Source of the DNA: Burkholderiales bacterium
GTDB taxonomy: Bacteria > Pseudomonadota > Gammaproteobacteria > Burkholderiales > SG8-41
DNA length: 64,000 bases
Direction of reading: 5' to 3'
NCBI GenBank assembly: GCA_030683105.1
Contig: JAUXMZ010000035.1
Coordinates: 1-64,000, forward strand
Below are positions 1 to 64,000 of this stretch, one piece after another (position 1 is the first letter of the stretch; every line of letters starts with the position of its first letter). Position numbers and translations under genes: made by a program. The notes beneath the pieces were generated by a model. That model made no database searches and had not been told where the DNA came from. It worked only from the letters and a program-made list of their open reading frames with translations.

Positions 1-41
1 ACCAGCCCCTGCTCCATGAACTCCCATACCGACATGAACAT
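1..41 (-). CDS. Start of an unidentified gene running off the left edge
   Basis: An ATG at 41-39 opens a minus-strand frame that stays open to the window edge; its first residues read MFMSVWEFMEQGL. A purine-rich GGAAGGG lies at 51-45, three bases before the ATG, and makes a good ribosome binding site. A second in-frame ATG sits at 35-33. Only 13 codons are visible, so no family can be named. It would be the next gene downstream of the Bug receptor. Confidence 0.35.
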   Translation of the reverse strand, partial: MFMSVWEFMEQGL

Positions 42-67
42 AAACCCTTCCAAGGCACGCTATGACT

Positions 68-131
68 GTTCGACGAACGCTGAGACTCGGTCACGTTAAC
101 GTCAAAAAAGCGTTCGACGAACGCTGAGACT
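68..131. repeat. Two copies of a 20-bp direct repeat
   Basis: GTTCGACGAACGCTGAGACT occurs at 68-87 and again at 112-131, separated by 24 bp. Each copy contains the inverted repeat GTTCGACGAAC. The right copy carries an A-run on its left side and forms the terminator at 104-125. The left copy lacks the run. Confidence 0.8.
104..125 (-). terminator. Rho-independent terminator downstream of the Bug gene
   Basis: Read on the minus strand, AGCGTTC-GTC-GAACGCT forms a 7-bp stem with a three-base loop followed directly by six T. It lies about 100 bp after the stop of the Bug receptor gene and before the next minus-strand start at 41. Confidence 0.7.
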
Positions 132-137
132 TGCCCG

Positions 138-208
138 GTGATTAGTAATTGGTAATGTGAAAAAGCCAACCGCCTTCATGGTTTTACTTATCACCAATCA
201 CCAATCAC
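138..208. repeat. Inverted pair of heptamer tandem arrays
   Basis: Three GTGATTA/GTAATTG-type heptamers at 138-158 face three TTATCAC/CAATCAC heptamers at 188-208. The two arrays are roughly reverse complements of each other with 29 bp between them. They sit in the 3' flank of the Bug gene. Similar arrays occur near 5854, 7317, 51193 and 54617. Confidence 0.7.
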
Positions 209-219
209 TCGTTTTTCAG

Positions 220-1188
220 CTACTGCAGTTGGACGTGGGCTTCCTTGATCACTTTCGCCCACTTCGTATTTTCGGACTTGATGAGCGCGGTGAATTCTGC
301 GGGCGTGCTGCCGACCGGCTCGGCGCCGAGGGCAGACAGGCGCTCGGCGACCTCCGGAATCCTCAGGATGCGCGCGGTCTCGACAAAGAGCTGGTTGACG
401 ATCGCCTTCGGCGTGTGCGCCGGCGCGAGCAAGCCGAACCATGCGCCCGAGTCGTAGCCCGGTACCCCGGCTTCGGCTATGGTCGGCAGATCGGGCGCCG
501 CCGGCGAGCGCTTGGCGGGGCTTACCGCCAGCGCCCGGATTTTCCCGGCTTTGACCTGCGGCAGATAGGGCGGGATGTTGTCGATCGTCACCGAGATCTG
601 GCCGCCCATCAGATCGGCCAGCACCGGAGCGCTGCCCTTGTAGGGAATGTGCACGAGATTGGTGCCCGTCATGCTTTTGAATAGCTCCATCGACAGGTGC
701 GCGGTGCTGCCGTTGCCGGGCGAGCCGTAGTTGATTTTGCCGGGATTGGCCTTGGCATAGGCGATCAACTCCTTGACGCTTTTCACCGGCACGGCATTGT
801 TGACCACCATGATATTGGGCACCATCGCGACCAGGCTGATCGCCTCGAAACTCTTGAGCGGGTCCCAGTTGAGTTTGCGGTAGAGATTGGGGTTGACGCT
901 GTGAGTGCCGGCGGTGCCCATGATCAGCGTGTAGCCGTCGGGCGTCGCGCGCGCCGCGAGTTCAGTGCCGATATTGCCGGCGGCGCCGGGGCGGTTCTCG
1001 ACGATCACGGGCTGACCCCAGTGCTCGGTCATTTTCTGGCCGAGGGCGCGCGCCAGGATGTCGGTGGTGCCGGCAGGGGTGTACGCAACGAGGATACGGA
1101 TGGGCTTGGTCGGATAGGGCTGTGCAATTACGGTTGCGCCGCCTGCCGCCAGCAACAGAAACAGCGCCGCTTTCTGAATCAAATGCAT
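220..1188 (-). CDS. Tripartite tricarboxylate transporter substrate-binding protein (Bug family)
   Basis: Periplasmic solute receptor of the Bug/TctC family, which delivers carboxylates or related small acids to a TctAB-type permease or acts as a sensor. Residues 1-22 form a signal peptide ending ATVIA before QPYPTKPI. Family motifs are clear: YTPAGTTD at 36-43 and WGQPVIVENRPGAAGNIG at 57-74. The 322-residue length is normal. AGAAGAGG precedes the ATG at 1188. No TctA/TctB membrane genes are in the window, so this looks like one of the orphan Bug receptors common in Burkholderiales. The ligand cannot be read from sequence. A decayed paralogue lies just upstream. Confidence 0.93.
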   Translation of the reverse strand: MHLIQKAALFLLLAAGGATVIAQPYPTKPIRILVAYTPAGTTDILARALGQKMTEHWGQPVIVENRPGAAGNIGTELAARATPDGYTLIMGTAGTHSVNPNLYRKLNWDPLKSFEAISLVAMVPNIMVVNNAVPVKSVKELIAYAKANPGKINYGSPGNGSTAHLSMELFKSMTGTNLVHIPYKGSAPVLADLMGGQISVTIDNIPPYLPQVKAGKIRALAVSPAKRSPAAPDLPTIAEAGVPGYDSGAWFGLLAPAHTPKAIVNQLFVETARILRIPEVAERLSALGAEPVGSTPAEFTALIKSENTKWAKVIKEAHVQLQ

Positions 1189-1207
1189 AGTCCTCTTCTG
1201 TGGTTGG

Positions 1208-1356
1208 ATTATTTGCCTTTGCTGCTGCCGTGATGGCCTGCGTCCATTTCTCGAGCTCGTTGTGGATCAGGGCGGTATATTGATCGGGGGCCGATGACCG
1301 GGTGCGGCGGCGCACCAGCACAGGGCCGCGAAACCCGTGACACGGGTGTTGCTCAT
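1208..1356 (-). pseudogene. Collapsed Bug-family paralogue (head and tail only)
   Basis: A strong ribosome site GAGGAGGC (1365-1358) precedes an ATG at 1356 that opens a short hydrophobic N-terminus (MSNTRVTGFAALCW) resembling a signal peptide, but the frame stops after 29 codons. In another frame, 1291-1208 encodes SAPDQYTALIHNELEKWTQA and following residues. This matches the C-terminal end of the neighbouring Bug protein (STPAEFTALIKSENTKWAKV). The simplest reading is a second bug gene that lost its middle and was frameshifted. The ghost is inferred from these two matching ends. Confidence 0.55.
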
Positions 1357-1642
1357 TGCCTCCTCTAATGCACCGTGATTTCAGCCGATCATTTCTTGTT
1401 CATCACGAAATTTTTTTGCGACCGGGATCGATACGCACGATATCACCGGTTTCAATCCGTGCATACGGGTCAGCCTGATGCACTGTGATCAGGCACTGGC
1501 GTGAGGTCGCGTCAGTCCGGGGCACGGCCGGAAGCGGCGCCGGACGGGCGAGGCTATGCTATTGTTTTAATTAGTATATTGATGCGCCCGTGATGGGCCG
1601 GAAAGGGTCTCGAGGCCACCACCCCCGGTAGCGCAAACGCGT
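1357..1642. other. Non-coding spacer with a possible peptide remnant
   Basis: No convincing gene. A 40-codon minus-strand frame (1403-1525, GTG start) ends in a protein-like stretch, ARIETGDIVRIDPGRKKIS, but has no clear ribosome site and no known family; it may be a gene remnant. A 6-bp inverted repeat CCTGAT-N8-ATCAGG lies near 1475-1494. The spacer should also hold the promoter of the bug remnant and receptor. Confidence 0.3.
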
Positions 1643-2152
1643 TTAGCGCCGGCGCGTCTTGGGCGCGTAGCCCGGGTCGTAGTGCGGCCCCGTCATGGTG
1701 CCGTCCACCGCCTTGCCGATAATGCCGTGCGACAGATCCTTGATCGCGATGAAAATCACGTCTTCATCCTGGGTGGACACGAGGGTATGCGGCGCGTTGG
1801 CCGGGATGTAGATGAGGGTGCCTGCCGGCGCCACCACGCGCTTGCCGTTGACCGAGCCTTTGAGCGTGCCTTGCACCACGAGGTTGAACTGCTCGTTCTT
1901 GTGCGAGTGCATGCGCGAGCCGGTGCCGCGCGGCTTGTGGATGTAGCCCACCAGCATGCGCTTGCCCTCGACCACGCCGCCGTGCGACGTCGAATAGCCG
2001 GTGCCGGCCGGGACTTTCTTGAGCGCGGCCATGCGGAACTGGTATTTGCCGTCACCGGCTTTGATTGCGCCTGCGGTCTTGGTCTTCGCCCCCGCGGCCT
2101 TGGCCGGGGTGACGGCCTTGCTTTTGGTGGAACGTTTTTTAGCTGCTGCCAT
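1643..2152 (-). CDS. Small cupin-domain protein with Lys/Ala-rich N-terminus
   Basis: Single-domain cupin of 169 residues. Residues 1-32 are a Lys/Ala-rich, probably disordered leader. The barrel follows, with motif 1 containing H82, H84 and E87 (GTGSRMHSHKNEQ) and motif 2 containing H122 (IPANAPHTL). These are the usual metal ligands of small mononuclear cupins. Function is not assignable: such proteins range from dioxygenases to sugar isomerases and sensory proteins. It is 60 bp downstream of the amidohydrolase on the same strand and may be co-transcribed with it. Confidence 0.85.
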   Translation of the reverse strand: MAAAKKRSTKSKAVTPAKAAGAKTKTAGAIKAGDGKYQFRMAALKKVPAGTGYSTSHGGVVEGKRMLVGYIHKPRGTGSRMHSHKNEQFNLVVQGTLKGSVNGKRVVAPAGTLIYIPANAPHTLVSTQDEDVIFIAIKDLSHGIIGKAVDGTMTGPHYDPGYAPKTRRR

Positions 2153-2211
2153 GGTTGTTACCTTTATAAGGGTTTATTGCTTGGGAGCGCTGTGCTCCAC
2201 ATCTCACGAGA

Positions 2212-3561
2212 TTACAAGTAATCGATGATTTTCCAATCGCCCGGATTGACGTTCACCACGTTCCTGCTTTTTCCGTCGCGGCGGTCGGCGTAGACCCGGC
2301 CTTCCTTCATCACCATCTGGATGTTCTTCTTCTCCTGCAGCACGGCGATGTTCTTGAGCGGGTCGCCTTTGACGGCGATAATGTCGGCGAGCTTGCCCGC
2401 TTCCACCGTGCCGAGTTCCTTGTCCATCTTGATGGCGCGCGCCGCGTTGCGGGTCGCGGAAAGAATCGCTTCCATCGGCGTCATGCCGAGCTTGACGTAG
2501 ATTTCGAGCTCGCGCGCATTGGTGCCCATCTCCGGATCAAAACCCATGTCGGTGCCCATGGCGATGTTGACCCCGGCTTTGTGCATTTTCTGGAACGTCT
2601 CGAAGCAGTACGGCTGCAGCGCCTTCATCTTGTTGATCACAAACATCGAGGTGCCCTGATCCTTGCGCTTATCGATCGCATGATCGGTGCGATGCAGCAG
2701 CGTCGGGGTCATCCATACGCCCGATTGGGCGATCATGTCGACCGTTTCCTCGTCCGAGAACACCATATGCTCTATCGTATCGGCGCCCGCCTGCAGCGCC
2801 ATGCGCTGGCCTGCGGGAGTAAAGCAGTGCACCGCGGCGACTTTGTGGAAGGCGTGTGCCTCGTCGACGATGGCGTCGATCTCCTCCTGCGTCATGTTGC
2901 GGATATCGGGCTCTTCCTTGTCCGTGCCGCCGCCGCCGGTGGCGCAGGTCTTGACCACGTCACAGCCGGTGAGCAGGTTGGTGCGCGCAAGCTTTCTTAA
3001 CTCCCACGGGCCATCGGCGGTCTGAAAGCCGAGGCGCTGCATGGCGCGCGGCTGAATCAGGTCGAGGTGCGAGCCGGTGATGGTGGTAAACCCGCCGATG
3101 AGCATGCGCGGGCCTTCGATGACGCCGGCGTTGATCGAATCGCGCACCGCGCACAAGTGGGGCGTGAGCAGGCCGCGGCTGGAATTGAGCCCGAGGTCGC
3201 GCAGCGTGGTGAACCCCATGTCGAAGCACAGCTGCGCATGGAACAGGCCGTACATTTGCTGCAGCTCGGGGGTGATCTCCCATTGCGCAACGCGGTAGTT
3301 GTTGAAGGTCAGGCAGTTGAACATCATGGTGTGCAGATGCACGTCCATCAGCCCGGGCATCAGGGTCAGCTTGCCGCAGTCGATGACCTCGGCGCGCGCC
3401 GGGATTTTGACCTCGCCCTGGGTGCCGACCTGCTTGATGCGGCGCCCTTCGAGCACGATGACCGGATTCTTGAGCGGCTTGCCGCCGTTGCCGTCGATCA
3501 GCATGCCGCCCTTGATGACTTTGGTCGCGCCTTTCGGTTCGGCCACTTTGTAATCAAACAT
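2212..3561 (-). CDS. Amidohydrolase-superfamily metal-dependent hydrolase
   Basis: Cytosolic TIM-barrel hydrolase of the imidazolonepropionase/prolidase-like amidohydrolase group, 449 residues. Visible metal and catalytic residues are H75 and H77 (DVHLH), K204 in VVKTCATGG (position of the carbamylated Lys), H245, H265 (IEHM) and D338 (MGTDMG). The beta-sandwich halves lie at both ends, including ELGTVEAGKLADIIAV near the C-terminus. The substrate is unknown; relatives cleave cyclic amides or Xaa-Pro dipeptides. An AGGAGGAGC-type ribosome site precedes the ATG at 3561. Together with the cupin and the Bug receptor it could form a small catabolic set, but that is inference from proximity. Confidence 0.9.
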   Translation of the reverse strand: MFDYKVAEPKGATKVIKGGMLIDGNGGKPLKNPVIVLEGRRIKQVGTQGEVKIPARAEVIDCGKLTLMPGLMDVHLHTMMFNCLTFNNYRVAQWEITPELQQMYGLFHAQLCFDMGFTTLRDLGLNSSRGLLTPHLCAVRDSINAGVIEGPRMLIGGFTTITGSHLDLIQPRAMQRLGFQTADGPWELRKLARTNLLTGCDVVKTCATGGGGTDKEEPDIRNMTQEEIDAIVDEAHAFHKVAAVHCFTPAGQRMALQAGADTIEHMVFSDEETVDMIAQSGVWMTPTLLHRTDHAIDKRKDQGTSMFVINKMKALQPYCFETFQKMHKAGVNIAMGTDMGFDPEMGTNARELEIYVKLGMTPMEAILSATRNAARAIKMDKELGTVEAGKLADIIAVKGDPLKNIAVLQEKKNIQMVMKEGRVYADRRDGKSRNVVNVNPGDWKIIDYL

Positions 3562-3668
3562 CTTTTGCGCTCCTCCTTGAGTCCGTTGCGGCCAACCGCT
3601 TATGTAAGCGTTTGCAGCAGGCCGTTGAAACTAAATAATTGCCGTCTGCTTGTCAAGCAAGCGACCAT

Positions 3669-4745
3669 TTAGTGGAACTTCTCCATCGCCGCACGAAATT
3701 TTGCATAAGCCTGGGGGTCCAGCATCTGCCGCGGCTGTCTGGATGCGCCCTGCCAGCGCAGCACGTCGAGCGTGGCCTCGATCGCCTCGCGCGGCATGTC
3801 GCGCGTGATGAACACCAGGCGCGATCGCCGTTCCTCGTCGGGCCAGTTCTCAAGCGTCTGCGGTTCGTGGATCAACGTCTGCACGGCATGGATCACTACC
3901 GGCGCGCCCTCGACATTGAGCAGGCCTTTCACGCGCAGCAGTTTGGCGCCGCGCAGGGAAGTAAGCGCGGTAAGCCATGCCGTCAAACCTGCTGCGCTCA
4001 CTGGTTCGTCGAGATGAATGCTGAAGGTCTGGATACGGTGGTCATGATTCGTCGCGGCACCGTCACCGCATTTATTATCGGCTAGGCTTACTGCGGGCGC
4101 AGCCAGCCAGCGCGCGATATCGCTTCTGCGGGCAGCGGCATCCTGTCCGCGGGCAAACAGGCTTTCCGGCGCAATCTCGCCGTGCGCCACCGTGTGCATT
4201 TGCACCGCGGGGTTGATCCGCGCCAGGTCTGCGCGCAGCGCATCGACCGGGGCGGGGGCGGCAAGATCCGTCTTGGTGATCAGCAGCCGGTCGGCAACCG
4301 CCACCTGTTTGACCGCCTCGGCGTATTGGGCAAGCTGCGACGCGCCGTTGACGGCATCAACCAGCGTGACCACGCTGTCGAGAACAAGTTGCGGCGCCAG
4401 CACTTCGTCTATCACCACCGTCTGGAGTATGGGCACCGGATTGGCCAGTCCGGTGGTTTCGATTACGATCCGGTCGAACGCCGGGATCTCACCCTTGCGG
4501 CGCCGAGCGAACAACCCGCGCAGCGTATCGACGAGATCGCCGCGCACTGTGCAGCAGATACAGCCGCTGGACAACACTATCGTATTTTCGTTGGGGGTCG
4601 CAACCAGCAGATGATCGAGACCGACCTCGCCGAACTCATTGATGATGACCACCGCGCCCGCCATTCCCGGATCGCGCAGCAGGCGGTTGAGCAGCGTGGT
4701 CTTGCCGCTGCCCAGGAATCCGGTAATGACGCTTACGGGTATCAG
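3669..4745 (-). CDS. CobW/COG0523-family GTP-binding metallochaperone
   Basis: G3E GTPase of about 358 residues. Walker A GFLGSGKTT is at 9-17, the metal-binding CxCC motif is C62, C64, C65 in GCICC, the guanine motif is TKTD at 157-160, and the CobW C-terminal domain fills roughly the last 95 residues. Homology begins at residue 3 (PVSVITGFLGSG), yet no ATG, GTG or TTG is close. The best start is CTG at 4745-4743, overlapping the fbaB stop by four bases (CTGA) like an ATGA coupling. Relatives insert or traffic Zn, Co or Ni. Its place as last gene of the carbon-fixation cluster suggests a metal-supply role there, perhaps for the class II aldolase, but nothing proves it. Confidence 0.88.
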   Translation of the reverse strand: MIPVSVITGFLGSGKTTLLNRLLRDPGMAGAVVIINEFGEVGLDHLLVATPNENTIVLSSGCICCTVRGDLVDTLRGLFARRRKGEIPAFDRIVIETTGLANPVPILQTVVIDEVLAPQLVLDSVVTLVDAVNGASQLAQYAEAVKQVAVADRLLITKTDLAAPAPVDALRADLARINPAVQMHTVAHGEIAPESLFARGQDAAARRSDIARWLAAPAVSLADNKCGDGAATNHDHRIQTFSIHLDEPVSAAGLTAWLTALTSLRGAKLLRVKGLLNVEGAPVVIHAVQTLIHEPQTLENWPDEERRSRLVFITRDMPREAIEATLDVLRWQGASRQPRQMLDPQAYAKFRAAMEKFH

Positions 4746-5776
4746 GCTGCGAGGCCCTGTTTTTCCAGGCCCGCCTGATATTTCCCGAGCGTGGCCAGGC
4801 TGTTCATGCGCGAACGATGCAGCAATGCCGCCTGAGCAGCAGGGACGTTGGACGCGCTGCCCCTCCAGGCTTTGAGGCAGGGCTGTTGCAGTGCGCGGCC
4901 GTATGAAAACGACAGCGGCCACGGCAGGTTGCCGGCAAACATCCGGTTCATGGCATTGAGGTGCGCGGTCGCCAGCTCGTCGCTCTGGCCGCCCGACAGG
5001 AAGACGATGCCGGCGACAGCGGCCGGAACCGTGCGCTTGAGGATGCGCACGGTGCGCTCGGCAACTTCGTCCACGCCCGCCTGCCGCGCGCAGCCTTTGC
5101 CGGAGATCACCATGCTGGGCTTCAGCACCGAGTGCTCCAGAGTGACGCGGTTCAGGTAGAGCGCTTCGTAGACGGCATTCAGCGTCCATTCGGTGACTTC
5201 TTCGCAGCGCTCGATGGTGTGGTCGCCGTCCATCAGCACTTCCGGTTCGACGATGGGCACCAGGCCCGCGGCCTGACAAATCGCCGCATAACGGGCAAGG
5301 GCATGGGCGTTGGCGGCGATGCAGGTCGAGCTTGGTATGTCCCGGCCGATGGTGATCACGGCCCGCCATTTCGCGAACTTCGCGCCCAGCTTCACATATT
5401 CCGCGCAGCGTTTGGCAAGTCCGTCCAGGCCCTCGGTTACTGTTTCTCCTGCACAAAACGCAAGCTCTTTGGCGCCGGCGTCGACTTTGATCCCCGGCAG
5501 AATGCCGTTTTTGGCCAGCAGTTCCGCGAAGGGCGTGCCGTCGGCAGATTTCTGGCGCAGCGTCTCATCATAAAGAATCACGCCGCTGATGGCTTGCGAC
5601 ACGCCCTTGGCCGTGAACAGCATGTCACGATAAGCGCGGCGGTTTTCCTCGGTATTTTCGACTTTGATGCCGGCAAAACGTTTCGCTATGGTGCCGGTGC
5701 TCTCATCGGCGGCAAGTATGCCTTTACCCGGGGCAACCATGGCCTTGGCAACGGTTGCGAGTTCATGTGCTGACAT
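4742..5776 (-). CDS. fbaB: Class I fructose-bisphosphate aldolase
   Basis: Schiff-base aldolase of the animal/plant type, 344 residues. It interconverts fructose-1,6-bisphosphate with GAP and DHAP; class I enzymes can also make sedoheptulose-1,7-bisphosphate. Diagnostic residues are LAADEST at 21-27, K136 in KFAKWRAV, E177/E179 in IVEPEV, and the Schiff-base lysine K219 in VLKPSMV. The ATG at 5776 is preceded by GGAGGTCACC. It is the second aldolase of this cluster and unrelated in sequence to the class II enzyme at 11960-13024. It is probably co-translated with the CobW GTPase. Confidence 0.95.
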   Translation of the reverse strand: MSAHELATVAKAMVAPGKGILAADESTGTIAKRFAGIKVENTEENRRAYRDMLFTAKGVSQAISGVILYDETLRQKSADGTPFAELLAKNGILPGIKVDAGAKELAFCAGETVTEGLDGLAKRCAEYVKLGAKFAKWRAVITIGRDIPSSTCIAANAHALARYAAICQAAGLVPIVEPEVLMDGDHTIERCEEVTEWTLNAVYEALYLNRVTLEHSVLKPSMVISGKGCARQAGVDEVAERTVRILKRTVPAAVAGIVFLSGGQSDELATAHLNAMNRMFAGNLPWPLSFSYGRALQQPCLKAWRGSASNVPAAQAALLHRSRMNSLATLGKYQAGLEKQGLAA

Positions 5777-5853
5777 GGTGACCTCCTGCTGCTCAATGGA
5801 TAAATCAGGAAAGATAAATCTGGACGCTTATTTTACTACAAACGCCTTTCTGC

Positions 5854-5874
5854 TAATCACTAATCACTAATCAC
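5854..5874. repeat. Three perfect TAATCAC heptamers
   Basis: TAATCAC is repeated three times without mismatch, just downstream of the pyruvate kinase stop and upstream of fbaB. No inverted partner array is evident within about 80 bp. Confidence 0.85.
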
Positions 5875-5880
5875 GGGGGT

Positions 5881-7308
5881 TTACGCCCGCCGGAGCTCGC
5901 CGACTTTAACTATCTTCATGGTATTGGTGCCGCCGGCCTTGCCGAAAGGCTCGCCTATGGTAAATACGATGTAGTCCCCGTTTTTCACCGCGCCCCGCTT
6001 CAGCAGTTCATCCTCGGCCATGATCAACGCCTTTTCCGGGTCGCGGGCGCCCTTGAACTTGATAGGATAGACGCCGCGGAACAGCGTCACCCGCCGGCGC
6101 GTCTCAGTCACCGAGCTCAGCGCATAGATCGGCACCGTCAAGTACATGCGAGACATCAGCAGCACGGTCTTGCCGCTTTGCGTCATCGCCGCCACCGCCT
6201 TGATGTTGAGACTATTGGTGCTGAACATGGTTGCGCGCGCGATCGCCTCTTCGACATCGGTGGGCGGGTCCGCGCGCCGCCGCTCCGTGCCCAGCGTATC
6301 CTCTTTCTCTGCTTCCACGCATACCCGCGCCATCGCGGCTACGGTTTCGACCGGATATCTGCCGGCGGCGGTCTCGGCCGATAACATGACTGCGTCGGTG
6401 CCATCGAGCACGGCGTTGGCGACGTCCGATACCTCGGCCCGGGTCGGAATCGGGTTGGTGATCATCGACTCCATCATCTGGGTTGCAGTGATCACCGCCT
6501 TGTTTTTATCGCGCGCCATGCGAATCATGCGCTTCTGCAGTGCCGGCACCACGGCGTCGCCCACCTCTACGGCAAGATCGCCGCGCGCCACCATGATGGC
6601 GTCGGAGGCATCGAGAATTTCTTCCAGAGCGGCAATCGCCTCGGCGCGCTCTATTTTGGCCACGATCAGGCTGTTGCCCCCAGCCTTGCGCATAAGCTTG
6701 CGCGCCCAGCGTATGTCCGCTCCCGAGCGCGGAAAAGACACCCCCAGAAAATCTGCCCTGAGTTCGGCGGCGAGCTTGATGTCCCGCTTGTCTTTCTGGG
6801 TCAGCGCCGGCGCGGTAAGACCGCCGCCTTTGCGATTGATGCCTTTGTTGTTCGACAGGATCCCGCCCTGCTCGACCACGCAATTGATGCGCGCTCCCCG
6901 GATAGACGACACCCCGAGCACGATGCGCCCGTCGTCCAGCAGCAGCGTGTCGCCGGCGCGCACATCTTTGGGCAGATTTTTATAGTCCAGGCCTACGATG
7001 TTCTCGTCGCCGATGTCGCACCCGGCATCGAGCACGAATTTCGCTCCCGCAAGCAGCGTGACCCTGCCTTCCTGGAATTTCCCGATGCGGATCTTCGGCC
7101 CCTGCAGATCGACCAGCACGCCCACCGCGCGCCCCGCCTTGAGCGCGAGCGCCCGCACCGTCGCAACCAGCCTGCGGTGCTCGGCGGCGGAGCCGTGGGA
7201 AAAATTCACGCGCACGACGTCAACCCCGGCCGCGATCATGAGCGCGAGTATCCCAGGGTCGCTGGAGGCCGGGCCGAGTGTGGCGACGATTTTGGTGCGG
7301 CGGGGCAT
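5881..7308 (-). CDS. pyk: Pyruvate kinase
   Basis: Converts phosphoenolpyruvate and ADP to pyruvate and ATP, 475 residues. The N-terminal PRRTKIVATLGPAS, the KIER motif, MVARGDLAVE and the long ITATQMMESM / AEVSDVANAVLDGTDA signature are all present, followed by the allosteric C-terminal domain. I start it at the ATG at 7308, because the possible upstream TTG lies inside the GGTTCAA repeat array. It is 101 bp downstream of pgk on the same strand, so fixed carbon can leave the cycle through lower glycolysis in the same gene cluster. Confidence 0.95.
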   Translation of the reverse strand: MPRRTKIVATLGPASSDPGILALMIAAGVDVVRVNFSHGSAAEHRRLVATVRALALKAGRAVGVLVDLQGPKIRIGKFQEGRVTLLAGAKFVLDAGCDIGDENIVGLDYKNLPKDVRAGDTLLLDDGRIVLGVSSIRGARINCVVEQGGILSNNKGINRKGGGLTAPALTQKDKRDIKLAAELRADFLGVSFPRSGADIRWARKLMRKAGGNSLIVAKIERAEAIAALEEILDASDAIMVARGDLAVEVGDAVVPALQKRMIRMARDKNKAVITATQMMESMITNPIPTRAEVSDVANAVLDGTDAVMLSAETAAGRYPVETVAAMARVCVEAEKEDTLGTERRRADPPTDVEEAIARATMFSTNSLNIKAVAAMTQSGKTVLLMSRMYLTVPIYALSSVTETRRRVTLFRGVYPIKFKGARDPEKALIMAEDELLKRGAVKNGDYIVFTIGEPFGKAGGTNTMKIVKVGELRRA

Positions 7309-7316
7309 ACTATGTA

Positions 7317-7344
7317 GGTTCAAGGTTCAAGGTTCAAAGTTCAG
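7317..7344. repeat. GGTTCAA heptamer array in the pgk-pyk spacer
   Basis: Three perfect GGTTCAA units (7317-7337) are followed by a degenerate AGTTCAG. The array ends nine bases before the pyk ATG, so it occupies the place where a ribosome binding site would be expected. Confidence 0.8.
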
Positions 7345-7409
7345 GGTTAGGTGTATCGGCGCCTGGGCGGCTCAAATCCCATGCTTGTTCTTACTGGGAA
7401 GCCGCCGCG

Positions 7410-8597
7410 TCAGGATGCGGCGGCGCGCTGTTCGAGTATGTCTATCGCCGGCAATTTTTTGCCTTCGAGAAACTCCAGGAAGGCGCCACCGCCAGTCGAG
7501 ATGTAGGAAATTTTGTCCGTGATGCCGTATTTAGCCACGGCCGCCAGGGTGTCGCCGCCGCCGGCAATGGAAAACGCTTTCGACTGGGCTACGGCTTCGG
7601 CGATGGTCCGGGTGCCGCCGCCGAACTGATCGAACTCGAAAACCCCGACCGGGCCGTTCCATACGACGGTCCCGGCCTTGCTGATGAGGTCTGCCAGCAG
7701 CCGCGCTGACTGAGGGCCGATGTCGAGTATCAGGTCGTCATCCGCGACGTCCTTCGCCGCCTTGGTCTCGGCGCGCGCGGTTGCCGAGAATTCCTTGGCA
7801 CACACGAGGTCGGCCGGCACCGGTACCGCGCCGCCCTTGGCTTTGATGATTTCGATGATTTTCTTCGCTTCCCCCGTCAACTCGGGTTCGGCGAGCGATT
7901 TGCCTATCTTGTTGCCTGCTGCCAGCAGAAAGGTATTGGCGATGCCCCCGCCCACGATCAGCTGATCCACCTTGTGAGCAAGCGCCGCCAATATGGTGAG
8001 CTTGGTCGACACCTTGGCGCCGCCGACGATCGCCACCAGCGGCCGCGCCGGATTTTCCAGCGCCCGGGACAGTGCGTCGATTTCCGCCGCCATCAGCGGG
8101 CCGGCACAGGCTGTCCTGGCGTATTTGGCAATGCCGTGCGTGGTGGCTTCGGCGCGGTGCGCGGTACCGAAAGCATCGTTGGCATAGACATCGCACAACG
8201 CCGCCATTTTGCGCGCCAGAGCGTCATCGTTTTTCTTTTCACCTTTGTTGGCGCGGCAGTTTTCCAGCAGCACGACTTCGCCGAATTTGACGTCGAATCC
8301 GCCGTCGACCCAGTTCTGCACCAGCCGTACCGGCTGGCCCAGCAGTTCGGACAACCGTTTTGCGATGGGCGCCAGCGTGTCCCCGGGTTTGAGCGCGCCT
8401 TCGGTCGGCCGGCCGAGATGGGAAGTCACCATCACGGCGGCGCCGGCCTTCACTGCATGTTTGATGCCGGCAACGGACGCGCGAATGCGCGTGTCTTCGG
8501 TGATGTTGCCGGCATCGTCCTGCGGCACATTGAGATCGGCGCGGATCAGTACGCGCTTGCCGGCCAGCGGAAGATCGGTAAGCCTCAGAAATGTCAT
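7410..8597 (-). CDS. pgk: Phosphoglycerate kinase (CbbK)
   Basis: Phosphorylates 3-phosphoglycerate to 1,3-bisphosphoglycerate in the Calvin cycle and runs in reverse in glycolysis. It has 395 residues, the normal bacterial length. The substrate-binding RADLNVPQD near the N-terminus, the SHLGRPTEG motif and the C-terminal nucleotide-domain signature [13 protein letters not shown] are intact. It starts 22 bp after the gap stop and is very likely translated from the same transcript as gap. Confidence 0.97.
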
Positions 8598-8619
8598 AGC
8601 CGCACCGTTTTCGCTGTGC

Positions 8620-9737
<1,118 letters not shown>

Positions 9738-9855
9738 GCAGCCGTTTATCGCAACTTTGATGGTCATCGAATTTCTTACGGTACGAAAACTGAAATTTTA
9801 CTGCCGGAAACCGAGTTTTCCTTGATTCAGCGCAAATCGCTTGCACCCGGCAGGA

Positions 9856-11856
9856 TCATAAAACGCCTTTTACGGCCGCGGCCACGTTTTCTGCGGTGAT
9901 ACCGAAAAACTTGAATAGCTCCCCGGCAGGGGCCGACTCGCCGAAGCGGTCGATACCGATCACGGCGCCTTCCAGCCCGACATACTTGTACCAGCCAGCG
10001 GAGACCCCGGCTTCGACCGCGACCCGCGGCACGCCGCGCGGCAGCACCGCTTCCCGGTAGGCCGCATCCTGGCGGTCAAACACGGTCGTCGAGGGCATGG
10101 ACACCACGCGCACCGCGACGCCCCCGGCTGCCAGCGTCTTCTGTGCGTCCAGCGCCAGCTGTACCTCGGAGCCCGTGGCAATGATGACCGCCGCCGGGGT
10201 TCCACCCTGTGCCTCCGACAACACGTACCCGCCGTGTGCAATCATGCCCATCTGCTCGGGGTTGCGCTGCTGAAACGGCAAATTCTGGCGCGAGAACAGC
10301 AGGCTGCTCGGCCCGTCGCGACGTTCCACCGTCGCCATCCAAGCGACAGCGGACTCGGCCGAATCACAGGGCCGCCAGACATCCATGTTGGGTATCAAGC
10401 GCAGGCTCGCCGCGTGCTCAATTGGCTGGTGCGTGGGCCCGTCCTCGCCCAACCCGATCGAGTCATGGGTAAACACGAAGATGGAACGCACCTTCATCAG
10501 CGCGGCGACACGCAGTGCGTTGCGCGCGTAGTCGGAAAAGACCAGAAACGTCGCGCAGTAGGGAATCAGCCCGCCATGCAGCGCCAGTCCGTTGACGATA
10601 CCGGCCATGCCGAACTCACGCACGCCGAAGAAAATGTAGTTGCCGCCGCCTTCGCGCCCAATCGCCTTCGATCCCGACCATAGCGTCAGATTGGAGCTGG
10701 CAAGATCGGCCGAACCGCCGATCAGCTCGGGCAATGCCGGCGCCAGTGCTTCGATCATGTTCTGCGAAGCCTTGCGGGTGGCGATAGTCTCGGCCTTTGC
10801 GTTCACCTGGGCAAGCACGGTCTCGCAATGCGCCTTCCAGATTGCCGGCAGTTCCCCCGCCATGCGGCGTTTAAACTCGGCCGCTTCGGCCGGGTATTGT
10901 TTTTCGTATCCGGCCATGAGCCGCTTCCAGCGGCGTTCTGCGGCCGCGCCGCGCTTGCGCGCATCCCAACCCTCGTAAACGGACTGCGGGATTACAAATG
11001 GGGGATAAGGCCAGCCGATCGCCTCGCGCGTTGCCGCGACTTCCTTATCGCCCAGCGCGGCGCCGTGTGCCGAGCCGGTGTTCTGCTTGTTGGGCGCGCC
11101 TTTGCCGATGATCGTTTTAGCGCAAATCAGCGTCGGTTTGGCATTTTCACGTTTCGCCTTGCGGATCGCCTTGTCGACCGCCTCGGGGTCGTGGCCGTCC
11201 ACATTCGGGATCACGCGCCAGCCGTAGGCCTCGAAGCGGCGCTTGACGTCGTCGGTGTACCACTGCTTGATTTGCCCTTTTTCGGAATCGATCGAGATGC
11301 CGTTGTCGTCGTAAATCGCGATCAGCTTGGAGAGTCCGAGTGTGCCGGCAAGCGCGCATGCCTCATGAGAGATGCCCTCCATCAGGCAGCCGTCGCCGGC
11401 AAACGCATAGGTATGGTGGTCGACGATCGTGTGGCCGTCGCGGTTGAACTCGGCGGCCAGCGCGCGCTCCGCAATGGCCATGCCCACTGCATTGGCCAGC
11501 CCCTGGCCCAGCGGGCCGGTGGTGGTTTCCACGCCGGGCGCGCAACCGTATTCAGGATGCCCCGGGGTTTTGGAATGCAATTGCCGGAAACGTTTCAGGT
11601 CGTCCAGCGACAAGTCGTAGCCGGTCAGGTGCAGCAGCGCATACAACAGCATGGAGCCATGGCCGTTGGAAAGCACGAAACGGTCGCGGTTGGGCCAGCC
11701 CGGATTTGCAGGATTGTGGTGCAGGTGGTGATTCCATAGCACTTCGGCGATGTCAGCCATGCCCATCGGCATGCCGGGATGGCCGGAATTCGCTTTTTGC
11801 ACCGCATCCATCGCGAGCGCACGGATGGCGTTCGCCAGATCAACACGAGAACTCAT
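9856..11856 (-). CDS. tkt: Transketolase (CbbT)
   Basis: Thiamine-diphosphate enzyme moving two-carbon units between sugar phosphates in the RuBP-regeneration part of the Calvin cycle. It is full length at 666 residues. H26 (SGHPG), H66 (NGHGS) and the TPP motif GDGCLMEG beginning at G154, with N185 thirty residues later, are visible. The pyrimidine-binding domain and the C-terminal domain follow. The ATG at 11856 fits the family start. It is separated from fba by 103 bp containing a strong stem-loop. Confidence 0.97.
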
Positions 11857-11901
11857 CAGGTTTCCTTGCAGGGGGTGTCGCGAAAGTCACGTAATTATGG
11901 G

Positions 11902-11928
11902 CGAAACCGTGGCCTTTGGCCACTTTCG
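11902..11928 (-). other. Stem-loop between fba and tkt
   Basis: GTGGCC-TTT-GGCCAC forms a perfect 6-bp stem, extended by flanking CGAAA and TTTCG with a two-base bulge. No T-run follows on the minus strand, so it is not a standard terminator. It may mark an RNA-processing or partial-termination point inside the carbon-fixation transcript. Confidence 0.5.
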
Positions 11929-11959
11929 GCACCTGACTCAACCGGGATTACACCTGCGG

Positions 11960-13024
11960 TCAGGTCGAGATCGCGCGCAGCTTCCCGCTTGCATACTGAT
12001 CGGCGAGCGTGTCCAGGCTGATCGGCGTGATCTTAGGCGCCTTGCCCGCGCTGCCGAAAGCAATGAAACGCGCCTTACAGATCTGTTTTGCGGCGTCGAG
12101 CGCATCCCCGAGGAATTTGCGGGGATCGAACTCCGCGCGCTCGGTCGCCATACGGCGGCGCATGGCGCCGGTCATCGCCAGGCGGATATCGGTATCGATG
12201 TTAATTTTGCGCACGCCGTGCTTGATGCCCTGCTGGATTTCCTCGACCGGCACGCCGTAGGTTTCCCTGATCTCTCCACCATGCTCACGGATCACGTCCA
12301 GCCATTCCTGGGGCACGCTGCTCGATCCGTGCATCACCAGATGGGTATTGGGAATGCGGGCGTGAATCGCCTTGATTCGGTCGATCGCCAGAATGTCGCC
12401 GGTAGGCTTGCGCGTGAATTTATAGGCGCCGTGCGACGTGCCGATGGCAATGGCCAGCGCATCCACATCGGTTCGCTTGACGAAGTCCGCGGCCTGCTCG
12501 GGATCGGTCAGCAGTTGCGAGTGCGACAATGCGCCTTCAGCGCCCGACCCGTCTTCCTCCCCGGCCAGGCCCGACTCCAGGGAGCCGAGACAACCCAATT
12601 CACCTTCGACTGAAACGCCGACAGCATGCGCCGTCTCGACTACGCGCTGCGTCACCTCGACGTTGTAATCATAGGACGCCGGCGTTTTCATGTCCTCGTG
12701 CAATGACCCGTCCATCATCACACTGGTGAAGCCGGAACGGATCGAGCGCTGGCATACGGCCGGGCTGGCGCCATGGTCCTGATGCAGCACCACCGGGATA
12801 TGCGGATAACTTTCGACCGCGGCGAGCACCAGGTGCCGCAGGAAGGCTTCGCCCGCGTATTTACGCGCACCCGCTGAGCCCTGCAGAATCACCGGGCTCC
12901 CGCACTCGTCCGCGGCCCGCATCACCGCCTGAATTTGTTCCAGGTTGTTGACATTAAATGCCGGCACACCGTAGTCGTGCTCCGCGGCGTGGTCCAGCAG
13001 TTGACGCATGGATATTAAAGCCAT
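11960..13024 (-). CDS. fba: Class II fructose-bisphosphate aldolase (CbbA)
   Basis: Zinc-dependent aldolase of the Calvin-cycle subtype, 354 residues. The metal site HQDHGAS has H81, D83 and H84, and the second signature is [10 protein letters not shown]. The motif [12 protein letters not shown] and the phosphate-binding HGSSSVPQE are also present. In the cycle it makes fructose- and probably sedoheptulose-bisphosphate. It lies 31 bp downstream of prkB. A class I aldolase is encoded 7 kb further down the same cluster. Confidence 0.96.
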
Positions 13025-13055
13025 TTAAATTCCTGTTTGTTTTATTGATGAGGTT

Positions 13056-13937
13056 TCAGCGACCCAGCGCCTTGCGGCGACGATCCATCAGCCGCCAGAT
13101 CATGGGGGTGAAAATCAGCTGCATCGCCAGATCCATCTTGCCTCCCGGGGCTACGATGGTATTCGCCCGCGACATGAACGAATCCTGCATCATTGAAAGC
13201 AGGTATGGGAAATCGATACCCCGAGGGTTGGCAAACCGGATCACCAGAAAACTCTCGTCCGGCGTCGGGATAAAGCGCGCGGTGAAAGGATTGGAGGTGT
13301 CCACGGTCGGCACGCGCTGAAAATTGATGTGGGTGCGCGAGAACTGCGGGCAGATGTAGTGCACGTAGTCGTGCATGCGGCGCAGGATGGTGTCGGTCAC
13401 CGCCTCGGTGGTATGGCGGCGCGCGGTGCGGTCGCGGTGCAGTTTCTGGGTCCACTCCAGGTTGATTACCGGCACCACGCCGATCAGCAGATCGACGTGG
13501 CTCGCAATATCCACGGTTTCGGTAACCGCAGCGCCATGCAGCCCTTCATAGAACAGGAGGTCCGCGTCCTGGGGCAAATCTTCCCAGCCCGTAAAAGTGC
13601 CGGGCTTCTGCCCATAAGGCGCCGCCTCTTCGTCATCATGCAGGTACTTGCGCGTGCGTCCCGTGCCGTTCTCGCCGTATTGCCTGAACAGCGTCTCCAG
13701 TTCCTGAAACAAATTCGCTTCCGGGCCAAAATGGCTATATTGGTGGTTGCCGCGGGCCACTTCCTCGGCCATTTTCTGCTTCATCTCGGTACGGTCGTAG
13801 CGATGAAAGGCATCACCTTCGATAAACGCCGCTTTCACGCCTTCGCGGCGAAAGATCTGCTCGAAAATTTTCGATACCGAGGTCGTGCCAGCGCCGGAGG
13901 AGCCGGTAATGGCGATGATGGGGTGCTTGATCGACAT
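13056..13937 (-). CDS. prkB: Phosphoribulokinase (CbbP)
   Basis: Phosphorylates ribulose-5-phosphate to RuBP, the RuBisCO substrate, and so with RuBisCO marks a true Calvin cycle. It has 293 residues and belongs to the proteobacterial octameric class. The P-loop GSSGAGTTS is at 12-20, followed by EGDAFHRYDR with catalytic Asp and His-Arg residues. The start MSIKHPIIAITGSSG at 13937 is chosen because the upstream extension overlaps the fbp end and has no homology. The gap to fbp is 25 bp. Confidence 0.97.
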   Translation of the reverse strand: MSIKHPIIAITGSSGAGTTSVSKIFEQIFRREGVKAAFIEGDAFHRYDRTEMKQKMAEEVARGNHQYSHFGPEANLFQELETLFRQYGENGTGRTRKYLHDDEEAAPYGQKPGTFTGWEDLPQDADLLFYEGLHGAAVTETVDIASHVDLLIGVVPVINLEWTQKLHRDRTARRHTTEAVTDTILRRMHDYVHYICPQFSRTHINFQRVPTVDTSNPFTARFIPTPDESFLVIRFANPRGIDFPYLLSMMQDSFMSRANTIVAPGGKMDLAMQLIFTPMIWRLMDRRRKALGR

Positions 13938-13962
13938 AATGATTTTCTCAGGTTCAGGCTGG

Positions 13963-15027
13963 TTAACGGAACAGGCCGCGCGCGCCGAACAGCGGTGCGT
14001 CATATTCGCGCGCGTCGGGCTCCCGGTGATATTTTTCTATGCGCTCGACTTCGTTGGCTGAACCGAAAATAAACCCGATTCTCTGGTGTGGCGCCTCGGG
14101 TTGCGTGTCGAGTATGCGGGTGTAACCGCTGCTCGCACGCCCGCCCGCCTGCTCAACCAGAAATGCCACCGGGTTGGCTTCATACAGCAGGCGCAACCGG
14201 CCTGGTTTCTTCGGGTCTTTCGAGTCGCGGGGATACAAAAAAACGCCGCCGCGCATCAGAATGCGATGCAGCTCCGCCACCAGCGATGCCACCCATCTCA
14301 TGTTGAAGTCCTTATCCCGCGCGCCGCTCTTTCCGGCAAGACATTCGTCGACGTAGCGTTTCACTGCCGGCTGCCAGAACCGGCTGTTCGAGGCATTGAT
14401 GGCAAATTCATGGGTGTCGGCGGGAATGCGGATTCCACGATGTGTCAGAATAAACTCTAATAACTGGGGGTCGAGCGTGAATCCATGCGTGCCAGTGCCG
14501 ACAGTGAGCACCAGCATGGTGGCAGGTCCGTAGATAGCGTAGCCGGCGCAGACCTGGCGCGCACCGGGTTGAAGGAAATCTTCGGCGCTCGCATCAACCC
14601 CCGGCTGCGGCGCATGCAGGATTGAGAAAATGCTGCCGACGGCCACGTTGACGTCGACATTGCTGGAGCCGTCCAGCGGATCGAATGCCAGAAGATACTT
14701 GCCTTTGGGATATTGCGGCGGGATACGCGCCGGTTCCGCCATTTCCTCCGACAGCATGCCGCCAAGATGCCCGTCCCACTCCGCGCTACGCAGAAATATT
14801 TCATTGGCGATCACGTCCAGCTTCTTCTGCGTTTCGCCCTGGATGTTCGAACTGGCGGCATCGCCGAGCACGCCGGCAAGCGCGCCGTGCGCCACCGCCT
14901 TGGCAATGGCCTTGCAGGCGAGCGCGATATCGAGAATCAAGGCGTTTAACTCGCCGGTTGCGCCCGGATGTTGGCGGCGTTCCTCTATCAGAAATTGTGT
15001 CAGCGTGGTGCGGGCAATGGTCAGCAT
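13963..15027 (-). CDS. fbp: Fructose-1,6-bisphosphatase class I (CbbF)
   Basis: Dephosphorylates fructose-1,6-bisphosphate and, in many autotrophic proteobacteria, also sedoheptulose-1,7-bisphosphate. It has 354 residues. The metal-binding E94/E95 (SEEM) and the DPLDGSSN signature at 116-123 are intact, as is the substrate-binding C-terminal domain ([10 protein letters not shown]). No separate sedoheptulose bisphosphatase gene is seen, which fits a dual role; that is inference. Confidence 0.96.
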
Positions 15028-15090
15028 TATCGGGCTTCCTTGTTTTCGCCACTCTGTGAGCGCCTGGCGGCAACCACAGCATTCATCAGA

Positions 15091-16023
15091 TCAGGATTCG
15101 TGGCGCTTTCCTTCCCCGGAACTTAGAAATACGCGGCTGGCCCGGATGTCTTCGGCAGAAATTGTTACCAGGTCCTCCCGCGTCAGAACGCCACCGCGGT
15201 TGGCGAACAAGCGGTTCGCATGGCGCAGTCGCGTGCGGTCCAGCGCATTTCGAATCGACCGCGCATTCGCAAAATGCGGCTGACCGCGGCGCAGCGTAAT
15301 GTATTCGACGAGCGCACGCCTTGCCTCTTCGTTCAGCTGATACTGCATATCGGTCAGCATCAGTTCCGCTATCTCAAACAGTTCTTCCCCGTTGTAATCG
15401 GGGAAGTCGATATGGTGCGCGATACGCGAAGACAAGCCGGGATTACTTTCGAAAAACCGCTGCATGCGATCTTTATACCCAGCCAGGATCACCACCAGAT
15501 CGTCACGCTGGTTCTCCATCACCTGCAACAGAATCTCGATCGCTTCCTGCCCGTAGTCGCGTTCGTTCTCCGGCTTGTACAGGTAGTACGCTTCATCGAT
15601 GAACAGCACACCGCCCATGGCGCGCTTTAGCACCTCGCGGGTCTTTGGCGCCGTGTGACCGATATACTGCCCGACCAGGTCGTCGCGCGTGACGGCAACC
15701 AGATGGCCTTTCCGTGAATAACCGAGTACGTGCAGTATTTCTGCCATGCGCAGCGCCACCGTGGTTTTGCCGGTGCCGGGGTTGCCGGTGAAGCACATGT
15801 GCAGGCTGGGCGGGCCGGCGCTGAGACCAAATTTTCCACGCAGCTTGTCCACCAGCAACAGTGCGGCGATCTCCTTGATGCGCGTCTTGACGGGGCGCAA
15901 GCCGATCAGCTCGCGCTCCAGCCGCTCGAGCACTTCTTCGACGCGCGATTCGCGCAGGACAGCATCGATATCGATGCGGCTTTCCGCTTCGGGCGCCTGG
16001 AGCGATGTCTCGTTTGCCGGCAT
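15091..16023 (-). CDS. cbbX: CbbX, AAA+ red-type RuBisCO activase
   Basis: Hexameric ATPase that pulls the C-terminal tail of red-type RuBisCO large subunits to release inhibitory sugar phosphates. It has 310 residues, with Walker A GNPGTGKT at 80-87, pore-loop YIGHT at 120-124, Walker B FIDEA at 141-145, and a C-terminal helical domain with sensor-2 residues. Its position 70 bp after cbbS is the classic red-type arrangement and supports the form IC call for the RuBisCO. Confidence 0.97.
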
Positions 16024-16093
16024 GCCTTACAGATCCTCTTGTGACGGGTATCGTCCTGGTGCCGGCACGGTTGGCCGTGGACACCGGTGCGGC

Positions 16094-16510
16094 CTAGTAC
16101 CGCTGGTTTTCCGGTTGCTGGGTTGCATAAGCGCGCAGCGTGTAGCGCTGGATTCGGCCCTTGCCCTCTTCCCTTTGAAGTACGAAGCCGGGCTCCTGCC
16201 CCGGCCGCTGCACAATGAACGACAGCTTCAGCGACTCCACCCCGCGGGTCGAATCGAAGGCATTAAGCTTGATGTAATGCCGCGGAAAGGTTTTGCGGCA
16301 TGCCTGCAATTCGGTCATGATGCCGGCCGCGTCTTTGATGTCAAACATCGGGTTGCCGTACATCTCCCAGTACGTATTGCGGGGATGCGGGTCATCGGTG
16401 TATTCCAGCGACACCGCCCAACCATTTGTCAGGCAATACTCGATCTGCGCCCGGATCTGGTCATCGCTCAGATCGGGCAGGAAGGAAAACGTGCCTTGTG
16501 TCAGTCGCAT
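16094..16510 (-). CDS. cbbS: RuBisCO small subunit, red type
   Basis: Small subunit of the L8S8 carboxylase, 138 residues. It begins MRLTQGTFSFLPDLSD, the N-terminus typical of form IC/ID subunits, with GGAGAGAACC ahead of the ATG at 16510. An upstream in-frame extension overlaps the end of cbbL and was rejected. The C-terminal extension (about residue 110 onward) is the red-type beta-hairpin that fills the central solvent channel. It follows cbbL by 16 bp. Confidence 0.97.
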   Translation of the reverse strand: MRLTQGTFSFLPDLSDDQIRAQIEYCLTNGWAVSLEYTDDPHPRNTYWEMYGNPMFDIKDAAGIMTELQACRKTFPRHYIKLNAFDSTRGVESLKLSFIVQRPGQEPGFVLQREEGKGRIQRYTLRAYATQQPENQRY

Positions 16511-16526
16511 GGTTCTCTCCTTGCAT

Positions 16527-18090
<1,564 letters not shown>

Positions 18091-18107
18091 TATCTTGCCC
18101 CCCCCCG

Positions 18108-19055
18108 ATGAAGCGCGTCACCCTGAGACAACTTCGAATATTTGATGCGGTCGCGCGCCACTTGAGCTTTTCGCGCGCAGCTGAAGAACTGCATCTGACC
18201 CAGCCCGCGGTCTCCATGCAGATCAAGCAAATCGAGCAGTTCGCAAGTCAGCCGCTACTCGAACACCTGGGGAAAAAAATCTTCCTGACCGAAGCCGGCC
18301 GCGCCTTGCTGGTCCACGCCCAGGCGGTCATGCGGGAAATGGAGGAAGCGCAACAGTCCCTGGCCGCGCTGCAAGGCGTCAATCAGGGCACGCTCGATAT
18401 CACGCTGATCAGCACCGCAAAATACTTCGCCCCGGGATTCCTCGCGCAATTTTGCGGTTTGTATCCTGGAGTCAAGCTCAAGCTCGCGGTAAATAACCGC
18501 GCTCAGTTGCTGCAACGGTTGCTCGATAACGAAATCGATCTTGCGATCATGGGCCATCCACCGCAAGGCCTGGGCATTGTTGCCGAACCGTTCGCGCGCA
18601 ACCCGCATGCCATCATCGCCTGCCCGGATCATCCGCTTGCCGATAAGCGCCGCATTCCGCTCAAGGCGTTATCCAGGGAGAATTTTCTTGTCCGCGAACC
18701 CGGTTCGGGCACCCGCGCGTTGATGGAGCGCGTATTCCGTGATCACGCCATGAGCGTGAACGCAACCATGGAGATCAGCAGCGACGAGACCATTAAACAA
18801 GCGGCGATGGCAGGAATGGGGATCGGTTTCCTGTCGCTGCACACCGTCGAGCTCGAGCTGCAGACCGGGCGCCTTGTCATGCTCGACGTGGTCGAGATGC
18901 CGGTCATGCGCAAGTGGTATATCGTGCACGGCAGGGACAAACGCTTGTCTCCCGTGGCCCGCGCATTCCGCGAGTTTCTGCTGACGCGCGCCGCCTCGGC
19001 GCTTCACCCCGCAGAAAAGAAGCCGGCAGCGAAGAGAACCCGGCGGCGGACTTGA
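18108..19055 (+). CDS. cbbR: CbbR, LysR-type regulator of the carbon-fixation cluster
   Basis: LysR-family transcription factor of 315 residues. The winged HTH is at about 16-45 (LSFSRAAEELHLTQPAVSMQ) and is followed by the two-lobed inducer domain, with GMGIGFLSLHTVELEL near the C-terminus. CbbR proteins sense cycle metabolites such as RuBP, PEP or NADPH and activate the divergent cbb genes. Its position directly divergent from cbbL supports the name. The start codon follows a run of nine C and one G, with no recognisable ribosome binding site. The C-terminal tail is Lys/Arg-rich. Confidence 0.93.
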   Translation: MKRVTLRQLRIFDAVARHLSFSRAAEELHLTQPAVSMQIKQIEQFASQPLLEHLGKKIFLTEAGRALLVHAQAVMREMEEAQQSLAALQGVNQGTLDITLISTAKYFAPGFLAQFCGLYPGVKLKLAVNNRAQLLQRLLDNEIDLAIMGHPPQGLGIVAEPFARNPHAIIACPDHPLADKRRIPLKALSRENFLVREPGSGTRALMERVFRDHAMSVNATMEISSDETIKQAAMAGMGIGFLSLHTVELELQTGRLVMLDVVEMPVMRKWYIVHGRDKRLSPVARAFREFLLTRAASALHPAEKKPAAKRTRRRT

Positions 19056-19064
19056 GTGGTCCGG

Positions 19065-20321
19065 CTACTCCTCGGGCTTGCGCGCGAGCTTGATGCCGAG
19101 TTGCTTGAGCTTGCGGTAAAGGTGGGTGCGCTCCAAGCCTACGCTTTCGGCCACGCGGCTGATATTGCCGCCCTCCTTGCCGATATGGTGCTCGAAGTAA
19201 ACCCGCTCGAAGGCGTCGCGCGCATCGCGCAGCGGCAGATCAAGCGACAGGTTTTCCGTCGCCGACCCCGCGAAAGCCGGCCGGGGCAGCGCAAGATTGA
19301 CGTCTTCGAGACTGATCTGCTCTGCCGCGACCGTGTGCGCCAACGTCTGCACCACGCTTTGCAATTGCGCAAAGTTGCCGGGCCAGTCGTAATTTCTCAG
19401 CGCGTTCAGCGCAGCTGTTGAAAATTGTCGCGGCGGCACTTCCTTGGCCTCGACCATGCCCGTCAGCACGAGGTTTGCAAGATCCGGAACGTCTTCCCGG
19501 TGCTCACGCAGGCTGGGCACCCTGATGGTCGTTGCCGACAGAATGCCGTACAGCCTCTCGTCGAACGCGCTCTGCGCTACGAGATCCGGCAGGTGGCGCG
19601 ATGCCCCGCAGATAACCCTTACATTGTAGCGATCGAGCTTGCCCAGGAGCAGCAGCAACCCTTTCTGCTCTACCTTGTTGATCCCGGCGACGTCATGCAC
19701 AAATAACGTTCCCTCCCGCGCCTGGCTCAATAGATCGAGGGGCGCATCGGCCAGCAGCACTGTCGCTTCGGGCACGACCCAAGGCGTATTGCGCGGGTGC
19801 AGAAAGCGGGCGCACAATTCGACGCCACACCCCGGTTCGGCGGTAAGCAGCAGCGGGGTCCTGAGGTTGGCGATCCGTTCGAGCCGCTGCTTGAGTTCGA
19901 CGGCAAGCGGCCCGCGCCCCAGGCTGGCCAGCGACAGCGCAGCCTGGGGCTGCTGCTCGCCGTGGTTCAGCGCCCGCCCTACGGTCGCCAGCAGTTTCTG
20001 GAGCGCGACGGGTTTTTCCAGAAAATCATAGGCGCCGATGCGCGTCGCCTCCACCGCGGTATCGATCGTGCCGTGACCGGACATCATCACCACCGGCATA
20101 GTCAGAAGGCCGGCGCTCGACCATTCGCGCAGCAGCGTAATGCCGTCGGTATCGGGCATCCAGATGTCGAGCAACACCAGGTCCGGCCGGCTGCGATTGC
20201 GGTAGGCGCGGGCCTCCGCGGCATTTTCCGCCAACCTCACCTGGTACCCTTCATCCGAGAGAATTTCAGACAGCAGCTCGCGGATGCCGATTTCATCGTC
20301 TACGACAAGAATTTGTTGCAT
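19065..20321 (-). CDS. ntrX: NtrX-like response regulator with degenerate AAA+ domain
   Basis: Partner of the NtrY kinase, 418 residues. The receiver domain is intact (D8/D9, phospho-acceptor D52, K103). The central AAA+ domain is unusual. The Walker A region reads AEPGCGVE at 161-168 where GESGTGKE is expected, the Walker B region reads TLFVHD at 205-210, and no GAFTGA sigma54 loop exists in the shortened stretch between them. The C-terminal Fis-type HTH is well preserved (about 387-412, ISRVAESVGLERTHLYRKL). It probably binds DNA without sigma54-dependent ATPase activity. It is 28 bp downstream of ntrY. Confidence 0.9.
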   Translation of the reverse strand: MQQILVVDDEIGIRELLSEILSDEGYQVRLAENAAEARAYRNRSRPDLVLLDIWMPDTDGITLLREWSSAGLLTMPVVMMSGHGTIDTAVEATRIGAYDFLEKPVALQKLLATVGRALNHGEQQPQAALSLASLGRGPLAVELKQRLERIANLRTPLLLTAEPGCGVELCARFLHPRNTPWVVPEATVLLADAPLDLLSQAREGTLFVHDVAGINKVEQKGLLLLLGKLDRYNVRVICGASRHLPDLVAQSAFDERLYGILSATTIRVPSLREHREDVPDLANLVLTGMVEAKEVPPRQFSTAALNALRNYDWPGNFAQLQSVVQTLAHTVAAEQISLEDVNLALPRPAFAGSATENLSLDLPLRDARDAFERVYFEHHIGKEGGNISRVAESVGLERTHLYRKLKQLGIKLARKPEE

Positions 20322-20349
20322 AAGCGTTATACTCAGTTTACACCTTCAT

Positions 20350-22542
20350 CTATGCGGCGGACTGGTGTCCGGCATTGCGCGCCGCGGCAATTGGGAACGA
20401 CAGCGTGACGCGCGCGCCGCGCGGCACCAGGTTGGAAATGGCGATCTCGCCGCCGTGTTCTTCGACAATTTTTTTGACGATTACCAACCCCAAGCCGGTG
20501 CCTTTGGGTTTCGTAGTCACGTACGGCTCGAATACCCGTTTCATCAGGTGCTCGGGAAAACCGCTGCCGTTGTCCGTTACTGTGAACCGCACCGCGTTGG
20601 CGGTTGCTTCGCTGACGAGCACGATGCGGGGATCGGGGATATCGGCAAGCGCATCCTGAGCATTCTGCAGCAGATTATGTATCACCTGTCGCATCTGGGT
20701 GGTGTCGCCTATCACGGGCGGCAGGTGGGGCGCGAGTTCAAGCCGGATGCTGGAACCCAGCGTTTCGTAGAGCGTCAGCACTTCACGCACCAGCTTGTTC
20801 AAATCAAGCGCCTTCATCGATGGCTCGGGTGCGCGCGCATACTGGCTGAATGCATCGACCATGCGCTTCAACGCCGTGACCTGATTGACGATAGTCTGGG
20901 TCGAGCGCGTGAGAATTTCAGCATCCTCAGTCGCGAGCTTGGTGGCAAGCTTGTGCTGCAGCCGTTCGGCTGACAGCTGAATCGGGGTCAGCGGGTTCTT
21001 GATCTCGTGCGCGAGCCTCCGGGCCACCTCGGCCCACGCCGCATCGCGCTGCGCCTGCAGCAAGTGGGTAATGTCGTCGAAGACCACAATACTGCCGGTT
21101 TCCTCGCTTTGCGGCAAATGCGTGCCACGCAACAACAACACCTGGGCGCCCTCCGGCAATTGGCGCTCGATCTGCTGCTCCCATTCGGCCGTATCCGCGT
21201 CTTCAAATCCCGCGCGTATCGTGTGCGCCAATCCGCCAAGCGCGGCGTCATGGGCATTCCATTCAGCGAGATCGCGGCCGAGCAGTTGAGACAGGTCCGT
21301 TGCCAGCATTTGTCCCGCGCTGGGATTGGCCGACCGCAAACGCAAGGCCCCGTCAAAAGCAAGAACGCCTGCAGACAGGCTCGCCAGGATGCTTTCCAGA
21401 TAGGTTTTTGCGTGCGCCAGCTGCGCCTGGTTGCTATCTGCCCGGGCGCGCGTGTCGGCAAGCTGCAGCGTCATGCTGTTGAAGGACTGTGTCAGCATGC
21501 CCAACTCGTCGCTGCTGGCTACCGCCGCGCGCTGACTGAAGTCCCCCTGGGCCACGGCCCGCGTACCCTCAACCAGGATGCCAAGTGGTGCGGAAAGCCG
21601 TTCCGAGAGCACGAAAGCCAGCGAGAGAGAAGATAAAAGCGCGAGCAACAGGGCCAGCGTCAAGGTGATGCCGTAGAGGCGTTTCAGCCCGAGACGCGAC
21701 AGCGTGAGTTCTTGGTACTCGCGGTATCCTGCCTGCACCGTCTCGGCGTCCTGCGCCAGCTGCTTCGGCACAGGCTGCAGCAACTGCAGCACACGCGCAT
21801 CCTCTGCCAGGGAAACCACACTGACCGGCACCAGCACCCGCAGGACCAGCCCGCGCTCGGCCACCGCTTCGACGGCGCTGTAGGTTTTCTGCAGCCGGAT
21901 CTGGCGCAACGCCGCCGCACCCGGCGGATCCGGAATCAACGCCGTGCGATCACCGCCCGAGTAGGTGATCACTTTGCCGCGCGCCGTGAACAGTGTTGCT
22001 TCCTTAACACCTGCCTGTTCGCGCAGGGTGTTCAGCACGGCCGCCTGCTCGGCAGGTGACCGCATCGACATCTGGAGCGCTATCGAATCAGCTTTCGCGG
22101 TAAGGTCTTTGAGCAGGCCATCAAGCGCATTGCGGCTGATGTTGAGTCCGCCTTCTAACGCCGTGTCGACACGCACTTCGAACCAGGATTCGATACTTTT
22201 TCCCAGAAATTGCACGGATACGCCATAGATCAGCGCACCCGGCAAAACGGCCATCAGCGCGAACAGCAACACCAGTCGCAGCGTAAGTCTTGCGCCGAAG
22301 ACCCCGGCGCGGAGCCGGCGTCTGAGGGTCAGCAACTGGTAGCCGACCAGCGCCGCGAGCGCCAGCGCGATGCCGCCGTTGATCATCAGCAGCAGCGAAT
22401 AATGCTCGGAGAACAGCGCCGTGTTCGCGCTGGCGGTCGCGAGCAGGAACAGCGCGACCGCGCCGAAACCGATGCCCAGGATTAATAAATACCTGATCCC
22501 GTACCGGGAAAACCCCGGCCGCAGTGCCGCTTTACTCGTCAC
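20350..22542 (-). CDS. ntrY: NtrY-like membrane sensor histidine kinase
   Basis: Transmembrane nitrogen/redox-type sensor kinase of 730 residues. Several hydrophobic segments in roughly the first 135 residues and one near 295-315 flank a periplasmic sensor region. Then come HAMP, PAS, a dimerisation domain with phospho-acceptor H512 in LAHEIKNPLTPIQL, and a HATPase domain with DNGSGFPEHL and GTGLGLVIVKKI. It is coupled by a 4-bp overlap to the DUF4390 gene upstream and is followed by ntrX. NtrY/NtrX systems in related bacteria respond to nitrogen status or oxygen. Confidence 0.95.
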   Translation of the reverse strand: MTSKAALRPGFSRYGIRYLLILGIGFGAVALFLLATASANTALFSEHYSLLLMINGGIALALAALVGYQLLTLRRRLRAGVFGARLTLRLVLLFALMAVLPGALIYGVSVQFLGKSIESWFEVRVDTALEGGLNISRNALDGLLKDLTAKADSIALQMSMRSPAEQAAVLNTLREQAGVKEATLFTARGKVITYSGGDRTALIPDPPGAAALRQIRLQKTYSAVEAVAERGLVLRVLVPVSVVSLAEDARVLQLLQPVPKQLAQDAETVQAGYREYQELTLSRLGLKRLYGITLTLALLLALLSSLSLAFVLSERLSAPLGILVEGTRAVAQGDFSQRAAVASSDELGMLTQSFNSMTLQLADTRARADSNQAQLAHAKTYLESILASLSAGVLAFDGALRLRSANPSAGQMLATDLSQLLGRDLAEWNAHDAALGGLAHTIRAGFEDADTAEWEQQIERQLPEGAQVLLLRGTHLPQSEETGSIVVFDDITHLLQAQRDAAWAEVARRLAHEIKNPLTPIQLSAERLQHKLATKLATEDAEILTRSTQTIVNQVTALKRMVDAFSQYARAPEPSMKALDLNKLVREVLTLYETLGSSIRLELAPHLPPVIGDTTQMRQVIHNLLQNAQDALADIPDPRIVLVSEATANAVRFTVTDNGSGFPEHLMKRVFEPYVTTKPKGTGLGLVIVKKIVEEHGGEIAISNLVPRGARVTLSFPIAAARNAGHQSAA

Positions 22543-23105
22543 GGTGTCACCGTCCAGCGATACCAGTCCGTCCCGATGTTCCAGTCGCGCGAACCCAGGG
22601 CGTTGATCTGAAAAGGCTTGGGCAATTGCGTGGTATCCAGCCGCAGGCGCACCGCCGCGGTATAGGTTTCTTTTTTGGCGCGCGCGCCGGGGTCGGCGTC
22701 TTCACGCCGCCGCACGCGGCTCATGACATCCAGCGCTTCGCCCAGGGTGGGGAAATTTTGATAAAGATTCCCGGCCCCGATCCGGTATTGGCGGGTCAGC
22801 GCGTTGTAAGACAGGCGATACTGCTGTTGGGTATAGGCGATTTTTTCGTTGAACCAGTACCAGCGCGAGCGTATCAGTTCGAATTCAAACAAAAAAAACA
22901 GGGAAACACCCTTGTTCAACGCCTCTTCGAGCGGCGGCGTCAATACAATGGTGAAGTCGGCATCGAGCACGTAGCTGTCGTCAACAATGGACAACGCCGC
23001 TTTCCTGACTTCTATGCCTTCGGCGCGAACAGGGGCGTCGCTGGCGAATGTCAGCCATAGCGCGGCAAGGACCGCGAGCAGGTCACTCCTTCTGCAACAG
23101 CGCAT
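22539..23105 (-). CDS. DUF4390 exported protein
   Basis: Small secreted or periplasmic protein of unknown function, about 188 residues, found between rsmB and ntrY in many betaproteobacteria. A hydrophobic segment (LLAVLAALWLTFASDAPVRA) serves as signal peptide. The remainder is a beta-rich domain with the family pattern LSIVDDSYVLDADFTI and YRLSYNALTRQYRI. I start it at the ATG at 23105, which overlaps the end of rsmB; ATGs at 23120 and 23150 are also possible. Overlaps on both sides imply tight co-translation with rsmB and ntrY. Confidence 0.85.
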   Translation of the reverse strand: MRCCRRSDLLAVLAALWLTFASDAPVRAEGIEVRKAALSIVDDSYVLDADFTIVLTPPLEEALNKGVSLFFLFEFELIRSRWYWFNEKIAYTQQQYRLSYNALTRQYRIGAGNLYQNFPTLGEALDVMSRVRRREDADPGARAKKETYTAAVRLRLDTTQLPKPFQINALGSRDWNIGTDWYRWTVTP

Positions 23106-24366
23106 AGAAAAAACCGTCATGCCATTGATCCGGAAGCAGTTGCCCAGCAACCTGTTGTAATTGGAGTTCGGGCGCGGGAAGGGTCAGGCGTCGCGCGTCA
23201 CGATGATGCTCCAGAAATTGCGCTATCTGCAGCTGATTTTCCTCGTGAAACACCGAGCACGTTGCGTACAGCAATTTACCATCACTGGCGAGCAACCGCC
23301 ACAAGGCCTCCAGCATGAGGCGCTGCCGCTCGGCAAACCGGGCGATATCGGCTGCTCGGCGCAGCCACTTGATGTCGGGGTGGCGGCGGACAACCCCGGA
23401 AGCAGAGCACGGCACGTCTGCTAGAATGCGGTCGAACGGCCGGCCATCCCACCACGCCGCCGGCTCGCAGGCGTCGCCGCAGACCACCCGCGCGTCAAGC
23501 CCGAGGCGCCCGAGATTTCCCGTTACACGCTCAAGTCTGGCGGCATCGGCATCCAGCGCAATCAGGTCAACTTGGGCGCGCTCTAGAATATGCGCGGCCT
23601 TGCCTCCCGGCGCCGAGCACGCATCGAGCACCCGCATGCCCGCATCTGCCGCAAGAAATGGCGCTGCGAGTTGGGCAGCCGCATCCTGCACCGACACCCA
23701 GCCATCCGCAAAACCGGGGATGCGCTCAACCGGCTGCGGATCCTCAAGTCGAATCGCCTCGGCGCCGAGCGACTGAGCGGCAATGCCCTGGCTCATCAGG
23801 CGTTCCAGATACTCCTCGGCCGAGACGCGGCGGCGGTTCACGCGCAGGGTCATCGGCGGATGAAGATTGCCGGCGTCAAGTATCGTTTCGTGCTGAGCCG
23901 GATATTGCTCGCGCAGTTTGGCGATCCACCACTGCGGGTAAGAATAGCGCCCGGCGTCAGTGCTCCGCGCCTCGATCAACAGCGCCGCGCGGCGCCGCAG
24001 AAAATTACGCAGCACGGCATTGGCCAGGCCTTTCGCCGAGGTCAACCCGAGCCGCTCGCAGGCGCGAACCGCATGATCGACTATCGCGTGCGGTGCGGCG
24101 CTCGTGTATTCGAGTTGATACAGCGCGACCCGCAACAAACCGCGCAGCTTCTCGTCGCGCAGCGGTTTATCGAGCAACGCCATGAGCAGGGCATCGATGA
24201 GGCCGAGAAAACGCAGCGTGCCAAAACAAATATCCTGGGTTGCCGCGCGCTGCTGCGCCGATAAACCGGGATTGCCACGCCACAGCGTCGCCAGTTCGGA
24301 ATCCAGACTGCGGCCCGCCAGCACGTGGCTGACGACACCGCTGGCAAGGCTCTGGATGTCGTCCAT
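23083..24366 (-). CDS. rsmB: 16S rRNA m5C967 methyltransferase RsmB
   Basis: Methylates C967 of 16S rRNA with SAM. It has 427 residues: an N-terminal NusB-like RNA-binding domain (about 1-140) and a Rossmann methyltransferase domain with SAM motif LDACSAPGGKAAHILE and the catalytic cysteine in ADVPCSASGVVRRHP. The ATG shares one base with the fmt stop (TGATG), so translation is probably coupled. The order def, fmt, rsmB is common in proteobacteria. Confidence 0.97.
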   Translation of the reverse strand: MDDIQSLASGVVSHVLAGRSLDSELATLWRGNPGLSAQQRAATQDICFGTLRFLGLIDALLMALLDKPLRDEKLRGLLRVALYQLEYTSAAPHAIVDHAVRACERLGLTSAKGLANAVLRNFLRRRAALLIEARSTDAGRYSYPQWWIAKLREQYPAQHETILDAGNLHPPMTLRVNRRRVSAEEYLERLMSQGIAAQSLGAEAIRLEDPQPVERIPGFADGWVSVQDAAAQLAAPFLAADAGMRVLDACSAPGGKAAHILERAQVDLIALDADAARLERVTGNLGRLGLDARVVCGDACEPAAWWDGRPFDRILADVPCSASGVVRRHPDIKWLRRAADIARFAERQRLMLEALWRLLASDGKLLYATCSVFHEENQLQIAQFLEHHRDARRLTLPAPELQLQQVAGQLLPDQWHDGFFYALLQKE

Positions 24367-25283
24367 CAGGCCCCGAGGCTCGCGCCAGGCGCCAAGTCAA
24401 AACCGGCAAGAAAAGCCGTTGCCGGCAGGCGCTTGCCGCCGGCGCGCTGCAACTCCAGCAGGCGCAAGCCCCCCTGGCCACAGCCGACAACGACCCCGGC
24501 GGCGCCAGACTCACACACCACGCCCGGGGCTGCACTTACTCCGGGTTCGACCTGGGCGCGCCAGATCTTGATGAACGTGTCGCCGACCGCGGATGCTGCA
24601 CCGGGAACGGGGTTGAATGCACGCACCTTGCGCGCGATGACCTCGGCACTCTCGCTCCATTCGATTAGCGCCTCCTGTTTGGTGATCTTATGGGCATACG
24701 TGGCCAGCGTGTCGTCCTGGATGCGGGGCACGAGCGGGGCGGCGAGCGCGCACACAATAAGCCGCCCGCCAAGTTTGGCCAACCGGTCATGCAACGCCTG
24801 GGCTGTCTCTTCGGCGCCAATGGCAAGCGTCTCCTGAAACAGGATCGCGCCGGTATCGAGTCCGGCATCCATCTGCATAATGGTGATCCCGGTGTTGGCG
24901 TCGCCCGCCAGGATCGCGCGCTGTATGGGGGCCGCCCCCCGCCAGCGCGGCAGCAGCGACGCGTGGATATTGATGCCGCCCAAGCGCGGAATATCGAGCA
25001 TCGTCTGCGGCACCATCAACCCGTACGCCGCAACGATAAGGACGTCTGGTGCAAGTTCGGTCATGGTTTCGGCGGTTTTCTGATCTCTGAGTGTCACCGG
25101 CTGAAGCACAGGCAGCGCGTGATCCAGCGCCAATTGTTTTACAGCGGATGCCCGTGCCTGCAACCCGCGGCCCGCGGGCCGGTCGGGCTGGGTCAGGACC
25201 AACGCGATGGCATGTCCTGCGCCCAACAGCGCTTCAAGGGCTGCCGCGGCAAAGTCAGGGGTGCCGGCAAATACAATTTTCAT
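24366..25283 (-). CDS. fmt: Methionyl-tRNA formyltransferase
   Basis: Formylates initiator Met-tRNA with 10-formyl-THF, 305 residues. [13 protein letters not shown] fixes the start at 25283. N105 and H107 ([16 protein letters not shown]) are the catalytic/folate motif, and the C-terminal OB-fold domain binds tRNA. It lies downstream of def on the same strand, separated by 246 bp in which I see no gene or clear signal. Confidence 0.97.
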
Positions 25284-25529
25284 GAATGATCTTATGGGCT
25301 GGACCGTGGCAGCCCGGCTGCGCGCGGTTGATTTGTCCACTGCCTTATCTCGGGGGTTGTGGCGCCATTTTACGGCACAAACCCACTTTCAATCAGGGTG
25401 GTCCCCAATGACGAGCGGGGGTTGTCTGCACAAAACGCGACATACGCCCTGGTGGTCGCTGCCGCCGCGACCGCAAAATAAGCGCTGTGTTGCTAACGGA
25501 CGGCAGCGCCTTTTCAAGAGCACGCAACA

Positions 25530-26033
25530 CTACATCGTTTCGCGTTGTTGTTTCCTGAGTTTTGCAAGAATGCGCTGCTGCTTCAGGCGCGAAAGATATT
25601 CGACAAACACCTTGCCGACCAGATGATCCATTTCATGCTGTATGCACACCGCCAGCAGCCCCTCGGCCTCGAGCACGAACGGCTTGCCCTCGGGATTAAG
25701 CGCAGTCACCTTGATGCGTTCGGCGCGCCGCACTTTTTCGTAGATGCCGGGCACGGAAAGACATCCTTCTTCACACTCGGCTTCCCCGCTGGCTTCAAGA
25801 ATTTTCGGGTTGATCAACGCTTTGAGCTGATCGTGCGTTTCCGAAATATCGACCACGATGATGCGCTGATGAACGTCGACTTGCGTGGCAGCCAGGCCGA
25901 CTCCGGGGGCGGCATACATGGTTTGCGCCATGTCTTTGATTAATTGACGAATACTGCCACTTACCTCATGCACCTCGGAGGCGATGGTATGTAGGCGCGG
26001 ATCGGGATAGTGCAGGATAGGAAGTAAAGCCAT
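25530..26033 (-). CDS. def: Peptide deformylase
   Basis: Metalloenzyme that removes the formyl group from nascent proteins, 167 residues. The three family motifs are intact: GVGLAATQ at 44-51, EEGCLS with metal ligand C91, and QHEMDH with H133, E134 and H137. It is divergent from the LysM gene; the 88-bp spacer between them is AT-rich and should carry both promoters. Pairing with fmt links addition and removal of the formyl group. Confidence 0.97.
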
Positions 26034-26121
26034 AAAAAACTTGCTAATTTAATCAGCTAGATGCAGAATTTAATCCATTACCTTATGTTGAGCATAAGGC
26101 TTGTACATTGCGGGGTGCTTC

Positions 26122-27270
26122 GTGACTAGACTAATTATATCGCTGTTTTTGCTGTTGGCTCCGGTCATTCAGGCGATGGCCGCCGACGCTGGGGCGCTCA
26201 AAGAAACCGCCCCTGAGCGTTATACCGTGGTTGAGGGCGATACGTTGTGGAGCATTTCCGGCCGCTATCTCAAAGAGCCGTGGCGCTGGCCAGAGTTATG
26301 GAAAATGAACCAGGACCAGATCAAAAACCCCCACCGCATCTACCCCGGAGATGTCCTGGTGCTCGATCGCTCGGCGGAACAGGCTGCGCTGCAGCTTGTG
26401 AAGCTCGACACCGTCAAGCTCTCGCCCAAGGTCCGCATAGAACCGCTGGAAGCGCGTGCCGTGCCCAGCATTTCGCCGGCGGCAATAGCGCCTTTTTTGT
26501 CGCAACCGCTGGTGGTGGGCCAAACCGAACTTGATACGGCTGCACGCATCGTCGCCACCGAGGAAAACCGCGTCGCGCTTGGCGCGGGGAATACCGCCTA
26601 TGTTCAGGGAATTACGAAAGACAAAGGCGAGTTCTGGCAGATTTTTCGCCGCGGGGATCCGCTGATTGATCCTGAAACCAATGAAACCCTGGGATATGAG
26701 ACCCTGTATCTGGGCGAAGGGCGGGTTCGCGATTATGGCAAGGATGTCGCTACGATAGACATCATCAAGTCGACACAGGAAATCTATCAGGATGACCGCC
26801 TGCTACCCGCATCCAAGGAGAGGCCGACCTTTGCCTACGTGCCGCGCGCGCCCCAGAAAACCATCAAAGCCCGCATCGTTTCCGCTTACGGCAATTTGCG
26901 GGAAACCGGCCCGTCATCCATTGTTGCGCTATCCAAAGGCAGCGCGGACGGGCTCGAAGTCGGGCATGTACTGGCGATATACCGCAGCCAGAGCAGCGGC
27001 CAATATACCCACCGCACACAACCCATCTACGGGCGTAGCGGACCGACGGGAAGTGATGAACTGCGCAGCTATTACGGCCAGCGCCTGCCACCCAGGGATG
27101 GCCCTGTTTTCCCCGTGTCCGGATCTGCGAAGGACATAGAAGTCACTCAACTTCCAGACGAGCGTTATGGGCTGGTGATGGTATTCCGCACCTTTGACCG
27201 CGCGGCGTTCGGCCTGATAATGCAGGCATCGCGGCCAGTGTCGGTGCTGGACGTCGTCACCAATCCCTGA
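26122..27270 (+). CDS. LysM-domain exported protein
   Basis: Secreted peptidoglycan-binding protein, about 382 residues. I prefer the GTG at 26122, preceded by GCGGGG, because it opens directly on the signal peptide (RLIISLFLLLAPVIQAMA). A TTG start at 26101 would add seven residues. One LysM repeat follows, with YTVVEGDTLWSISGRYL and a YPGDVLVL end. The remaining 300 residues are a conserved beta-rich region without enzymatic motifs. Homologues sit between def and dprA in many betaproteobacteria; their exact role in envelope maintenance is not settled. Confidence 0.9.
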   Translation: MTRLIISLFLLLAPVIQAMAADAGALKETAPERYTVVEGDTLWSISGRYLKEPWRWPELWKMNQDQIKNPHRIYPGDVLVLDRSAEQAALQLVKLDTVKLSPKVRIEPLEARAVPSISPAAIAPFLSQPLVVGQTELDTAARIVATEENRVALGAGNTAYVQGITKDKGEFWQIFRRGDPLIDPETNETLGYETLYLGEGRVRDYGKDVATIDIIKSTQEIYQDDRLLPASKERPTFAYVPRAPQKTIKARIVSAYGNLRETGPSSIVALSKGSADGLEVGHVLAIYRSQSSGQYTHRTQPIYGRSGPTGSDELRSYYGQRLPPRDGPVFPVSGSAKDIEVTQLPDERYGLVMVFRTFDRAAFGLIMQASRPVSVLDVVTNP

Positions 27271-27318
27271 CCCTGGCGCCTCACGCGGCGCGGCGCGTGT
27301 TGGTTGTTCTCGCCGCCC

Positions 27319-28404
27319 ATGGCTCTTGATAATGACCTCGCATTATGGCTGAGGCTAAGCCTGATCCCGGGGCTTGGCGACCGGTCGCTGCGCCGGCTAC
27401 TTCTTAGTTTTGGTTCCCCTCAGCAAATATTTTCGGCAAGTCGCGCTGCGCTATTAACATTTGTCCCGGCGGAAACGGCCGCGATCATACGAGACGGGGC
27501 GAGCGAGGAAACCCTTGGTGCGGTGACTGCCTGGCTGGAAGACCCGGCCAACCATGTCATTACGCTGGCAGATGCAGAATATCCGCAGGCACTGCTGGAA
27601 ACACCGGATCCACCGCTGCTAATCTATATAAAAGGCCGCGCCGAGTTGCTCAACCGCAGGTCGCTGGCTATCGTCGGCAGTCGCAGCGCGTCCCCGCAAG
27701 GCATGGCCAACGCAGAATCTTTCGCCAAGGCGCTTTCTGATGCCGGGTTGACCATCATCAGCGGTCTTGCGCTTGGCATCGATGCGGCGGCGCACCGCGG
27801 CGGTCTTGCGGGCGCGGCAAGCAGTGTTGCCGTTGTTGGCACCGGGCTTGACATCGTTTACCCCGCACGCAATCGTGATCTTGCGCACCGTCTTGCCGTT
27901 GAGGGCGTGATTTTATCGGAGTACCCGCTGGGCACCCCCGCGCGCGGGGCAAATTTCCCGCGACGCAATCGCCTCATCAGCGGCATGGCTTGCGGCTGTC
28001 TGGTCGTCGAGGCCGCGTTGCAAAGCGGCTCGCTGATTACGGCGCGTCTTGCCAACGAGCAGGGGAAGGATGTTTTTGCGATCCCCGGATCGATACACTC
28101 GCCGCTGTCGAAAGGCTGCCATGCACTGATCAAACAGGGCGCGAAACTTGCCGAAAGCGCGCAGGACATCCTCGAAGAACTCGGGATGACCGCCCCCGCC
28201 GCACACTCTCCCGCGGTCTTGGCTGCGGCAGATTCCCAAACTCAACTGCTGCTCGATCAACTCGGTTTTTATCCCTGCGACATCGACACGCTGTGCGAAC
28301 GCTGCGGATTTAACTGCGACGTGGCGTTGCCTCTGCTCACACAACTTGAGATCGACGGCCGCATTGCGGCACTTCCCGGCGGACGGTTTCAACGCATCAT
28401 CTGA
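27319..28404 (+). CDS. dprA: DNA-processing protein DprA
   Basis: Single-stranded-DNA binder that loads RecA on incoming DNA during natural transformation, 361 residues. It has an N-terminal SAM-like helical region (LRLSLIPGLGDRSLRRLL), the extended Rossmann fold with SRSASPQGMANAE and GLALGIDAAAHRGGL, and a C-terminal winged helix of about 60 residues. The ATG at 27319 matches the family start. The 249 bp between dprA and topB contain no gene I can support; smg (DUF494), often found here, is absent. Confidence 0.95.
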   Translation: MALDNDLALWLRLSLIPGLGDRSLRRLLLSFGSPQQIFSASRAALLTFVPAETAAIIRDGASEETLGAVTAWLEDPANHVITLADAEYPQALLETPDPPLLIYIKGRAELLNRRSLAIVGSRSASPQGMANAESFAKALSDAGLTIISGLALGIDAAAHRGGLAGAASSVAVVGTGLDIVYPARNRDLAHRLAVEGVILSEYPLGTPARGANFPRRNRLISGMACGCLVVEAALQSGSLITARLANEQGKDVFAIPGSIHSPLSKGCHALIKQGAKLAESAQDILEELGMTAPAAHSPAVLAAADSQTQLLLDQLGFYPCDIDTLCERCGFNCDVALPLLTQLEIDGRIAALPGGRFQRII

Positions 28405-28653
28405 CGCGTTCGCATGGTCTCGCGTGTGACTTTTATCACCGTTGCTGACCGGCTCGCCCCTTGAGCCAACATTCCATAGAAAACAACGGCTACGCGCCAC
28501 ATTGCGGCGTGATTTACCGCCTTGGTTTCGGATGCCGCGGCGCACGCGGCTTGCTATTGCCACCTTTTATTCTTATTATCGTGCGCTCTTTTTGTGTCCC
28601 TTGCGAGAACCAGCTCGCACCATACGCTCTAAACAAAAGTTTCAGAAAACACC

Positions 28654-31212
28654 ATGCCAAAACAGCTGATCATCGCCGAAAAACCATCCGTCGCGGGCGA
28701 CATAGCCCGGGTCTTGGGGGGCTTTGCGCGCCACGAGGACTACTATGAGAGCGATAACTACGTGCTGTCCTCGGCGGTCGGACATCTGCTTGAAATCGCC
28801 GTACCCGAAGAATTTGAGGTCAAGCGCGGAAAATGGAGTTTTGCTCATCTACCCATGATTCCGCCGCATTTCGATCTGCTGCCGATCGCCCGCAGCGAGG
28901 GCCGGTTGAAGACACTGGCGAAACTCATCAAACGCAAGGACGTGTCCGGTCTCATCAACGCCTGTGACGCGGGCCGCGAGGGCGAACTCATCTTCCGCTA
29001 TATCGCGCAGGCGACGAAAACCAAGCTGCCCATCAAGCGGCTTTGGTTGCAATCCATGACACCCGCGGCAATCCGGGAGGGATTCGGGCACCTGCGCTCG
29101 GATGAAGAAATGCAACCGCTGGCGAGCGCGGCCCGCAGCCGCAGCGAGGCCGACTGGATCGTCGGCATCAATGGCACGCGGGCAATGACCGCGTTTAATA
29201 GCAAGAGCGGGGGCTTTTTTCTGACGACCGTGGGACGCGTGCAGACACCGACGCTGGCCATCGTCGTGGAGCGCGAAAAAAAGATCAAGCGCTTCGTGTC
29301 GCGTGATTACTGGGAAGTCAAAGCGGAATTTATCGCTTCTGCCGGCAGCTATGATGGCCGCTGGTTCGACGCCAAATTCAAGCGCGAAGAGGATGATCCC
29401 GAGCGCAGGGAAAACCGTCTGTGGAGCAAGCAGGATGCCGAGGCCATAGCCGAGGCCTGCCGCGGCAAGTCAGGCACAGTTACCGAGGAGTCCAAGCCCT
29501 CATCACAATTGTCACCCATGTTGTTCGATCTGACTTCTCTGCAACGCGAGGCAAACGCGCGTTTCGGTTTTTCGGCGAAGACGACTTTGTCTATTGCCCA
29601 GGAATTATACGAACGCCATAAGGTGCTTACTTATCCACGCACCGGATCAAGGCACCTGCCTGAAGACTATATCGGCACATTGAAGCCAACGCTGGAGGCT
29701 TTGTCGGATCAGAAAGCCTATGCTGAATTCGCGCGCCAGATCCTCAAAGGCGGCTGGGTGCGGCCGAACAAGCGCATTTTTGACAACACTAAAATTACCG
29801 ATCACTTTGCAATCATCCCGACCACCCAGGAATCCAAGAGCCTCAACGAAGTCCAGCAGAAAGTCTATGACCTGGTGACGAAGCGCTTTCTGGCGGTGTT
29901 CTTTCCCACGGCCGAATCTCTCGTGACGACCCGTATTACCGAAGTCATGCGCCATCAGTTCAAGACCGAGGGCAAAGTTCTGGTCAAACCCGGGTGGCTC
30001 GCCATTTACGGCAAAGAGGTCCAGGAAGGGGACGCGACGCTCGTGCCTGTGGCCAAGGGCGAAAAGCCCGCGACCCATCGCGTCGAAGCCGTGGGCCTGG
30101 CAACCAAACCGCCGGCGCGCTTTACGGAAGCAACGCTGCTTTCCGCAATGGAGGGCGCGGGGAAACTCATCGAGGACGACGAACTGCGCGAGGCCATGGC
30201 CCAGAAGGGCCTCGGCACGCCCGCAACCCGGGCCGCGACTATCGAAGGCCTGATCGCCGAAAAATATATGTTCCGCGAAGGGCGCGAACTCATCCCCACG
30301 GCGAAAGCCTTCCAGCTGATGACCTTGCTTAATGGCCTGGGCGTGAATGAGCTTACCCAGCCTGAACTTACCGGTGAATGGGAATACAAACTATCGTTGA
30401 TAGAACTGGGCAAACTCAAGCGTGACGAGTTCATGCTCGAGATTGCGAAAATGACGCAGAACATCGTCAGGCGCGCAAAGGAATATAACAGCGACACAAT
30501 TCCCGGGGATTACGCCACGCTCGCGACCCCGTGCCCGAACTGTGGCGGGGTCGTAAAAGAAAATTACAAGCGCTTCTCGTGCGATCGCTGCTCGTTCTCG
30601 ATCAGCAAGACGCCCGGTGGCCGGCAGTTCGAAATCGAGGAAGTCGAGGCGCTGCTGAAAAACCGGACGCTGGGACCCCTCCAGGGCTTTCGGTCCAAGA
30701 GGGGGCTGCCGTTTGCGTCCATGCTCCGGATTGTGTTCGATGAAGAAATAAAAAACCACAAACTCGAGTTCGATTTTGGTCAGGACCAGAATGGCGATGA
30801 GCCGGTAACGGTTGATTTTTCAGACCAGCAGCCGCTCGGACACTGCCCGAAATGCGGCGCCTCGGTTTTTGAGCACGGCATGAGCTACCTTTGCGAAAAT
30901 GCGCCTCTGAAAAAATGCGATTTTCGTTCCGGAAAGATCATACTGCGCCAGGAAATCGGCCGCGATCAGATGCAAAAACTCCTGGCCGACGGCAAGACCG
31001 ACTTGCTCGACGGGTTTGTTTCAAACCGCAATGGCCGCAAGTTCAAGGCCTTCCTTGTCAAAAAAGATGACGGCAAGATCGGCTTCGAGTTCGCAGCCCG
31101 CGCAGCCAAGGCGCCCGCAATTGCAAAGACCGCCTTAACCAAGGCTGCTTCGCCCAAGACCGCGAAAAAGAAAGCCGCGAAGAAACCCCGGAAAACCGCC
31201 GCCGCCAAGTAG
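28654..31212 (+). CDS. topB: Type IA DNA topoisomerase, topoisomerase III-like
   Basis: Relaxes or decatenates DNA through a 5' phosphotyrosine link, 852 residues. The N-terminal IIAEKPSVA (E9, K10) is of the topoisomerase III type, not the VESPAKA of TopA. The Toprim acidic triad is D105/E109/E111 in CDAGREGE, and the catalytic tyrosine is Y327 in VLTYPRTGS. Two zinc-ribbon modules start at C627 (CPNC) and C731 (CPKC), followed by a Lys/Ala-rich tail. The length is that of the longer betaproteobacterial enzymes. The stop codon lies inside the loop of a bidirectional terminator shared with gyrB. Confidence 0.94.
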   Translation: MPKQLIIAEKPSVAGDIARVLGGFARHEDYYESDNYVLSSAVGHLLEIAVPEEFEVKRGKWSFAHLPMIPPHFDLLPIARSEGRLKTLAKLIKRKDVSGLINACDAGREGELIFRYIAQATKTKLPIKRLWLQSMTPAAIREGFGHLRSDEEMQPLASAARSRSEADWIVGINGTRAMTAFNSKSGGFFLTTVGRVQTPTLAIVVEREKKIKRFVSRDYWEVKAEFIASAGSYDGRWFDAKFKREEDDPERRENRLWSKQDAEAIAEACRGKSGTVTEESKPSSQLSPMLFDLTSLQREANARFGFSAKTTLSIAQELYERHKVLTYPRTGSRHLPEDYIGTLKPTLEALSDQKAYAEFARQILKGGWVRPNKRIFDNTKITDHFAIIPTTQESKSLNEVQQKVYDLVTKRFLAVFFPTAESLVTTRITEVMRHQFKTEGKVLVKPGWLAIYGKEVQEGDATLVPVAKGEKPATHRVEAVGLATKPPARFTEATLLSAMEGAGKLIEDDELREAMAQKGLGTPATRAATIEGLIAEKYMFREGRELIPTAKAFQLMTLLNGLGVNELTQPELTGEWEYKLSLIELGKLKRDEFMLEIAKMTQNIVRRAKEYNSDTIPGDYATLATPCPNCGGVVKENYKRFSCDRCSFSISKTPGGRQFEIEEVEALLKNRTLGPLQGFRSKRGLPFASMLRIVFDEEIKNHKLEFDFGQDQNGDEPVTVDFSDQQPLGHCPKCGASVFEHGMSYLCENAPLKKCDFRSGKIILRQEIGRDQMQKLLADGKTDLLDGFVSNRNGRKFKAFLVKKDDGKIGFEFAARAAKAPAIAKTALTKAASPKTAKKKAAKKPRKTAAAK

Positions 31213-31224
31213 CGGCGGCGGTTT
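31193..31224. terminator. Bidirectional terminator between convergent topB and gyrB
   Basis: AAACCGCCGCCGC (31193-31205) and its exact reverse complement (31212-31224) enclose a six-base loop. T-runs border the stem on both strands. The left arm encodes the end of topB and the topB stop codon TAG straddles the loop and right arm. The gyrB stop is nine bases beyond. Confidence 0.75.
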
Positions 31225-31232
31225 GCACAGGA

Positions 31233-33665
<2,433 letters not shown>

Positions 33666-33671
33666 TTACCC

Positions 33672-34781
33672 TTAAATTCTCATCGGCATTACGACATACT
33701 GAAAGCCCGCTATGTTTGGCATGGTAATCAACATGCTGCTGTTGGCATCCCCGAACGCACAGTCAACTGTTTCACCCTGCACGTTATTGAGTATATCGAG
33801 CAGGTAGGTGATGTTGAAACCAACATCCAGGGGGTCGCCTGCATACGTGATTTCAATCTCCTCTTGCGCCTCTTCCTGCTCGTTGTTGGTACAGGAAATA
33901 CGCAAGCTGTTGGCTGTCAGCATCCACCTCACGCCACGAAATTTCTCGTTTGAAAGGATAGCCGCGCGTTGCAGGGTATGCAGCAATGAAGCGCGATCCA
34001 GGATGATGTGCTTCTCATAATTAGAGGGGATAACACGGGTATAGTCGGGAAACTTCCCGTCGATTATTTTTGTCACGAGTTCGATGCCGGAGAACCTGAA
34101 CTTGACCTGGTTCGGGAACAGTTCTATTTCCACCTGGTCGGCGCTGTCCTGTAATTGCTTTGACAGTTCCAAAACAGCTTTTCTCGGCAGGATGACTTCA
34201 GTTTTTTCGTGTGCTTGTGGAAGCACACCAGAGGCAAAGCTCAGACGATGTCCGTCCGTAGCGACGACTTTAATCATCGCTTCGTCAAGCACCAGCAAAA
34301 GCCCGTTCAAATAATACCGGATGTCCTGTTGGGCCATTGCATACTGGACCAGCATCAAAAGACTTTTTAATTCTTTCTGCGGCATGACAACCTTGGCTAG
34401 GACGATGCCCGGATCCGCCAGTTTGGGGAAGTCATTGGCCGGCAACGTTTGCAGGTTAAAGCGGCTTTTTCCGGAGCGGACCTGCAGACGGTTGTTCTGG
34501 AAATCTAAAATGGCTTCTGCCTCATCGGGCAGTGCGCGCAGAATATCCTGCAGTTTTCTCGCTGAGACTGTCAGGCTGGCGTCTTCGGTTTTTTTACCTT
34601 CGACGTTAAAGCTCGTGGATATTTGAATTTCAAGGTCCGTCGCAACCAGGGTCATGCTTTCCTGATTTTTCTCAATCATGACGTTGGACAGGATAGGAAG
34701 CGTATGGCGTTTTTCAACGATTCCAGTTACGGCTTGTAGTGGTTTCAGGAGTTCGTCGCGCTTGGCTTGTATTAGCTTCAT
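33672..34781 (-). CDS. dnaN: DNA polymerase III beta sliding clamp
   Basis: Ring-shaped processivity clamp of the replisome, 369 residues made of three similar domains. The N-terminal MKLIQAKRDELLKPLQAVTGIVE and the C-terminal IAGFQYVVMPMRI are standard. It is transcribed leftward behind dnaA, with a 192-bp spacer that contains DnaA boxes. Confidence 0.98.
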   Translation of the reverse strand: MKLIQAKRDELLKPLQAVTGIVEKRHTLPILSNVMIEKNQESMTLVATDLEIQISTSFNVEGKKTEDASLTVSARKLQDILRALPDEAEAILDFQNNRLQVRSGKSRFNLQTLPANDFPKLADPGIVLAKVVMPQKELKSLLMLVQYAMAQQDIRYYLNGLLLVLDEAMIKVVATDGHRLSFASGVLPQAHEKTEVILPRKAVLELSKQLQDSADQVEIELFPNQVKFRFSGIELVTKIIDGKFPDYTRVIPSNYEKHIILDRASLLHTLQRAAILSNEKFRGVRWMLTANSLRISCTNNEQEEAQEEIEITYAGDPLDVGFNITYLLDILNNVQGETVDCAFGDANSSMLITMPNIAGFQYVVMPMRI

Positions 34782-34973
34782 ATTTATATTCTTTAAATAA
34801 TAGTAGTAATAGAGACGCTCGCGGCCTGTGGATCGTTGAAGGCCCCTTTTGTTATCAGCAACATAACTTGATATGACTCTGTGTTTTTGGGTTAGGATTG
34901 TTTTGTATCGTTTGTGGATACATTTTTATTGTTGCCCCGGAAAGCCACTTATGCACAATCTGTCCACAAAACA
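34782..34973. other. Candidate oriC in the dnaA-dnaN spacer
   Basis: An AT-rich spacer with a cluster of DnaA-box-like sites: TTATGCACA at 34949-34957 (full consensus TTATNCACA), GTATCCACA on the minus strand at 34913-34921 (8 of 9), and weaker 7-of-9 sites at 34827-34835 (minus) and 34960-34968. Long T- and A-rich stretches near 34780-34810 and 34880-34935 could serve as the unwinding element. The divergence of genes around this locus agrees with an origin. Confidence 0.6.
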
Positions 34974-36299
34974 CTAACAGCGTAAAACTTTCAAAAGAGA
35001 ATTGATGTCGCGAGTGATGTCGCCATTGGTAGCTTTGAGTGATGAAATTTTACGGCAGGCGTGGAGAACGGTGGTATGGTCGCGCCCGCCAAAGGCCTCG
35101 CCGATGTCTGGTAGGCTGAGTTGGGTAAGTTCTTTGGCCAGGGCCATGGCAACCTGTCTGGGTCGCGCAACATTCCGGGTTCTTTTCTTAGAATACATTT
35201 CGGACACTTTAATTTTGTAATAATCCGCAACGGTCCGCTGAATGTTTTCGATAGAAACCTGCCGGTTCTGAATCGCGAGCAGATCACGCAAAGCTTCCCG
35301 GCATAGATCAACGGACAACTCCTGACCGGAGAACCTTGAATAGGCGAGGACGCGTTTTAAGCCGCCCTCCAGTTCGCGGACGTTGGACTGGATGTGTTTC
35401 GCGAGAAAGAAAGCAACGGTTTCGTCGAGTGTGATGGCCTCAGCTTCGGCTTTCTTAAGCAGGATTGCGACGCGCATTTCCAATTCCGGGGGTTCGACCG
35501 CAACCGTGAGACCCCAGCCAAACCGGGAAATCAGGCGGTTTTCTATGCCCGAAATTTCCTTCGGGTAGGTATCACAGGTAATAACGAGCTGCTTGTGTGA
35601 TTCGATAAGGGCGTTGAAGGCGTAGAAAAACTCTTCCTGGGTTCGGCTCTTTCCGCTGAAAAACTGGATGTCATCGACCAGCAGCAAATCAAGGGAATGA
35701 TAATACCGCTTGAAGTCGTCAAACGCTTTGTGCTGGTAGGCGCGGACAACGTCGGATACGTACTGTTCCGCATGGATATAGCGGATTTTGCTTTCCGGGT
35801 TCCGGGCGTGTAGATGGTTGCCTATGGCTTGAATCAGGTGCGTCTTGCCCAGGCCAACCCCGCCATAAATAAACAACGGGTTGTATGCGGTCCCCGGGCG
35901 CTCGGCGACCTGGGTCGCTGCGGCGCGCGCAAGATCATTCGCCTTGCCGGTGACGAAGGTGTCAAACGTAAATGCGGCATTGAGTCGGGAGATGTCCCGT
36001 GTGCCGGGTTTGGGTGCGGTGGGAGCAACCACGACGGGCGCAGCCGGACTTGTCGATTCTTTTTCTGCCAGCAGCAGGCGGATCTCCACAGGATGCTTGA
36101 TTCTTTCCTTGGCCAACTCCTGGATTCGGGAGTAGAACTTATCGCGTATCCACTGCAGGACAAACCGGTTGGGCGCAACAAGCGTCAGAACTGCCTTGCC
36201 GTCCGTAGAGAACTTGAGTGGTTTTATCCATGTTCTATACTGTTGGGCCGGAAGTTCTTGCTCGAATTGAGACAGGCAGTGGCGCCAAAAACTGTTCAT
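34974..36299 (-). CDS. dnaA: Chromosomal replication initiator DnaA
   Basis: AAA+ initiator that binds DnaA boxes and opens oriC, 441 residues. Domain I (about 1-80) binds helicase and partners, a short proline-rich linker follows, Walker A is GGVGLGKT at 146-153, Walker B lies in [13 protein letters not shown], and the DNA-binding signature [15 protein letters not shown] is near the C-terminus. A perfect DnaA box lies 80 bp upstream of the ATG, close to a candidate -10, which suggests autoregulation. Confidence 0.98.
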
Positions 36300-36356
36300 C
36301 TTGCTCGGCGTAGACCGGTTATTTTTTGAGCCCGGAGGGAGAGAAAACCATAGTGG

Positions 36357-36387
36357 ATTTTAGCGTTTTTGCGGTGAGTTATCCACA
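36357..36387 (-). promoter_or_regulatory. dnaA promoter region with a DnaA box
   Basis: TTATCCACA at 36379-36387 is a perfect DnaA box. On the dnaA strand TAAAAT (36362-36357) is a possible -10 downstream of it. The box would overlap the -35 region, so DnaA binding could repress its own gene. Confidence 0.5.
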
Positions 36388-36430
36388 ACTATCCTCGCCG
36401 CGGGCCATCTCAGTCCAGAAGTGGCCCGGA

Positions 36431-36460
36431 TTGACACAACCATGCAAAACGCGGTGTAAT
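36431..36460 (+). promoter_or_regulatory. Candidate sigma70 promoter of rpmH
   Basis: A perfect -35 TTGACA (36431-36436) and TGTAAT (36455-36460, one mismatch to TATAAT) are separated by 18 bp. They lie 35 bp upstream of the rpmH ATG and diverge from the dnaA promoter. Confidence 0.65.
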
Positions 36461-36495
36461 AACGGGTTTTTCAAACCAATCAAAGGCAGGCGAAC

Positions 36496-36630
36496 ATGAA
36501 ACGCACCTACCAACCCTCCAAGACCCGGAGGGCACGCACCCATGGATTCCGCGCCCGCATGAAAACACGCAGCGGCCGGGCGGTCATCAGGGCGCGGCGC
36601 GCTAAAGGGCGCGCGCGGCTCGCGGTTTAA
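36496..36630 (+). CDS. rpmH: 50S ribosomal protein L34
   Basis: The smallest conserved large-subunit protein, 44 residues. It starts [20 protein letters not shown] and continues with the standard Arg/Lys/Gly-rich sequence ending RARLAV. It lies divergent from dnaA and upstream of rnpA and yidC, the classic origin-proximal arrangement. GGCAGGCGAAC precedes the ATG. Confidence 0.98.
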
Positions 36631-36680
36631 TTTAAACACCACCATGAAGCGGGAAAGCTTGTTCCCGCCTCGAGCCACGC

Positions 36681-37016
36681 GTGCAGCGCCTGCGTCAGCG
36701 CCATGAATATGAGGCGGTGTTTGCGCATGGACGGACTTTTTCCAGCCGCCTGTATGTCGTACGCATCAATCCCCATAGTAATTTTTCCGTCGCACGGCTG
36801 GGAATTATTGCCGCAAGGAAAGCGCTTCCCCGGGCAGTTGACCGCAATCGCGGCAAACGGCTGGTCAGAGAGGCATTCCGGCAGTCTCAGGAAGGCCTCG
36901 CCGCTATCGATGTAGTGGTTCAGTTGCGTTCACCGCTGGCAAAACTGGACAATGCAACCGCCCGCAATGACTTGCTTGGTCTTTTCGCCAGAATAAGCAA
37001 AGACCGCAACACCTAA
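36681..37016 (+). CDS. rnpA: Ribonuclease P protein component
   Basis: Protein subunit that helps RNase P RNA process tRNA 5' ends. The frame gives 111 residues from a GTG at 36681. The conserved core is present: HEYEAVFAHGR, RLGIIAARKALPRAVDRNRGKRLVREAFR with the RNR motif. The N-terminus lacks the usual FPR..RL lead. An ATG at 36644 in a different frame encodes MKRESLFPPRATR, which looks like that missing lead and would join after a one-base shift. Either the start is truly the GTG or there is a frameshift or sequencing error near 36670-36690. Confidence 0.88.
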   Translation: MQRLRQRHEYEAVFAHGRTFSSRLYVVRINPHSNFSVARLGIIAARKALPRAVDRNRGKRLVREAFRQSQEGLAAIDVVVQLRSPLAKLDNATARNDLLGLFARISKDRNT

Positions 37017-37065
37017 CGGGCAGCAAGGCCGGTTTTGGCCGTTAATTGATAAGCAGACAGACTCG

Positions 37066-38757
37066 ATGGACTCACGACGACTGATCCTCTTTTTTGTATT
37101 CTCGTTCTCCGTGTTCCTGCTGCTCGACGCATGGCAGAGGGATCAACAGCCTGCTGGCGCGCCCACAGATAAGGGGAGCACCACAAAAGAACAGGGCAAC
37201 AACACCAAGCAGGCGCCCCAGGCGACTCCAACCCCGATCCCGGGCGAGAAGCTGGTAGCAACCCAGGGCCCGAGTCCGGCCCCGAGTCTGCCTACAGGCG
37301 CTTCGGCCCTGGTCAAGGGCGATACCATAAAGGTGGAAACGGATTTTCTGCGGGCAGAAATCAACGCCGCGGGCGGCGATCTGAGACGCCTGGAATTCAA
37401 GCAACATCGCGACGTGGAAGACAAGAATAAGGATTTTGTCCTGTTCGACAGCCGGCCGGACCATGTTTACGTCGCGCAGTCCGGGTTGATCGGAAGCGGA
37501 TTGCCGACACATCGCTCGGAATTCAAAGTGCGCCCGGGGGAATATCGACTTGCGGATGGTGCCGCGGACCTGGCGGTAACGCTGGACGCCGTGGACAGCA
37601 GCGGGGCGAAGGTAACGAAAAGCTACCGCTTTCATCGCAGCAGTTATGTGATCGACGTCACCTACGACATTACCAATCCGGGCACAGCGGCGATTCAGCC
37701 CTTTGCTTATTTTCAGCTGTTGCGCGACGGGAAACCACCCGTGGGCGACTCGGCGATGTTGCCGACCTACACTGGCGCGGCCGTATATACCGAGAAAGAC
37801 AAGTTCCAGAAGGTTGCCTTCAGTGATATGGAGAAGAACAAGACGCCGTATCAAAAGAACAGCGACGATGGCTGGGTCGCCATGCTGCAGCATTATTTTT
37901 TCAGCGCATGGCTGCCCAAGAACGGGAGCCCGCGCGAATTTTTCACCCGGCATCTTGATGGCGGGCTGTATGCGGCGGGGGTGATCATTCCTGTTGGCAC
38001 CATCGCGCCAGGGCAAAGCGTATCGCTGTCGGTGCCGTTGTATGCCGGGCCGCAGGAACAGGACAAAATCGCCAAGCTGGCGCCCGGACTGGACCTGACG
38101 ATCGATTATGGCTGGCTTACCGTAGTCGCCGTGCCGCTGTTTTGGGTGTTGTCATGGTTTTACCAGTGGGTGGGCAACTGGGGTGTTGCGATTATCCTGC
38201 TCACCGTGCTGATCAAGTTATTGTTCTATCCCTTGTCTCAGGCGAGCTACCGCTCGATGGGCAAGATGCGCGTGCTGGCGCCCAAGATGCAAAAACTCAA
38301 GGAACAGTACGGCAACGACCGCCAGCGCCTGCAGCAGGCGATGATGGAGATGTACAAGACCGAGAAAATCAACCCCTTGGGGGGCTGTTTGCCAATAGTG
38401 GTGCAAATACCTGTTTTCATTGCACTTTATTGGGCGATTCTGGCCAGCGTAGAGCTCCGCCATGCGCCGTTCATGCTCTGGATACAGGATCTTTCATCAC
38501 CGGACCCGTGGTATGTCCTGCCGGTCTTGATGGGCGCAACCATGCTTATCCAGACCAAGCTCAACCCGGAGCCGCCCGACCCGATACAGGCCAAGATCAT
38601 GAAAATCATGCCGGTGGCCTTCAGCGTGTTCTTTTTCTTCTTTCCGGCGGGGCTCGTGCTGTATTGGCTGGTCAACAACGTACTGTCCATTATCCAGCAG
38701 TGGCATATCAACCGGGGTCTTGAACAAGCCAAGGCCAAGGCACCGCACAAAACCTGA
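37066..38757 (+). CDS. yidC: Membrane protein insertase YidC
   Basis: Inner-membrane insertase working with or without SecYEG, 563 residues. The first transmembrane segment is at about 6-21 ([16 protein letters not shown]). A large periplasmic beta domain follows to about residue 340, and then the conserved five-helix core with [15 protein letters not shown] and [17 protein letters not shown]. The C-terminus is Lys-rich. yidD, commonly between rnpA and yidC, is absent; the spacer is 49 bp. FoF1 subunit c, a known YidC client, is encoded 7 kb away. Confidence 0.97.
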
Positions 38758-38813
38758 TCGCGTCACGATTCCGCCCGCAGTCGGAGGCGGTGGAAACGGT
38801 ATACTCGCCGGCC

Positions 38814-40154
38814 ATGGCCGATAACGACATCATCGCCGCAATAGCGACGGCAGCGGGGCGCGCCGGCATCGGCATCATCCGCCTGTCGGGCCGCGAGCTG
38901 TCATTGTTGGCCGAACAACTCACCGGCCGCACACTGGTGCCGCGCCACGCCACGCTGTGCGAGTTTCTTGATTCGCATGGTGTGGCCATAGACCAGGGGC
39001 TTGCGCTTTACTTTCCAGAGCCGCATTCGTACACCGGGGAAGACACGCTCGAGCTTCACGGTCACGGCGGGCCTGTCGTGCTGCAACTTCTTCTCAAACG
39101 ATGCCTGGAGCTCGGTGCGCGCGTTGCCGAGCCCGGCGAGTTCACACGCCGCGCCTTCATTAACGACAAGCTCGACCTGGCGCAGGCAGAGAGCGTGGCC
39201 GACTTGATCGATGCGACCACCGCCGAGGCCGCTCGCTGCGCCGTCCGCTCGTTGCGCGGCCAGTTTTCGGAGCGCATCCACGTATTGACGCGAGCGCTGA
39301 TCGAGCTTCGCGCCCTGGTTGAGGCGACGCTGGACTTTCCCGAGGAAGACATCGATTTTCTCAAGCAATCGGACGCAGAGGGGCGGCTGCATCGGGCGCA
39401 GCAGCTACTCGACGCAGTGCTTGACGCCTCACGCCAAGGCAGCTTGTTGCGCGAAGGCATACATATCGTACTGGCAGGCCAACCCAATGTCGGCAAGTCC
39501 AGCCTGCTTAATCGGTTGGCGGGGGAGGATCTGGCGATTGTCACCGACATCCCGGGCACGACACGCGACGCTGTCCGTCAGACCATAGACTTGGGCGGCG
39601 TGCCGGCGCACATCATTGATACCGCAGGACTGCGTGACTCCGTGGACCCGGTGGAAAAAATCGGGATCGCGCGGACGTGGCAGGCCATAGAAAAAGCCGA
39701 CTTGGTGCTGCTGCTTATAGATGCGACAAGCGGTGAAAAACCTGAAGACCGCGCCATCCTGGAAAAATTGCCGCAACGCCTGCCCTGTCTGCGCGTGATG
39801 AACAAGATCGATCTCGCCGGTCACCGGCCCGTGCGCGAGACCGTGGAATCAGCGCCCCTGGTCTGGCTTTCAGCTAAAACCGGCGCAGGGCTCGAGTTGT
39901 TGCGTGCAGCCTTGCTCGAAGCCGTGGGCTGGCATAGCACGGGCGAGGGGGCGTTCATGGCGCGCGCGCGCCACTTGCAGGCACTTAATCAGGCGCACGG
40001 GATTTTGCAGCGCGCAGCAACGCTCGGCAAGCGCCCCGAGCTGCTTGCCGAAGAATTGCGGCTGGCACAGGAGAAATTGTCCAGTATCACCGGAGAATTT
40101 ACGGCAGACGATTTGCTGGGGGAGATATTTTCGCGGTTTTGTATTGGAAAATAG
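38814..40154 (+). CDS. mnmE: tRNA modification GTPase MnmE
   Basis: With MnmG it installs the carboxymethylaminomethyl group on U34 of several tRNAs. It has 446 residues. The N-terminal domain binds folate, the G domain has Walker A GQPNVGKS at 222-229 and DIPGTTRD, and the C-terminal CIGK (443-446) carries the catalytic cysteine. The ATG at 38814 gives the family start [16 protein letters not shown] at 38790 would add eight unconserved residues. Confidence 0.97.
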
Positions 40155-40166
40155 CGTCGCCACCGG

Positions 40167-40182
40167 CGTTCCACGTGAAACA
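40167..40182. other. parS-like ParB binding site (14 of 16)
   Basis: CGTTCCACGTGAAACA matches the parS consensus TGTTTCACGTGAAACA at 14 of 16 positions, including the whole CACGTGAAACA half. Confidence 0.7.
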
Positions 40183-40401
40183 TTCTTCGCTCGACACCAC
40201 ATAAAACAGCGCTAAAACATATAGATAGTAATCGTGCTTGCACGGTCCCGGCCAGACGACCGGATCACTTGTCACGCCAGCCACAATAAGTAGTAAACCG
40301 CACCAGAAACCGGGTTGAAGCCAGGCGCAGGCTACCTAGCCCGGGGCGGGGTTCCTCAGTTGAGCCGAGGGGCCGACGAGAGGGATGTGAACGCAGATCT
40401 T

Positions 40402-40417
40402 TGTTTCACGTGAAACA
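40402..40417. other. Perfect parS site
   Basis: TGTTTCACGTGAAACA is identical to the conserved 16-bp chromosomal parS palindrome bound by ParB. It is 85 bp upstream of the mnmG start and about 2.6 kb from parA. Confidence 0.93.
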
Positions 40418-40501
40418 CGGCGCGCAAATTACGCTCAGCGCTTCATTTTCTGTGCAAAATAGGCTATGATTCCACGCCCTGTCGGCAAGTACGGCGATCA
40501 A

Positions 40502-42394
40502 ATGCAACACATTGAAAAATTTGATATAATTGTAATTGGTGGCGGTCATGCCGGCACCGAAGCGGCGCTCGCCTGCGCCCGCCTGGGTTGCAATACCCTG
40601 CTGCTCACCCACAATATCGAAACTCTGGGGCAAATGTCGTGCAACCCGTCCATCGGCGGCATCGGCAAGGGGCACCTGGTCAAGGAGGTCGATGCGCTGG
40701 GCGGCGCCATGGCGGCGGCCACGGATGAGGCGGGGATACAATTCCGCATACTCAATTCCAGCAAAGGGCCGGCGGTGCGCGCCACGCGCGCGCAGGCAGA
40801 CCGCGTGCTTTACAGAAAAGCGGTCCGCGGCCGGCTCGAGAACCAACCCCATCTGCGAATTTTTCAGCAGGCTGTCGACGACCTGATACTCGAAGGCGAC
40901 CGCGTGACCGGGGTGGTGACCCAGATCGGACTGAAATTCTCGGCGCGCGCGGTGGTGCTTACGGCGGGTACGTTTCTGGCGGGGCGCGTACATGTCGGCC
41001 TGGAGAATTATCAGGCGGGGCGGGCCGGCGACCCGCCGTCCGTCAGTCTGGCGCAGCGGCTGCGCGAAATGAAGCTGCCGGTGGGCCGGCTGAAAACCGG
41101 CACGCCGCCGCGCATCGACGGGCGCACCATCGATTTTTCGGTAATGACCGAGCAACCCGGCGACCAGCCGACCCCGGTGTTTTCGTTCCTGGGCTCACGC
41201 GAACAGCATCCGCCACAATTGCCGTGCTGGATTACCCACACCAATGCTCACACCCACGACATCATCCGCGGCGGGCTCGACCGCTCGCCGCTGTTCACCG
41301 GCGTGATCGAGGGCATAGGCCCGCGCTACTGTCCCTCGATCGAGGACAAGATCACGCGCTTCGCGGACAAGCAGTCGCACCAGATTTTCCTCGAGCCGGA
41401 AGGTCTGACGGTCAATGAGTTTTATCCCAATGGCATATCGACGAGCCTGCCTTTTGACATACAGCATGCGCTGGTGCGCTCGATCAAGGGTTTGGAAAAC
41501 GCATTTCTGATGCGTCCCGGCTATGCCATCGAGTACGATTATTTTGATCCGCGCGGGCTGAAAAGCTCGCTCGAAACCCGCGCGATAGCGGGGTTGTTCT
41601 TCGCCGGTCAGATCAACGGCACCACCGGCTACGAGGAAGCGGCAGCGCAGGGCCTGCTGGCGGGCATCAACGCCGCGTTATTGGTCAAGGAACGCGCACC
41701 CTGGTGCCCGAAGCGCAACGAAGCTTATCTCGGCGTGCTGGTCGATGATCTCATTACCCGCGGCGTCTCCGAGCCCTACCGTATGTTCACCAGTCGCGCC
41801 GAGTACCGCCTGTCCCTGCGCGAAGACAATGCCGATCTGCGGCTGACTGAAATCGGCCGCAGCCTGGGTGTGGTTGATGACCGCCGCTGGGACGCCTTCA
41901 GCCGCAAGCGGGATGCCATCGCGCGCGAGCAGGAGCGGCTTAAGACCACCTGGGTCAATCCTAAACTGGTGGCGCAGGCCGACGCTGAGCGTGTGCTGGG
42001 CCAGGCGATAGAGCGCGAGTATCCGCTGCTGGAATTATTGCGGCGACCGGACGTGAGCTATGCGGCGCTGATGACTCTGCCCGGAGCCGGACCTGGAATC
42101 GTGGATATCCTGGCAGCCGAACAAGTCGAGATCCAGGCCAAGTATCACGGCTATATCGAACGCCAGCGCGAGGAAATCGAGCGCCAGGAGCATTACGAAA
42201 GCACGCGACTGCCACAAGATGTGGATTACACCCAGGTGCGCGGTCTGACGGCAGAGGTGCAGCAAAAGCTCAACCAGTTCAGGCCGGAAACCCTGGGCCA
42301 GGCAGCGCGTATATCGGGCATCACGCCGGCGGCGGTCTCGGTCCTGTTGGTGCATGCGAAGCGCGGATTTACGCCGAAGCAAAAGATCGCATGA
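40502..42394 (+). CDS. mnmG: tRNA modification FAD enzyme MnmG (GidA)
   Basis: FAD-dependent partner of MnmE, 630 residues. The dinucleotide-binding motif GGGHAG is at 13-18, with [12 protein letters not shown] after it. [24 protein letters not shown] and the C-terminal helical MnmE-binding region are intact. I start at the ATG at 40502 ([18 protein letters not shown]). An in-frame ATG at 40466 would add 12 residues with no homology. It overlaps rsmG by four bases. Confidence 0.97.
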
Positions 42395-43032
42395 CTCTGG
42401 CCGAGAAGCTGGCGCAAGGCGTTGCCGATCTGCGCCTGGCCCTGCCTGAGAAAACCCAGCGGACACTGCTCGATTACCTGGCGTTGATCCAGAAATGGAA
42501 CAAGGTCTACAACCTGACGGCGGTGCGCGAGGCCGAAAATATGCTGGGCCAGCATCTACTCGACTGCCTGGCCGTTGCACCGCATGTCGCTGCTGCACGC
42601 ACCCTGGTTGACGTTGGCAGCGGTGCCGGGCTCCCGGGCATCCCGCTGGCTCTGGCGCTGCCGCAGTTGCAGGTTACGCTGCTGGAAGCCAATCACAAGA
42701 AAGCGGCGTTCCTCAGGCAGGCCGCCATCGAACTCGGACTGGACCGCGTTACCGTGGTGTGCGAGCGGGCGGAAGCATGGCACCCGCCCGCCCGGTTCGA
42801 TATCGTGATCTCGCGGGCATTTTCGGGCTTGCCCGAATTTCTGGCCGCCGCCGGCCGGCTGTGCGCCAAAGAGGGCACGATAGTTGCAATGAAAGGCGTG
42901 CACCCCTATGAGGAGCTCGCCCAAGTCTCTGGCGGATATCAATTGCGCGATGTCATCCCGCTTGCCGTGCCGGGGCTGGCGGCGGAGCGGCACTTGGTGT
43001 TAATACAGCCGCAAATCCTGGAAACGCAATGA
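42391..43032 (+). CDS. rsmG: 16S rRNA m7G527 methyltransferase RsmG (GidB)
   Basis: SAM-dependent methyltransferase of 213 residues acting on G527 of 16S rRNA. Loss in other bacteria gives low-level streptomycin resistance. The SAM motif [10 protein letters not shown] is at 74-83, preceded by the conserved NLTAVRE and HLLDCLAV. It is tied by 4-bp overlaps (ATGA) to mnmG before it and parA after it, so the mnmG-rsmG-parA-parB set is probably one transcript. Confidence 0.97.
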
Positions 43033-43802
43033 GCAAAATACTCGCCATCACCAATCAGAAGGGCGGTGTAGGCAAGACCACCACCGGCGTGAATCTGGCC
43101 GCAAGTCTGGCAGCAGCCCATAAGCGAGTACTGCTGGTCGATCTCGACCCGCAGGGCAACGCTACCATGGGCAGCGGCGTCGACAAGCGCAATCTGGCGC
43201 TGACGATTTACCCGGTGTTGCTCGGCGACCGCACCCTCGCGGAGGTGCTGCAGCATTCCGTAAATGGCGATTACGATGTGATTCCGGCGAACCGGGAACT
43301 TGCCGGCGCCGAGGTCGAAATGGTCGACCTCGAGCGCCGTGAGATGCGGCTCAAGGAAGCGCTGGCCACCGTGGAAGCAAGTTACGATTTCATTCTCATC
43401 GACTGCCCGCCGGCGCTGAACCTGCTGACGGTGAACGGGCTAACCGCTGCGCATGCGGTCATGATCCCCATGCAATGCGAGTATTACGCACTCGAGGGCC
43501 TGAGCGACCTGGTGCAGACCATCAAGAAAGTGCGCACTCACCTGAATCCCGGTTTACAAATCGAGGGGCTGCTGCGCACCATGTACGACCCCCGCAACAC
43601 ACTCGCGCAACAGGTCTCGGCGCAGCTCGAGCAGCATTTCGGCGACAAGGTTTACCGCACCGTGATCCCGCGCAACATACGGCTCGCGGAGGCGCCCAGT
43701 TATGGGCTGCCCGCGCTCAAGTTCGACCGCAATTCGAAGGGCGCGCAGGCGTATATCGACCTGGCGGGAGAAATGCTGGGCCGGGACGTACCTGCCGCAT
43801 AA
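43029..43802 (+). CDS. parA: Chromosome-partitioning ATPase ParA (Soj)
   Basis: Deviant Walker-type ATPase that forms the gradient moving ParB-parS complexes, 257 residues. Deviant Walker A KGGVGKTTTG starts at residue 11, Walker A' is DLDPQGNATMGSG, and Walker B is FILIDCPPALNLLT. It has no N-terminal HTH, the form usual for chromosomal ParA. It overlaps rsmG and precedes parB by 13 bp; two parS sites lie 2.6-2.9 kb upstream. Confidence 0.97.
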   Translation: MSKILAITNQKGGVGKTTTGVNLAASLAAAHKRVLLVDLDPQGNATMGSGVDKRNLALTIYPVLLGDRTLAEVLQHSVNGDYDVIPANRELAGAEVEMVDLERREMRLKEALATVEASYDFILIDCPPALNLLTVNGLTAAHAVMIPMQCEYYALEGLSDLVQTIKKVRTHLNPGLQIEGLLRTMYDPRNTLAQQVSAQLEQHFGDKVYRTVIPRNIRLAEAPSYGLPALKFDRNSKGAQAYIDLAGEMLGRDVPAA

Positions 43803-43815
43803 AGAAGGCACAATC

Positions 43816-44679
43816 ATGGCGAGACAAAAAGGTTTGGGACGGGGGCTCGACGCGCTATTGGGTGGCGATGAGCCGGCGGCAGTGCCGGGCGAAGAATCGA
43901 TGCGCGAGCTGGCAATCGACGCGCTGCAACCGGGCAAGTATCAGCCGCGCATTCGCATGGATCAGGACACGCTGAAGGAACTCGCGGAGTCGATTAAAAG
44001 CCAGGGCGTGATGCAACCGATATTGGTGCGGCCCATCACAGGCGGCCGCTACGAAATCGTCGCGGGGGAACGTCGCTGGCGCGCGGCGCGTATTGCCGGC
44101 CTTGCCAGCGTGCCGGCGCTGGTGCGTGAAATCCCGGACCAGCAGGCGCTGGCGGTAGCACTGATCGAGAATATCCAGCGCGAAGATCTGAACTGTCTGG
44201 AGGAGGCACACGGCATTCAGCGCCTGATCCAGGAGTTCGGCATGACCCACGCGACCGCGGCAGAGGCGGTGGGGCGCTCACGCGCGGCAGTGACCAACCT
44301 GCTGCGGTTGCTTGAACTCGCCCCACCAGTGCGCGAGCTTCTTGCCCAAGGCAAACTCGATATGGGCCACGCCCGGGCATTGCTGGCATTGCCGGCGGGC
44401 CGCCAGCTCGAACTGGCGCGCGAAGTCGTGGCCAAACAGCTTTCGGTACGCGAGGTCGAGAAACGCGTCGGCGGCCAGATCAGAAAGCCACCGGCCCACC
44501 GGGCGCTCCAGCAACCCGACCGCGATATCGTCCGCCTGGAGTCGGATCTGTCGGACCGGCTCGGTACCACGGTGAGCATCAAAACCGGCGCGAAAAAAGG
44601 CAGCGGCAAGCTGATCATCGCCTATGGCAGCCTGGATCAACTTGATGCCTTGTTGTCAAAACTGCGGCGCAATGGCTAG
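43816..44679 (+). CDS. parB: Chromosome-partitioning protein ParB (Spo0J)
   Basis: CTP-dependent clamp that loads at parS and spreads, 287 residues. The N-terminal LGRGLDALLG is the ParA-contact motif, GERRWRAA at 84-91 is the CTP-binding arginine patch, and the HTH is MTHATAAEAVGRSRAAVTNL (about 136-155). A C-terminal dimerisation domain ends the protein. The start at the ATG 43816 follows AAGAAGGCACAATC; an upstream extension lies within parA and is not real. Confidence 0.97.
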   Translation: MARQKGLGRGLDALLGGDEPAAVPGEESMRELAIDALQPGKYQPRIRMDQDTLKELAESIKSQGVMQPILVRPITGGRYEIVAGERRWRAARIAGLASVPALVREIPDQQALAVALIENIQREDLNCLEEAHGIQRLIQEFGMTHATAAEAVGRSRAAVTNLLRLLELAPPVRELLAQGKLDMGHARALLALPAGRQLELAREVVAKQLSVREVEKRVGGQIRKPPAHRALQQPDRDIVRLESDLSDRLGTTVSIKTGAKKGSGKLIIAYGSLDQLDALLSKLRRNG

Positions 44680-44706
44680 CCCGGCCCTGCCGCATCGCAA
44701 CATTCA

Positions 44707-44736
44707 TTGACACTCCCTGCCGCAACGTAATAAAAT
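44707..44736 (+). promoter_or_regulatory. Candidate sigma70 promoter of the atp operon
   Basis: A perfect -35 TTGACA (44707-44712) and TAAAAT (44731-44736, one mismatch to TATAAT) are 18 bp apart. They lie just after parB and about 60 bp upstream of atpI. Confidence 0.7.
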
Positions 44737-44797
44737 CTAAGTCTTTTTTGAGCGGGGTCCAGCGGGGCGGTTGTGGCGCCGTGATGGAAGTCGATCG

Positions 44798-45148
44798 ATG
44801 AAAACGATCCGCCGCATCCTTGGCGCGCAGATGGCGGTCACGCTTGCCGCCGTGGTGCTGGTGCTGCTCATGGGGGGCGAGGCGCGCGCAGCATGGTCGG
44901 CGCTGATCGGTGGTGCAATCGGGGTTGCCACCGCTTATGTGTACGTGCGCAGGATGTTCGCATCTCGCGGCGGGGATCCAGGGGAAGCGGTAAAGGCGCA
45001 GTATCGGGCAGAGTTCTACAAACTCGCCGCCACCGTGGTGTTGTTCGGGGCGACGTTCGTGCTGTTCAGGGATATTGCCGCGTTGCCGCTGTTTTTGACT
45101 TATGCCGCCACGTTGATGGTGTATTGGGCGGCGCTGTTATTCGCATAA
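44798..45148 (+). CDS. atpI: ATP synthase accessory protein AtpI
   Basis: Small membrane protein of 116 residues with four predicted transmembrane helices, two in each half (starting near MAVTLAAVVLVLLMG, SALIGGAIGVATAYV, LAATVVLFGATFVLF and LFLTYAATLMVYWAA). AtpI proteins assist assembly of the c-ring and may affect Mg2+ uptake. The ATG at 44798 is chosen because upstream residues are unconserved. It is the first gene of the atp operon, nine bases before atpB. Confidence 0.92.
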   Translation: MKTIRRILGAQMAVTLAAVVLVLLMGGEARAAWSALIGGAIGVATAYVYVRRMFASRGGDPGEAVKAQYRAEFYKLAATVVLFGATFVLFRDIAALPLFLTYAATLMVYWAALLFA

Positions 45149-45922
<774 letters not shown>

Positions 45923-45952
45923 AGGGTTTTGCTACACATTTATTACGAGTAA

Positions 45953-46237
<285 letters not shown>

Positions 46238-46268
46238 TTTCCACAACTACAAGCAGTAGGAGACACGC

Positions 46269-46739
46269 GTGGATATCAACGCTACTCTCATAGGGCAGGC
46301 CGTCTGGTTCGGCCTGTTCATATGGTTCACGATGAAGTTCGTGTGGCCGCCGCTGCAGCGGGCGATGCACGAACGTCAGAAACAGATTGCCGATGGTCTG
46401 GCCGCCGCCGAACGCGGCAGGCAGGAACTCGAGCAGGCGGCCAAGCGCACCGAAGAAATTCTGGTCGAGGCGCGGCATAAAGCCCAGGAACTGCTGGTCC
46501 AGGCTGACAAACGCGCGTCCCAGATTGTCGAAGAAGCGAAGAATGTCGCGAAAACCGAGGGTGAGCGCTTGCTGACGGGCGCCAAGGCCGAAATCGAGCA
46601 AGAAGTGTTTCGCGCCAAAGAGGCGCTACGCACCCAGGTTGCCGCGCTGGTTGTTGCCGGCGCCGAGCAGATTCTGAACCGTGAGGTGGACGCCAAGGTG
46701 CACGCGGAACTGCTGACCCAGATTCAAGGGCGGTTCTAG
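46269..46739 (+). CDS. atpF: ATP synthase F0 subunit b
   Basis: Peripheral stalk subunit, 156 residues: one N-terminal membrane helix (about 7-26) followed by a long amphipathic, Ala/Glu/Lys-rich coiled coil. It starts with GTG, eight bases after AGGAG; the sequence [20 protein letters not shown] is the usual beginning in this group. Confidence 0.97.
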
Positions 46740-46747
46740 GAAACGAC

Positions 46748-47284
46748 ATGGCAGAACTGGTCACCATCGCCCGGCCTTATGCGGAAGCCGTATACAAACT
46801 GGCGCGCGAAAAAAACAATCTCGCTGGATGGGCCGGGATGCTGGAACTGCTCGCAATGATGGCACGGGATCCGCAGATGCAGGCGTGTGTTGGCAATCCC
46901 AACCTGACTGCGCAACAGATCGGAAGTCTGGTTCTGGATGTCGCCGGCGACAAGCTTGATGGCCTGGGCCGCAATTTCGTGCAGGTGCTGGTGCATAACG
47001 GCCGGCTCGAGTTGCTGCCGCAGATTCACGATTTGTATCAGGCGCTCAAACGCGAGCACGAAGGCGCGCTCGAGGCGAAAATTATTTCTGCGCTGCCCAT
47101 CAGCGACGAACAGAGCCGGCAGCTTGTCGCCGGGCTCGAGACTAAATACCTGCGCAAGATCAGCGCCAGGGTCGAGATCGACCCTCAGCTGATCGGCGGC
47201 GTAAAAATCATGGTAGGCGACAAGGTTATAGATGCGACGGTGCGCGGCAAGCTCGAAGCAATGGCGGCCGCGCTTACCCACTAG
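46748..47284 (+). CDS. atpH: ATP synthase F1 subunit delta
   Basis: Stator subunit linking subunit b to the alpha3beta3 head (OSCP homologue), 178 residues. The N-terminal helical domain begins TIARPYAEAVYKLA, and the C-terminal part has the family pattern PQLIGGVKIMVGDKVIDATV. It lies eight bases after atpF and nine before atpA. Confidence 0.97.
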   Translation: MAELVTIARPYAEAVYKLAREKNNLAGWAGMLELLAMMARDPQMQACVGNPNLTAQQIGSLVLDVAGDKLDGLGRNFVQVLVHNGRLELLPQIHDLYQALKREHEGALEAKIISALPISDEQSRQLVAGLETKYLRKISARVEIDPQLIGGVKIMVGDKVIDATVRGKLEAMAAALTH

Positions 47285-47293
47285 GAGCTATAC

Positions 47294-48835
47294 ATGCAAC
47301 TCAATCCTTCCGAGATCAGCGAACTCATTAAAAGCCGGATTCAGAATCTGGCCGGCACGACCGAGGCGCGCACCCAGGGCACGGTCATTTCCGTTACCGA
47401 CGGCATTTGCCGCATCCACGGCCTGGCCGATGTGATGCAGGGCGAAATGCTCGAGTTTCCCAACAATACCTTTGGTCTTGCACTCAACCTTGAGCGCGAC
47501 TCGGTGGGTTCGGTGGTGCTCGGCGAATACGAGCATATTTCGGAAGGCGACATCGTCAAGACGACCGGGCGCATTCTGGAGGTGCCGGTAGGGCCCGAGC
47601 TGATCGGGCGCGTGGTGAACTCGCTCGGTCAACCCATAGATGGCAAGGGCCCGATCAACGCCAAGCTGACCGACGTGATTGAAAAGGTTGCGCCGGGAGT
47701 GATCGCACGCAAATCCGTATCGCAGCCGGTGCAAACCGGCCTGAAGGCGATCGACGCCATGGTGCCGGTCGGCCGCGGCCAGCGCGAACTTATCATTGGC
47801 GACCGGCAGACCGGCAAGACCGCCGTCGCGATAGATACCATCATCAACCAGAAGGGCAAGAACCTGTTTTGTATTTATGTCGCGATCGGGCAGAAAGCGT
47901 CATCGATCAAGAACGTGGTCCGCACACTTGAAGAGCACGGCGCCATGGCCTACACCATCGTCGTGGCCGCCGCGGCGTCCGATTCGGCTGCGATGCAGTT
48001 TATCGCACCGTACTCCGGCTGCACCATGGGCGAGTACTTCCGCGACCGCGGCCAGGACGCGCTGATTATTTATGATGATCTGACCAAACAGGCGTGGGCT
48101 TATCGTCAGGTATCGCTGCTGCTGCGCCGTCCGCCGGGGCGCGAGGCCTATCCGGGGGACGTGTTTTACCTGCACTCGCGCCTGCTGGAGCGCGCGGCCC
48201 GCGTCAACGAGGATTACGTAGAAAAATTCACCAAAGGTGAAGTCAAGGGAAAAACCGGCTCGCTTACCGCGCTGCCTATCATCGAGACCCAGGCCGGCGA
48301 CGTGACGGCGTTCGTGCCGACCAACGTGATCTCGATCACCGACGGCCAGATCTTCCTCGAAACCGATTTGTTCAACGCCGGCATCCGGCCCGCGATCAAC
48401 GCCGGCGTCTCGGTGTCCCGCGTCGGCGGCGCGGCGCAGACCAAGGTCATCAAGAAACTCGGCGGCGGCGTGCGACTCGCGCTGGCGCAATATCGCGAGC
48501 TTGCAGCATTTGCCCAGTTCGCCTCGGATTTGGATGAAACCACGCGCAAGCAACTCGAGCGCGGCCGCCTTGTCACTGAACTCATGAAGCAGCCGCAGTA
48601 CGAGCCGTTGCAGGTATGGGAAATGGCGTTGACGCTGTTTGCCGTAAACAACAGCTTTTTCGATGATGTGGAGATAAAGAAAGTGCTTTCCGCCGAGCGC
48701 TCCATGCGCGACTACATCAAGGATAAATTCGGCGACTTGGTAAAGCGCATCGAGGATACCAAGGACCTGAACAAGGAAGATGAAGAAAAATTGCTCCAAG
48801 CGATGAAGGACTGGAAGCAGAGCGGCACGTTCTGA
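47294..48835 (+). CDS. atpA: ATP synthase F1 subunit alpha
   Basis: Non-catalytic nucleotide-binding subunit, 513 residues. The P-loop GDRQTGKTA is at 169-177. The region [20 protein letters not shown] and the arginine-finger motif [10 protein letters not shown] are intact. AGGAGC precedes the ATG. Confidence 0.98.
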
Positions 48836-48872
48836 CGTGCCAGACCCATTAAGTTAGCAAGGACTTACTGCA

Positions 48873-49736
48873 ATGCCGGGATCGAAAGAGATCCGCACCA
48901 AGATCAAGAGCGTACAGAATACGCGCAAGATCACAAAAGCGATGGAAATGGTTGCGGCCTCGAAAATGAGGCGTGCGCAGGAACGCATGCGCACCGCGCG
49001 GCCGTACGGCGAGAAAATCCGTAACGTTGCGGCGCATATCAGCCATGCCAATCCCGAGTATCGCCACCCATTTTTGTTGGCCCGGGATACCACAAAGCGC
49101 ATCGGCATCATCGTCGTGACCACGGACAAAGGACTGTGCGGCGGTCTTAATACCAACGTGCTGCGGCTTGCGCTGAACCAGATCAAAGCGTGGGAAGTGG
49201 AAGGCGAAGAGATTGAAGTGTGCGCGATTGGCAACAAGGGCCTGGGTTTCATGCAGCGCTTGGGCGCGAAGGTGGCGTCCCACGTGACGGGTCTCGGCGA
49301 CAAACCGCACATGGAGAAGTTGATCGGTGCGGTCAAGATCATGCTCGATGGCTATATCGCCGACCGTTTCGACCGGGTGATGATTTTTTACACCAATTTC
49401 ATCAACACGATGAAACAAGAGCCGGTCATGGTGCAGCTGTTACCGCTGACGGGCGAAAAGCTGGGCACCCCCAAGGGCAACTGGGATTATATCTATGAGC
49501 CCGATGCCAAGGCGGTGCTGGACCAAGTGCTTACACGCTATATCGAGGCGCTGATTTACCAGGCCATCACGGAAAATATGGCGTCCGAACAGTCGGCGCG
49601 CATGGTGGCGATGAAAGCGGCAACAGACAATGCGGGCAGCGTGATCGACGAATTGACGCTAATTTACAACAAGTCGCGCCAGGCATCGATCACCAAGGAG
49701 TTGTCGGAGATCGTGGCGGGCGCGGCGGCAGTTTAA
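48873..49736 (+). CDS. atpG: ATP synthase F1 subunit gamma
   Basis: Central rotor shaft, 287 residues. N-terminal coiled-coil start [20 protein letters not shown], the [13 protein letters not shown] loop, and the C-terminal helix ending in [19 protein letters not shown] are all diagnostic. It lies 37 bp after atpA. Confidence 0.98.
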
Positions 49737-49792
49737 GAGAATTAGCCGCCAAGCGCGCGAAGTTTTGATAAATTTTTGAATTTAGCTTTTAG

Positions 49793-51181
<1,389 letters not shown>

Positions 51182-51192
51182 TTAGGTGAATA

Positions 51193-51244
51193 GTGATTAA
51201 GTAATTCATGGCTTAGTCACTCAATTACTCAATTACTCAATCAC
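51193..51244. repeat. Inverted repeat arrays in the atpD-atpC spacer
   Basis: GTGATTAAGTAATT (51193-51206) and AATTACTCAATCAC (51231-51244) pair at 13 of 14 positions around a 24-bp loop. The right side contains three ACTCAATT/ACTCAATC octamers (51219-51242). The structure fills the spacer up to eight bases before the atpC start. Confidence 0.75.
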
Positions 51245-51252
51245 AAAAAAAC

Positions 51253-51675
51253 ATGGCAAATACCATACATGTCGATGTTGTCAGCGCCGAAGAGTCGATC
51301 TTTTCGGGAGAAGCGGAATTCGTCGTCCTGCCCGGCGAAGAGGGCGAACTCGGCATTTATCCGCGACATACGCCGCTGATCACGCGCATCAAGCCCGGCA
51401 CGGTTCGCATCAAACCGGCAGGTGGCGCCGACGAAGAGCTGATTTTCGTCGCGGGCGGCATTCTTGAAGTGCAGCCGGCTATGGTGACGGTGCTGGCTGA
51501 CACGGCGATTCGCGGCCAGGATCTCGACGAAGCCAAGGCGCAGGAAGCCATGGCCCGCGCCGAGGAAGCGCGTAAAAGCGCGGTTGATAAACAGGAAGTG
51601 GCCACGGTCGAGGCCGAAGTCGCCATGCTGGCTGCGCAGCTCGCGGCGATACGCAAGCTGCGCAAGAAGCACTGA
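51253..51675 (+). CDS. atpC: ATP synthase F1 subunit epsilon
   Basis: Rotor and regulatory subunit, 140 residues: an N-terminal beta-sandwich ([32 protein letters not shown]) and a C-terminal helical hairpin (about 90-138) that can inhibit ATP hydrolysis. It is the last gene of the operon, followed by a strong terminator. No good ribosome site is visible: the bases before the ATG are an A-run next to the repeats. Confidence 0.97.
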
Positions 51676-51697
51676 TAGCCGCTGGATTTTCACGATA

Positions 51698-51722
51698 GAG
51701 GCAGCGCAACGCTGCCTCTTTT
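51698..51722 (+). terminator. Rho-independent terminator of the atp operon
   Basis: GAGGCAGCG-CAA-CGCTGCCTC is a perfect 9-bp stem with a three-base loop followed by four T, beginning 23 bp after the atpC stop. Confidence 0.9.
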
Positions 51723-51746
51723 GCATTGGAGCCGCGTTCGCGCGCC

Positions 51747-53243
51747 ATGAAAGAAATCGATCTGCTCATCGTGGGTGGCGGCATCAACGGCGCCGGCATA
51801 GCGCGTGATGCGGCAGGCCGGGGCCTGAAGGTGCTGCTGTGCGAGAAGGACGATCTCGGCGCCGCGACCAGCTCGGCCAGCAGCAAGCTGATCCACGGCG
51901 GTCTGCGCTACCTGGAGTCATTCGAGTTCCGGCTGGTTTCCGAAGCGCTTGCGGAGCGCGAAGTATTGCTCAGGTGCGCACCGCATATCGTTCGTCCGAT
52001 GCGTTTTGTCATGCCCCACGTGCCCGAGTTGCGGCCGGCGTGGATGATACGCGCCGGGCTGTTTCTCTATGATTATCTGGCGCGCCGCCAGACGCTGCCC
52101 GGGTCGCGCGGCATACGGCTACGCGGCGGGCCCTACCACGCCGGCCTCAAGCCCGGCCTGGATAAAGGGTATATCTATTCCGATTGTTGGGTCGATGACG
52201 CACGGCTGGTGGTGCTGACTGCACGTGCCGCAGCCGGCCTCGGCGCTGACGTGCTGACGCGCACGGCCTGCGTAGCTGCGCACCGGGAGCAGGATCGGTG
52301 GCATGCGACACTGCGAAGCGTTGATGGCACTGAAAGCGAAGTCGTGGCCAAAGCGCTGGTAAACGCCGCCGGACCCTGGGCGGGAACCTTTCTTTCCAAT
52401 GTGCTGCGCCAGCCGGTGGCGTTCAGTCTGAAGCTGGTCAAAGGCAGCCACATCGTCGTGCCACGTCTGTACCCAGGCGAGCATGCCTACATACTGCAGA
52501 ATGATGACCGGCGCGTGATCTTCGTGTATCCCTACCAGGAGCATTACACCCTGATCGGGACCACCGATGTGGAACTGCTCGGCGATCCGGGCCCGTGCCA
52601 GGCCAGCGACGAAGAAGTCGCGTATCTGTGCCGCGCAATAAACCGCTATTTCTTGCGCCAGGTAAGCTCACACGAGGTGGTTTGGAGTTACTGCGGCATA
52701 CGGCCGCTGTACGACGATGGCTCGGCAGACCCCTCCGCCGTGACTCGTGATTATGTGCTGCACGTGGACCAGCAAGCGGGTGCGGCGCCGGCGTTGTCTA
52801 TTTTTGGTGGCAAGATAACGACTTATCGCCGGCTCGCGGAGCACGTGATGGAAAAACTGGAGCCGCGGTTTCCGCAAATGACAGGCGCATGGACGGCCGG
52901 GGTCTCGTTGCCAGGCGGCAACCTGGACGGCGGGGATCCGGAGAAGTTTGCCCGTTCCCGGCTAAAACGCGATTTCCCGTGGGTGACCGATGAGCTATGT
53001 CTGGCTTTGGCGCGGCGCCATGGCACCGATGCCTACCTTGTACTAAGTACTGCTGCTGCCATGACTGACCTCGGCGAGCATTTCGGCGCGGGACTGTACG
53101 CGAGCGAAATTGACTACTTTATCTCTTACGAATGGGCGCAAACCGCCGAAGACGTGTTGTGGCGGCGCACCAAGGCCGGGCTGCACCTCTCTGCGGCGCA
53201 AATCAAGGCCGTCGAACGCTATATCGTGCAGCGCACTTCGTGA
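51747..53243 (+). CDS. glpD: Aerobic glycerol-3-phosphate dehydrogenase
   Basis: Membrane-associated FAD enzyme oxidising glycerol-3-phosphate to DHAP and passing electrons to quinone, 498 residues. The FAD motif [17 protein letters not shown] starts at residue 10, followed by the family pattern [20 protein letters not shown]; the C-terminal DAO_C domain is complete. The ATG at 51747 gives the usual start [12 protein letters not shown]. It lies just behind the atp terminator, so it needs its own promoter. No other glp genes are in the window. Confidence 0.95.
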
Positions 53244-53263
53244 CGCTATGCGATAATTTTCCT

Positions 53264-54634
53264 ATGGCGATCAATGTCGTAATTCTTGCTGCCGGTCAGG
53301 GCAAGCGCATGTATTCGCGCCGGCCCAAGGTGCTGCACGAGCTGGCCGGGCGGCCGCTCATTGCGCATGTGATCGAGACGGCGCGCGCCCTGGGCGCCGG
53401 GCGTATCTGCGTGGTCTACGGTCATGGTGGAGAGCAAGTACCGCAGACGATGAAATCGCCCGATATAGTGTTCGCCAGACAGGAACCTCAACTCGGAACC
53501 GGCCACGCTTTGCAGCAGGCGCTGCCGCATCTAAGTGCGGCCGCCACGACTCTGGTCCTTTATGGGGATGTTCCGCTGGTACGGCCGGAGACGTTGGGGG
53601 CCATGCTGGACCGCACCAAGGGAGTCGTAGTGCTGACCGCCGAACTTGACGAGCCCACCGGATACGGTCGCATCGTGCGCGATAAAACGGACCGTGTAAC
53701 CAAAATCGTGGAAGAAAAAGATGCCAGCAAAGCCGAGCGGAAAATCCGCGAAGTCAATACCGGCATCATGGCGCTGCCGACCCGGAAAATCGCCGGCTGG
53801 CTGGGTAAACTAAAGAATCACAATTCGCAGGGCGAGTACTATCTGACCGACATCGTGGCGCTGGCGCTGGCCGATGGCGTTGCGGTCAAGACCACCAAGA
53901 CGCGCGAGGCGTGGGAGATGATGGGGGTCAACAGCAAGACGCAACTGGCGCAGCTTGAGCGTCTTTATCAGGCGCAGGCCGCGAACCGCCTGCTCGAGCA
54001 GGGCGTATCACTGGCCGATCCGCTGCGGCTGGATGTGCGCGGCCAGCTCACGTGCGGCACTGATGTGCGCATCGATATCAACTGCGTATTAGAAGGCAAG
54101 GTCACGCTGGGCGCGGACGTTGAAATCGGCGCTAACTGCGTACTGAGGAATGTCGAAATCGGCGCCGGCACGCGCATCGAGCCGTTCACGCATATCGACG
54201 AAGCAGTGATAGGCGCAGGCTGTCGCGTTGGCCCCTACGCCCGCATACGCCCTGGAACGCGATTGGGCGAGGATGTGCACATCGGCAATTTTGTCGAGGT
54301 CAAAAACAGCGAGGTTGCCGCGCACTCCAAGGCCAATCATCTCGCCTATGTCGGCGATAGTACGGTGGGACGCAATGTCAATATCGGTGCCGGGACCATC
54401 ACCTGCAATTACGATGGCGCCAACAAGCACCGCACGGTGATAGAGGACGATGTGCACATAGGCTCGGACGTGCAGCTGGTTGCGCCGGTCACCATCGGCA
54501 AGGGCGCCACCATAGGCGCGGGTGCAACCATCACTAAGGATGCGCCGCCAGGGAAGCTTACGTTTACCAAAGCAGAGCAGGTCACCAAGCCGGGCTGGCA
54601 GCGGCCGCAAAAGAAAGTGAGGAGTGAGAAGTGA
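53264..54634 (+). CDS. glmU: Bifunctional GlmU, UDP-GlcNAc synthesis
   Basis: Acetylates glucosamine-1-phosphate and then makes UDP-GlcNAc for peptidoglycan and LPS, 456 residues. The N-terminal pyrophosphorylase has [18 protein letters not shown] (about 8-25). The C-terminal left-handed beta helix of hexapeptide repeats runs from about 250 and includes the acetyltransferase stretch [19 protein letters not shown]. The final residues VRSEK are encoded by the heptamer array at 54617, so the natural C-terminus has apparently been replaced or extended by repeat sequence. Confidence 0.96.
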
Positions 54635-54759
54635 GGAGTAAGGTGTTGAAAACAGGGCTATTGGGGTGGACTGTATGTGAAGAGACAGTGAAATCTGTCT
54701 ACTTTCCCGTTGCGATGGTTTTCTGCCTCACGCCTCTCCCTTCTCCCCTCTCCCCTCAC
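54617..54759. repeat. Inverted pair of heptamer arrays between glmU and glmS
   Basis: GTGAGGA/GTGAGAA/GTGAGGA/GTAAGGT at 54617-54644 starts inside the last codons of glmU. TCTCCCT/TCTCCCC/TCTCCCC plus TCAC lies at 54735-54759, close to the reverse complement of the left array, about 90 bp away and 11 bp before glmS. The sequence between has no gene. Confidence 0.75.
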
Positions 54760-54770
54760 GAGGTCTTAGC

Positions 54771-56606
<1,836 letters not shown>

Positions 56607-56614
56607 GCGCGGCG

Positions 56615-57397
56615 TCAGGACCCGTGCCCGCGTCTGGGCTTGTGCGGCGCCCTGCTAAAAAGCCGGTCATATATCCAGTTCGGCAGCATATGCAACAAGC
56701 TCGCAACCCATGCCATCTGCCAGGGGAACACTGCATATGACTTTCTGCGCCGGATTATGGAAACGATTTTACGCGCCGCCGCCTCGGCACTCATAATGAA
56801 CGGCATCGGATACGGATTGTTTTCGGTCATGGGCGTGGCAATGTAGCCGGGACAAACGGTGATGACCTGCACGCCATCGCGTTTTAATTCGACACGCAGG
56901 CTTTCAAGATAAGAAATCGCCGCGGATTTGGACGCGGAATAAGCCGCGGCCCCGGGGAGCCCGCGATATCCTGCCACGCTGGCGATTCCGACCAGCACCC
57001 CGCTGCGTTTTTCGCGCATCGCGGCCAGGAACGGCTGAAAGGTATTGACCATCCCCATGACGTTGATATCAAGGGTGGCCTGGAACGCCGGCAGGTCTTC
57101 GGCGTATTGCGTAAGCGTGCCCTGGCTTACGCCGGCGTTGGCGATCACGACATCGGGACAGCCAAAGCGTGTCATGAAATCTGCCGCGGCGCGTTGTAGC
57201 GCCGCCGCATCGCGCACGTCAAGGGGATAAACAGAGCACTGGCAATCGAGCCGCGCAGCAAGCGCCAGGAGCGCGGATTCACGGCGGGCGATCAAACCCA
57301 GGCGCGCTTCAGGGGCGGCGTAAGCGCTGGCAAGTGCGGTGCCGATACCGCTGGACGCGCCGGTGATGATGATTTGTTTCGGAGCAGGCTGGGCCAT
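56615..57397 (-). CDS. Short-chain dehydrogenase/reductase
   Basis: Classical SDR of 260 residues. The cofactor motif TGASSGIG is at 12-19, NAG at 87-89, and the catalytic set is S140, Y153 and K157 (YSASK). R38/R39 (IARRES) at the end of the second strand suggests NADPH. The C-terminal 40 residues are hydrophobic then basic (WQMAWVASLLHMLPNWIYDRL), consistent with membrane association. Substrate unknown; such enzymes act on lipids, sugars or ketones. It is convergent with glmS and 100 bp downstream of dsbA. Confidence 0.9.
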   Translation of the reverse strand: MAQPAPKQIIITGASSGIGTALASAYAAPEARLGLIARRESALLALAARLDCQCSVYPLDVRDAAALQRAAADFMTRFGCPDVVIANAGVSQGTLTQYAEDLPAFQATLDINVMGMVNTFQPFLAAMREKRSGVLVGIASVAGYRGLPGAAAYSASKSAAISYLESLRVELKRDGVQVITVCPGYIATPMTENNPYPMPFIMSAEAAARKIVSIIRRRKSYAVFPWQMAWVASLLHMLPNWIYDRLFSRAPHKPRRGHGS

Positions 57398-57497
57398 GTG
57401 AGTATGAGCCGAGACCCGAAGGACCGGTGGGCAGTCGCTATTTGCCGCTGCGTTGCTGGCGGGCCATCCGCACCAGATCTTCGAGGATAGGGATGAT

Positions 57498-58163
57498 CTA
57501 TTTGCTGGCGCGAGTTTTGCGCGCCTGCGCGATCAGTTGATCGACCACCTGGAAAAAGCGGTCATAGTCTATGCTACGGTCAGCCTTCAGGGTCATCGAC
57601 GGTGCGGTCAGGTATTTGCCGTCGATGGTCAGTGCCGGTGTGCCCGGGATATCGTAGTTTCGCGTCATGTCGATCGAGCGCTGGGCACGGCCTTGCACGG
57701 AGAACGAGTTGTAGGTATCGATGAATTTTTGCTTGTCCACCCCTTTATCGGCAACCCAGTCGAACAGGACCTTGGGTTCCTGGAGACGGGCTTTCTGTAC
57801 GTGGATTGCAGCGAACACGTCATGGTGCAGCTTTTCGGTCAAGCCCATCGCGTCTATGGCGTAGAACGCCTTGGTGAGCGGTACCCAGGAATCCTGGAAT
57901 ACGGCGGGTACGCGTTTGAATTCGACGTCGGCGGGCTTGCTCTTGAGCCAGGCTTTCAGCGAGGGTTGCAGGGTGTTGCAGTGGGGGCAGCCGTACCAGA
58001 AAAACTCGAGGACTTCCACTTTAGCGCCGCTGTCGGTGGGCTGCGGGGGGGAGATCGGCCGGTAATCCTTGCCCGCGACGAGTTGGGCTGCAGCACCGCC
58101 GGCCAGGCTAAACAAGAACACGGCCGCCGCGGCGTAGGCGATAAATCGGGTAATTTGGCGCAT
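57498..58163 (-). CDS. dsbA: Periplasmic thiol:disulfide oxidoreductase DsbA
   Basis: Introduces disulfides into exported proteins, 221 residues. Signal peptide about 1-26 (FIAYAAAAVFLFSLAGGAAA), thioredoxin-fold active site C59-P-H-C62 in FFWYGCPHC, a helical insertion, and the cis-Pro loop GTPALTIDG. It follows the SPOR-domain gene by 23 bp. The reading frame after the TAG stop continues for 19 more codons (57497-57441) to another stop and resembles a second DsbA C-terminal helix. Confidence 0.95.
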   Translation of the reverse strand: MRQITRFIAYAAAAVFLFSLAGGAAAQLVAGKDYRPISPPQPTDSGAKVEVLEFFWYGCPHCNTLQPSLKAWLKSKPADVEFKRVPAVFQDSWVPLTKAFYAIDAMGLTEKLHHDVFAAIHVQKARLQEPKVLFDWVADKGVDKQKFIDTYNSFSVQGRAQRSIDMTRNYDIPGTPALTIDGKYLTAPSMTLKADRSIDYDRFFQVVDQLIAQARKTRASK

Positions 58164-58186
58164 TTTTTCTCCGTGAGTGGGTGGGC

Positions 58187-58768
58187 TTATTCGCGGACTT
58201 TAATCAGCGTTGTATCAACACCGTTCTGTTTGAGAGTGTCCCGGGCTCGATTGAGTTCCTCGACATTCGTGTATGGCCCTATCCTTACGCGGTGCCATAC
58301 CCCCTTATCGGGAAGCGTCGTGGTCTGGATGCTGGCTTCTATTCCTAGGAGTGCGAGCCGCGCCTTGAGATTGTCGGCGTCGGGCGCATTTGGAAAAGCA
58401 CCCGCCTGCAGAAAAAAGGCCTCTTTGGCGGCAGTGGACTGTTTTTGTGCCTCCTTAAGCTGCTGATCAGTCGCGGGCTCTTCGCGGCCGGGCAGGATTT
58501 TGTAGAAATCGAACCGGGGTTTGGCATCCAGAACTGGGGCCGCCTTGTCTTCGCCCTTCGGCGCCGCTGGCACGCTGGGTTTGGGGGGCTCGTTTTTGGC
58601 GGTTGGCGCGCTGCGCAGAAACGGGCTCGGCATCTTGTTGATATACCACGCAGCACCCAGCGCAATGCCCAGGCCGAGTAGTAATCCGACCAGAATCCCC
58701 AGCAGAAATGAACTCCCGCTTCTGCGTTCGCTGCTTTTGCGCTCCGGGCGCTTATAGTCTTTGCTCAT
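58187..58768 (-). CDS. SPOR-domain membrane protein (FtsN-like architecture)
   Basis: Bitopic inner-membrane protein of 193 residues: a basic cytoplasmic head (about 1-18), one transmembrane helix (about 20-43, Gly/Leu-rich), a Pro/Lys-rich linker, and a C-terminal SPOR domain (about 118-192, FFLQAGAFPNAPDADNLKAR to VRIGPYTNVEELNRA) that binds denuded septal glycan. Its place directly after argS is where ftsN-like genes lie in many proteobacteria. Whether it is the true FtsN cannot be decided from sequence. Confidence 0.92.
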   Translation of the reverse strand: MSKDYKRPERKSSERRSGSSFLLGILVGLLLGLGIALGAAWYINKMPSPFLRSAPTAKNEPPKPSVPAAPKGEDKAAPVLDAKPRFDFYKILPGREEPATDQQLKEAQKQSTAAKEAFFLQAGAFPNAPDADNLKARLALLGIEASIQTTTLPDKGVWHRVRIGPYTNVEELNRARDTLKQNGVDTTLIKVRE

Positions 58769-58779
58769 ATCTGGGTATC

Positions 58780-60525
58780 TTACATTTTTTCAGGCGCGGA
58801 AACACCCAGCAGCATAAGACCATTGTGCAGTGTCTGGCGCACCGCGGTTACCAGCGCCAGCCGCGCCAGCCGCACCGGCTCATCGTCCACCAGCACTCGC
58901 GTCGAGTTGTAGTAACTGTGGAATTCTCCCGCAAGATCCTTGAGGAAAAAGGCGATCACATGCGGCGCAAGATCGCGCACCGCCACGACTAGAACCTCCG
59001 GGTATTCAATCAGCCGCTGCAGCAGCAACAGCTCATGTTCGGAGGCAAGGGCCGAAGGATCAACAGTCGCGAGCGTCGCCGGATCGCCACCCCACTGCTC
59101 GAGCACGCTGCAGACCCGGGCATGGGCGTACTGGATGTAATAAACAGGATTTTCGTTGCTTTGTGATTTGGCCAGATCGAGGTCGAAGTCGAGATGCTGG
59201 TCGCCTTTGCGCAGCACGTAGAAAAAGCGTGCCGCGTCGTTGCCGACCTCGCGCCGCAGCTCCCGCAGCGTCACGAATTCGCCGGAGCGGGTCGACATCG
59301 ATACTTTCTGGCCATTGCGGTAGAGCACGGCGAATTGCACCAACGCCACCGTCAACCTTTTCTTGTCGAGACCGAGCGCTTCGAGCGCGCCTTCGACGCG
59401 GGGGATATAGCCATGATGATCGGCGCCCCAGACGTCTATGATGAGATCGAAACCGCGCTCGAATTTATTCAGGTGATAGGCGATATCCGAGGCAAAATAG
59501 GTATATTGACCATTCTCGCGCTGGACCACGCGGTCCTTCTCGTCGCCGAAATGCGATGAGCGAAACCACCTGGCGCCGTCCTGCAGGTAAACGTGACCGT
59601 GCTCCTCGAGCTTCGCAACGGCGCGCTCGACCAGGCCCGAATCATAGAGCGTGCGCTCGGAGAACCAGTGATCAAAGCCGACGCCGAATTCCGTCAGATC
59701 ATCGCGGCAGTCGGCCAGCTGCTCATTGAGCGCATGGCCGTGTATGTATTCGTAATCACCGCCAAGAAGTTTTTTGGCGTTGGCGATCAAGGCGTCGAGG
59801 TGCGCTTCGGCATCAGCCGCGACATCCGGTACCCCTGCAAGCACTTGCGTGACGGGACGGACATAATGCCGTTCGTGTGCGGCAAATATCTGGCGCGCCA
59901 TATCGCGCACATACTCCCCCTGATACGCATTGGGCGGAAACGGCGCGGTTTCGCCGGCAATCTCCAGATAGCGCAGCCAGGTCGATAACGCCAGGATATC
60001 CATCTGCCGGCCGGCGTCGTTGACGTAGTATTCGCGCGCGACATCGAAACCCGCGGCGGCAAGCACATTGGCCAGACTCGCCCCAAAAGCCGCGCCGCGG
60101 CCATGCCCGACATGCAGCGGGCCGGTCGGGTTGGCCGAGACAAATTCGATCTGGATTTTCTTGTTGGCGCCCAGATTGTTCTGGCCGTACGCCTGCCGCA
60201 GACCCAGGATCTGGTTAACGATGCTTTGCTTGAACGAGCGCTTGAGAAAAAGATTGATGAATCCGGCACCGGCAATTTCGGCTTTTTCCAGGCAAGGCGA
60301 GGCAGGCAGTGCGGCGATCAGCCTGACGGCGATGTCACGCGGAGCGCATTTCAGGGACTTGGCGAGTTGCAGCGCAACGTTGCAGGCATAATCCCCGTGC
60401 TGCGCGAGCTTCGGGTGCTCGAGGACGATACTCACGCCAACCGCCTCCGGCGCGACGCTTTCGAGCGCGCGGGAGAGCAGTTCTGCGATGTGCGCTCTTG
60501 CGTCTGTAGGTAATGCTGAGGTCAT
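58780..60525 (-). CDS. argS: Arginyl-tRNA synthetase
   Basis: Class I synthetase charging tRNA-Arg, 581 residues. The HIGH motif is HVGH at 138-141 (ANPTGPLHVGHGRG). The KMSKS loop is replaced by VSMSTRSGE, as usual for ArgRS. The N-terminal tRNA-recognition domain and the C-terminal anticodon-binding helical bundle are complete. It sits 115 bp downstream of priA. Confidence 0.97.
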   Translation of the reverse strand: MTSALPTDARAHIAELLSRALESVAPEAVGVSIVLEHPKLAQHGDYACNVALQLAKSLKCAPRDIAVRLIAALPASPCLEKAEIAGAGFINLFLKRSFKQSIVNQILGLRQAYGQNNLGANKKIQIEFVSANPTGPLHVGHGRGAAFGASLANVLAAAGFDVAREYYVNDAGRQMDILALSTWLRYLEIAGETAPFPPNAYQGEYVRDMARQIFAAHERHYVRPVTQVLAGVPDVAADAEAHLDALIANAKKLLGGDYEYIHGHALNEQLADCRDDLTEFGVGFDHWFSERTLYDSGLVERAVAKLEEHGHVYLQDGARWFRSSHFGDEKDRVVQRENGQYTYFASDIAYHLNKFERGFDLIIDVWGADHHGYIPRVEGALEALGLDKKRLTVALVQFAVLYRNGQKVSMSTRSGEFVTLRELRREVGNDAARFFYVLRKGDQHLDFDLDLAKSQSNENPVYYIQYAHARVCSVLEQWGGDPATLATVDPSALASEHELLLLQRLIEYPEVLVVAVRDLAPHVIAFFLKDLAGEFHSYYNSTRVLVDDEPVRLARLALVTAVRQTLHNGLMLLGVSAPEKM

Positions 60526-60640
60526 GAGTTTTGCCGCCTTGCCCGGCCTCTCAGCAAGGGCTGAAGGTGATTCGGAGCAGGTATGGAAAGTGATTGAAAA
60601 GGCGTGATTTTATCATGACGGCCCGCACTTGAATGCGGCT

Positions 60641-62827
<2,187 letters not shown>

Positions 62828-62924
62828 CTGCCTGCCAGAGGGAAATGCAGAAAGTTACCGTAAATGGCTCGCGCCGATTCTGTAAACCCGCGGCAACCGG
62901 TTTATATGCTTAACAATTTTCCTG

Positions 62925-62948
62925 TTATTCACATTGTCTTGTGGATAA
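62925..62948. promoter_or_regulatory. Opposed pair of DnaA boxes
   Basis: TTATTCACA (62925-62933, plus strand) and TTATCCACA (62948-62940, minus strand) both match TTATNCACA fully and face each other across six bases. They lie about 100 bp upstream of the priA start in AT-rich sequence. Confidence 0.6.
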
Positions 62949-63149
62949 TTTGGTTGATAAAGGCGCCCTGGCTTCAGAATAGCAACAGGGGCGGCCCCAG
63001 ACTAGATGCGATGCGCCAGGAACGCGATAGATTATTTCAATAATAACAATTACTTAGAGTTTGGCGTTTGTCGAGGCATGCCATCTCTCTGGCGGAACGC
63101 TGGCAAGGCCTTGTTGTGTATAAGTTTCCTGAGCCGGCGCCTGCCGAAG

Positions 63150-63165
63150 CCGGGCGTGGGCCCGG
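63150..63165 (-). other. GC-rich hairpin directly after hemE
   Basis: CCGGGC-CCAC-GCCCGG on the minus strand is a perfect 6-bp stem beginning at the base after the hemE stop codon. No T-run follows, so it may protect the 3' end or help Rho-dependent termination and is not an intrinsic terminator. Confidence 0.5.
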
Positions 63166-64000
63166 TCAGTGATGAGCCCGGCTCAACTCGTGTACCGCAT
63201 CGACCAGCGTCGCAACGTGCTCCGGCGGCGTAAACTGCGAGATGCCATGTCCCAGATTAAAGATATGTCCGCTGCCGTGACCATAGGCGTCGAGAACCTG
63301 CTGTACCTGCCCGCGGATGATTGCCGGCTCGGCAAACAGGACGGCAGGATCAAGATTGCCCTGTAACGCAACGCGGTCACCCACGCGCCGCCGGGCAGCA
63401 CCGATATTCACGGTCCAGTCCAGCCCCACGCCGTCGCAGCCTATGGCAGCAATATCCTCCAGCCACAGGCCGCCACCCTTGGTAAATACGATGCTGGGGA
63501 TGATCGCGCCATCGTGCTCGCGCTTGAGACCGGCAATGATGCGTTGCAGATAGGCCAGAGAAAACTCGCGATACGCGGCATCGGCAAGCGCGCCGCCCCA
63601 GGTATCGAAAATCATCACAGCCTGAGCACCGGCCTCGATCTGCGCGTTCAGGTAATCGATCACGGCACGGCTATTAATATCGAGGATATGGTGTAATAGC
63701 GCCGGCTGCTGGTAGAGCATGGTTTTGACAAGGCGAAAGTCAGCGCTCGCTCCACCTTCTATCATATAGCAGGCAAGCGTGAATGGGCTTCCTGAAAAGC
63801 CGATGAGAGGCACTTCGTCGGCCAGTGCACGCCGGATCTGGGACACGGCATCAATCACATAACGCAGATGTACAGAGGGGTCGGGAACGCGCAAATTGCG
63901 GATTTCCCACTCTTCACGCAAAGGTCGCTCGAATTTCGGGCCTTCGCCATCGGCAAAATAAAGGCCCAGGCCCATGGCGTCGGGGATGGTCAGGATGTCG
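63166..64000 (-). CDS. hemE: Uroporphyrinogen decarboxylase, 5' end cut by window edge
   Basis: Decarboxylates uroporphyrinogen III to coproporphyrinogen III in haem synthesis. The 278 visible residues begin inside the conserved segment [15 protein letters not shown] and continue to the natural stop. [25 protein letters not shown] and [11 protein letters not shown] are family motifs. About 80 N-terminal residues, including the invariant PVWLMRQAGR region, would lie beyond the right edge. Confidence 0.97.

Follow-up and report, generated by a model that had tools for sequence, protein, structure and literature searches.

In the genome of a Burkholderiales bacterium (GCA_030683105.1), we describe an intergenic architecture in which a G/T-rich tandem array at a stop codon is followed by a variable loop and by a complementary A/C-rich array shortly before the next start codon. 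The arrays fall into a widespread class of intergenic tandem repeats with heptamer (sometimes octamer) units, and in this genome they are a genome-wide feature. Their repeat units are restricted to particular genomes, and at some orthologous spacers the unit (sometimes of 8 bp) has changed in both arms. What is new is the combination of one architecture with many units, together with this replacement of the unit in both arms. We favor, at a probability of about 40%, the reading that the arrays grow by slippage, that hairpin-templated copying keeps their arms complementary, and that RNA-level selection sets their orientation, a mechanism put forward here from sequence comparison.

Results

The stretch of DNA analysed, called the window here, comprises 64,000 nucleotides (contig JAUXMZ010000035.1, positions 1 to 64,000). 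An earlier note on it had reported heptamer arrays in at least five spacers, three of them with inverted pairs able to fold as RNA hairpins, and had interpreted them as products of a spreading or self-amplifying process such as slippage plus templated inversion. Our results confirm the observation and partly support the interpretation. Tandem Repeats Finder recovered arrays in all five spacers, one of them with an 8-bp arm: period 7 was called at 190-208, 5853-5874, 7316-7348, 51177-51199, 54616-54643 and 54733-54757, while the call at 51219-51241 has period 8. Period-7 runs of at least 10 matches were found three times in the window and not once in ten Markov-1 copies.

At the first site, the left, G/T-rich arm (138-159, plus strand) consists of imperfect heptamers (GTGATTA/GTAATTG) that lie under the Tandem Repeats Finder threshold. 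It folds with a right, A/C-rich arm at 188-208 with GTGATTG units on the minus strand, delimited by the finder call at 190-208 and the RNA fold. Two single arrays flank the pyruvate kinase gene pyk (identified with NCBIfam) on the minus strand: (GTGATTA)3 at 5853-5874, read on the coding strand directly after the stop codon, and TTGAACC (GGTTCAA on the plus strand) at 7316-7348, which is A/C-rich on the coding strand and lies directly before the start. Between atpD and atpC, the left arm (51178-51206, plus strand) has 7- and 8-bp units and contains the atpD stop codon (51179-51181); the RNA fold predicts a loop of 8 nt (51203-51210, plus strand), and the right arm before atpC (51216-51244, finder and RNA fold) has period 8, with GTAATTGA on the minus strand. 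Between glmU and glmS, a GTGAGGA arm (54616-54643, plus strand) extends into the 3' end of glmU and includes its stop codon (54632-54634). It is followed by an 81-bp loop (54644-54724, plus strand), which is single-copy within the sampled 35% of the genome, and by a right arm of CCTCTCC and CCTCACG units before glmS (54725-54759, minus strand).

The three pairs folded better as RNA than their shuffled sequences, with z values of -3.3 for 137-209 (1 of 200 shuffles was equally good), -4.7 for 51178-51255 and -3.4 for 54615-54760. The spacing of 24-90 bp between arms given in the earlier note does not apply at atpD-atpC, where the predicted loop is the 8-nt one. For the single array within 5850-5890, the fold was not better than shuffles (z -0.6). 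No partner was called for the arrays at 5853 and 7316 in the neighbor-array analysis, whose period-7 threshold leaves the pairs at 138 and 51178 undetected as well. The genes flanking the arrays are ordinary: besides pyk, atpD, atpC, glmU and glmS, they encode fructose-bisphosphate aldolase and phosphoglycerate kinase, the latter matching solely a bifunctional model and below its cut-off. Since no Rfam family matched the window at gathering thresholds, a known RNA family was rejected.

Further features were seen near the first array. A direct repeat, GTTCGACGAACGCTGAGACT, lies in two copies (68-87 and 113-132) directly before it, and window positions 42-155 also match near the starts of two contigs of a genome from another genus (G004) with 82-85% identity; this may be a dispersed element. 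The gene at 220-1188, which may be TctC-like, has no NCBIfam name and looks like a member of a large paralogous family; among the matches listed for six relatives, its DNA recurs in many further places at about 64-70% identity.

To place these sites in the genome (4.12 Mb, 78 contigs), we sampled 80 stretches, which together with the window amount to 1,461,009 bases or 35%. Density counts omit the window and four stretches picked near known matches (L067, L071, L075 and L076), leaving 1,308,584 bases; repeats may be over-represented in the 20-kb stretches that come from contig starts. At score 12, the 1,308,584 bases contained 144 arrays of period 7, whereas periods 6, 8, 9 and 10 gave 14, 7, 58 and 25 arrays, respectively. 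The arrays are thus not limited to a few sites. At score 9, the first sample (653,870 bases) held 110 period-7 arrays versus 5 in Markov-3 copies. In the whole sample, 153 of 174 period-7 arrays lay mostly outside called genes; this location and the dominance of period 7 are those of bacterial heptamer simple-sequence repeats. The units of 150 clusters were GTGANNN (75), GTTCNNN (42), GTAANNN (9), GGATTNN (4) and others (20), and adjoining arrays differ by single steps in some cases, as judged by eye. Clusters less than 5 kb apart share units more often than permuted ones (0 of 1000 permutations), which agrees with the spread of units proposed earlier, as does the restriction of units to genomes described below; part of this sharing may come from duplicated or imported segments. 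We dropped RGT as a universal consensus because GGATTGA and GGGNATC lack it; the G+T content of the strand describes the units better.

The 58 arrays of period 9 in 1.31 Mb form a weaker second excess, with units such as AACACAGAG and ACACAGAGG; 50 of 59 in the whole sample lay mostly outside called genes. One stretch picked near known matches (L075, G000:C38:40001-60000) has thirteen array clusters in its first 15 kb and few genes in first-pass calling; it may represent a cassette array or an island acquired from elsewhere.

The orientation of the arrays was scored in spacers of 15-500 bp between genes called by a self-trained home-made script, whose start positions are approximate. In co-directional spacers, after 13 mid-spacer arrays had been dropped, the ratio of G/T-rich to A/C-rich arrays was 49:2 on the left side and 7:49 on the right side (p=5e-20). 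The G/T-rich strand thus runs away from the stop codon, and the array ahead of the next start is A/C-rich, a polarity obeyed by 98 of 107 arrays; some of the 9 exceptions are ambiguous in strand (e.g., GATGAAC, GTTGAAC). On the transcript, the start of 46 of 58 G/T arrays falls in a range from 25 bp upstream to 19 bp downstream of the stop-codon end, and 50 of 62 A/C arrays finish 0-43 bp upstream of the start. Polarity held across units (GTGANNN 47:1, GTTCNNN 24:4, others 27:4). Arrays whose unit lacks a run of three G, 88 of the 107 scored, obeyed it as well (82:6); therefore, G-quadruplexes cannot be its general reason. Arrays with a partner obeyed it 65:3 and those without one 33:6. Array-free co-directional spacers showed no comparable strand skew, and background composition was rejected as the cause.

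Arrays occurred in 84 of 658 co-directional and 16 of 113 convergent spacers, compared with only 4 of 134 divergent ones (Fisher p=4e-4 against co-directional spacers). In convergent spacers, 12 arrays agreed with the polarity and 4 disagreed (p=0.08). As selection on 5' leaders should not act there, this favors a mechanistic cause.

When two arrays lay within 200 bp of each other (n=54), the G/T-rich one came before the A/C-rich one in 40 cases, the reverse order never occurred, and 14 pairs had the same direction. Each arm unit differed from the reverse complement of its partner by 2.08 mismatches, compared with 2.93 for shuffled partners (0 of 2000 shuffles). Inverted pairing is therefore above chance, as the earlier note supposed. 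The distance between arms ranges from slight overlap up to a loop of 156 bp. Among the 29 loops of at least 20 bp, 24 have no second copy in the sample, indicating that the arms mostly change in place and are not carried with the loop; a MITE or another transposed unit with a conserved core was rejected on the same count. All or part of a short core, CAGCCGACAGGCTG, is shared by five GTTC-type loops. Loops in other genomes (L319, L321, L327 and L328) hold further palindromes (CCCCATCCCC...CTTCAAGGGG; GCAACGTCAAAA) that look REP- or BIME-like by eye and produce nested inverted repeats.

We compared the same spacers in relatives. All 40 genomes searched for AtpC contained it, and atpD-atpC loci were taken from 29 relatives, 28 of which were resolved. 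Six of these 28 have an array pair, with some arms seen by eye only: one shares the pair of this genome and five use other units. The shared one, in G002 of the same genus, is a diverged version of the hairpin with low folding energy (z -3.4). The others carry GTGAACG (G004), GTGATCC (G023), GTGATGG/GTGATGA (G013), GTGAGGA (G015) and GTGAAAC (G009). No array pair was seen in the other 22 of 28. In the pgk-pyk spacer, where the window carries only GGTTCAA, three congeneric genomes share GGATTGA pairs; of six relatives, two show nothing there.

A further comparison was between G014 and G008 (89% identity over 1.9 kb). Twenty array spacers were taken from G014, seven were compared with G008 and five were resolved: G008 has a pair with another unit in four (GGATTGA once, the 8-bp GTGAACGR twice, GTAATTG/GTGACTG once), and one (L379) is empty. 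In 11 pairs from relatives, arms matched their own partner better than those of other pairs (0 of 20000 permutations), with weak matches in the G014 pair at L366 (rank 8 of 11) and the G023 pair at atpC (rank 5 of 11). This suggests that the layout, not the spelling, is kept in the same spacers of some relatives. The arms seem to change in place and in concert, towards units already used in their own genome.

Across genomes, the units are unevenly distributed. Of 300 genomes of the order, 76 contained the pattern GTGANNNGTGANNNGTGANNNGTGA, which was patchy inside genera. Overlapping matches numbered 280 in this genome, 91 in G014, 5 in G008 and 0 in G019, and 360 in G222, compared with 0 or 1 in five of its congeners and 12 in a sixth. 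Since this pattern misses other units, a zero count does not mean absence. The backwards-pattern control was not clean, as GTGATTA is its own mirror up to rotation: it matched 79 times in this genome and 124 times in G003, where the pattern itself gave 71. A count of period-7 arrays of any unit at score 12 gave 11.0 per 100 kb in this genome, 1.0 in G008 and 0 in 305 kb of G019, which belongs to a related genus. GTGAACGN three times over, searched in 20 genomes, had 72 overlapping matches in G312, 40 in G009, 37 in G008 and 13 in G235, one each in G001 and G002, and none in the other 14. In G160 (L311-L318), the unit is GTGACNN, with five constant positions and two that vary from unit to unit, which is hard to reconcile with slippage.

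In public genomes, the exact GTGATTA triplet occurred in at least 120 stretches from many phyla. Eighty such loci contained 114 other period-7 arrays, whereas no other period between 4 and 12 reached more than 14. Among the loci of other phyla, all found with one unit as bait, the arm order was 32:9 and arm matching was not significant (293 of 2000 shuffles).

Finally, we searched for enzymes that might account for the arrays, comparing 16 array-rich genomes (at least 25 GTGANNN matches) with 12 others, a rough split because the second group includes G008, which has another unit. Y1_Tnp was found in 11 of 16 versus 5 of 12 genomes; five array-rich ones (G222, G183, G291, G021 and G212) had no match, and only one of the six matches in this genome lies near arrays. 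On these grounds a RAYT was rejected as the engine. RVT_1 was found in 6 of 16 versus 5 of 12, and a reverse transcriptase was rejected because 10 of 16 array-rich genomes had no match. SbcD had no match in this genome and exceeded the cut-off in 2 of 16 array-rich genomes (G222 and G291) versus 3 of 12, with weaker matches in six more. As G222 and G291 are array-rich, loss of the hairpin nuclease SbcCD was likewise rejected. RAYT transposase, reverse transcriptase or the lack of SbcD do not account for the array-rich genomes.

Discussion

Heptamer tandem arrays are familiar from cyanobacteria, where they are called STRR. Calothrix heptamers are mentioned in the introduction of Rehm 2015 (PMC4692102), which refers to a 2007 survey for the bacterial heptamer excess and describes the role of these repeats as still to be elucidated. 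For the GGGAATC repeats of Xanthomonas, the same paper already reports heptamer excess, gene-edge polarity and convergent pairs, of which two genomes have 70 and 75; 83% of the GGGNATC positions are common to both. Like the GGGNATC repeats of Xanthomonas and Nostoc (PMC4692102), the arrays described here have period 7, are intergenic, form convergent pairs (40 in our sample), have the G-rich strand in sense after stops and in antisense before starts (98 of 107), and are rare between divergent genes. In contrast, that system consists of one G-quadruplex-forming unit, whereas we found many, mostly without runs of three G and some of 8 bp, and at some orthologous spacers the unit is replaced in both arms. 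The arrays here do not have a GGGNATC or GGGGA(C/T)T unit with G-tracts.

Geobacter metallireducens has tandem octamer pairs on opposite strands at variable distance, and tandem heptamer sites displayed as loops (PMC2700814). These fall into few fixed classes in one genome and were read as regulator sites; gene-edge polarity is not part of their description in the passages of that paper. As such pairs are in print for Xanthomonas and Geobacter, the paired arrangement that the earlier note called notable is not in itself new. The TAACTGA heptamers of a Beggiatoaceae genome (MacGregor 2015, PMC4679880) are also intergenic and mostly lie directly upstream of start codons, but they represent one unit, with similar heptamers rarely repeated, and 169 direct-repeat sets versus one indirect. 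REP/BIME elements (Di Nocera 2013, PMC3733652) are, like our pairs, intergenic hairpins between unidirectional and convergent genes, near 3' ends. In many cases their end provides the stop codon, and two arrays here likewise contain one. However, REPs are 20-40 bp long with a GTAG or CGTC tag, and the GTAG ones are linked to RAYTs; the arms here are tandem heptamers, and several array-rich genomes (5 of 16) have no Y1_Tnp match. Replacement of the unit in both arms and genome-specific units were not found described in the titles or abstracts of the open-access journal literature searched, and passages of three surveys (PMC12699852, PMC4060949 and PMC13155455) do not deal with heptamers.

In the reading we favor, replication slippage in transcribed spacers would grow the arrays, and a folded arm would serve as template for its partner, so that both arms turn over together. 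Short-homology strand exchange, chiefly among neighboring arrays, would carry units from one array to another, so that each genome acquires its own set. Hairpin-templated copying and strand exchange are known processes and would explain the concerted change of the arms. The slippage with templated inversion proposed in the earlier note would fit the data; by itself it predicts no polarity. Orientation would be fixed by selection at the RNA level, because a G/T-rich array in front of a start would provide GTG starts and Shine-Dalgarno-like GAGG, and because naked A/C-rich RNA behind a stop would attract Rho. Several results count against this reading. Slippage alone should give uniform arrays, yet those of G160 vary; the polarity extends to convergent spacers (12:4); periods 9 and 10 are raised as well; most relatives are arrayless at atpD-atpC; and the copying steps are ones that we infer. 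Loci from other phyla, with an order of 32:9, arm matching of 293/2000 and a one-unit bait, also weigh against it.

The strongest competitor, which we regard as possible though clearly less probable, is selection for an RNA stem-loop between genes that protects the upstream message or uncouples the two genes. It would explain the conserved layout: any complementary array pair suffices, so the spelling drifts while the stem stays, and in some relatives position and order are indeed the same with a changed unit. Three hairpins of the window fold well, arms match, and arrays avoid divergent spacers. However, symmetric stems predict no G/T-first order, partnerless arrays keep the polarity (33:6), 22 of 28 relatives have no visible array pair at atpD-atpC, and G019 of a related genus is nearly arrayless (0 in 305 kb at score 12). 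The polarity of partnerless arrays and that of convergent spacers are not fully explained by either templated copying or hairpin selection. An unlikely source of the spelling is a lineage-specific trans-acting enzyme (a transposase, a reverse transcriptase or one not yet known) that writes its own unit at spacer edges, so that a change of enzyme changes the spelling. The genome-restricted unit GTGAACGN (72, 40, 37 and 13 matches in 4 of 20 genomes, 0 in 14), bursts of arrays in single species of a genus, the constant core with varying positions in G160 and the somewhat higher frequency of Y1_Tnp in array-rich genomes (11/16 vs 5/12) are all in line with it. Against it stand the one unit found in many phyla, the five array-rich genomes without Y1_Tnp (G222, G183, G291, G021 and G212), the single Y1_Tnp locus of six near arrays in this genome, and RVT_1, unmatched in 10 of 16 array-rich genomes and equally common elsewhere (5/12); two enzyme families were covered.

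We give still less weight to plain slippage, in which the replicative polymerase favors heptamers and pairs are a by-product, a hypothesis that Rehm 2015 (PMC4692102) and MacGregor 2015 (PMC4679880) cite from Mrazek 2007. Period 7 does dominate here and in loci from other phyla, but this process gives no polarity, no 40:0 order, no matching arms and no sharing of units between sites. Equally improbable, in our estimation, is that the arrays are binding sites of a global regulator or RNA-binding protein, a role put forward for the repeats of Geobacter and Beggiatoaceae. The paired sites of Geobacter were named putative global regulator sites (PMC2700814), and TAACTGA lies directly before start codons in a Beggiatoaceae genome (PMC4679880); dozens of units in one genome, and a unit that changes between congeneric species, fit one protein poorly.

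Earlier work saw period, polarity and pairing for single units; here, the three are separated. Because the spelling can change in both arms while the layout is kept, the role of the arrays can be tested by ordinary comparative genomics and a two-gene reporter. A broader proposition, which we advance with considerable doubt, is that bacterial chromosomes have a spelling-independent spacer architecture, in which a G/T array anchored at the stop faces an A/C array anchored at the start, and that the spelling of both arms is rewritten together in each genome. If true, it would imply an undescribed concerted process that homogenizes hundreds of non-homologous sites, either by strand exchange between scattered arrays or through an unknown writer.
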